Shown here one piece after another: positions 1-33,200 of a stretch of 33,200 bases of DNA (position 1 is the stretch's first letter; each line of letters opens with the position of its first letter). The DNA is from a virus. The translations under genes were made by a program, and so were the position numbers. The notes beneath the pieces were generated by a model. The model had not been told where the DNA came from and made no database searches. It saw only the letters and a program-made list of their open reading frames with translations. The stretch is from the IMG/VR virus record IMGVR_UViG_3300031659_000045, positions 1 to 33,200 of that record. The stretch is one strand, 5' to 3'.

Positions 1-2
1 AA

Positions 3-116
3 AAGGTTGATGAGATAGTTAATGAGAGATATGTTAAAAAAGACTCTCGTTTTTCTACACTAATAAAAGAATTTGTGAAAGTCAATCCACAAACAAGTAA
101 CGGAGTTTTTAAATGA
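3..116 (+). CDS. 3' end of an upstream gene (partial)
   Basis: An open frame enters from the left edge and runs 37 codons to a TGA at 114-116. It overlaps the ATG of the next gene in an ATGA junction, which is typical of tightly packed phage operons. The visible tail is charged and ends in SNGVFK. Too little is present to assign a family. The continuous frame and the 4-base overlap are the only evidence that it is real. Confidence 0.6.
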   Translation, partial: KVDEIVNERYVKKDSRFSTLIKEFVKVNPQTSNGVFK

Positions 117-676
117 ATATTTTTTATTTGGATAGTGATGCAAAGACAAGTGCTCAGATGCATTGTGACAATCATTGTAGTAAGATGATTATTGAATACG
201 CTCAGTTGATGTCTACTGCACATCGTTTACTGGATGGTGAAATGTATATGGACAAGACTACGAATGGACGTAGTATCATGCGCTGGCGATTGGATGGTAA
301 GTGGGCCCGTAATCGTGAACCAGACTTGTACAAGGCAACTCATGTCAATCACCCTAGTGCTATATGGGCAAGACAGTCTGCAAAGAATTACATGTGGTTG
401 TATGAGATGTGGAAAGAGTTGAATACAGAGTACATGTATCGCTACAGTAAGGATGCACCCCATGCTAGTTTTGCAAAACTGGATAAACATTTGCGACAGA
501 TACCAAGGGGAATGACTGATGGAGAGTTCACGGAACCTACACAGTCAATGCCTGATGATGTAAAGAATGATAGTTCTAAGATTGCATATCGAGATTACTA
601 TATAAAGTATAAGCAACACTTGGCTCAGTGGAAACTACGAGGCATGCCAAGTTGGTATGTCACCGAGTATGCATAA
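113..676 (+). CDS. Conserved marine myophage protein, function unknown
   Basis: A 187-aa protein that starts in an ATGA overlap with the gene before it. The N-terminus (MNIFYLDSD followed by a Cys/His-rich HCDNHCSKM segment) and the central KATHVNHPSAIW stretch belong to a protein I recognise as conserved among T4-like phages of marine bacteria, usually annotated as hypothetical. No signal peptide or membrane segment is visible. The clustered Cys and His residues near position 17-24 could bind metal, but this is inference. It sits in a + strand run with PhoH and an exonuclease, so a DNA or nucleotide role is plausible but unproven. Confidence 0.85.
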   Translation: MNIFYLDSDAKTSAQMHCDNHCSKMIIEYAQLMSTAHRLLDGEMYMDKTTNGRSIMRWRLDGKWARNREPDLYKATHVNHPSAIWARQSAKNYMWLYEMWKELNTEYMYRYSKDAPHASFAKLDKHLRQIPRGMTDGEFTEPTQSMPDDVKNDSSKIAYRDYYIKYKQHLAQWKLRGMPSWYVTEYA

Positions 677-881
677 AGGGTATTTGCCCTATTGGGGTCG
701 TAGGACTCAGGCGAAGACCCCAATGACAGGCGAAGAACAACTAAGAGATTTAATTGCAAGATTACATGATGAAATTGCAGTATTGAAGAATGAGAATTCT
801 AAATTACATGACACTGTTTTTGAATGTATAAATAAGATTAAGGAATTGAAAGAAATAGGAATTGATGATGCCAACGTATGA
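657..881 (+). CDS. Small coiled-coil protein, unknown function
   Basis: A 74-aa frame with three possible starts: ATG at 657, at 669 or at 723. None has a strong Shine-Dalgarno; AGGCGAAG lies upstream of 723. The C-terminal two thirds (LRDLIARLHDEIAVLKNENS) is a heptad-like coiled coil, and this part is kept whichever start is used. The first 22 residues are basic and rich in aromatics. The 3' end overlaps the next gene by about 14 bases, which suggests translational coupling. I do not recognise a family. Confidence 0.6.
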   Translation: MSPSMHKGYLPYWGRRTQAKTPMTGEEQLRDLIARLHDEIAVLKNENSKLHDTVFECINKIKELKEIGIDDANV

Positions 882-1182
882 TTTCGTAAATAAAGATACT
901 AAGGAAGTAGAGACACATTTTCTTAGAATGTCAGAACTTGATAAGTTCAAAGAAGACAATCCACATATGCAAAGCGTAATCTCTGCACCAGCTATTATTG
1001 GTGGATATGGGTCAAGTGGGTCGATGAGGATTGACGATGGATTCAAAGAGGTATTAGCTAAAGTAGGAGAAGCTCATCCAGGCACTGCTGTTGCAAATGA
1101 CTATGGAAAGAGATCAATCAAAGATCAGAAAACACAAGACATTGTGGATAAACATCGTAAATTGCAAGCAAAGGGAAAATAA
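868..1182 (+). CDS. Small conserved phage protein resembling a Cys-less FmdB N-terminus
   Basis: A 104-aa protein. The start at 868 is preferred over 865 because AGGA at 857-860 then has normal spacing. MPTYDFVNKDTKEVE recalls the first strand of FmdB-type zinc ribbons (MPxYxYxC), but the zinc-binding cysteines are absent, so metal binding of that type is not expected. The segment MSELDKFKEDNPHM is familiar from cyanophage hypothetical proteins. It begins inside the 3' end of the coiled-coil gene and ends 2 bases before phoH, so all three are probably co-translated. Function unknown. Confidence 0.75.
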   Translation: MPTYDFVNKDTKEVETHFLRMSELDKFKEDNPHMQSVISAPAIIGGYGSSGSMRIDDGFKEVLAKVGEAHPGTAVANDYGKRSIKDQKTQDIVDKHRKLQAKGK

Positions 1183-1184
1183 AT

Positions 1185-1886
1185 ATGGGTAAGTCTAAAG
1201 AAATAGGTTCAGGTAATTTAGTTAAAGTTAATCCGATTACTGAGAATCAAAAGAAGGCCTTTGCCGCTTATGAGAAGGGACAGAATCTTTTCTTATATGG
1301 TGCTGCTGGTACAGGTAAGACGTTTATACTATTGTATAATGCAATGAAAGAGGTTCTTAACTCCACAACACCGTATGACACAGTATACATTGTGCGTAGC
1401 GCAGTACCGACTCGTGAGATAGGGTTTCTGCCTGGCGATGAAGAAGACAAGACAGCATTGTTTCAAGTCCCATATCAGAATATGGTTAAGTTCTTATTTG
1501 AACAACCAAATGAACAGGCCTTTGCTGGATTGTATGAGAGATTGAAGGCACAAGGTAGTCTTGGTTTCTTAACTACATCATTCCTTAGAGGAATTACACT
1601 AGACAACGCAATCATCATTGTTGATGAATGTCAGAACTTGAACTTCCATGAACTTGATACCATCGTAACTCGTGTGGGACAGGATTCAAAGATTATGTTC
1701 GCTGGTGATTTCTTCCAGACTGACCTTGTTAAAAGTTCAGATAAGGGTGGTATAATACAGTTTATGAAAATCTTAGATGCTATGGAATCGTTTGAGAATA
1801 TCGAATTTACTATTGGTGACATTGTTCGTAGTGGTTTTGTTAAGGATTATCTAATTAACAAGATACGACTAGGAATCGAGAACTGA
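1185..1886 (+). CDS. phoH: PhoH-family P-loop ATPase
   Basis: A 233-aa protein with a Walker A motif GAAGTGKT at residues 39-46 and a Walker B-like strand IIIVDECQNLNF near residue 143, followed by a sensor-like segment SKIMFAGDFFQTD. This order and spacing define the PhoH family, which is related to the helicase core of superfamily 1. PhoH is very common in marine phages. Its biochemical role there is not settled; RNA helicase or ATPase activity has been proposed. The start is ATG two bases after the previous stop, and its own stop overlaps the next start by one base (TGATG). Confidence 0.93.
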   Translation: MGKSKEIGSGNLVKVNPITENQKKAFAAYEKGQNLFLYGAAGTGKTFILLYNAMKEVLNSTTPYDTVYIVRSAVPTREIGFLPGDEEDKTALFQVPYQNMVKFLFEQPNEQAFAGLYERLKAQGSLGFLTTSFLRGITLDNAIIIVDECQNLNFHELDTIVTRVGQDSKIMFAGDFFQTDLVKSSDKGGIIQFMKILDAMESFENIEFTIGDIVRSGFVKDYLINKIRLGIEN

Positions 1887-2077
1887 TGAGTGCATGGCAT
1901 GGTGGTAAGGGTGGCACTCGCCGTAAGGCACTGGTAAGCCCAGCAAAAGTGGGCAGTAATTGGAATGCTATCTTTGGAAAGAAGGCCAAGGATGCCCAGT
2001 TAGAAAACGAAGTTGATGGTAACATAGATGCTAGTCAGAATGCTAGTCAAATTGAAGAGAATTTTAATAAAGAATAA
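1886..2077 (+). CDS. Small basic protein, unknown function
   Basis: A 63-aa protein whose ATG shares one base with the phoH stop codon, so its translation is probably coupled to PhoH. The N-terminal half is basic and glycine-rich (WHGGKGGTRRK), and the C-terminal half is acidic and rich in Asn and Gln. It looks partly disordered and could bind nucleic acid, but there is no recognisable domain. It is the last gene before a strong promoter at 2083. Confidence 0.7.
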   Translation: MSAWHGGKGGTRRKALVSPAKVGSNWNAIFGKKAKDAQLENEVDGNIDASQNASQIEENFNKE

Positions 2078-2082
2078 ACTTC

Positions 2083-2111
2083 TTGACAATGACCATATAG
2101 TATGGTATAAT
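2083..2111 (+). promoter_or_regulatory. Consensus sigma70 promoter
   Basis: TTGACA at 2083-2088 and TATAAT at 2106-2111 are separated by exactly 17 bases, a perfect match to the host housekeeping promoter. It lies just after the stop at 2077 and about 30 bases before the exonuclease start. Confidence 0.9.
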
Positions 2112-2140
2112 TATATTAATGAAAAAAAGTGAGGTGAAAA

Positions 2141-2854
2141 ATGTTTAACCATAATCCTGTAGATATCACAGAGGTATCTACTAAAAATGTCAATCGGAAG
2201 CGTTTCTATGATACGCCAACTGGTTGGTATCCATCCATCACAACCGTGTTGGGTGTTCGACAAGACAAAAAACAAGGACTCGCTGATTGGCGTAAACGTG
2301 TAGGTAATGATGTAGCAAATCATATCATGCGAACTGCTGCTGCACGAGGAACTGCTGTTCACAGTATGTGTGAAGACTTCCTTAACAACAAGGATGTCTC
2401 AAAGGATGATTTCGCATTCTTGCCATGGTGTTTGTTTTCACAACTTAAACCATGTCTTGTACAACGTATAGATAATATCTACGCCCAAGAGTGTGGGTTG
2501 TGGAGTGAGAAGTATCGTGTTGCAGGCCGAGTGGACTGTATCGCTGAATGGAACGGTGTTCCATCAATCATTGACTTTAAGACTTCTCGTTCTGAACGTA
2601 AGGATGAATGGAACTTAGAGTACTATATACAATGTGCTGCTTATGCAGAGATGTTTGAAGAACGTACTGGAATTGCAATCACTCAGATTGTTGTACTAGT
2701 TGTTACTGAAGATGGACTTGTACAAGAGTTTGTAAAAGAGAAGACTGAATATCTGCCTCTCCTGATTGAAACTATTGATGAGTTTACAATGCAGTGGGAA
2801 AGGGAAAATGAAGATAGTGTTGCTAATAGTGCTACTGTTGGACTTGCTGGATAG
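2141..2854 (+). CDS. PD-(D/E)XK exonuclease, MGME1/Cas4-like
   Basis: A 237-aa nuclease. The motif RGTAVH at residues 69-74 is the conserved RGxxxH element of the phage and mitochondrial MGME1-type exonucleases. The catalytic core follows: E123, GRVD with D132, and IIDFKT with D145 and K147, then a QCAAYAEMF helix (Q...Y). This set is complete, so an active metal-dependent DNA exonuclease is expected, probably acting in recombination or end processing. A GAGGTGAA ribosome site precedes the ATG, and the gene has its own sigma70 promoter at 2083. Confidence 0.88.
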   Translation: MFNHNPVDITEVSTKNVNRKRFYDTPTGWYPSITTVLGVRQDKKQGLADWRKRVGNDVANHIMRTAAARGTAVHSMCEDFLNNKDVSKDDFAFLPWCLFSQLKPCLVQRIDNIYAQECGLWSEKYRVAGRVDCIAEWNGVPSIIDFKTSRSERKDEWNLEYYIQCAAYAEMFEERTGIAITQIVVLVVTEDGLVQEFVKEKTEYLPLLIETIDEFTMQWERENEDSVANSATVGLAG

Positions 2855-2875
2855 TAAGAAATTTACATAAACTTC

Positions 2876-2904
2876 TTGACATTATCTCACATGTATGGTA
2901 TCAT
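2876..2904 (+). promoter_or_regulatory. Sigma70 promoter of the tmRNA/tRNA operon
   Basis: TTGACA at 2876-2881, a 17-base spacer, and TATCAT at 2899-2904. Transcription would begin near 2911, about 45 bases before the tmRNA acceptor domain. Confidence 0.85.
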
Positions 2905-2909
2905 GGTAG

Positions 2910-2917
2910 TATAAATA
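2910..2917 (+). promoter_or_regulatory. T4-type late promoter in front of the RNA operon
   Basis: TATAAATA occurs just downstream of the sigma70 -10 box. If used, transcription would start near 2923. The RNA operon may therefore be transcribed both early from sigma70 and late from the gp33-dependent promoter. Confidence 0.6.
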
Positions 2918-3230
2918 GAAATGTAATCGTTGATACGATTTAAAGTTTGGGCAGGACGAGGGTGCGAATCCCTCCATCTCCACCAAAAGCACATCTGTAA
3001 GGCGTAGTGAAGTTTGCAGACAGATGACTCAGAAGACTCCGTGAGGTGTGCTTTTGATGGGGATGAATAGAATCGACTGACAGATAGAGATGAGTGGAGA
3101 TTACCGTGGTGACTTACGTTAGACAGTCAAAAGAAACTAAAAGCAAACGATAACTTTGCCACATCTGATTTCGCTCTAGCAGCGTAAACGCAGGGAGTTG
3201 TCCACTTACTTAGCAACAGAAAAGTGGAAC
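2918..3230 (+). ncRNA. ssrA: Circularly permuted (two-piece) tmRNA
   Basis: The acceptor piece comes first: T arm 2958-2962/2970-2974 with a 7-base loop, acceptor strand CATCTCC 2975-2981, discriminator A and encoded CCA 2983-2985, preceded by GGAC as in tmRNAs. A 73-base intervening segment follows. The second piece begins GGGGATG at 3059-3065, which pairs with CATCTCC over 7 bp including one G-U, and continues with the tmRNA-like AATCGACTG. The tag frame runs 3143-3187 and encodes ANDNFATSDFALAA then TAA; ANDNFA starts and hydrophobic AxAA ends are typical of alphaproteobacterial tags. After the tag, GTTGT/GCAAC and CCACTT/AAGTGG interleave as an H-type pseudoknot. The RNA would rescue stalled ribosomes with SmpB from the host. 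The outer 5' and 3' ends are estimates. Confidence 0.92.
2985..3055 (+). other. Intervening segment between the tmRNA pieces, hairpin-forming
   Basis: AAAAGCACATCT at 2985-2996 pairs with AGGTGTGCTTTT at 3044-3055 over 12 bp (one G-U), bringing the CCA end and the GGGG start of the second piece together for processing. Inside it, CATCTGT 2992-2998 and ACAGATG 3020-3026 can form a competing helix. In two-piece tmRNAs this segment is removed during maturation. Confidence 0.8.
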
Positions 3231-3233
3231 ATA

Positions 3234-3307
3234 GCGGGTATCGTATAATGGTATTACAAGAGGTTTCCAACCTTGAGACAGAAGTTCGATTCTTCTTACC
3301 CGCTCCA
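3234..3307 (+). tRNA. tRNA-Gly (anticodon UCC)
   Basis: Acceptor stem GCGGGTA/TACCCGC (7 bp), D arm with the AATGGTA loop, anticodon loop TTTCCAA giving UCC, which reads GGA, T loop TTCGATT, discriminator T and an encoded CCA. The 27-43 pair of the anticodon stem is an A-G mismatch. The gene follows the tmRNA almost directly and is transcribed with it. Confidence 0.93.
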
Positions 3308-3476
3308 TTTTATTTTCAAATGTACTATCAGGTAGACCCAGAATCTGATGAACTTGGTGATGCTTGTTTAAAGGTTCTGGTAGTCGCTGGACTATATTAA
3401 GATTCATTATGCGTAGGTTCATCGATACAGCAATTTGTAATCGCTATGGTTAATGATAGTACATTTGAAAATGAAG
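3308..3476 (+). ncRNA. Candidate structured RNA closed by a 19-23 bp helix
   Basis: ATTTTCAAATGTACTATCA at 3312-3330 is perfectly complementary to 3454-3472, and the helix can extend to 3308/3476 with two G-U pairs. It starts at the base after tRNA-Gly CCA and ends 6 bases before tRNA-Asn. The 123-base interior has its own helices, such as CCAGAA 3338-3343/TTCTGG 3375-3380 and GATGAAC 3347-3353/GTTCATC 3417-3423. No coding frame or known RNA family is visible. T4 carries the stable RNAs C and D of unknown role in its tRNA cluster, so a comparable RNA is plausible; a processing helix for the flanking tRNAs is the alternative. Confidence 0.65.
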
Positions 3477-3482
3477 TTTTAT

Positions 3483-3558
3483 TCCTGAGTAGTTCAGTTG
3501 GTAGAACAACGGACTGTTAATCCGTATGTCGCACGTTCAAGTCGTGCCTTAGGAGCCA
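3483..3558 (+). tRNA. tRNA-Asn (anticodon GUU)
   Basis: Acceptor TCCTGAG/CTTAGGA, D stem GTTC/GAAC, anticodon stem ACGGA/TCCGT around CTGTTAA giving GUU, T stem GCACG/CGTGC with loop TTCAAGT, discriminator G and encoded CCA. All arms are intact, so it should be functional. It reads AAU and AAC codons. Confidence 0.95.
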
Positions 3559-3611
3559 ATTTTAAAAACTGGTGATTCACTACCATAAGTGTGAACTATA
3601 TAAGAGAAGCA

Positions 3612-3710
3612 AACGTGCTCACGTTCAATAGTGATGCTCTCTACTGTGGTTTAATCCACATCTTCGGATCGTAGAGGTTGTATACTGGCATGCAAGTTGA
3701 ACACTTTTTT
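3612..3710 (+). ncRNA. Candidate structured RNA with UUCG tetraloop and possible alternative folds
   Basis: A 9-bp helix 3636-3644/3671-3679 encloses two side-by-side hairpins, TGTGG/CCACA (3645-3660) and a C(UUCG)G tetraloop hairpin (about 3660-3669), forming a three-way junction. An outer helix GTTCAA 3623-3628/TTGAAC 3697-3702 is followed by T3705-3710, like an intrinsic terminator. The 3' strand of a separate hairpin AACGT/ACGTT (3612-3625) overlaps that outer helix, so the two are mutually exclusive, as in an attenuator or riboswitch. No ligand class could be recognised. Confidence 0.5.
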
Positions 3711-3711
3711 A

Positions 3712-3774
3712 GGTAAGGGATAGATGGACGAACCGTTTGGCAAAACCTTCTTCTACAAACATTTATCCTTTGCC
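3712..3774 (+). ncRNA. Candidate hairpin RNA in the tRNA cluster
   Basis: GGTAAGGGATA at 3712-3722 pairs with TATCCTTTGCC at 3764-3774 over 11 bp with two G-U pairs. The 41-base interior can form a small GTTT/AAAC hairpin. TTTTT follows at 3778-3782, so it may be a weak terminator or a separate RNA. No protein-coding frame is seen here. Confidence 0.4.
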
Positions 3775-3795
3775 GACTTTTTATCTCGCATGACC

Positions 3796-3857
3796 ACTTG
3801 AGTATGATCTCTCTGGTAGATGTTTGGGGAAACCCACTAAACCTGTCATACTCAAGT
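3796..3857 (+). ncRNA. Candidate hairpin RNA with GNRA tetraloop
   Basis: ACTTGAGTATGA at 3796-3807 is perfectly complementary to TCATACTCAAGT at 3846-3857. Nested inside is TGGG-GAAA-CCCA (3825-3836), a GNRA tetraloop hairpin that can be lengthened by GTT/AAC pairing (3822-3824 with 3840-3842). This two-level structure lies just upstream of the tRNA-like element and is not explained by any tRNA. Confidence 0.5.
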
Positions 3858-3888
3858 CGCTTTGAAAGGGCGGTGCGAGGCCTAGTTT

Positions 3889-3959
3889 GCCCGATTAGTT
3901 AAATGGTATAACGATTGAATAATAATCTTTAGTTGATGGCTCGATACCATCATTGGGCA
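3889..3959 (+). tRNA. tRNA-like element, anticodon arm degenerate
   Basis: The acceptor stem GCCCGAT/ATTGGGC, the D arm GTTA-AATGGTA-TAAC and the T arm GATGG-CTCGATA-CCATC are well formed, and the length matches the neighbouring tRNA-Gly. The anticodon arm is abnormal: the best stem, GATT/AATC, encloses GAATAAT, which lacks the invariant U33, and the frame that places U33 correctly needs two T-T mismatches and would give AAU. The T loop starts CTCG, not TTCG, and CCT replaces CCA. It is probably a decaying tRNA or a tRNA mimic. No amino acid can be assigned. Confidence 0.55.
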
Positions 3960-3965
3960 CCTAAT

Positions 3966-4040
3966 AGGGATGTAGTGTTAATGGTAACACGTTGGATTCC
4001 AAATCCAAAATTAGCGGTTCGAATCCGTTCATCTTTGCCA
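3966..4040 (+). tRNA. tRNA-Trp (anticodon CCA)
   Basis: Acceptor AGGGATG/CATCTTT (two G-U pairs), D stem GTGT/ACAC, anticodon stem TTGGA/TCCAA around TTCCAAA giving CCA, T loop TTCGAAT, discriminator G and encoded CCA. The AGGG start and G73 match bacterial tRNA-Trp. Intact, and expected to read UGG. Confidence 0.93.
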
Positions 4041-4070
4041 TAAGTGTGATGACTTTACACATCAGAAATC

Positions 4071-4112
4071 GGTGAGGGGTTTCGGGAATTCCCGCCCCTT
4101 GCCACCTTTTTT
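4071..4112 (+). terminator. Rho-independent terminator of the RNA operon
   Basis: GGTG-AGGGG at 4071-4079 pairs with CCCCT and CACC up to 4106, with a nested CGGG-AATT-CCCG, followed by T4107-4112. A strong GC stem plus U tract closes the tmRNA/tRNA transcript before gene 33. Confidence 0.85.
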
Positions 4113-4135
4113 AACCTCTTAACAGGAGTTTTATA

Positions 4136-4372
4136 ATGAACCTAGAAGAACTAGTTGTGATGACACCGAAGAAATTCGCACTTAAAATAGAACGCATAGT
4201 AAATACGGCAGATGATATATCGTATATGGATGCTATCTTAGATTATTGCGAAAAGAACAACATGGAACCCGATACCATTGGGCCTCTTATCTCAAAACCA
4301 TTAAAAGAAAAAATAGAAGCTGATGCAAGGAAATTAAACTTCTTGCCACGAGTAGCTACGCTACCAATTTAA
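4136..4372 (+). CDS. gp33: Late transcription co-activator (T4 gp33 homologue)
   Basis: A 78-aa protein with an AGGAG ribosome site. The central segment ISYMDAILDYCEKNNMEPD followed by a LISKPLKEKIEADARKLNFL helix matches the pattern of T4 gp33 and its cyanophage counterparts. In T4, gp33 bridges the gp45 sliding clamp and RNA polymerase carrying gp55, and so activates late promoters of the TATAAATA type. Several such sites lie in this window, which fits the assignment. It is shorter than T4 gp33 (112 aa), as usual in marine relatives. It is the first gene after the RNA-operon terminator. Confidence 0.82.
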   Translation: MNLEELVVMTPKKFALKIERIVNTADDISYMDAILDYCEKNNMEPDTIGPLISKPLKEKIEADARKLNFLPRVATLPI

Positions 4373-4383
4373 GGATTAGTCCT

Positions 4384-4965
4384 ATGGATGGATGGCAATC
4401 ATACCAGATATATCTTGGTTTGAAACTACATTTCACCAGTAACTATGACTATACTAGGTATGGTGGAAAAACCTCTGCAACCAAGGCATCGTTCTTGCAA
4501 CGTAGAGATAGATACTTTTTCGCAAGGGTAGCACGAAAGTATGGTGAGAAGACACAGGAGTACTATCTTGCTAATTTTCTGAAGTCGCCCAAGGGATGGA
4601 TAGGTGATTTTAGTGAAGAGAATTATATGGAATGGTCTAAGAACAGACAATCATTGACATATAACTTTTTACAGGACATGCACTTTTTATTTGACCAAGT
4701 TGAGAACTTTGATGAAATTTTCTCTTTACAAAATGGCAGACATCCTGTATTATTGAAGAACATGCTCGCAAAGCGAGTATCAGTAGAGTCGGTGGTAATC
4801 TTGCAAGGATTACTGAATTTTGTTAAACGGTTTGATGAAGGAATGAAAGATGACTTAATATGGCCAGACAGCAGACGATTAATCGTCAAATACGCCGCAT
4901 TTCTTTCTTATGATAAGGAGAAGTGTAAATCCAAACTACTTAAATTAGTTAAGGAGACATTCTAA
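4384..4965 (+). CDS. gp59: Helicase loader (T4 gp59 homologue)
   Basis: A 193-aa protein. The N-terminal YQIYLGLKLHFTSNYDYTRY and the following QRRDRYFFARVARKY align with T4 gp59 (KLYLMIKQH...YDVIKY...QKRRDKYFFQKLSEKY), and KGWIGDF matches its AWIGDI segment. gp59 loads the replicative helicase gp41 onto gp32-coated ssDNA at forks and recombination intermediates. The length (T4: 217 aa) and the wholly helical character agree. It lies 11 bases after gene 33 and overlaps the next gene by one base. Confidence 0.9.
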   Translation: MDGWQSYQIYLGLKLHFTSNYDYTRYGGKTSATKASFLQRRDRYFFARVARKYGEKTQEYYLANFLKSPKGWIGDFSEENYMEWSKNRQSLTYNFLQDMHFLFDQVENFDEIFSLQNGRHPVLLKNMLAKRVSVESVVILQGLLNFVKRFDEGMKDDLIWPDSRRLIVKYAAFLSYDKEKCKSKLLKLVKETF

Positions 4966-5177
4966 TGGAACAGTCAACAAGAACTCCAGTGAATGAACTT
5001 ATAAGGGAAAAAGATTTCTATCGTTCAAAGCTTGAACAAGCAACTGGACGAATCAAGACTTTAGAGTTTGACTTATCAGAGCTACAAAAGCGTGATGTTT
5101 TACTTTCAAAGAAACTTGCAGAAACCACCAATAAGTCACCGAATGGTTATCGCCCTAAATACCGTAGGACTGCGTAA
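4965..5177 (+). CDS. Small coiled-coil protein, unknown function
   Basis: A 70-aa protein that begins in a TAATG overlap with gene 59, so its translation is probably coupled. Residues 10-55 are strongly helical with heptad spacing (RIKTLEFDLSELQKRDVLLS), and the C-terminus is basic (YRPKYRRTA). Similar small coiled-coil proteins sit near gene 59 in marine myophages. No catalytic motif is present. Confidence 0.7.
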   Translation: MEQSTRTPVNELIREKDFYRSKLEQATGRIKTLEFDLSELQKRDVLLSKKLAETTNKSPNGYRPKYRRTA

Positions 5178-5230
5178 CCAATCCATCCTGAGTATGATGA
5201 TACAACTGCTCATTTTTAAAAGGTATTGTT

Positions 5231-5467
5231 ATGAAATATACACAAGTGTCAGAAAAAACATGGGTTGTAGAAGTACAACAAGATGAAGAAACGAAAGAGA
5301 TGTTTTTAGAATTCCCACATGGGTCAATAGATTCACTTGGATGGGATATAGGCGATACTCTGTTATGGGAACAACTACCAGATGATGGTGGTTATATTTT
5401 GAGAAAAAAAGATGATGACAACGAGAACAGAAACGAAGAAAATGGTAACATCAGTACGCCTGATTAG
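5231..5467 (+). CDS. Small conserved phage protein, unknown function
   Basis: A 78-aa protein with a AAAAGGT ribosome site. The core LGWDIGDTLLWEQL followed by GGYILRK is a beta-rich pattern resembling AbrB-like swapped-hairpin proteins (GWxxGDxLxW), though I cannot confirm that fold. The last 20 residues are very acidic and Asn-rich. The 3' end overlaps thyX in another frame, so thyX may be translationally coupled to it. Confidence 0.7.
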   Translation: MKYTQVSEKTWVVEVQQDEETKEMFLEFPHGSIDSLGWDIGDTLLWEQLPDDGGYILRKKDDDNENRNEENGNISTPD

Positions 5468-6110
5468 TTACAGTCAACCACCAAAGGATGGTGGTATTAT
5501 AGGACTAGACGATGTACAAGACTTAATTGCATACTGTGCTCGTGTATCTAACCCATCTAATCAGATAAACTCAGAAACAACTGAGAAGTTGATTAAGTAT
5601 TTGGTTAAACATAAACACTGGAGTCCATTGGAAATGGCGAGTGCCTGTATCGAAATTGATACTACTCGTGACATTGCTCACCAGATTGTCCGACATCGTA
5701 GTTTTGCATTCCAAGAGTTTTCACAACGATATGCAGAACCTTCACAGATGGGTGATTCATTTGTAACAAGAGAATGTCGTCTACAGGATACATCTAATAG
5801 ACAGAACTCTATAGAGAATGAAGATGAGTATTTAAAGGAACGCTGGGAAGAGGAACAATTGAAAGTTATTGAACAGTCTCAAAAAGCATATGATTGGGCA
5901 ATCAGTAATGGTATTGCAAAAGAACAAGCTCGTGTAGTGTTACCAGAAGGTTGCACTAGAACACGTTTGTACATGAATGGTTCCTTACGCTCATGGGTTC
6001 ATTATATTGAACTGCGTGGTGCTAATGGAACTCAAAAAGAACATATGGAAGTTGCACGACAATGTGCAGTAGCAATTGCTAAAATATTTCCATTAATGGA
6101 GAAATTATAA
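5412..6110 (+). CDS. thyX: Flavin-dependent thymidylate synthase ThyX
   Basis: A 232-aa enzyme with the diagnostic ThyX motif RHRX7S: R94-H95-R96, seven residues, S104, then QRY. It methylates dUMP to dTMP using FAD, NADPH and methylenetetrahydrofolate, supplying thymidine for phage DNA. The C-terminal segment YMNGSLRSWVHYIELR carries the expected active-site serine and arginine. The start may be ATG at 5412, 5415 or 5442; the last removes a short charged leader. All overlap the previous gene. The stop overlaps the next ATG (TAATG). Confidence 0.95.
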   Translation: MMTTRTETKKMVTSVRLISYSQPPKDGGIIGLDDVQDLIAYCARVSNPSNQINSETTEKLIKYLVKHKHWSPLEMASACIEIDTTRDIAHQIVRHRSFAFQEFSQRYAEPSQMGDSFVTRECRLQDTSNRQNSIENEDEYLKERWEEEQLKVIEQSQKAYDWAISNGIAKEQARVVLPEGCTRTRLYMNGSLRSWVHYIELRGANGTQKEHMEVARQCAVAIAKIFPLMEKL

Positions 6111-6472
6111 TGTATAGGTTTATACATGGTGGTACGCCCGGCGAAGGCGTAGACCGAATAGAATTCACACTTCGTACAGACTCAACTCTGGATGATATGT
6201 GTTGTGGATTTGAACGATTCCTTAAAGCGAATGGCTTCGTTTTTGATGGAACAGTTCAAATCTTAGAATCAGATATGGAACATGAAGAGGAGATATGGAG
6301 CTCCAATCATCAGGACATGTCTGAGTTAAGTGAGGGAGTCAGTAATGAATTTGGACTTAGTGATGTGCCACGGCGTAGATCACTAGATGATGTAACCCCA
6401 GAAGAATGGACTAAGGCGTCTGCTTGGATGAGGGAAAAATCAGACGAATATAATAAATCATTAAAAGGTTAA
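6110..6472 (+). CDS. Small acidic phage protein, unknown function
   Basis: A 120-aa protein starting in a TAATG overlap with thyX. It has a beta-alpha N-terminus with a segment LDDMCCGFERFLKANGFVFDG that I have seen in hypothetical proteins of marine T4-like phages. The middle is acidic and low in complexity, and the C-terminus is a short helix (TPEEWTKASAWMREK). No enzyme motif is visible. It precedes the gene 32 promoter. Confidence 0.7.
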   Translation: MYRFIHGGTPGEGVDRIEFTLRTDSTLDDMCCGFERFLKANGFVFDGTVQILESDMEHEEEIWSSNHQDMSELSEGVSNEFGLSDVPRRRSLDDVTPEEWTKASAWMREKSDEYNKSLKG

Positions 6473-6489
6473 TTTATTTTCTTTTTCTC

Positions 6490-6518
6490 TTGACAAAAGC
6501 CACAAAATACAGTATAAT
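6490..6518 (+). promoter_or_regulatory. Consensus sigma70 promoter of gene 32
   Basis: TTGACA 6490-6495, a 17-base spacer, and TATAAT 6513-6518. Transcription would begin near 6525, leaving a leader of about 83 bases before the gp32 start, long enough for autoregulation of the kind known for T4 gp32. No specific pseudoknot was identified. Confidence 0.88.
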
Positions 6519-6607
6519 AAATACTGTTGAATAAGAAAAACTTATTCGATTTACATTATGTATCAGGTGATATACTTAAACATACGACAATATACGGAGA
6601 ACAACAT

Positions 6608-7519
6608 ATGTCAATTTCAGCACTAAGAAACCAGAACAGTCTGGATAAACTTTTACAACAAGTCCAGAAGGACGATTCCCCACAGAAAGACTCTAAGTCC
6701 TATGTCGATGAACGACTATGGAAACCACAGGTGGACAAGGTAGGTAATGGGTACGCAGTACTACGTTTCTTACCAGCGCCAGAAGGTGAAGAGTTACCTT
6801 GGGTACGAGTTTGGAACCATGCGTTTCAAGGCCCAACAGGGCAATGGTTTATAGAGAATTCTCTAACCACCCTCAATCAGAAAGATCCAGTGAGTGAGTA
6901 CAACTCAGCACTGTGGAACTCTGGTGTAGAGAGTGACAAAGAGATTGCTCGTAAACAGAAACGTAAGTTACAATACTTTTCGAATGTGTACGTTGTAAGT
7001 GACCCAACTAATCCTCAAAATGAGGGTAAAGTGATGCTTTACCGTTTCGGTAAAAAAATCTTTGATAAGCTGATGGAAGCAATGCAACCAGAATTTCCAG
7101 ATGAGTTGCCAGTCAACCCATTCGACTTCTGGGACGGCGCTAACTTCATGTTGAAGATTAGGAAAGTAGATGGTTACTGGAACTACGATAAGTCTGGTTT
7201 GGATGCTAAATCGGCACTCAAGTCAACTGATGATGAGTTAGAGACAATCTACAAGGCACAGCATTCGCTTGCTGAGTTCCTTGCACCTTCAAACTTCAAA
7301 TCATATGATGAGTTAAAGACCCGTCTTGATACAGTTCTTACTGGTACAGTAAATACCGCTAAGACTGCCGCAGACAGGATTATGGAAGACGAAGGTACGA
7401 CTAACTTCACACCTCAGTTCAAGTCTGAGTCCGCTCCAGAACCTTTAACGACTGCTGTTGCATCAACTGATGACGATGATGATGCAATGTCATACTTTGA
7501 AAAGTTGGCCAACGAATAA
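6608..7519 (+). CDS. gp32: Single-stranded DNA-binding protein (T4 gp32 homologue)
   Basis: A 303-aa protein from ATG 6608, chosen because ACGGAGA lies upstream and MSISALRNQNSL is a normal gp32 start; an in-frame TTG at 6527 would only add an unlikely leader. The central OB-fold region contains YAVLRFLPAPEGEELPWVRV, and the tail is acidic (DDDDDAMSYFEKLANE), the hallmark of gp32 and the docking site for replication partners such as gp59. The zinc-binding cysteines of T4 gp32 are not visible, as in many marine homologues. It has its own promoter and is followed by a strong terminator. Confidence 0.92.
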   Translation: MSISALRNQNSLDKLLQQVQKDDSPQKDSKSYVDERLWKPQVDKVGNGYAVLRFLPAPEGEELPWVRVWNHAFQGPTGQWFIENSLTTLNQKDPVSEYNSALWNSGVESDKEIARKQKRKLQYFSNVYVVSDPTNPQNEGKVMLYRFGKKIFDKLMEAMQPEFPDELPVNPFDFWDGANFMLKIRKVDGYWNYDKSGLDAKSALKSTDDELETIYKAQHSLAEFLAPSNFKSYDELKTRLDTVLTGTVNTAKTAADRIMEDEGTTNFTPQFKSESAPEPLTTAVASTDDDDDAMSYFEKLANE

Positions 7520-7558
7520 AGACGTAGTACTTAAAACTACACTTTAGTCACTGAAAGG

Positions 7559-7586
7559 GCAGGGTTTAATCACCCTGCTTTTTTTT
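7559..7586 (+). terminator. Rho-independent terminator after gene 32
   Basis: GCAGGG 7559-7564 pairs with CCCTGC 7573-7578 around an 8-base loop, followed by T7579-7586. Confidence 0.92.
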
Positions 7587-7645
7587 AGCTTAAAATATGA
7601 CCTCCAGCTGTCTAAATAGTATTGTGTCTTTTAGAGTCTAACTAT

Positions 7646-7653
7646 TATAAATA
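7646..7653 (+). promoter_or_regulatory. T4-type late promoter of the curli module
   Basis: TATAAATA, with an expected start near 7659, 15 bases before the first gene of the module and just upstream of its AGAGAGG ribosome site. Confidence 0.75.
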
Positions 7654-7673
7654 GTATATCAAGAGAGGTGAGT

Positions 7674-7952
7674 ATGGATATTTTATCATTTATTGGAGAT
7701 GTTGGGGCCCCAATAGCAGGAGCTATTGCCGCAGGGTATTTTGTGTTTCTGACAATCAGATTCATATTAGCGGGGGTTACTGATAGTGTGAACACGCTCA
7801 AGGGAATCATTGGTTCTCTGGACAACCGTGTACAGACTATGAATAATGACTTGGTAAAGATTGACGCTCTGATGAGTTATGCTTTTGGTGTTAAACCTAA
7901 CATCGACAGGATAGCAGCAAATGAGGGTAAGGAAGACGCACGCCGTGACTAG
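7674..7952 (+). CDS. Small single-pass membrane protein, holin-like (paralogue 1)
   Basis: A 92-aa protein from ATG 7674; GTG at 7668 is possible but would consume the ribosome site. One hydrophobic segment (about residues 10-32, APIAGAIAAGYFVFLTIRFI) is followed by an amphipathic helix (NRVQTMNNDLVKIDALM) and a charged tail. This layout resembles BhlA-type holin-like phage proteins. It is clearly related to the next gene in the spacing of GYFVF, of the D..R/L.ND motif and of the tail. It lies directly after a late promoter and before csgF. A role in envelope permeability or in curli secretion are the two obvious options. Confidence 0.8.
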   Translation: MDILSFIGDVGAPIAGAIAAGYFVFLTIRFILAGVTDSVNTLKGIIGSLDNRVQTMNNDLVKIDALMSYAFGVKPNIDRIAANEGKEDARRD

Positions 7953-7963
7953 AGGGAGGGACA

Positions 7964-8290
7964 TTGGAAGGATTATCAGAAGCGATTAATCAATACGGAT
8001 TCCCTGTAATAGCAGCCGTAGGACTCGGCTACTTTGTTTTCTTCATATGGAAATGGGTAACAGAAGTCATCGACCCTATAATCGGGGGAACAATGGGTAC
8101 GCTCATTGCTCTGGTTGATAGAATCAGAATGTTAGATAATGACATGATACGATTGAATACGAAATTATCAATGTTATTAGAACATTACGATAAGACAGGT
8201 AAACCGATAGATGGTGATGTAGAAGAAATATTACAAAGGTATGGATCACGACATGAAAAATTTAATAAAGATAGCACTCGTAATAAGTAG
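7964..8290 (+). CDS. Small single-pass membrane protein, holin-like (paralogue 2)
   Basis: A 108-aa protein starting at TTG 7964, supported by the strong GGGAGGG just upstream; no other start gives the complete membrane segment. The hydrophobic stretch (about residues 13-35, PVIAAVGLGYFVFFIWKW) is followed by an amphipathic helix (VDRIRMLDNDMIRLNTKLS). It shares GYFVF and a LDNDM/MNNDL motif at matching positions with the previous gene, so the pair looks like a tandem duplication. Its 3' end overlaps the start of csgF by 38 bases, tying it to curli export. Confidence 0.78.
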   Translation: MEGLSEAINQYGFPVIAAVGLGYFVFFIWKWVTEVIDPIIGGTMGTLIALVDRIRMLDNDMIRLNTKLSMLLEHYDKTGKPIDGDVEEILQRYGSRHEKFNKDSTRNK

Positions 8291-8735
8291 CACCTCTGCT
8301 CTAGCAGCACCCCTCGTATACGACTTCTCCAATCCTGCCTTTAGTGGTATTGGATATTCTAGTCATGTTCTGTCAATCGAACAATTGCAATATCAAAGAG
8401 AAAAATCAAATGCAGATGACATAAAGTCTGACATTGCCGCAGCAGAACGTGCTCGTAAAAACACAACACTTGCCAAATTCGTAACGAATGTTGAGAGTCG
8501 TATCTTTGCTAATCTATCCAAACAAATGGTTGATAATATGTTTGGCACCAATTGTACTGAAGACGCATCAACTGCTGCTTTAGAATGTCCACTTAGTGGT
8601 ACTGCAACTTTACCTGACGGTTCAACTGTTTCATGGGTAAAGGATGAAACAGCAGAAACAATCACATTAACTATTGTTGCCGCAGATGGTTCACTGACTC
8701 AGTTAGTTGTTCCTGTTGGCGATTTCAAATTTTAG
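8253..8735 (+). CDS. csgF: CsgF-like curli assembly factor
   Basis: A 160-aa secreted protein. ATG 8253 is preferred over 8241 because it gives a clean signal peptide (MKNLIKIALVISSTSALA). The mature N-terminus LVYDFSNPAFSGIGY matches the conserved CsgF start (FQFRNPNFGG in E. coli), which inserts into the CsgG pore. A helical middle with LSIEQLQYQ and a C-terminal beta strand region (TVSWVKDETAETITLTI) follow. E. coli CsgF (138 aa) anchors curli at the pore exit. It lies directly upstream of csgG. Confidence 0.85.
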   Translation: MKNLIKIALVISSTSALAAPLVYDFSNPAFSGIGYSSHVLSIEQLQYQREKSNADDIKSDIAAAERARKNTTLAKFVTNVESRIFANLSKQMVDNMFGTNCTEDASTAALECPLSGTATLPDGSTVSWVKDETAETITLTIVAADGSLTQLVVPVGDFKF

Positions 8736-8747
8736 AAAGGTGATTAG

Positions 8748-9632
8748 ATGAACTACTTGTTACCAATAATATTAGCATCACTTCTATCATCATGTAGTAT
8801 GATGAATCCGAAACCGATAGAAGGTGAAATGCCTTTCACACAAGGAACCCCAACTAAGACTTTATTGCAAGAGATGCCTCCACTTATCGGTATGCCGACA
8901 GATGGGAAGGGTAATCCAGTAAAGATTACAGTTGCAATTTATAAGTTTCCTGATGTTACAGGACAAAGAAAAGCAGTCGGACTATCGACAGCAGTTTCAC
9001 AAGGTGCTGATGTTTGGGTGATACAATCCCTCATGGCAGTTTCTAAGGGTAGTTGGTTTACAGTTGTTGAGAGAGCAAGTTTAGATTCTCTAGTTAAAGA
9101 ACGGCAACTGATAAGAAGTACAAGAGAACTATATGATGGTACTGATGGTGTTTCTGCATTACAACCCATGTTATTTGCTGGACTAATATTAGAGGGCGGT
9201 ATTGTTGGTTATGATACAAACACGACAAGTGGTGGTGCCGGAGCAAGATATTTTGGTTTAGGTGTAAATGAACAATATAGAACCGATCAAGTAACAGTTT
9301 CATTAAGATTAGTTGGTGTACAGACAGGTGAGATTTTATTAACCGTATCTGCAACGAAAACAATCGCCAGCACGAGTAACGGTGCTGATGTGTTTAGATT
9401 TTTAGATATGGGAACAAGAGCATTAGAGATAGAGGCTGGTAATGCGGTTAACGAACCAGTTAATTATGCAATACGCACAGCAATAGAATATGCTGTGTTA
9501 CAAATGCTTTATGAAGGCAAAGAACAGGGGTTGTGGGAATGGGCAGAGGTTGTTGCAGATGAAAAAGATATAAATATAAATAACGATAAAAACACAAGTG
9601 CCGTGACAAAGGTTTGGAGACCATTTTATTGA
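8748..9632 (+). CDS. csgG: CsgG-like outer-membrane curli secretion pore lipoprotein
   Basis: A 294-aa protein with AAAGGTGA before the ATG. The N-terminus is a lipoprotein signal with lipobox LLSSC (Cys16). The CsgG core follows: VAIYKFPDVTGQRK, FTVVERASLDSLVKERQL, LFAGLILEGGIVGYDTN, a loop GARYFGLG, and TDQVTVSLRLVGVQTGEIL, all at family-typical spacing. CsgG forms a nonameric outer-membrane channel for unfolded curli subunits. The length is close to E. coli CsgG (277 aa), with a short Asn/Lys-rich C-terminal extension. No csgE or csgC homologue is visible nearby. Confidence 0.92.
   Translation: MNYLLPIILASLLSSCSMMNPKPIEGEMPFTQGTPTKTLLQEMPPLIGMPTDGKGNPVKITVAIYKFPDVTGQRKAVGLSTAVSQGADVWVIQSLMAVSKGSWFTVVERASLDSLVKERQLIRSTRELYDGTDGVSALQPMLFAGLILEGGIVGYDTNTTSGGAGARYFGLGVNEQYRTDQVTVSLRLVGVQTGEILLTVSATKTIASTSNGADVFRFLDMGTRALEIEAGNAVNEPVNYAIRTAIEYAVLQMLYEGKEQGLWEWAEVVADEKDININNDKNTSAVTKVWRPFY
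9569..9582 (+). promoter_or_regulatory. Overlapping double late promoter inside the end of csgG
   Basis: Two overlapping TATAAATA boxes, 9569-9576 and 9575-9582, lie in the csgG C-terminal extension. Initiation near 9582-9588 would give the curlin-repeat genes their own late transcript. Confidence 0.5.
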
Positions 9633-9665
9633 TGTTTGTGGTTATTAGATAACAAGGAGAATAAG

Positions 9666-10769
9666 TTGAAAACGAAGTTTAAAACAGCTACAACCTTGAT
9701 TATGGTTTTTATGGTGAGTATGTCCTTTGCTGCAAATAAAATTTATGTAATACAAGCTGGTGCATCATTGGTATTTGATGTGGTACAAGATGGTGACGGA
9801 AACCAAGTCGGTAATAGTACAACAGCGGCTACTGTTACAGGTTCGGCATCAAACTTTAATATCGACCAAGTCGGTAATAGTAACTTAATAACATTTGATA
9901 TTGATGGCGCCAATTTTACTGGTACTTTTAGTATGACTGGCACTAGTAATAATATTGATTTTAATTGCGATAGCGGTTCTGCAACTTCGGGTTGTGGTAC
10001 AATCACGGCAGCAATTACCTTCGTGGGTAATTCTTCTGATGTTGATATTGATATTGCTAACACTGCCGCAGCTACTGGTTCTGAGATTACTGTAACGGGT
10101 GCTTCGGGTACAGATGGTACTGTAGTTGCCGCAACTATTGATGGCACAAGTGCAGTTGTAACTCTAACTATTGCTGGCGACACAAATAATTACTTAATCG
10201 ATATTGATGGTAATGGAGATGTCAACGGACATACCTTATTAATGACTCAGACGGGAATCACCGCTGATGTTGATGTAGTTCAATCAGGTGCGTATGATAA
10301 CATAGCAACAATAACAACAACAGGCGATTCACAAGACATTGATATAAATCAAACAGCTGGTGGTTCTATAACTCTAGTAACAACTGGAAGTACATCAGGT
10401 GCTGTTAAGACAATTAATATCAGTCAGACTGGCCATGCAACATTTGTAACAGCAGGCGATGGTATTAATGGCGCTGGTGGTAGTGTTGTTGTAACACAAA
10501 CCGCATCTGGAGCTAGTATTTCTTTAGACCAAAATGGTGCGAGTGCAAATATTAATATTAATCAAACAGCAGGTGCAACTGCAACACTTGACTTGGATGG
10601 TGCGAGTGGTACTTATGATATAGACCAACATAACGCAAGTACTCTAACTCTCACACAAGACGGTGCTGATGCTGACTATGTTATCTCACAAACAGGTGGA
10701 ACGGGAGACACTATAGTTATGACACAAGACGGTGCTAATGCCAACGTGGATATAATACAGCGAGATTAA
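9666..10769 (+). CDS. Secreted curlin-repeat (CsgA/CsgB-like) protein 1
   Basis: A 367-aa protein starting at TTG 9666 behind AAGGAG; this start gives a complete signal peptide (MKTKFKTATTLIMVFMVSMSFA). The mature chain is almost wholly made of short beta repeats with Gln at a fixed place: VVQDGDGNQVGN, IDQVGNSN, VVQSGAYDN, ISQTGH, LDQNGAS, LTQDGAD, MTQDGAN and others, about 14 in all. This is the curlin pattern (QxGxxN...Q) that stacks into amyloid. It is rich in D, T, G and A, with one probable disulfide pair (C..SGC). Placed after csgG, it is the likely export substrate. It is longer than E. coli CsgA (151 aa). Confidence 0.85.
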   Translation: MKTKFKTATTLIMVFMVSMSFAANKIYVIQAGASLVFDVVQDGDGNQVGNSTTAATVTGSASNFNIDQVGNSNLITFDIDGANFTGTFSMTGTSNNIDFNCDSGSATSGCGTITAAITFVGNSSDVDIDIANTAAATGSEITVTGASGTDGTVVAATIDGTSAVVTLTIAGDTNNYLIDIDGNGDVNGHTLLMTQTGITADVDVVQSGAYDNIATITTTGDSQDIDINQTAGGSITLVTTGSTSGAVKTINISQTGHATFVTAGDGINGAGGSVVVTQTASGASISLDQNGASANININQTAGATATLDLDGASGTYDIDQHNASTLTLTQDGADADYVISQTGGTGDTIVMTQDGANANVDIIQRD

Positions 10770-10770
10770 T

Positions 10771-11868
10771 GTGCGACTCTTTCTTATATTATGGTTCCTA
10801 TCCTTTTCATCATTCGCTAGTGTCATTGGCGATGTTATCTTACAAGAAGGTAATGCTGTTATTGAAAGAACAGATGGTGAAGATGTTACCTCAGAACTTG
10901 ACTTAGATATATTTTCATACGACACGATTAAGACTGGCAATGGTAAAGTTGCTATTTCGTTTATTGATGACACACGAGTAGATGTTACTGAACACTCCAA
11001 ACTAATAATTGATGAGTTTGTTTATGACCCAGCTACAAAGACAGGTTCACTCTCACTCAAATCAGCGCTTGGTACAATACGATATGCTTCTGGTCAAATT
11101 GCAAAGTCAAATCCCACAAGTGTACATATAAAAACCCCGACTGCTACGATTGGTGTTCGTGGTACAGATTTCACTATGACGGTAGACGAGATTGGAAGTT
11201 CCACTATTATACTTCTTCCATCGTGCGATACAAATGGTAATTGTTTCGTGGGTGAAATAACAGTTGAGTCGGATGCTGGTATGGTTATTCTCAATCAGGC
11301 ATTTCAAGCAACTGTTGTCGATACAAGTGGTAGTACACCACTGAAACCTACCATTTTAGATATAGACGAAAACTTGATTGACAATCTATTGATTATATCA
11401 CAACCGAAGGAGATTAAGTCTGCTATTGCGAGTGAAGAATTAAACAAAGTTGCTACTGCATTAGATATTGACTTTCTAAAATTTGACGATTTAGATATAG
11501 ATTTATTAGCAGAAGAAGAAGATGAGTTGGCATCAAGTCTCGATATTGATTTTCTCGACCAGAACTTTTTAGGTGATATTCTTGCACAATTGAATCTTCA
11601 GTTGGCATTACAGATGCGTTCTCAATTTGACAAAAAGACGAGTAAGGGCGATTTAGTATTAGGTAAAAATCCAGAAACAGGGGTGACATTACTAGATGAA
11701 GACCCCCAATGGTATTGGCATAGAGAGGCTGCAAGTGGTAGTGTTGTGGAGTTTAGACTCGACCAATCTAATAGTTACATAATGAATATAACTCAAGGTG
11801 ATTTTCAAATAATAGATTTTGAACTAGGGGGAACAGAAAGTGTTATCAACATTATTCAAAGTCAGTAG
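10771..11868 (+). CDS. Secreted FecR-domain protein with curlin-like C-terminus
   Basis: A 365-aa protein starting at GTG 10771, one base after the previous stop. The signal peptide MRLFLILWFLSFSSFA is followed by a FecR-type beta domain: GDVILQEGNAVIERTDG, DIFSYDTIKTGNGKVAISF, LKSALGTIRYASG and TPTATIGVRGTDFTM, which is the signature of periplasmic or surface FecR domains. A middle with repeated ALDIDFL/SLDIDFL segments follows. The last 35 residues (SYIMNITQGDFQIIDFELGG and onward) look like a curlin repeat. It could therefore cap or anchor the fibre. FecR-domain genes next to CHASE2 cyclases are a common bacterial pair, and the same pairing occurs here. Confidence 0.85.
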   Translation: MRLFLILWFLSFSSFASVIGDVILQEGNAVIERTDGEDVTSELDLDIFSYDTIKTGNGKVAISFIDDTRVDVTEHSKLIIDEFVYDPATKTGSLSLKSALGTIRYASGQIAKSNPTSVHIKTPTATIGVRGTDFTMTVDEIGSSTIILLPSCDTNGNCFVGEITVESDAGMVILNQAFQATVVDTSGSTPLKPTILDIDENLIDNLLIISQPKEIKSAIASEELNKVATALDIDFLKFDDLDIDLLAEEEDELASSLDIDFLDQNFLGDILAQLNLQLALQMRSQFDKKTSKGDLVLGKNPETGVTLLDEDPQWYWHREAASGSVVEFRLDQSNSYIMNITQGDFQIIDFELGGTESVINIIQSQ

Positions 11869-12634
11869 TATCTTACTATTATGTCTTCCTGTATATGCAG
11901 CTAATGAAATATACATTACTCAAGTTGATACAGGTAATAATCTAACATTAGATATTCTACAAGACGGCAACAACAACGAAGTTCGTTTGTCTATAGCACA
12001 CGACTACAACAATATTGATATTGACCAAGTGGGTGACAACAACACAGTCAGTTGGACTTCAACATGGGGAACTGGCCTTAGTTGGGGTGGTGATTTAGAT
12101 GGTTCAAACAACAACTTAACTTTTGACCAGTATAATACTGTCGGCACCGATGTAAACAAAATAGGATTACATATATCGAGCAATAATAATGATATTCACC
12201 TGTGTCAAGGTAAATCGTTTGATAGTTCTACTGATACAACTTGTTCAGCATCATCAGCATCTGAGTATGGCGGACATACAGTCAACCTAGATATTCATAG
12301 TGGTAATACAGATTTGAGAGGTTCACAGGAAACAGGAGCAGGCAATGCAGACCACTATGCCCAAATCTATACTTCTGGTGGTGATTATAACGACATATTC
12401 TTTTCACAAACTGGTGATGGAAACAAGACACTTAATTTCGTAGTCAGAACTGATGGTGGAGAACAAAGTATGATACAATCAGGAAGTGGCGCTCATACAG
12501 CAACAATCGATTTAACAGGTACATACAAAACAGATTTATCTCTCACACAAAATAGTGCCACTAATCAAACTTACACTCTAACCAATACATGTTTAACAGT
12601 AGCCGGTTGTTCGGTTTCAGTCACACAGAACTGA
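11840..12634 (+). CDS. Secreted curlin-repeat protein 2
   Basis: A 264-aa protein starting at GTG 11840, inside the end of the FecR gene, with AGGGGG upstream. The signal peptide MLSTLFKVSSILLLCLPVYA is followed by ANEIYITQ, almost the same mature start as curlin protein 1 (ANKIYVIQ). Repeats include ILQDGNNNE, IDQVGDNN, FSQTGDGN, MIQSGSG and LTQNSA, spaced about 20-25 residues apart with longer inserts. Several cysteines occur in the middle. It is a second candidate amyloid subunit or nucleator, comparable in role to CsgB, but which of the two nucleates cannot be decided from sequence. Confidence 0.82.
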   Translation: MLSTLFKVSSILLLCLPVYAANEIYITQVDTGNNLTLDILQDGNNNEVRLSIAHDYNNIDIDQVGDNNTVSWTSTWGTGLSWGGDLDGSNNNLTFDQYNTVGTDVNKIGLHISSNNNDIHLCQGKSFDSSTDTTCSASSASEYGGHTVNLDIHSGNTDLRGSQETGAGNADHYAQIYTSGGDYNDIFFSQTGDGNKTLNFVVRTDGGEQSMIQSGSGAHTATIDLTGTYKTDLSLTQNSATNQTYTLTNTCLTVAGCSVSVTQN

Positions 12635-12642
12635 TATAAATA
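12635..12642 (+). promoter_or_regulatory. Late promoter placed for a leaderless mRNA
   Basis: TATAAATA is followed by exactly five bases and then the ATG of the cyclase gene. T4 late transcripts start about six bases after this box, which here is the A of the start codon. No Shine-Dalgarno is present upstream of the ATG. Confidence 0.6.
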
Positions 12643-12647
12643 GTACT

Positions 12648-14687
12648 ATGAAATGGATTACACATTGGGCGACTGCCCTAATCACCCTTACAGTTATATC
12701 GTACATTGGTTGGAGTGACCCTTTTGTTAAGGAAACTCTGCGTCTAAAGTCTTTCGACTTAATCCAACAATACGACCCTTCAACATTATCCTCAGATATT
12801 GCAATACTTGAGATAGATGAAAAGTCTATTGAGAAGTATGGACAGTGGCCTTGGAAGAGAACTGTCCTCGCAGATATTATCTGGCAACTTAGAGATGCTG
12901 GTGCTGGAATAATCATACTGCCCATCTTGTTCTCGGAACAGGATAGACTTGATGGTGACATGGATTTAGCACAAGCACTTGTTGGTAACGGTGTTATCAT
13001 TGCCCAGACAGGCACATCCCAAACAAACAAGAATGCAGTTCCAAGAGGAGTTGCAAAAATAGGCGACCCTATTCCTTGGTTATTTGAGTGGGACGGTATG
13101 TTGGGCCCAATAGAACTATTGGGGTTGAACGCAGACGGTGTTGGTGTTATATCAACAGTACCAGAGATAGACGGTGTGGTTCGAAGACTTCCTCTATTGA
13201 TGAGGGTAGGTGAGGACGTATTCCCCTCAATTGCAATGGAAACTATCCGTGTTGCAACAGGCAACCCCTCATATCAAGTTAAGACACAAGAAGGTGGTAT
13301 CACTGCAATGCGTGTACCATCATACCCTACAATCAAGACAGATGCCTTTGGTAGAATCTGGTTAAGGTATAATAAAGAATTCCCTACACTAAGCGCAAGT
13401 ACAAGTGACTACACCTCTCTAGAAGGGAAGATAGTCATTATCGGTGCAACCGCTGAAGGCCTCAGTAGTATCATTGCGACACCAAGAGGTGAACAATACT
13501 CTTATATCCCAGTTGCAGTATCCTTACAGACAATCCTGAATGGGGAGACACTAGTTAGATTTGCAGAGTCTACATTCTTAGAGTGGGTTGCTGCATTGGT
13601 ATTTGGACTACTCCTTGTACTACTAGCCACCAGAGCTCCATACTGGATATCTGGTATTTTGATTATTGCAATTCCAGTGGGTACAGTGTACGGTTCATTC
13701 TATTACTTTATGAATCACCTCTGGTTGATTGATTGGAGTTGGATTGTTATAGTAACAACCTTAGTAGGATTCCATGCAATCTTCAACAGGTTCACAAAAG
13801 AATTCTTTGAGAAACAAGCAATCAAGAAGCAGTTCGCTGGGTATGCATCTCCTACAGTTGTACGAATGTTACAGGAGAATCCATCACTGATTAAAGATGG
13901 TATGAAGAAGGAAATATCTATATGTTTCTCAGACTTACGAGGGTTCACTCCATTAGGTGAATCATTTGGTGATGATGTTAAGGGGTTGACAAAGATAATG
14001 AATGGTTACATGGATGCCATTACACAACCGATATTAGATGCAGAAGGAATGGTAATCAAGTATATCGGTGACGCATCTATGCATATACACAACGCCCCAA
14101 TCGATGATCCAGATCATCCTAAAACTGCCGTTCGGTGCGGTTTGGATATGTTAAAATCAGTGGAGATATTCAATGATAAAATTACAAAAGAAGGACGACC
14201 AGCAGTGGGTATGGGTGCTGGGATTAATACTGGCCTTGGTTATCTTGGCGAGATGGGTTCAACCCAACGACACAGTTACGATGTGCTTGGAGATGCAGTC
14301 AGTACCGCTGCAAGAATAGAATCAAAGTGTAAGGAATACGGGTGTGTGTTGTTAGTGGGTGAAAGTACATACAACGCAACCAAAGACGACTTCTTCTACC
14401 TTCAAGTGGACGACCTTGCGGTTAAGGGTAAGACTGTGGGTATCCGTATATATACTGTACTTGATTCACATTGTGACATAAAATCACAGAAGAGACATGA
14501 GAAGATGCATGAGAGTTACACCACCCAAAACTTCTCAACAGCTATAGTAAGTTGTCAGAAGTTAAAGGGCGAGTTTGGTGGACAATTAGATAAGTATTAT
14601 GACATGTGGATTGAACGATGTGAGTACATGCTAACACAAGACTTACCCAAGGATTGGAATGGCGTATTCATTGCAACAACAAAATAA
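12648..14687 (+). CDS. CHASE2-domain class III adenylate/guanylate cyclase
   Basis: A 679-aa membrane enzyme. An N-terminal membrane segment (about 5-21) is followed by an extracytoplasmic CHASE2 sensor (about 25-300; IAILEIDEKSIEKYGQWPWKR and GVGVISTVPEIDGVVRRLPL are typical), three membrane segments (about 308-377), and a cytoplasmic cyclase domain (about 420-605). Metal ligands D429 (FSDLRGFT) and D475 (KYIGDA) are present, and K471 with D545 predict ATP as substrate. R556 is present, but the transition-state Asn of GDAVN is Ser552, so activity may be reduced. The product would be cAMP or a related signal. It follows the FecR/curlin genes under a late promoter. Confidence 0.93.
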   Translation: MKWITHWATALITLTVISYIGWSDPFVKETLRLKSFDLIQQYDPSTLSSDIAILEIDEKSIEKYGQWPWKRTVLADIIWQLRDAGAGIIILPILFSEQDRLDGDMDLAQALVGNGVIIAQTGTSQTNKNAVPRGVAKIGDPIPWLFEWDGMLGPIELLGLNADGVGVISTVPEIDGVVRRLPLLMRVGEDVFPSIAMETIRVATGNPSYQVKTQEGGITAMRVPSYPTIKTDAFGRIWLRYNKEFPTLSASTSDYTSLEGKIVIIGATAEGLSSIIATPRGEQYSYIPVAVSLQTILNGETLVRFAESTFLEWVAALVFGLLLVLLATRAPYWISGILIIAIPVGTVYGSFYYFMNHLWLIDWSWIVIVTTLVGFHAIFNRFTKEFFEKQAIKKQFAGYASPTVVRMLQENPSLIKDGMKKEISICFSDLRGFTPLGESFGDDVKGLTKIMNGYMDAITQPILDAEGMVIKYIGDASMHIHNAPIDDPDHPKTAVRCGLDMLKSVEIFNDKITKEGRPAVGMGAGINTGLGYLGEMGSTQRHSYDVLGDAVSTAARIESKCKEYGCVLLVGESTYNATKDDFFYLQVDDLAVKGKTVGIRIYTVLDSHCDIKSQKRHEKMHESYTTQNFSTAIVSCQKLKGEFGGQLDKYYDMWIERCEYMLTQDLPKDWNGVFIATTK

Positions 14688-14702
14688 AAAAGGGCGATAA
14701 TA

Positions 14703-14903
14703 ATGTTGTGGGTAGATTACAATATAGACCAAGTAGGTAAAAACTTTAAAGTAAAAGGTGCTTGGGATGGTGAGGTAATGGGTATACAGAAGGATGGTAA
14801 TCCCCTATACCAACCACACGATGTATTCAGAGTTAATGAAAACGGATGGTTGGTATATGTCGGTAAGGACGGTGAGGTTTTACCTAACTGTTCATTGGAT
14901 TAA
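14703..14903 (+). CDS. Small phage protein, unknown function
   Basis: A 66-aa protein with GGGCGAT before the ATG, 15 bases after the cyclase stop. It is beta-rich, with two aromatic-rich strands (NGWLVYVGKDGEVLPNC). Its last 20 bases overlap the 3' end of the large - strand gene, making a convergent junction with no room for a separate terminator. No family is recognised. Confidence 0.6.
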   Translation: MLWVDYNIDQVGKNFKVKGAWDGEVMGIQKDGNPLYQPHDVFRVNENGWLVYVGKDGEVLPNCSLD

Positions 14904-17505
14904 ATCCACCGTCATTTGGATTAGATACTGGAACTGGTATCACAAAAGGTTTAGAGGTGTTATTCACAACTGTTGATTGTCGGTTCATTGTACTACTCAT
15001 TATCATAGGGGCCATAGCAACTGCTGATTTGTTATCCAATCCCTTCTCTTGTAGTGTTCTAGTTCTCTGAGCTGTCAATGCTTGTAATGGGGATACGCTG
15101 GTGGTATCAAACAAATCTTTGTTTGAACCTGTAGATGCACCGAACAAATCTTTGTTTGTCCCTCCATCTGCATCAAACAAATCTTTGTTGCTGTTTGCTA
15201 ATTTAGAAGGCACATAAGTTAAACTACTAGTAGATGTTGCAACAGCATCAGTTATTGACTTAGGGTTCATTCTAAGCCCAGTTTCTACAAGTTTTCCTTG
15301 TTCGAATGTACCAGAAGAAACGCCGGCCGTAGCTAATTGACGTTCCCTTTCCTTCATCTTTAATATTCTGAGTCCATTAGTTGCAAGACTTCTCTTGACT
15401 GTTCTGTCTTTTTTCGCTTGTATCAACTCATTTCTGGTGTATTCTTTACCCAGTATCCTAATCTTCAATTCTTCTTTTTCTACTGTCTGGGTTTCTACAC
15501 TACTACCCTTTCTAACCGCAATTTCAGATTCAATAATCTTTCTACTTCTTTCACTTATATCATTATCATCTAGAATTGCTTGTAGTTGAGCATCACTTGC
15601 AGCTGCAATTTTGTCTGCATTAACTTTAGACTTCCCAAAGAAATTTGAATTAAATAATCCAGATTCTTGGGCAGCAACTAAAGGATCTATTTGTTCTTTA
15701 TCTAATGATGGTGTTTTTTGTGGATTATCACCTTCTAGTTCTTCTTTTCCAAATCCGAAGAATCCCTTGACACTATTCCACATATCCTTGACACTGTTAC
15801 CCAAGGCAGTTGCCATCTCTGCAGCTGCTGTCTTTGCAGCATCAAACGTAGGTAGTTCGATATTTACTGCTGCAGCAAGTCCAGTTGCGACTCCATAATA
15901 TGCTTCAGTCACATCTTCGAAGGAAGGGACACTTAACCCAGATATTCCAGAACTAATAGAAGTACCAATACCAGAGATAGAAGTACCAATTTCAGCGAAG
16001 GAAGGGACACTTAACCCAGATATTCCAGAACTAATAGAAGTACCAATACCAGAGATAGAAGTACCAATTTCAGCGAAGGAAGGGACACCCAACGCAGTTA
16101 ACGAAGCACTGACAGCCCCACCGACACTACTGACAGCCCCAGTAATATTCTCTCCCATACTGGTTAACCCAGAAGAAATGGTGTCTTGTGATATTAGACC
16201 AAAGGTTAGTCCAGACAATACGCCAGCAGTTGCTTCTCTCGCTATAGTAAGTCCAGTGGAATTTTCATTCTGTGCTTCTTTCATTCCAGCAGTAATACCA
16301 TCATAAAATCCAGACAAAGCGGTTACTGCAAGTCCTAGGCCTGGCACAAACTTCAATGCCTTAACAGCCCCCTTTGCAATCTTTCCAGCAACACCAGAGG
16401 CGCCTTTAGCAACAGACTTCACACCTTTACCCAGTTTAGAAGTAACAGACTTCCCACCTTTACCCAGTTTAGAAGTAACAGACTTCCCACCTTTACCCAG
16501 TTTAGAAGTAACAGACTTCCCACCTTTACCCAGTTTAGAAGTAACAGACTTCCCACCTTTACTGAAACCCAGTTTAGCAGCAATACTGGACGCCAGACCA
16601 GCGCCGCCGAGTCCGATGGAACTAAGAAATCCTCCGCCATCACCATCTTTTTCTTTATTGGTGTCAGCATTCTCGCCGGATGAACCAGCAATCCGTTCCA
16701 ATAATTTAGTCTGTTTCTCTTGTTCTGATAACGACTTATCTGCTGTAAGTCTAGATTCCAAAGCATCCTCAGATGCAGCAGCACCAGATGGGCCCGCAAT
16801 AACTGATGGTGCAGAAATCATTTCGGTTAACTTATCAGCAATACTTAGAAGAGTATTCTCTGATGCTAGTTTTTCTAATGTAGACTGCTCTAATCCAGTT
16901 ACTTCGACAGGAGAGAAGTCTTCCCTTGTAGTCTTTGGTTCTTCCGTAGGCGTTGATGCTTCCTGTACAGAACTAAAATCTTGTAATGCACGAAGTTGAG
17001 CGTCTGCACTTGCATCTGCACTAGAAACAAACCGTCCATTATTTTCTCTAAGGGCCCCGTTTAATTCTAGATTACCTTCTTCATTTACTCTTTCAATTCT
17101 ATCTGTATTGAATCCTAACTTTTCTGCAGCTTCAATTAACTTGGCCGACTCTGCTTTTCGTGCGAGTATAAGTTCCTGTTGTGCAGTCTGAATCTTTAGT
17201 TGGTCTACGGTGATACCTAAACGCTTTGCAAGGTTCTTTCTTTCTAGTTTCTCTTTACGTTTCCCTAGAACGAGGTTAGTAGCTGCCTTAGCAATGTTCA
17301 TGCCTGGGATATTCATAAACGCACCTTTAAGTGCATCTATACCAAGAGAGTCTTTAATTGCCTTGCCAAGATCCTCAGACTGCTTGTTACGTCCAAGGGA
17401 GTTTGTAACTTTACCAAGTTCCTTTGAAGCTTCAAGAGAGCGTTGATTTGTCTCTTTTAGTTCTTCAGTTACTTTTAATAGAGATTCGTTTAGAGTATCA
17501 GCCAT
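14884..17505 (-). CDS. Tape-measure candidate / large tail structural protein
   Basis: An 873-aa protein on the - strand. The N-terminal 130 residues form coiled-coil helices (LLKVTEELKETNQRSLEASK), followed by acidic linkers, a Gly/Lys-rich stretch with five tandem KLGKGGKSVTS units, a small hydrophobic domain (KALKFVPGLGLAVTALSGFY) and two 26-residue repeats with GTSISGIGTSISSGISGL. The C-terminal part carries three NKDLF motifs. Coiled coils plus hydrophobic repeats downstream of gp26 fit a tape-measure role like T4 gp29, which it exceeds in length (590 aa). It could instead be another long tail component; the family was not recognised outright. Confidence 0.7.
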   Translation of the reverse strand: MADTLNESLLKVTEELKETNQRSLEASKELGKVTNSLGRNKQSEDLGKAIKDSLGIDALKGAFMNIPGMNIAKAATNLVLGKRKEKLERKNLAKRLGITVDQLKIQTAQQELILARKAESAKLIEAAEKLGFNTDRIERVNEEGNLELNGALRENNGRFVSSADASADAQLRALQDFSSVQEASTPTEEPKTTREDFSPVEVTGLEQSTLEKLASENTLLSIADKLTEMISAPSVIAGPSGAAASEDALESRLTADKSLSEQEKQTKLLERIAGSSGENADTNKEKDGDGGGFLSSIGLGGAGLASSIAAKLGFSKGGKSVTSKLGKGGKSVTSKLGKGGKSVTSKLGKGGKSVTSKLGKGVKSVAKGASGVAGKIAKGAVKALKFVPGLGLAVTALSGFYDGITAGMKEAQNENSTGLTIAREATAGVLSGLTFGLISQDTISSGLTSMGENITGAVSSVGGAVSASLTALGVPSFAEIGTSISGIGTSISSGISGLSVPSFAEIGTSISGIGTSISSGISGLSVPSFEDVTEAYYGVATGLAAAVNIELPTFDAAKTAAAEMATALGNSVKDMWNSVKGFFGFGKEELEGDNPQKTPSLDKEQIDPLVAAQESGLFNSNFFGKSKVNADKIAAASDAQLQAILDDNDISERSRKIIESEIAVRKGSSVETQTVEKEELKIRILGKEYTRNELIQAKKDRTVKRSLATNGLRILKMKERERQLATAGVSSGTFEQGKLVETGLRMNPKSITDAVATSTSSLTYVPSKLANSNKDLFDADGGTNKDLFGASTGSNKDLFDTTSVSPLQALTAQRTRTLQEKGLDNKSAVAMAPMIMSSTMNRQSTVVNNTSKPFVIPVPVSNPNDGGFNPMNS
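15919..16096 (-). repeat. 78-bp in-frame tandem repeat in the tape-measure candidate
   Basis: The segment beginning GAAGGAAGGGACACTTAACC recurs 78 bases later with almost no change, and a third partial copy starts 78 bases after that. It encodes 26-residue units with GTSISGIGTSISSGISGL. The near identity at the DNA level indicates recent duplication. Confidence 0.9.
16411..16560 (-). repeat. 33-bp tandem repeat encoding KLGKGGKSVTS
   Basis: AACAGACTTC starts at 16411, 16444, 16477, 16510 and 16543, giving five nearly identical 33-base units with no spacers. Each encodes an 11-residue basic unit. The copy number could vary between isolates and change tail length. Confidence 0.92.
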
Positions 17506-17514
17506 TTGATTTAC

Positions 17515-17844
17515 CTATTTTTTCTTTGTATATGCTTGAGTTCCGAAGAACGCAGCGACAATAGCAGCGACAGATACAAAGTATACACTTGCCATGCTTC
17601 CAAGTACTTTACTCGCTTCACCAAGACCAAGTACAACTGCAAGTATGACTGCAAAAGGATATAACAACATACCCCACAGTGCAAACCATGCCATTTGTCG
17701 TTGTGCATCACGCATAGCATCATTGTCTTCAAGTTCTTTACGCTTGAACTCCATGTACATTGCATGTTCTTCGTCTGATACTACACCATCACCATTAGTA
17801 TCTGCTGGGTGGTTTTCCGTCTTCTTAATTTCTTCTTCTGACAT
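17515..17844 (-). CDS. EF-hand membrane protein, unknown function
   Basis: A 109-aa protein if the start at 17844 is used; ATG 17856 would add four residues and overlaps the previous stop. An N-terminal calcium-binding loop DTNGDGVVSDEE has all the expected D/N/D/G/E positions of an EF hand. A helical linker and two membrane segments follow (MAWFALWGMLLYPFAVILAV and the SVYFVSVAAIVAAFF segment). The same architecture occurs beside tail genes in marine myophages, without known function. Its place between the gp26 frameshift product and the tape-measure candidate suggests a tail or membrane-entry role; a holin is an alternative. Confidence 0.82.
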   Translation of the reverse strand: MSEEEIKKTENHPADTNGDGVVSDEEHAMYMEFKRKELEDNDAMRDAQRQMAWFALWGMLLYPFAVILAVVLGLGEASKVLGSMASVYFVSVAAIVAAFFGTQAYTKKK

Positions 17845-17848
17845 AATT

Positions 17849-18046
17849 TTATCCATTCCTGTTCTGACTCGAATGTCGAGCCTTCATTGATTCGTCTTCT
17901 AAGTATTGTGTTAAAAGAGCGATGTAAATCTCCCTCTCCCAAGGTAACATACTTTCAAGTTCAGTTAAAGAATAATTATGCTGGTGCATAAGTGTAAAGT
18001 TTAATCTGTAATAGTTCTCAAGTGTGTTATGAGAGAGGGCTATTAG
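17849..18046 (-). CDS. -1 frame extension of gp26 (putative programmed frameshift product)
   Basis: A 65-codon frame that opens at the end of gene 26 in the -1 frame and reads LIALSHNTLENYYRLNFTLM, then HQHNYSLTELESMLPWERE, to a TAA at 17849-17851. There is no ATG, GTG or TTG in its first 20 codons; the first ATG, at 17989, would give only 46 residues and cut a continuous protein-like sequence. The gp26 end reads AAT TTT TTC TAA, so T TTT TTC is a perfect X XXY YYZ slippery site directly before the stop. Slippage would produce a fusion of about 298 aa. An AUA start in the TAATA overlap (18041-18043) is the alternative. Confidence 0.72.
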   Translation of the reverse strand, partial: LIALSHNTLENYYRLNFTLMHQHNYSLTELESMLPWEREIYIALLTQYLEDESMKARHSSQNRNG

Positions 18047-18744
18047 AAAAAATTCTGCATACCCTCAATTACTACTTCACTCTCTACCCCAGTGTTAGGA
18101 TTCTTTACTTTAACTGCATGTTTCACTTTAGGCATAGTATCAAAGAATTCTTGAATCTTTTCAAATTGACTATGAGACAGGGAGTCAATAAATTCATCTA
18201 GTTCCTTTGGATCCATATCACTCTTAGCATAAACATTTTCTTCATCATAAATCTGTGATATACAACTTTTAACAATTGCAAATCCTGCTTCCCCCTCAGA
18301 TAACTCCGACATCGAAGCAATAGACTCAATGCGAGGGTATTCTAATGATAAACCTATAGTATCAGTCAATTTGATGTCTGGTGTATGTCCTACTTCTCGT
18401 ACACATTCAACTGTTTCTAAATTAATATCAACCTCTATTCTTGTCGTATTATCATCTGGACACAACAATTTAACTGTTACAACCTCACCGATAGACTTAG
18501 AGCGTAGTTTAATAAAAACAAACTCAATATCAAAGAAAGGTAGTTCGCCAGTTTTTAATTCGCCGAACGTACAGTTCTCAATAATCTGTTCTACTGCCCG
18601 TAGCATATCAGATTCTTCACCTGTTGCTTGTGCGATTAGTAGTATCTTTTCTTCTTTGACTAAGAAAGGTCTATAAGAAACCTTTGCCCCTGTCGAGGGT
18701 AGTATCAATTCATATTTAGCCGTAGCTAACTTTGGTAATGCCAT
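18043..18744 (-). CDS. gp26: Baseplate hub protein (T4 gp26 homologue), possible tail assembly chaperone
   Basis: A 233-aa protein with AGGAGATA before the ATG and a late promoter 31 bases upstream of it. MALPKLATAKYELILPSTG, YRPFLVKEEKILL, ENCTFG and FIKLRSKSIGEVV are the conserved blocks of the T4 baseplate gp26 family. T4 gp26 is 208 aa and has been assigned to the hub. Its place upstream of the tape-measure candidate, and the slippery heptamer before its stop, match tail assembly chaperones such as lambda gpG/gpGT, so a chaperone role should be considered. Confidence 0.88.
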   Translation of the reverse strand: MALPKLATAKYELILPSTGAKVSYRPFLVKEEKILLIAQATGEESDMLRAVEQIIENCTFGELKTGELPFFDIEFVFIKLRSKSIGEVVTVKLLCPDDNTTRIEVDINLETVECVREVGHTPDIKLTDTIGLSLEYPRIESIASMSELSEGEAGFAIVKSCISQIYDEENVYAKSDMDPKELDEFIDSLSHSQFEKIQEFFDTMPKVKHAVKVKNPNTGVESEVVIEGMQNFF

Positions 18745-18774
18745 TATTATCTCCTGATTACATAATGTTAATAG

Positions 18775-18782
18775 TATTTATA
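18775..18782 (-). promoter_or_regulatory. Late promoter of gene 26 (- strand)
   Basis: TATAAATA on the - strand, with an expected start near 18769, giving a 25-base leader that contains the AGGAG site of gene 26. Confidence 0.75.
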
Positions 18783-18806
18783 GTCACTGTTTATAGTCCT
18801 AATCCG

Positions 18807-19598
18807 CTAAGCGTATCGTGAGACTGACTTCTTTAAAAATGTTACTGGGTCACTTGCATATTTTGATATTGACCGCATCTGATTTAGACCAGATTCTGCG
18901 CCAGGCGGTAAACCAACACCAAACACATCCCTTATCTTATAAAGTGCATTCAACTGGGCAGAACGTAATCCCGTTGGGGTACTTGGTTGTGCCGAGCTGT
19001 CATCTATCCATCCAGCGACATCTGTTCCCTGAAAGTTTACTATCAATGGTGTCCAATTCCTGAACGCCATGTTCACACTTACAGTTAAGAAAGCGCTTCC
19101 AGATTCCATACTATACTGAATGGGGCCTACTGACTTTGGAAACACTTGGTGTACCTGTACAGCAGATGCATTGTTATCGTTCTGGTCTAATTGGTAGATT
19201 GTCATCTCACCAATATAATCCTTATAATACTTTAGGTCATAACTACTTGGGTCTACAATTTTGTCCTGCCAATTGTTAAAGAATTCTCTTGCCCTATGAT
19301 CTTGATCAAGGATATACGTTACTTCAATCTCTTCTGCATAACTAATTCCATTCGCTATTTCATAGGATGGGCCATAAGCATTGTCATTTGGAGTGGTTGA
19401 AATATTCTTGCCCGGCATGGTTACACTCTGAACACGCAATTCCAGTTCATTAGCGAGGGTTTTGGATTGCAATCCAACTGGTGCTGTTATCTGAACATGA
19501 AATAGGTTTGGCCTTGAAACATTTTTACTAAATGTAGTTTGAAAGGCAGTAATCTTACTAGACTGTTCGTTCTTTAGGGGCGGTGTGACGATTGGCAT
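18807..19598 (-). CDS. gp54: Baseplate-tail tube initiator (T4 gp54-like, tail-tube fold)
   Basis: A 263-aa protein. RPNLFHVQITAPVGLQS, LELRVQSVTMPGK, SYAEEIEVTYILDQDHRARE and FFNNWQDKIVD with YYKDYIGEMTIYQLD form the tail-tube-like pattern shared by gp54/gp19 relatives in marine T4-like phages. In T4, gp54 caps the baseplate and nucleates tube polymerisation. The gene overlaps the previous stop by one base. A second tube-like protein or gp19 itself is less likely, because the context is baseplate genes and the C-terminal third is extended. Confidence 0.72.
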   Translation of the reverse strand: MPIVTPPLKNEQSSKITAFQTTFSKNVSRPNLFHVQITAPVGLQSKTLANELELRVQSVTMPGKNISTTPNDNAYGPSYEIANGISYAEEIEVTYILDQDHRAREFFNNWQDKIVDPSSYDLKYYKDYIGEMTIYQLDQNDNNASAVQVHQVFPKSVGPIQYSMESGSAFLTVSVNMAFRNWTPLIVNFQGTDVAGWIDDSSAQPSTPTGLRSAQLNALYKIRDVFGVGLPPGAESGLNQMRSISKYASDPVTFLKKSVSRYA

Positions 19599-20149
19599 TA
19601 TTTTGACATCCTTCTAGAATCTGAATAAACTTTACCTTCACTCGCACCGACAAATTTCTGTACTGGCAACAACACTGCCATCATCATTTCATCTGCATCA
19701 ATCACTCTGAATGGTGATCTTACATGGTCGAATAGGTATCTCTTTACTGTGGGTCTGACTAATGGATGTCTTTTAACTCTATTCCATGTCAGACGGATTT
19801 TTGTGCTCTCATTCATCTTATCATCTGTTGCATATTCTGTTATTACATTAAGTAGTTTAACTCTCATGGGGATGGATAGATAATGGAAATTTAATCCAAT
19901 AAATCCTCCCTCTGCAACCTCAATTGGCATGATGAGTGGGAATCTGTCATAATAAGGTAAACTCGCTTTATACTTAGGGTCATACCCAAAGAAGTTCATT
20001 TTACCAAACAAAGGGGCAGAACGCACCTTTCCTTCGATTATCAACTGTTTTGGGGATGGAGTTCCTAGCTCACGAATCTGATCTCTAAACCATCTTATCG
20101 ACCGTTCATTCCCACCGCTTCGTTCTAATATGCTATCAAAGTAAGTCAT
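19598..20149 (-). CDS. Conserved T4-like late protein, virion or baseplate role unassigned
   Basis: A 183-aa protein. The segments GKMNFFGYDPKYK, LPYYDRFPLIMPIE and GFIGLNFHYLSIPMRVKLL are strongly conserved in marine T4-like phages, where the gene sits among tail and baseplate genes. I cannot match it to a T4 gene number with confidence; gp2 (DNA end protector) and baseplate proteins are possible. The late promoter box ends exactly five bases before its ATG and there is no Shine-Dalgarno, so the mRNA may be leaderless. The stop overlaps the gene 54 start. Confidence 0.72.
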   Translation of the reverse strand: MTYFDSILERSGGNERSIRWFRDQIRELGTPSPKQLIIEGKVRSAPLFGKMNFFGYDPKYKASLPYYDRFPLIMPIEVAEGGFIGLNFHYLSIPMRVKLLNVITEYATDDKMNESTKIRLTWNRVKRHPLVRPTVKRYLFDHVRSPFRVIDADEMMMAVLLPVQKFVGASEGKVYSDSRRMSK

Positions 20150-20154
20150 ACATC

Positions 20155-20162
20155 TATTTATA
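20155..20162 (-). promoter_or_regulatory. Late promoter placed for a leaderless mRNA (- strand)
   Basis: TATAAATA on the - strand, then five bases (GATGT), then the ATG at 20149. The spacing is the same as at 12635-12648. Confidence 0.65.
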
Positions 20163-20166
20163 CAGA

Positions 20167-20598
20167 CTAGCCAACATGATCTTCAGTAAGTATCTTAAAT
20201 TCCATACCTCTATCCTTGCACCAATCAATCGCTGCTTTCCACTTTGCTTCGTTGACACCCCATGTACGAACTTCATTAATATATCGTTTGGTTCTACGTT
20301 TGGGAGTTTTAGGAGGGCCGCATTGTGCCTTTGGTTTAACTTCGATAATCATCTTTTGGATGTTCTTATCTTTTTGTTTAACCTTTATGTAGAAATCTGG
20401 GAAGTATCGGTGACGCTTGCCATCTAGGGGAGATATATATGGTATGATAACTTCTTCACTGCCCCACTCTAGTATTGCACTAGTATTGTCACAATACACC
20501 ATAAACCTACGCTCCCAAAGAGAACGATACACAATCTTATTGACATCGCCTCTGTATTTTGTTATATTGGTAGGTACGAATTTTCCACGATACGCCAT
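20167..20598 (-). CDS. gp4: Head completion protein (T4 gp4/gp50 homologue)
   Basis: A 143-aa protein with AAGG before the ATG. VYRSLWERRFMVYCD, ILEWGSEEVIIPYISPLDGK and RHRYFPDFYIKV are the conserved core of T4 gp4, which closes filled heads before tail joining. The PDFY...IIEVKPK segment has the form of a PD-(D/E)XK nuclease motif, as already noted for this family, which resembles TnsA. It is the first gene of the - strand tail block, and its 5' end faces gene 48. A CTAAATA box at about 20643-20649 on the - strand could be its promoter. Confidence 0.9.
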   Translation of the reverse strand: MAYRGKFVPTNITKYRGDVNKIVYRSLWERRFMVYCDNTSAILEWGSEEVIIPYISPLDGKRHRYFPDFYIKVKQKDKNIQKMIIEVKPKAQCGPPKTPKRRTKRYINEVRTWGVNEAKWKAAIDWCKDRGMEFKILTEDHVG

Positions 20599-20607
20599 GA
20601 TAAACCT

Positions 20608-20615
20608 TATAAATA
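20608..20615 (+). promoter_or_regulatory. Late promoter of the gene 48-53 block
   Basis: TATAAATA on the + strand between divergent genes 4 and 48; the expected start is near 20621, about 57 bases before the gene 48 ATG. Confidence 0.7.
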
Positions 20616-20677
20616 CTTTAAAGAACTATTCTTCTATAGGAGTATTTAGATATGTTAAGAGCTGGGGTAATTAAATA

Positions 20678-21607
20678 ATGTCCACTAGTACAGATGGAAT
20701 GCATGGAATGATTGGCTCAGGTGCTGGGAATTACGGTAATTCCGGCATTGGAAGAAAGATTAGTCAGAATCTACAATATGGCGCTGACGAAAGTAATAAT
20801 TCTAAGCATTGGGTAAAGTTTACTGCTCGTGAACATACGGGTGCAAACACATATTTAACGGGCGGTGCCTATACCGAAGAACCCGAAAACCTAAAACAAA
20901 ACTTGACTACGCCAAGAGCTCCTATGAAAACTTCAAAGGATTCTGTGAAATTATACCTTCCTGCTAATATTTCTGTATCACAAAAAGTTAACTTTGGCGA
21001 AGCAGAGATGGGTGGATTGGTTGCAGCCGGCGTAAGTGCTGTGAGTACATTTAGTGGAGGTACAGATGGAGTTTTGGGTAATGCATCTGCTGGCGCTCAA
21101 GCGGCATTGAGTCAGGTTGGTACTGGGGTCGGTGACGCTTTAGCAAGAGCTGGCACAGGTGTTATGGAAACACTTGGTGCAACTGGTGCCACCGCAGCAC
21201 AACAAATTAACAGTGGTGTAACGAAAAACAATAGAACTGAGATGATGTTTGAGGGTTTGGATAGACGATCCTTTTCATTTACATTTAGACTCATACCACA
21301 CAGTGCCGATGAAGCATCTACAATACAAGCAATCGTGCAGTCTTTTAGATTCCACATGTTACCACATGTCCCAGCTGGGACAGAATTTGGACGACTCTTG
21401 GTTGCTCCATCAACATACCTGATACAATATGCACACGAAAAAGAGTTGCATAAAATAGGTGAGTGTTTCTTAGAGAGTGTTGATGTGAAGTATGGTGGTG
21501 AACGCCCACAATTCTATCACGACAATCGTCCAACAGAAACAGAATTGACCCTACAATTTAAAGAACTAGAGATAATGACTAAATCTAAAGTAATGGCGGG
21601 ATTCTAA
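20678..21607 (+). CDS. gp48: Baseplate tail-tube cap (T4 gp48 homologue)
   Basis: A 309-aa protein. After a Gly/Ser-rich N-terminus, KDSVKLYLPANISVSQKVNF leads into a low-complexity hydrophobic Ala/Gly stretch (GVSAVSTFSGGTDGVLGNAS and onward), then the conserved FEGLDRRSFSFTFRLIPHS, GTEFGRLLVAPSTYLIQYAH and ECFLESVDVKYGG blocks of gp48. In T4, gp48 lies on the hub and, with gp54, starts the tail tube. The order gp48-gp53 on this strand is usual in marine relatives. The stop overlaps the gene 53 start (TAATG). Confidence 0.85.
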   Translation: MSTSTDGMHGMIGSGAGNYGNSGIGRKISQNLQYGADESNNSKHWVKFTAREHTGANTYLTGGAYTEEPENLKQNLTTPRAPMKTSKDSVKLYLPANISVSQKVNFGEAEMGGLVAAGVSAVSTFSGGTDGVLGNASAGAQAALSQVGTGVGDALARAGTGVMETLGATGATAAQQINSGVTKNNRTEMMFEGLDRRSFSFTFRLIPHSADEASTIQAIVQSFRFHMLPHVPAGTEFGRLLVAPSTYLIQYAHEKELHKIGECFLESVDVKYGGERPQFYHDNRPTETELTLQFKELEIMTKSKVMAGF

Positions 21608-22131
21608 TGTATTTTATTCACTTTCCAAAAGTTGACCATGATGTTAAAGGTGATGGTGTAATTACCAAAATGACGGACATTACCCGTAGAGCAAGAATAT
21701 CTGAAAAGTCTATTATCTATAGTGCATCTTATGATTACTATGATATTCCAGATGGAGAACGTCCAGAAGATATTGCACATAACTTTTATGGTGATGCTAA
21801 CTTACACTGGATTATTCTACTGATTAATAACATCAAAGATGTCTATACGGATTGGCCCATGTCTGTTACTAGACTTGAAAGGTTCGCAAAATCAAAATAT
21901 GATGATGTAGATGATGTTCATCATTATGAAATTTATCAAGATTCTGGCGACACCACAGTATTAATCGAACTACCAAATGACCCTGCTACAACAATTCCAG
22001 TGGATGCAACTGCAATCACTAACTTTGAATATGAACAGGCACAGGTAGAGAAGAAACGAAGAATTAGACTTATTCGTCCACAGTATGTGGATTCGGTAAA
22101 AGAAGAATTTAGAAAAAGCATTAGGGCTTAA
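21607..22131 (+). CDS. gp53: Baseplate wedge protein (T4 gp53 homologue)
   Basis: A 174-aa protein. YYDIPDGERPEDIAHNFYG followed by DANLHWIILLINNIKDVYTD matches the gp53/LysM-like segment of T4 gp53 (GSPRPEEFSNAIYGNPQLYWVLLMCN). Lysine- and arginine-rich C-terminal helices (EKKRRIRLIRPQYVDSVKEE) also agree. gp53 joins wedges around the hub. The length is close to T4 gp53 (196 aa). It overlaps gene 48 by one base and is followed two bases after its stop by the hub-like gene. Confidence 0.9.
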   Translation: MYFIHFPKVDHDVKGDGVITKMTDITRRARISEKSIIYSASYDYYDIPDGERPEDIAHNFYGDANLHWIILLINNIKDVYTDWPMSVTRLERFAKSKYDDVDDVHHYEIYQDSGDTTVLIELPNDPATTIPVDATAITNFEYEQAQVEKKRRIRLIRPQYVDSVKEEFRKSIRA

Positions 22132-22133
22132 TA

Positions 22134-23588
22134 ATGGCTAAATTAAATTATGCAGGCGAGTATCAACTTGATGTTTGTAAGATTTGTTCAACAAGTGGTG
22201 AAGTAGTCGATGTCACTGAACTAGTCGCATCAATCAATATCTTTGAAGACATCTTCAAATCATCATTGACAGGAGATATTGCTCTTGTAGATACGAACAA
22301 CCTGTTAACATCTCTCCCCATAGTTGGACAAGAGAAGTTGTTGTTAAAACTAACAACTCCACAATCAAGTGTACCTGATAGAAATCGTTCACTCGATTTC
22401 ACAGAACACGCTCTATACATCTTTAAGGTGGATAGTAAGATTGATGTGAATGACAACACAACAGCGTTAGTTCTGTCGTTTACTACTGCTGAGGCAATTC
22501 GTAGTAATAGGATTAGAATAAGTCAAGCGTTCGATGGTGAACCTTCAGCTGATATTATTCAGAAGATTATAAGAGATGAAGACTTATTGAATTCTAAGAA
22601 AGAATTCTACTATGAAGAAACAGCGAACAACTATAAGTTCGTATCTCCAAATATGCGGCCGCTGGACTTCATCAACTCTATTACAAAAAGATGTCTATCT
22701 GACAAATATAATTTTGCACCTACATTTCTGTTCTATGAGACATGTAAGGGATTCTATTTTAGAACCATCGATAGTATGTTGGACAGAAAGAATGTCAGGA
22801 CAGTCTATGTCGAAGATACCCCAAACTTAGGTGCTGACGCTTCTCGTAATTCCCTTAACCTTATTAACTATAATGTAGTCGGTTCTACCAATGTAATGAT
22901 GAACATGCGAAAGGGTATGTATGCATCCAACCTTCTGATGATTGACTTAGTGAATAAGACTGTAGAGAACTTCAACTACAACTACTTTGACAGTTTCAAA
23001 AAAGGTGAGAAACAAGACATACACGCAGACAAACATGCCGCATATGTTACTGAGAACGCACCGTTGGCCTCTGAAAGTAAAGATGATTTCGGCAATTTCC
23101 TTGCAGACTACGATCAATCCACCCTCTATATGCAGGCAGTGGACAGGAATCAGCCTGGCGGATTGTTATCAGTACGACACACTGGACAATACGACTACAC
23201 AGGTACAGACAGCTGGTTACAACGTAGGAAGGGTAGGTTCGCAGCAATGGATGCTGCAATTACTCTTAACATAACGGTACATGGAAACACTTCTATCTCA
23301 GCAGGGGATTTGATTGGTATCAACATCAAGAATAAGAATCGAAAGGTTCTAGATCAGGGCCCTAGAGACCCATACTATGGTGGACGATACCTTATAACCA
23401 AACTCAGACACAAATTCACCCGTATGGATGGACAACCAGCGCATACAATGCATATGCAAGTTGTTCGTGATACGGTGTCTCAACACTATCCAAAAAATGG
23501 TGTTTCATTCTTCGATGCTAAAGATGTCGAAGTTATCGATCAATTAATCCCGATGGGCGAAGAAGACGCATCCCCATCATCTTACTAA
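22134..23588 (+). CDS. Baseplate hub-like structural protein (gp27-like)
   Basis: A 484-aa protein. VTELVASINIFEDIFKSSLTG and LDFTEHALYIFKVDSKIDVN are typical of the first hub domain in contractile tails, and the C-terminal NITVHGNTSISAGDLIGINI with GGRYLITKLRHKFT matches the beta-barrel end of gp27/gpD-like hubs. In the T4 plan, gp27 trimers hold the cell-puncturing gp5. The order after gp53 supports this. It is longer than T4 gp27 (391 aa). No lysozyme domain is present here, so the spike must be encoded elsewhere. Confidence 0.7.
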   Translation: MAKLNYAGEYQLDVCKICSTSGEVVDVTELVASINIFEDIFKSSLTGDIALVDTNNLLTSLPIVGQEKLLLKLTTPQSSVPDRNRSLDFTEHALYIFKVDSKIDVNDNTTALVLSFTTAEAIRSNRIRISQAFDGEPSADIIQKIIRDEDLLNSKKEFYYEETANNYKFVSPNMRPLDFINSITKRCLSDKYNFAPTFLFYETCKGFYFRTIDSMLDRKNVRTVYVEDTPNLGADASRNSLNLINYNVVGSTNVMMNMRKGMYASNLLMIDLVNKTVENFNYNYFDSFKKGEKQDIHADKHAAYVTENAPLASESKDDFGNFLADYDQSTLYMQAVDRNQPGGLLSVRHTGQYDYTGTDSWLQRRKGRFAAMDAAITLNITVHGNTSISAGDLIGINIKNKNRKVLDQGPRDPYYGGRYLITKLRHKFTRMDGQPAHTMHMQVVRDTVSQHYPKNGVSFFDAKDVEVIDQLIPMGEEDASPSSY

Positions 23589-23650
23589 AGGAGGCCAAGA
23601 ACAACCTAATTTGTTATGTTAACCATTTCACACTTATAACGGGGTAACTT

Positions 23651-23848
23651 ATGACCACTAAACTCAAAAACAGACTTAAAAAGATGAACTTCCAACAAAG
23701 ACTGAACCGAAGGGTTGCAATTGAGGATACAGGGGATGATAAATACTATGAGGAAATATACACAAACAAAATTCGAGAGTTGTTAGGGACAAAAAATGAA
23801 GACATTTCAAGACATGCAAGAGGGAGTCTACGACCCCAACATATTTAA
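23651..23848 (+). CDS. Small basic protein, unknown function
   Basis: A 65-aa protein with GGGGTAA before the ATG. It is strongly basic at the N-terminus (KLKNRLKKMNFQQRLNRR), and the segment YYEEIYTNKIRELLG is helical. The 3' end overlaps the next gene by 53 bases in another frame, which suggests coupled translation. A role with the virion DNA or the neighbouring kinase is conjecture. Confidence 0.6.
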   Translation: MTTKLKNRLKKMNFQQRLNRRVAIEDTGDDKYYEEIYTNKIRELLGTKNEDISRHARGSLRPQHI

Positions 23849-24461
23849 GGCAATCTTCCTAGCAGGAGGGCCGGGCAGTGGTAAATCTTTCGTAGTTAGA
23901 AAGACTACTGGCGGTTTAGGTATGAAAATCATCAATAGTGATGATATCTATGAGAAGATGCTAAAGGATGCTGGTTTAGAACCAACACCAGAAGACATTT
24001 TCTCTAAACAGGGCCAAGAAATTCGTGTAAAGGCGAAAAAGACCACAAGGGCAAAACAAGGTGGGTTCTTAACAGGTCGGTTGGGTATCATTATTGATGG
24101 AACAGGCAAGGACTATGATAAGATTGCTAAACAAATGCAGTCGCTCAAAGCACTTGGATACGAATGTTCTATGATTTTTGTCAACACTTCACTGGATACC
24201 GCACAGGAACGTAATCGTCTACGTCAGCGAACATTACCAGAGAAAGAGGTTGCTCAAATGTGGAATGAAGTACAAAGTAATATTGGTAAATTCCAATCAC
24301 TCTTTGGTTCAAAGGACTTCATTATTGTGGATAACAATGATGCTGGAGAAGACGTATTTAATAAAGTCTGGAAACGGATAATGTTGATGGTCAAGACAAA
24401 AGTGACTAATCCGACTGCAAAACGCTGGATTACGCAGGAATTATCCAAGAAAAGACGATAA
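23796..24461 (+). CDS. Zeta-toxin-like P-loop kinase
   Basis: A 221-aa protein. Walker A LAGGPGSGKS (residues 22-31) is followed by INSDDIYEKML, a KKTTRAKQGGFLTGRLGIII segment and a DGTGKDYDKIAKQ loop, and the late RNRLRQRTLPE carries the arginines of the lid. This is the zeta-toxin/adenylylsulfate-kinase-like arrangement; zeta toxins phosphorylate UDP-N-acetylglucosamine, but the phage members have no known substrate. It is conserved at this place after hub genes in marine myophages. A strong terminator follows. Confidence 0.82.
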   Translation: MKTFQDMQEGVYDPNIFKAIFLAGGPGSGKSFVVRKTTGGLGMKIINSDDIYEKMLKDAGLEPTPEDIFSKQGQEIRVKAKKTTRAKQGGFLTGRLGIIIDGTGKDYDKIAKQMQSLKALGYECSMIFVNTSLDTAQERNRLRQRTLPEKEVAQMWNEVQSNIGKFQSLFGSKDFIIVDNNDAGEDVFNKVWKRIMLMVKTKVTNPTAKRWITQELSKKRR

Positions 24462-24488
24462 TAATAAATCTTTTTTAGAAAACCCTTT

Positions 24489-24517
24489 AAGTCTTTGTTA
24501 TGCAAGGACTTTTTTTT
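24489..24517 (+). terminator. Rho-independent terminator after the tail block
   Basis: AAGTCTTTG 24489-24497 pairs with CAAGGACTT 24503-24511 over 9 bp (one G-U) around a 5-base loop, followed by a run of T to 24517. Confidence 0.9.
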
Positions 24518-24548
24518 GGACTTTTTTTCATTATTTTGAAGAAAACAC

Positions 24549-24577
24549 TTGACTTGTTGTCAAAACAATGGTATAAT
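24549..24577 (+). promoter_or_regulatory. Early-type sigma70 promoter P1 with spacer dyad
   Basis: TTGACT 24549-24554, a 17-base spacer, and TATAAT 24572-24577. The spacer carries TGTT-GTCAA-AACA (24555-24567), a dyad also found at P2, P3 and P4. Confidence 0.88.
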
Positions 24578-24609
24578 AGGTATATAAAATAGAGAAAGAG
24601 ATAAAAATT

Positions 24610-24810
24610 ATGAATTTAGAAACTGCAATTGCAACAATATTTGAAAATGAACATTTAGAAGATGCGTATGGTGAATGGCTTATGACGGAATCTGATTGCC
24701 TTATCGGTAATGGAGACATGCTACTTCGTGCTGTTGAAAGTGAGTATGACATTGGTATCTTTGTTGAATACGCTATCAAGAAAAATCTATTTCCAAAGGA
24801 AATGTTATAA
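24610..24810 (+). CDS. Small acidic early protein, unknown function
   Basis: A 66-aa protein behind promoter P1, with AGAAAGAG upstream of the ATG. It is acidic and helical (LETAIATIFENEHLEDAYGE). The absence of homology I can name, its small size and the strong promoter are typical of early host-takeover proteins. Promoter P2 begins 30 bases after its stop. Confidence 0.7.
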   Translation: MNLETAIATIFENEHLEDAYGEWLMTESDCLIGNGDMLLRAVESEYDIGIFVEYAIKKNLFPKEML

Positions 24811-24812
24811 CC

Positions 24813-24849
24813 TTATAACTAATAAGTCTAACAAAACACTTGACTTGTT
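24813..24849 (+). repeat. Duplicated promoter cassette, copy A
   Basis: TTATAACTAATAAGTCTAA at 24813-24831 recurs exactly at 25168-25186, and the similarity continues through AAACACTTGACTTGTT, covering the -35 box. The two copies are 355 bases apart. Upstream of each is an AT-rich dyad, GTTATAACCTTATAAC or TTATAAGGTTATAAC. Confidence 0.88.
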
Positions 24850-24868
24850 GTGAAAACACTGGTATAAT
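24840..24868 (+). promoter_or_regulatory. Early-type sigma70 promoter P2 with spacer dyad
   Basis: TTGACT 24840-24845, a 17-base spacer, and TATAAT 24863-24868. Spacer dyad TGTT-GTGAA-AACA at 24846-24858. Confidence 0.88.
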
Positions 24869-24897
24869 GGCTACATAAGATAAAGGAAGGAAATATT

Positions 24898-24915
24898 ATG
24901 AGTACAGAAGATTAA
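24898..24915 (+). CDS. Possible 5-codon leader peptide (MSTED)
   Basis: AAGGAAGGA, one of the strongest ribosome sites in the window, is placed correctly before ATG 24898, but the frame ends after five codons at TAA 24913-24915. The next gene starts 21 bases later with its own GAGGAA site. It may be a leader peptide or the remains of a longer gene. Confidence 0.4.
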   Translation: MSTED

Positions 24916-24936
24916 ACCACGACCGAGGAATAGAAA

Positions 24937-25149
24937 ATGAAACTTAAAAAACTATCAAACACTGAATGGAAGGGCAACGGATTTGGCACGAGTCCAGCAC
25001 GATGGGAAATTTCTGGGTATGATGGGTATACTGTTTCTGGGTCAACTGGAATGTGGAGTGTTTTTACACCAGAAGGGAAACGTATTGTGAGTGGCCACAC
25101 TAGAACTGAAGCTTCAGAGACATTTATTGAAGTAATGGAGAGTAAATAA
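24937..25149 (+). CDS. Small early protein, unknown function
   Basis: A 70-aa protein transcribed from P2, with GAGGAATAG before the ATG. The pattern GYDGYTVSGSTGMWSVFTPE with KRIVSGHTR is an antiparallel beta sheet followed by one helix (TEASETFIEVMES). I recognise no family. Its promoter cassette is a copy of the one upstream of the next gene, so the two genes are probably expressed together early in infection. Confidence 0.7.
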   Translation: MKLKKLSNTEWKGNGFGTSPARWEISGYDGYTVSGSTGMWSVFTPEGKRIVSGHTRTEASETFIEVMESK

Positions 25150-25167
25150 AGAAGTTTAGTTATAAGG

Positions 25168-25204
25168 TTATAACTAATAAGTCTAAGGAAACACTTGACT
25201 TGTT
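25168..25204 (+). repeat. Duplicated promoter cassette, copy B
   Basis: Second copy of the cassette at 24813-24849; the first 19 bases are identical and the -35 region is shared. Confidence 0.88.
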
Positions 25205-25223
25205 CCCGAAACAATGGTATAAT
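25195..25223 (+). promoter_or_regulatory. Early-type sigma70 promoter P3 with spacer dyad
   Basis: TTGACT 25195-25200, a 17-base spacer, and TATAAT 25218-25223. Spacer dyad TGTT-CCCGA-AACA at 25201-25213. Confidence 0.88.
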
Positions 25224-25257
25224 AGGTATATAAATTGAGAAATAGAGAGAAAACATT

Positions 25258-25449
25258 ATGAATGAATTATTATTACTAGTTGCCCTAATGGGTGTACAAC
25301 AAGAAAATCAACAAATAACCGCTGTGGATATTATTCGTCTGAATAATAATTATGAAAGTACGCAAACGATTCCAGACAGTCAGAGATGTTGGACTACTAT
25401 GGTTTATCAAAGTAACGGTACAATCTTGCCACGAGTGGAGTGCATCTAA
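25258..25449 (+). CDS. Small possibly exported or membrane-tethered protein, unknown function
   Basis: A 63-aa protein behind P3, with AGAGAGA before the ATG. The first 13 residues (MNELLLLVALMGV) are hydrophobic but without a basic start, so this is a weak signal peptide or membrane anchor; the remainder is polar, with two cysteines (CWTTMVYQ and VEC) that could pair outside the cytoplasm. The stop lies one base before the deoxyribonucleotidase start. Confidence 0.6.
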   Translation: MNELLLLVALMGVQQENQQITAVDIIRLNNNYESTQTIPDSQRCWTTMVYQSNGTILPRVECI

Positions 25450-25450
25450 T

Positions 25451-25945
25451 ATGACATTGTTTTTAGATATGGATGGAGTCATCGCTGACTTCTTTAAGGG
25501 TTTGGAAGAGTACTACAGTGTTGACCACTGGAAACAACTTCCAGATAGGGACAAATCAATCGTAGCCCTAAAAGGTACTGACTTCTTCAACACATTAAAG
25601 ACTTTCGAAACGTCTATCCAACTGGTAGAGTTTGCAAAGGAATACGGTGATTGGGGTATTTGTTCTTCACCACTACGAGGTGACAGAGACAACTCTGCAT
25701 ACTGGAAACGAGTGTGGTTGACAGATAACCAGTTCATGCCTCAGGTGGATAAGTTGATATTCACAGGAATGAAAGAGAACTATGCTGTTGACAAGTATGA
25801 CGGCACTCCAAACATTTTGGTAGATGACAAACCAGATAACATTAAAAGGTGGATTGCGGCCGGTGGTATTGGTATTAGGTATCAGGCTAATGAGGATGAC
25901 CTAGAGGAATACTTGTTTGAAGAGATTATGTCTGTTATATCATAA
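25451..25945 (+). CDS. HAD-family 5'(3')-deoxyribonucleotidase
   Basis: A 164-aa enzyme from ATG 25451, chosen because the catalytic motif starts at once: MTLFLDMDGVIADFF is the DxDGVxADF motif I of 5'(3')-nucleotidases. Motif II is ICSSPLRGD, and motif III/IV is NILVDDKPDNIKRW. These remove phosphate from deoxyribonucleoside monophosphates and could tune dNMP pools along with ThyX. A longer in-frame start at 25352 would overlap the previous gene and add an unrelated leader. The length agrees with phage members of the family. Confidence 0.88.
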   Translation: MTLFLDMDGVIADFFKGLEEYYSVDHWKQLPDRDKSIVALKGTDFFNTLKTFETSIQLVEFAKEYGDWGICSSPLRGDRDNSAYWKRVWLTDNQFMPQVDKLIFTGMKENYAVDKYDGTPNILVDDKPDNIKRWIAAGGIGIRYQANEDDLEEYLFEEIMSVIS

Positions 25946-26002
25946 AGTTATATGCATATGTACATATGTTCTAAGAAAAGTGAAATAAACTTGAAAAAAG
26001 AC

Positions 26003-26031
26003 TTGACTTGTTATGGTAACAGTGGTATAAT
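26003..26031 (+). promoter_or_regulatory. Early-type sigma70 promoter P4 with spacer dyad
   Basis: TTGACT 26003-26008, a 17-base spacer, and TATAAT 26026-26031. Spacer dyad TGTT-ATGGT-AACA at 26009-26021. Confidence 0.88.
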
Positions 26032-26072
26032 GGTTACATAGAGTGAGAAAACAAACCAAGAGAGAATATATT

Positions 26073-26312
26073 ATGTTTAGAATCCCAATTTTTTATAAAG
26101 AAACCCCAACCTTTGCTGAAGCAACTAACGTAATTACCCGTCACGGTACTGGTGATTTGCTTGGGGGAATGAAGTCAATGGTCAAGATTTGGAATGACCA
26201 TTGCGAATTACACACTGAAGATGATGATGAATTCTTCGAGAATTGGTGTTACGAAGTTAACGCTTACAATGTTGTTCACAAGGGCATGTCACAGTTATTT
26301 GCCCCCGCTTAG
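26073..26312 (+). CDS. Small early protein, unknown function
   Basis: A 79-aa protein from ATG 26073, with AAGAGAGAA upstream; an in-frame GTG at 26043 lies too close to the promoter start to be likely. It is rich in aromatics and acids (EDDDEFFENWCYEVNAYN), with a basic start (MFRIPIFYKE). It is the first gene of the P4 operon, which continues through the short genes that follow. No family is recognised. Confidence 0.68.
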   Translation: MFRIPIFYKETPTFAEATNVITRHGTGDLLGGMKSMVKIWNDHCELHTEDDDEFFENWCYEVNAYNVVHKGMSQLFAPA

Positions 26313-26326
26313 GAAAAGGTTATATT

Positions 26327-26491
26327 ATGTACTTATTGATTGAAAATGGTGAAATTATCAGCAAAGAGATTTGCTTCGGCAACGCTGCTGAGTTACAAAT
26401 GGTTCTGGAACAAGAAGAACAACGTGAAATCACTATTATAGAAGAGAGTGTCTATTGGGCACAAATGGAAGAAATGGCGGAGATGGCATGA
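26327..26491 (+). CDS. Small acidic protein, unknown function
   Basis: A 54-aa frame with AGGAAAAGG upstream. It encodes an N-terminal beta hairpin (YLLIENGEIISKEICFG) and a long acidic helix (AAELQMVLEQEEQREIT). It ends in an ATGA overlap with the next gene, which is the best evidence that it is expressed. Confidence 0.62.
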   Translation: MYLLIENGEIISKEICFGNAAELQMVLEQEEQREITIIEESVYWAQMEEMAEMA

Positions 26492-26685
26492 ACAATATAT
26501 TAAAATATTTAGGGTATACCTTAATCTTTGGTGGATTTATCACAATCCTTGGGGTTGCTGGTAACGATTGTGATGGAAAATGTATGGAAAACTCCATGAC
26601 ACTGATAGAGATGTTGAAGTATAGTGTACTAGGAATGTCTTCAATGTCACTTGGAATTTATTTAGGAGTAAAATATGGAGAATGA
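26488..26685 (+). CDS. Small two-pass membrane protein, unknown function
   Basis: A 65-aa protein from ATG 26488, overlapping the previous stop as ATGA. Two hydrophobic segments (LKYLGYTLIFGGFITILGV and LKYSVLGMSSMSLGIYLGV) flank a short acidic loop with a CDGKC pair that could form a disulfide or bind metal. It could be an inner-membrane protein or a small holin-like protein. The 3' end overlaps the next gene by 11 bases. Confidence 0.68.
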   Translation: MNNILKYLGYTLIFGGFITILGVAGNDCDGKCMENSMTLIEMLKYSVLGMSSMSLGIYLGVKYGE

Positions 26686-27022
26686 TACTAAAATTCTTAG
26701 TTGGGAAGTGGATGACAGTATTGATGTCACCGGCACTACCTACCGAGGTGAGTTGACTGCATCGTATCTAGAACTATGTGAAGTGTTTGGTGAACCAACC
26801 TACACGAATGCTGACCCTTATGAGAAGGTTCATGCTGAATGGTCGGGTGAAGCCGAGGTTCCAGACTTCTGGGATGAGGGAGAGACTATAAGAGAAGTCT
26901 TCACCATATACGATTGGAAGACGACAGGTGTTCCTACAGACAAGTATGAGTGGCATATCGGTGGAAACAGTTATAACTCGGTTGCAATTGCAACGAAGAT
27001 TTTCAATGACAAGTTGTCGTAA
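26675..27022 (+). CDS. Conserved phage protein of unknown function
   Basis: A 115-aa acidic protein with TTAGGAG before the ATG. The pattern TYRGELTASYLELCEVFGEPT, then VHAEWSGEAE, REVFTIYDWKT, and PTDKYEWHIGGNS is a family I recognise from many phages of diverse hosts, always as a hypothetical protein; the IYDWKT and YEWHIGG blocks are its signature. Function unknown. It ends one base before the SET-domain gene. Confidence 0.82.
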   Translation: MENDTKILSWEVDDSIDVTGTTYRGELTASYLELCEVFGEPTYTNADPYEKVHAEWSGEAEVPDFWDEGETIREVFTIYDWKTTGVPTDKYEWHIGGNSYNSVAIATKIFNDKLS

Positions 27023-27023
27023 C

Positions 27024-27452
27024 ATGAAAATCACCGACTATGCTGAAAAGTATGGAGAGTCCATAGATAATCTATCTACGGACGTTTTGCTAGAGTCAAT
27101 ATACAATGAGGAACAAGGTGTGAGTACATATCGACCACTGCCCAGTAGTGTTACTATAAAACAAAGTTCTATAGAAGGCTTAGGACTATTCGCTACTGAA
27201 GATATATCAGCTGGGGTTAACCTTGGCATGGTTCGTATCAAGGCAGAGGGAGACAGTAACCATGCTGGAGAATGGATTAGGACACCACTAGGTGGGTTCG
27301 TAAATCATTCAGACACACCCAACTGCCAAACTGTTGGAGATTGGCCAGCTGGGTGGGATGTAAAATATTATGATCTATATGCAATTGAAGACATAAAGGG
27401 CGGGGAAGAGATTACATTATGTTATACGATGTATACCCCATTATCAATCTAA
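27024..27452 (+). CDS. SET-domain protein (putative lysine methyltransferase)
   Basis: A 142-aa protein from ATG 27024; an upstream in-frame start would run through the previous gene. The SET core is clear: SSIEGLGLFATEDISAGVNL (G-x-GLFA), then GFVNHSDTPNCQ (the NHS..PN pseudoknot motif that binds S-adenosylmethionine), then LYAIEDIKGGEEITLCY with the catalytic tyrosine. The domain is small and lacks pre- and post-SET cysteines. It may methylate a host ribosomal or transcription protein, but the target cannot be inferred. It is in the early region, one base after the previous stop. Confidence 0.85.
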   Translation: MKITDYAEKYGESIDNLSTDVLLESIYNEEQGVSTYRPLPSSVTIKQSSIEGLGLFATEDISAGVNLGMVRIKAEGDSNHAGEWIRTPLGGFVNHSDTPNCQTVGDWPAGWDVKYYDLYAIEDIKGGEEITLCYTMYTPLSI

Positions 27453-27464
27453 CGGAAATAAATT

Positions 27465-27722
27465 ATGACTAAATTTAATATTAACAACGTAGAGAAACTA
27501 TCGGATAAACTTGAGACTCAAGCGTATGAGTGGGTACTATTGGATATCCAAGAGTATTTTGGTACTGAGACACGAGACACGGAGACTCTAACCAAGGAAC
27601 AAATCGGGGAACTTGAACAGTTCATGGAAACTGCTGACTATATCGAAGGGTATTGTGCAATGGTACTACGGTATATTATTGATAATTGGTATGATGAAAA
27701 TCATCCTATAGGAGACTTATGA
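27465..27722 (+). CDS. Small acidic helical protein, unknown function
   Basis: An 85-aa protein with ACGGAAA before the ATG. It is mainly helical and acidic (LETQAYEWVLLDIQEYFG and ELEQFMETADYIEGYC), with no motif. It follows the SET gene by 12 bases and precedes the next gene by one base, in the same operon. Its acidic charge would allow binding to a basic partner or DNA mimicry, but that is speculation. Confidence 0.65.
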   Translation: MTKFNINNVEKLSDKLETQAYEWVLLDIQEYFGTETRDTETLTKEQIGELEQFMETADYIEGYCAMVLRYIIDNWYDENHPIGDL

Positions 27723-27723
27723 G

Positions 27724-28110
27724 ATGTCTGATTTAATTCGTAATGCATTACGCACACCAGACGGGACAATATTAGAGAGTCATCATCGACATGATTTTAA
27801 GACATACACTGATGCCAATGGCAAAGAGTATATGATCGATGGTGGACTTGACTATGTTCGATGTAGTGCTAATGGTGATGAAGAACATTTATGTGTGTAT
27901 ATCGATGACCCACATGAAAAGGTACGAGAATCGATGACTTGGGGGACATATGGTGTCAATGGAGACCAACCCCTGAAACGTATTACACTAGCTGAGATGG
28001 ACACTGATCACATACAAGCATGTCTTGATACACAGACTAGGATATATCCACCGACTAGAATGGCGATGGAAAACGAATTAAAATACCGTGGGGGACATGG
28101 TGATGAGTGA
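27724..28110 (+). CDS. Conserved phage protein of unknown function
   Basis: A 128-aa protein starting one base after the previous stop. TPDGTILESHHRHDFKTYTD and EYMIDGGLDYVRCS form a pattern frequent in hypothetical proteins of T4-like phages, usually with a His-rich SxHxHDF block. The C-terminal QACLDTQTRIYPPTRMAMENE is helical. The clustered His residues might bind metal. The 3' end overlaps the next gene by eight bases. Confidence 0.75.
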   Translation: MSDLIRNALRTPDGTILESHHRHDFKTYTDANGKEYMIDGGLDYVRCSANGDEEHLCVYIDDPHEKVRESMTWGTYGVNGDQPLKRITLAEMDTDHIQACLDTQTRIYPPTRMAMENELKYRGGHGDE

Positions 28111-28408
28111 AAAAACACAGTTTGTATTGGTAGAAACCCTATCACAATATCGTATGCGATATGTAGTCGAAGTACCCGTTGGGATAGATGAACGGGGAAA
28201 GGACAAATCGCACTGGGCATTAGATTCTGTTGCATGTGAAGATGCTATTGAGTTTTCTCAGGAATACTTGGGAGAATCTACTTTCTCACACCGAGTAGTT
28301 AACGAAGAAGAAATATTAGCATTGCACGCCGCAGACCATCCATTATGGGTTGATGAGTCTAAAGAAAAGAAATTTGAGGTGTTTGTTACGGTTTGGCCTC
28401 CAGAGTGA
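28103..28408 (+). CDS. Small phage protein, unknown function
   Basis: A 101-aa protein from ATG 28103 (28097 is also possible), overlapping the previous gene. A strand-rich N-terminal half (QFVLVETLSQYRMRYVVEVP) and a ALDSVACEDAIEFSQEYLGE helix lead to a C-terminal strand (FEVFVTVWPPE). The pattern resembles small beta-alpha-beta phage proteins, but I cannot name it. The stop is five bases before the Mom-like gene start. Confidence 0.68.
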   Translation: MSEKTQFVLVETLSQYRMRYVVEVPVGIDERGKDKSHWALDSVACEDAIEFSQEYLGESTFSHRVVNEEEILALHAADHPLWVDESKEKKFEVFVTVWPPE

Positions 28409-28413
28409 TTGTA

Positions 28414-29214
28414 ATGAAGGTTGTTGACTATAGAGTCGCAACCCTCTTTGTACAGGAGCGACACTATAGTCCAGTGATGCCGAGACTAACCAAACATTGG
28501 TTAGGTGCTTATCAGGACGATGTGCTGGTGGGTGTATTAACGCTAGGTTGGGGTACTAACCCAATGGGAACAATCAAGAAGATGTTCCCAGAACTAACCA
28601 CGGCAGACTATTTTGAGATAGGTAAGATGTGTATGGATGAGTCCATGCCTCGAAACTCTGAGTCACAGATGCAGAGTGCTACTATATCATGGATTAAGAA
28701 GAACATACCAGAGTGCAAATTCCTATACACATGGGCCGATGGTATCGTGGGTAAGCCCGGCTATGTCTATCAAGCAGCGAACTTCCTGTATGGTGGGTTC
28801 ATCTGGAGTGACGTATATGTCACAGAAGATGGTGAGAAGGTACACTTTCGCACGATACAACGTAAGTTGAAGAAGATAATGAATCGTCCCGACTTAAAGT
28901 ATGGGCCAAGACCATCTGATGCATACATGGGTGAACAAGGATTCTCTCGTATATTCGGTAAACAGTTTCGGTACATCTACCCCATCACCAAGAAGTCTAG
29001 AAAGTTATTAAAACAATCCACCATGAAGTGGACATTAGACTATCCAAAGGGCAAAGACTTGCAATGGAAGATTAAACGTCCATACGAGACATCCTATACA
29101 CTTACCGACACCATGCCTTATGAGCATAGGGGTGATAGTGTAAAACACAACAAGAGTAACGTAAGTAAAGTATCGGACAAATGGGGTACTGCAACCCTTG
29201 ACGAATTCTTCTAA
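28414..29214 (+). CDS. Mom-like DNA modification protein (GNAT fold)
   Basis: A 266-aa protein from ATG 28414. VATLFVQERHYSPVMPR, LVGVLTLGWGTNP, FEIGKMCMDESMPRNSESQM, and ATISWIKKNIPECKFLYTWADG followed by GYVYQAANFLYGG match the order and spacing of phage Mu Mom-related proteins, which modify adenine in phage DNA to block restriction; Mom adopts a GNAT-like fold and was reported to need iron. The C-terminal 100 residues are basic and beyond the usual core. The product chemistry here is not known. It precedes a late promoter. Confidence 0.8.
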   Translation: MKVVDYRVATLFVQERHYSPVMPRLTKHWLGAYQDDVLVGVLTLGWGTNPMGTIKKMFPELTTADYFEIGKMCMDESMPRNSESQMQSATISWIKKNIPECKFLYTWADGIVGKPGYVYQAANFLYGGFIWSDVYVTEDGEKVHFRTIQRKLKKIMNRPDLKYGPRPSDAYMGEQGFSRIFGKQFRYIYPITKKSRKLLKQSTMKWTLDYPKGKDLQWKIKRPYETSYTLTDTMPYEHRGDSVKHNKSNVSKVSDKWGTATLDEFF

Positions 29215-29233
29215 CTATGTTACCATAGCATGT

Positions 29234-29241
29234 ATAAATAC
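29234..29241 (+). promoter_or_regulatory. T4-type late promoter
   Basis: TATAAATA, with an expected start near 29247, directly at the AAGGAG ribosome site that serves the next ATG at 29259. Confidence 0.78.
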
Positions 29242-29258
29242 TTCTAAGGAGACTTTAC

Positions 29259-30659
29259 ATGCCAGTATTAAAATTAGGAGACTTCAGTAAAAGCGCCGCT
29301 AGTGGAGCATATGCTGGAGAAACTAGAGACAAAATCTTTGAACTAAAAATCAAAGATAAGAAGAAGTTCACTCTTGGCGCTGCTAAAACAGGCCGACAAT
29401 TCGTTGGCGTGAGTTACGATAAGAAGTTACGAGAACTAACCTACCAGAACGGTAAGAACATCGTTACAGTTAAGTATTCAAAGATATTCAAGGATGGAGA
29501 CTTTGGTGGCGGTGGTGGTTCAGGCGGCGGTGCAGAAGATACAGCATTAACAGAATCCTTACAGTGTTTTTACTGTTCACATGTATTCAACTATGCTACA
29601 ACCCACCCATGTAAATCAGTATCCCATGCCCAACTCAAACAAGCGAAGATGTATGCACATACAGACAGGACTCTTGATCAGTGCTTGAAGTCAGGCCCTG
29701 CTGATTGGGAAGCTAATGATGTTTACCTAAAGACTGCAAACAAGATGTATAGTGAACTTAAATTCGCCGCAGGCAAGGTACACTTCCATCGTGGTTCTAC
29801 GTTTATGACTAACGTGTACAAGGCTAAGACTGCATGTCATACAATCGATAAGTTAAAGGGCAAACCACAAGCGCCCGGCAGTTTCTCCCATGATAAGTGG
29901 AATCCAGGCGACATTTGGGCCTCTACATCCTCTTCTACGTCCACACCACTAGATAAATTCACTGACTCTTGGGGGAAACTCAATGGTGAGGTGTTACGTC
30001 TGGGTGGTAATGCTAACAAGACGGGTATCCAATTACTAGGTATATCACTCAAAAAGATTTCTGCGGCAGTTGCTGCAAGGTTACAAGAATTCTCTACACC
30101 AGCAATGAAAGCGGGTAGAGAGTCGTATAAATGGCAAGGGTATACCTACGGCAAGACAGGAGACTTCTTCAGTTCACAAGACATCTATGTTAAGATATCT
30201 GGACAGGAAGTGCAGTTTAGGACATTCGGTGGTAGTACATCATGGCAGGGTGAAGTGAAGGGTGCATCAGCTGCTGGTGGTAAGATTGGTGGTGGTAACG
30301 TGGACTTTTACTTGAAGGATATCTTTAGTAAGAGTGTGTTTGCAAACAAGACTTCAGAAGCACAGTTCCTAACCGAGATCAAACAAACCCGATTCGACTT
30401 CGACAATACGCTGTACGAGGCATACAAAAGACATCGTTTAGGACAGTCAACGACTAAACCAGAACTAGGTAAGGATGAATTCATAGAATTGTTATCAAAA
30501 CAAGACGATAACTTCAAGAACAGTAAGATATTGTGTATGAATTTCCTAGACGCTGTAATGAGTGGTAGTTCTATTCAAAGAGACAACTTTGCAACTGCAT
30601 TGTTCAGGTACGCTAGTTCAGATACCGACCAATCCAGTTATTTCGTTAAATTGTACTAA
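29259..30659 (+). CDS. Large conserved late protein of marine T4-like phages, function unknown
   Basis: A 466-aa protein with its own late promoter and AAGGAG site. A basic N-terminal domain (residues 1-85) ends at a Gly-rich linker GGGGGSGGGA. The main domain follows, with LQCFYCSHVFNYATTHPC, KVHFHRGSTFM, KWNPGDIWAST, ISLKKISAAVAARLQEF, and GKTGDFFSSQDIYVKISGQE. I recognise this main domain from cyanophage hypothetical proteins. The late promoter argues for a virion or packaging role, although PGDIW and the QVQFRTFGG strands also recall restriction-enzyme-like folds. No catalytic set can be stated. Confidence 0.78.
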   Translation: MPVLKLGDFSKSAASGAYAGETRDKIFELKIKDKKKFTLGAAKTGRQFVGVSYDKKLRELTYQNGKNIVTVKYSKIFKDGDFGGGGGSGGGAEDTALTESLQCFYCSHVFNYATTHPCKSVSHAQLKQAKMYAHTDRTLDQCLKSGPADWEANDVYLKTANKMYSELKFAAGKVHFHRGSTFMTNVYKAKTACHTIDKLKGKPQAPGSFSHDKWNPGDIWASTSSSTSTPLDKFTDSWGKLNGEVLRLGGNANKTGIQLLGISLKKISAAVAARLQEFSTPAMKAGRESYKWQGYTYGKTGDFFSSQDIYVKISGQEVQFRTFGGSTSWQGEVKGASAAGGKIGGGNVDFYLKDIFSKSVFANKTSEAQFLTEIKQTRFDFDNTLYEAYKRHRLGQSTTKPELGKDEFIELLSKQDDNFKNSKILCMNFLDAVMSGSSIQRDNFATALFRYASSDTDQSSYFVKLY

Positions 30660-30675
30660 ATTAAGGAGTCATAAC

Positions 30676-31062
30676 ATGGCTTACAGTGAAAAGGTATTAG
30701 ACCATTACGAAAACCCTCGCAACGTGGGTATTATGGATTCTGAGGACGTTAATGTCGGAACGGGTATGGTAGGAGCTCCTGCTTGTGGTGACGTAATGAA
30801 ACTACAGATACAAGTCGAACAGGGTATCATCACTGATGCTAAGTTCAAGACGTATGGGTGTGGTAGTGCGATTGCATCATCATCACTGCTAACTGAATGG
30901 GTTAAAGGAATGACCCTAGAGAAAGCGTCAGAGATAAAGAACATGCAGATTGCTGAAGAATTAGCATTGCCCCCTGTTAAGATACATTGTAGCGTATTAG
31001 CCGAGGATGCTATCAAAGCAGCGGTTAAGGATTATCAAGGAAAACAGTCATCATCACTCTAA
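30676..31062 (+). CDS. iscU: Fe-S cluster scaffold IscU
   Basis: A 128-aa protein with AAGGAG before the ATG at 30676. All scaffold ligands are present: C37 in PACGD with D39, C62 in YGCGSAIASSS, and C105 in IHCSVLAEDA. The HscA-recognition motif LPPVK is at residues 98-102, so it should work with the host chaperone system as well as with a host cysteine desulfurase. IscU assembles [2Fe-2S] clusters for transfer. The length equals E. coli IscU. It is followed in an overlapping frame by an A-type carrier, a two-gene Fe-S module in a phage. Confidence 0.93.
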   Translation: MAYSEKVLDHYENPRNVGIMDSEDVNVGTGMVGAPACGDVMKLQIQVEQGIITDAKFKTYGCGSAIASSSLLTEWVKGMTLEKASEIKNMQIAEELALPPVKIHCSVLAEDAIKAAVKDYQGKQSSSL

Positions 31063-31082
31063 CACCAGCTGCATCTGCAAAG

Positions 31083-31370
31083 ATGCACGAACATATGTCA
31101 CTACGAGAGGATACCTTGGGTATTCGCTTGGGTATAAGAACCTCTGGATGTAATGGGTATGCTTATGTACTGGAGTTTGTTACTGAAACAACTAGTACGG
31201 ACACTGTAGTAGAGAATGATGGTATCAAGTTATTCTTTGACCCTAAGAGTGTGGTTGCCCTAGAGGGAACCGAACTGGACTATGTACGTCAGGGATTGAA
31301 TGAAGGATTTGAGTACAACAACCCCAACGTGAAGGCATCCTGTGGATGTGGAGAAAGTTTCACAATCTAG
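31083..31370 (+). CDS. iscA: A-type Fe-S cluster carrier (IscA/ErpA/SufA-like), start codon uncertain
   Basis: From the first ATG it is 95 aa, with the three ligands C23 (TSGCNGYAYVLEF), C87 and C89 (SCGCGESF) of A-type carriers. However, the frame upstream of that ATG encodes VIITLTPAASAKMHEHM, which is the normal first strand and helix of the family, and is open back to 31029 inside iscU. No ATG, GTG or TTG exists there. AAGGA at 31037-31041 is spaced eight bases from an AUC codon at 31050, so a non-AUG start is likely. The carrier would accept clusters from IscU. Confidence 0.88.
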   Translation: MHEHMSLREDTLGIRLGIRTSGCNGYAYVLEFVTETTSTDTVVENDGIKLFFDPKSVVALEGTELDYVRQGLNEGFEYNNPNVKASCGCGESFTI

Positions 31371-31376
31371 CGTAAT

Positions 31377-31392
31377 ACCAGCATACTGGTAG
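31377..31392. other. Perfect short hairpin in the gap after iscA
   Basis: TACCAG-CATA-CTGGTA forms a 6-bp stem. No U tract follows, so it is not a standard terminator. The rest of the gap to 31440 contains no gene. Confidence 0.4.
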
Positions 31393-31440
31393 AATACCGC
31401 ATAAACCGGCCACTTGTACTAATATAATAGTAAAAAGGTA

Positions 31441-31469
31441 TTGACACCACAAGGATAACGTGGTACAAT
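31441..31469 (+). promoter_or_regulatory. Sigma70 promoter
   Basis: TTGACA 31441-31446, a 17-base spacer, and TACAAT 31464-31469. It lacks the TGTT-N5-AACA dyad of P1-P4; the spacer instead carries ACCAC-N9-GTGGT overlapping both boxes. Confidence 0.8.
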
Positions 31470-31493
31470 AGCTGTGTAGATTAGGAGAGAATG

Positions 31494-31727
31494 ATGGCAA
31501 GAAGAAGAATAAAACCCCACACTAAAAGACCCGAAGCGAAAGAGTGGAATGGTCAGTATGTAGTCAAAGTGGAATTGTTTGAGAACGAATTCGTATATGA
31601 CACTGGATTACTGGAAACGATAGGGATGGAAAAGAACCTGCGGCCACTACTCTTCGACACCGAAGCACAAGCAATAGAGTATGCTAAGAAATGGAACACT
31701 GGCGAAGTCGTCAAGTACATGGGCTAG
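31494..31727 (+). CDS. Small basic protein, unknown function
   Basis: A 77-aa protein; ATG 31494 is preferred to 31491 because TTAGGAG is then well spaced. A very basic start (MARRRIKPHTKR) leads to a compact beta-alpha domain (WNGQYVVKVELFENEFVYD, then EAQAIEYAKKWN) that looks like a small double-stranded-RNA- or DNA-contacting fold, but with no assignable family. It is the first gene of the last operon. Confidence 0.68.
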   Translation: MARRRIKPHTKRPEAKEWNGQYVVKVELFENEFVYDTGLLETIGMEKNLRPLLFDTEAQAIEYAKKWNTGEVVKYMG

Positions 31728-31748
31728 ACGCCCCCAAAGGAAAATGAG

Positions 31749-31916
31749 ATGATGATAACTGAGAAGCAACTGTCCCAAGTCGGACTAAAGAACGGATTGA
31801 AGTATTACGAGAGTGAATTGAGTCAAGATGAACAAAAACACACTGGATGGTATTGGTGTAGTGATCGCATGGCTTACTATCGTTGGGACGGATTAATGGG
31901 TATCAAAGATGAGTAA
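31749..31916 (+). CDS. Small aromatic-rich protein, unknown function
   Basis: A 55-aa frame (ATG 31749 or 31752) with CAAAGGAAAATGAG upstream. The second half is unusually rich in Trp and Tyr (GWYWCSDRMAYYRWDG), which suggests a compact beta structure or a binding surface for bases or sugars. The 3' end overlaps the next start by eight bases, supporting expression. No family recognised. Confidence 0.58.
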   Translation: MMITEKQLSQVGLKNGLKYYESELSQDEQKHTGWYWCSDRMAYYRWDGLMGIKDE

Positions 31917-32115
31917 GACAATGCTGGTGGATATGCCCAATACTGTCACTCGTGTAGAGTTGATTGACAACACTGGGCGTGTGTATGTGAAATACGATGT
32001 GAACAAGGTGATGTATTCTCTCCAAGACGATGAACAAACCTTAAAGGTATTCGTAAACTGGACAGAGTTGACAGTATCCGAGCAAATGCAGGAAATGTTG
32101 GAACCTTTACAATAA
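31909..32115 (+). CDS. Small beta-rich protein, unknown function
   Basis: A 68-aa protein overlapping the gene before it. It reads as successive strands (NTVTRVELIDNTGRVYVKYD, then KVMYSLQDDEQTLKVFVNW) ending in a short helix that is encoded by the first copy of a GGAACCTTTACAATAA repeat. No domain recognised. Confidence 0.62.
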   Translation: MSKTMLVDMPNTVTRVELIDNTGRVYVKYDVNKVMYSLQDDEQTLKVFVNWTELTVSEQMQEMLEPLQ

Positions 32116-32166
32116 TATAAGGAACCTTTACAATAACCCCTAAAAGGTTCCTCATTGTATACAATG
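32100..32166 (+). repeat. Direct repeat, competing hairpin and palindrome between small genes
   Basis: GGAACCTTTACAATAA occurs at 32100-32115 and 32121-32136. The second copy pairs with AAAGGTTCCT (32143-32152) over 10 bp from 32120; the first copy can pair with the same bases, so two folds compete. The perfect 14-bp palindrome CATTGTATACAATG follows at 32153-32166. Confidence 0.75.
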
Positions 32167-32198
32167 TACATAATGAGATACACAATGAGAGAAAGAAC

Positions 32199-32390
32199 AT
32201 GAAATGGCATAACGTAGAGAACATATTACCAAGCCAAGGTGAGGATGTCCTGATGTATGATGAATGGACAATCACGGTAGGATGGTATGACCGACATGTA
32301 TTCGAAACACAAAGTCCAGACCGAGTGATGCACTGTATCACCCATTGGATGCCCTTGCCGGAACCACCCTTCGATGAGTGCGACCTATGA
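32199..32390 (+). CDS. DUF551-like small protein (copy 1)
   Basis: A 63-aa protein. WHNVENILPSQGEDVLMYDE at the start and THWMPLPEPP at the end are the two signature blocks of the DUF551 family, found in many phages, with no known function. The preceding leader GAGAGAAAGAACA before the ATG recurs upstream of 32557 and 32885. The stop overlaps the next gene (ATGA). Confidence 0.82.
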   Translation: MKWHNVENILPSQGEDVLMYDEWTITVGWYDRHVFETQSPDRVMHCITHWMPLPEPPFDECDL

Positions 32391-32560
32391 AGATAAAAGA
32401 CGGCACCTACATCCAAATCACCTATGAACTGTACGAGTTCCTAAAGAGAGACAGTGAGTTCCTAGACTACCTTGAAGCAGTGGGCGTAGAGAATTGGGAT
32501 GGATGGGTAGAAGCAAAAGCGATGCAAGAAGGTAATGACCTGAGAGAGAAAGAACAATGA
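32387..32560 (+). CDS. Small acidic helical protein, unknown function
   Basis: A 57-aa protein beginning in an ATGA overlap with the first DUF551 gene and ending in an ATGA overlap with the next gene. It has a strand (GTYIQITYELYEFL) and a helix-rich acidic C-terminus (WVEAKAMQEGNDLREKEQ). The double overlap suggests it is translated with both neighbours. The family is unknown. Confidence 0.68.
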   Translation: MKIKDGTYIQITYELYEFLKRDSEFLDYLEAVGVENWDGWVEAKAMQEGNDLREKEQ

Positions 32561-32892
32561 GTGACGGTGAAGGTTGTACATGTATGGCTTATGGTGAACA
32601 TGAGTGCTGTTGTGATGTAGATTGGACTGAACAAAGGGTGTATGACTTGCAGGATGAAGTTGCATCATTGCGAAAGGCCTTGAATGACGATCATAAGTGG
32701 CACAGCGTAGAGGATACTTATCCAGAGATAGATTCCCCAGTACTCTATTACTTTGAAGTGACGGGTATAGCAGTGGGACGATATCACGGACAAGGCGCCT
32801 TCGGTGGAAGTCGTGGACATCTACATGATGAAGTAACCCATTGGATGCCATTGCCCCAAGCGCCCTCAATAGAGAGAAAGAACAATGAGTGA
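32557..32892 (+). CDS. DUF551-like protein with Cys-rich N-terminus (copy 2)
   Basis: A 111-aa protein. The C-terminal two thirds has the DUF551 pattern (WHSVEDTYPEIDSPVLYYFE and THWMPLPQAP), clearly related to the gene at 32199. It carries an extra N-terminal segment with six cysteines (CTCMAYGEHECCCD) that may bind zinc, then a coiled coil (VYDLQDEVASLRKALND). The fusion distinguishes it from copy 1. The same GAGAGAAAGAACA leader precedes its ATG. Function unknown. Confidence 0.8.
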   Translation: MSDGEGCTCMAYGEHECCCDVDWTEQRVYDLQDEVASLRKALNDDHKWHSVEDTYPEIDSPVLYYFEVTGIAVGRYHGQGAFGGSRGHLHDEVTHWMPLPQAPSIERKNNE

Positions 32893-32944
32893 TAAGAGTT
32901 GGATGAATATTGCAATCGTTGCTGCAGCACTCGTAAAAAGATAG
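32885..32944 (+). CDS. Possible 19-aa hydrophobic peptide
   Basis: A 20-codon frame whose ATG is preceded by the recurring GAGAGAAAGAACA leader and lies inside the end of the DUF551 copy 2 gene. It encodes a short hydrophobic segment (MNIAIVAAALVKR). The leader argues that it is translated, but the size leaves real doubt. Confidence 0.4.
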   Translation: MSDKSWMNIAIVAAALVKR

Positions 32945-32959
32945 AGGAGAGAGATAGTA

Positions 32960-33094
32960 ATGAATGAACTAATCATAGTCATAGAAGCGGGTGTAGTACT
33001 AATATCAATGATTGTACTAGGGTATGGATCATACCTAATGGTAAGAGATGCAGAGAGAAGATATCAAGAGAGAAAGAACAAGAAGAAAGGTTAG
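32960..33094 (+). CDS. Small single-pass membrane protein with basic tail
   Basis: A 44-aa protein with AGAGGAGAGA before the ATG. One membrane segment (LIIVIEAGVVLISMIVLGYG) is followed by a highly basic, helical cytoplasmic tail (RDAERRYQERKNKKKG). It might be a membrane effector of host takeover or a minor holin-like protein; no family is recognised. Confidence 0.62.
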   Translation: MNELIIVIEAGVVLISMIVLGYGSYLMVRDAERRYQERKNKKKG

Positions 33095-33200
33095 ATCACT
33101 GTAAGGGGTAACATACACCCTGCTTTGATCTGCCTGAGTCACTATAGTGCAGTATGTATAAAATACTTTACATTATCCCGTATTATAGTCATTATGTAAC
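33095..33200. other. Right edge, no gene seen
   Basis: There is no convincing coding frame. AGGG...CCCT at about 33101-33113 could form a weak hairpin. TATAAAATA near 33157 resembles a late promoter box with one extra A, possibly serving a gene beyond the window. Confidence 0.4.

Follow-up and report, generated by a model that had tools for sequence, protein, structure and literature searches.

A circularly permuted tmRNA gene preceded by putative early- and late-type promoter signals in a virus related to the OM43 myophage Melnitz

The window analysed here is the whole 33,200-nucleotide stretch of the 33.2-kb virus record IMGVR_UViG_3300031659_000045, with the OM43 myophage Melnitz as a relative and the SAR11 phage HTVC008M as a more distant one. 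The tmRNA gene, its promoter elements, tRNA-Gly, the terminator-like hairpin and both neighbouring genes lie on the + strand. Positions 2922-3233 were identified as a circularly permuted (two-piece) tmRNA gene, on which two Rfam models and ARAGORN agreed. Rfam model RF04321 (tmRNA_permuted) matched 2922-3187 with 103.3 bits against a cut-off of 47 (E 2.5e-19). The Infernal alpha_tmRNA model (RF01849) and ARAGORN had been proposed as checks with the original prediction, which was made from the letters alone; the former gave 73 bits at 2872-3231 against a cut-off of 50, and the latter called a permuted tmRNA with the tag ANDNFATSDFALAA and a stop codon at 3143-3187. These results and the relatedness to Melnitz agree with the phage-encoded permuted tmRNA that had been claimed. 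The upstream neighbour is a PD-(D/E)XK nuclease gene of the phage exonuclease family (2141-2854; PF12705, phrog_298) and the downstream neighbour encodes a gp33-like late-transcription coactivator (4136-4372; PF16805, phrog_254).

Encoded first is the acceptor/T-arm half, from which a spacer separates the coding half. The acceptor piece (2922-2985) comprises a helix strand to the coding piece, the T arm (2958-2974), the 3' strand of the acceptor stem (2975-2981) and an encoded ACCA (2982-2985). The coding piece (3059-3233) begins with the 5' strand of the acceptor stem (3059-3065), carries the tag frame ANDNFATSDFALAA and stop (3143-3187) in the same frame as in relatives, and has a 3' hairpin (3201-3228; TCCACTT/AAGTGGA). 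The acceptor stem pairs GGGGATG with CATCTCC at 7/7 positions, the third pair being G-U; its coordinates, its length of 7 bp, the encoded CCA and the 14-codon tag frame with its stop had all been predicted exactly. The 73-nt spacer (2986-3058), which processing of the precursor should remove, folded at -21.3 kcal/mol (z -2.2), and its length ranged from 32 to 186 nt across relatives. The outer ends are approximate. The 5' end was put near 2922, and the coding piece was taken, from the start of tRNA-Gly, to end near 3233, where RNase P cleavage would set its 3' end.

The tmRNA heads a unit made of RNA genes only, consisting of the tmRNA, tRNA-Gly(TCC) abutting the coding piece (3234-3307; ARAGORN; RF00005, 59.6 bits), tRNA-Asn, a tRNA-Ile call, tRNA-Trp and a terminator-like hairpin followed by six T (4071-4112; -22 kcal/mol, z -2.8). 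No + strand ORF of at least 60 amino acids was listed between the coding piece and this hairpin. Within the unit, 329 nt without a listed + strand gene (3560-3888) contain a long perfect inverted repeat and folded at -95.8 kcal/mol (z -3.2; 0/100 shuffles as good), with no Rfam match. The adjoining tRNA call (3889-3961) has the anticodon AAT (Ile), which is unusual for bacteria, and an irregular-looking anticodon loop, and the reading may be wrong. A glutamine riboswitch was found in 21 of the 49 tmRNA-bearing records searched, on the 3' side of the tmRNA in the loci compared by position (L011, L021, L034 and L035); the window gave none at the cut-off or at a lax threshold. The two elements were found together only rarely in the Melnitz paper (PMC9004378).

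Related viral loci were fetched by a nuclease-gene search, which yielded 80. The same gene was present at the same locus in most of them by ARAGORN and cmscan, the latter recovering tmRNAs in loci that ARAGORN had missed, some truncated by a contig end. A pattern-matched set of 62 loci was then compared, made up of 61 phage copies and one, L116, from a bacterial metagenome bin. Three versions of the acceptor stem occurred in this set, all fully paired (GGGGGCG/CGCCTCC, GGGGATG/CATCTCC and GGGGGTG/CACCTCC), and the third pair was G-U in 62/62; the G3-U70 alanine pair was thus present in the window and in every locus. RNAalifold gave a weak fold on the un-permuted concatenation, so pairs were counted directly. 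Among 49 distinct phage sequences the first three T-stem pairs were kept in 49/49, although they occurred as 2-4 pair types, and many compensated versions of the stem were seen in the 3' hairpin. The two pieces are joined by a helix that is GTAATC/GATTAC in the window; L016, L019 and L027, the tmRNA-bearing relatives nearest to it, have GCAATC/GATTGC there. This comparison was made on one alignment, because a separate automatic search for the helix picked spurious longer matches in some rows. The compensatory changes across the 49 distinct sequences and the kept acceptor pairing are strong evidence that the tmRNA structure is selected and maintained. Chance or a false positive of ARAGORN was ruled out by this covariation and by the shared locus in most of the 80 relatives.

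The tag starts ANDN and ends ALAA, as do tags of alphaproteobacterial cells, its hydrophobic degron end being followed by the stop. Three other phage contigs (L025, L026 and L027) carry the identical tag. Among relatives some 20 tags were distinguished, with lengths of 10, 13 or 14 codons; most of them start ANDN and end LAA, and these loci supply a set of phage tags for comparison with host tags. Tags of 14 codons also occur in sampled alphaproteobacterial cells (ANDNVASQDFALAA and ANDNVDMGKVALAA). One scan of genome contigs, for host tags of SAR11 and OM43, returned mostly Rhizobiales. An unusual length of the tag, as first suggested, was ruled out by the cell tags and by the range of 10-14 codons in relatives. 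The further suggestion, that it may redirect degradation, found no support in the cell-like ends or in the sharing of the tag by three contigs; judged by its sequence, this is an ordinary ClpXP-type tag with no mark of redirected degradation. The original prediction thus held for phage origin, permuted form, tag and precedents; it was rejected for tag length and found no support for redirected degradation.

Two-piece tmRNA in phage is a known class, of which the window copy is a well supported member. The precedents in OM43 and SAR11 myophages had been named correctly: the two-piece ssrA of Melnitz at the same locus is already published (PMC9004378), and permuted tmRNAs were found in the SAR11 phages Mosig (MT647606) and HTVC008M (NC_020484). 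The Melnitz gene (MZ577097) resembles that of the window in its permuted alpha-type form, its position between the PD-(D/E)XK nuclease and gp33, its 14-codon tag, and the TTGACA and TATAAATA upstream. It differs in the tag itself (ANDNYVPVDYALAA rather than ANDNFATSDFALAA) and in two small genes between nuclease and tmRNA. The downstream place that tRNA-Gly takes in the window is taken in Melnitz by a glutamine riboswitch. The -35 box of Melnitz is spaced 17 nt from the octamer, and the separate -10 box seen in the window is missing. In Mosig and HTVC008M, which are related myophages, the permuted tmRNA likewise precedes gp33, whereas the tags are shorter (GEDNFALAA and ANFNEYALAA, respectively) and TATAAATA is absent from the stretches read. 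The HTVC008M copy (L083, 2120-2461) is unannotated in its record.

The chromosomal two-piece tmRNA of Alphaproteobacteria (RF01849) shares architecture and tag style with the window. A permuted tmRNA was above the cut-off in 349 of the 385 genomes sampled; the group centred on L116 has small genomes and almost no permuted tmRNA. Cell copies lay across a branch (84/87) from phage copies in a weakly supported tree built from sequences other than the window group, HTVC008M and Mosig. A phage-style permuted tmRNA (L182, 1898-2315) with the tag ANDNFAPSGYALAA was seen on a contig of 41 kb that had been assigned to the Flavobacteria MAG Muricauda sp. TMED12; this is probably a phage contig put in the wrong bin. 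Eight permuted tmRNA matches were found in the single bin Rhodobacteraceae bacterium Water_Bin34, which is for that reason probably a mixed assembly.

Two promoter-like elements lie between the nuclease gene and the tmRNA. A putative sigma-70 promoter (2876-2904; TTGACA-N17-TATCAT, with TG ahead of the -10 box) agrees with the consensus at 11 of 12 positions, and its TTGACA/T box is kept in relatives. It is followed by the octamer TATAAATA (2910-2917), which we take to be a T4-type late promoter with a predicted dependence on gp55/gp33. In T4 late promoters the transcript starts about six bases past the octamer; the tmRNA transcript would accordingly begin at about 2923, and the RNA model starts at 2922. 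The octamer was present 33-37 nt upstream of the T-arm GGAC in 61/61 phage copies, the only locus of the 62 without it being L116; in HTVC008M, Mosig and L182 the stretches read at the tmRNA lacked it. Its eight positions were invariant in 46 unique sequence blocks while the adjoining bases varied. It occurred 10 times in the window against 3.0 expected (0/100 shuffles had as many) and 25 times in Melnitz against 12.1 expected under a first-order Markov model; by comparison of positions with gene tables, the Melnitz copies lie upstream of, among others, the genes for capsid, tail sheath, prohead and baseplate. The window has a gp33 gene, and the Melnitz annotation includes a late sigma factor. 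Most relatives have TTGACA or TTGACT 17 nt upstream of TATAAATA, so placed that the octamer overlaps the sigma-70 -10 box; a separate box (TATCAT or TATAAT) was seen in the window, L016, L019 and L027. The octamer resembles a -10 box and mostly lies 17 nt from TTGACA, and by itself is therefore no proof of late use. In all 61 phage copies, the on-switch of the tmRNA seems to unite signals of early and late promoters.

The reading that we prefer, with a probability of roughly 0.8, is a functional phage-borne two-piece tmRNA that is transcribed early and late, processed and charged by the host, and that tags stalled peptides and keeps ribosomes available. We infer its timing, processing, charging, proteolysis and benefit as follows. 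A precursor would be transcribed from the host sigma-70 promoter early and from the T4-type octamer, served by phage gp55/gp33, late. Once host RNase P and tRNA 3' processing had removed the spacer, an acceptor piece and a coding piece would remain, joined through the acceptor stem and a second, inter-piece helix. The RNA would be charged by host AlaRS through G3-U70 and delivered to stalled ribosomes by host SmpB, and stalled peptides would receive the tag (A)ANDNFATSDFALAA and pass to ClpXP-type proteolysis. No SmpB turned up in the window or in the seven related records searched, which included full-length Melnitz, HTVC008M and Mosig, so that SmpB, AlaRS, RNase P and protease would all be needed from the host. 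The most likely use would be to keep ribosomes available through infection, the late phase included, while mRNAs break. More tentatively, and at somewhat under even odds, ribosome rescue may be part of the late regulon, the composite promoter keeping the tmRNA made during virion protein synthesis, which would allow unfinished virion proteins to be tagged and ribosomes to be recycled up to lysis.

Early action was inferred for the Melnitz tmRNA from its place after an early promoter (PMC9004378), and expression confined to the early phase, with host peptides tagged, amino acids recycled and viral proteins spared, would fit the near-consensus sigma-70 promoter and its conserved TTGACA/T. We consider this published proposal rather unlikely for the present group, since the octamer, in which the final T of the -10 consensus is missing, is unvaried in the 46 unique blocks, is kept beside a separate -10 box in four loci including the window, and stands ahead of capsid and tail genes as well; it argues for late transcription too and weakens the case for early only. 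The conserved combination of signals predicts transcription through the whole infection, and makes the role of the phage tmRNA testable. Were the RNA instead a decoy that binds host SmpB and damps host trans-translation with little tagging of its own, in the way discussed for a phage RNA with only the tRNA-like domain (PMC4131195), the missing phage SmpB would be accounted for; the coding half, resume site and tag frame kept in relatives, and the conserved tag ends, are none of them needed by a decoy, which makes this improbable. Still less credible is a passenger, a host gene that was captured recently and does nothing for the phage: some close relatives do have the tmRNA absent or deleted, yet compensatory changes over diverged copies and the invariant octamer show selection within phages. 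In the open-access literature searched, the composite promoter, the deletion scar described below and the frequent riboswitch were unreported, and earlier reports may exist elsewhere.

The six loci nearest by nuclease identity (L003-L008) gave no tmRNA match. What remains in L008 is TTGACA, a TATAAT box, TATAAATA and 31 nt that match the 3' hairpin (0/1000 shuffles as good), after which comes a tRNA-Gly-like gene; L007 has the same remnants with one octamer change, and L003 keeps the promoter region only. The simplest reading of L007 and L008 is that the tmRNA body was lost and the promoter and 3' hairpin were kept. As these closest relatives lost it, the tmRNA would not be essential to the phage group. 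In L003-L008 a small gene with a signal-peptide-like start (MRLITKCRLTLLIMVLGSILLVLPAKSYA...) overlaps the end of the nuclease gene, just before the position of the missing tmRNA.
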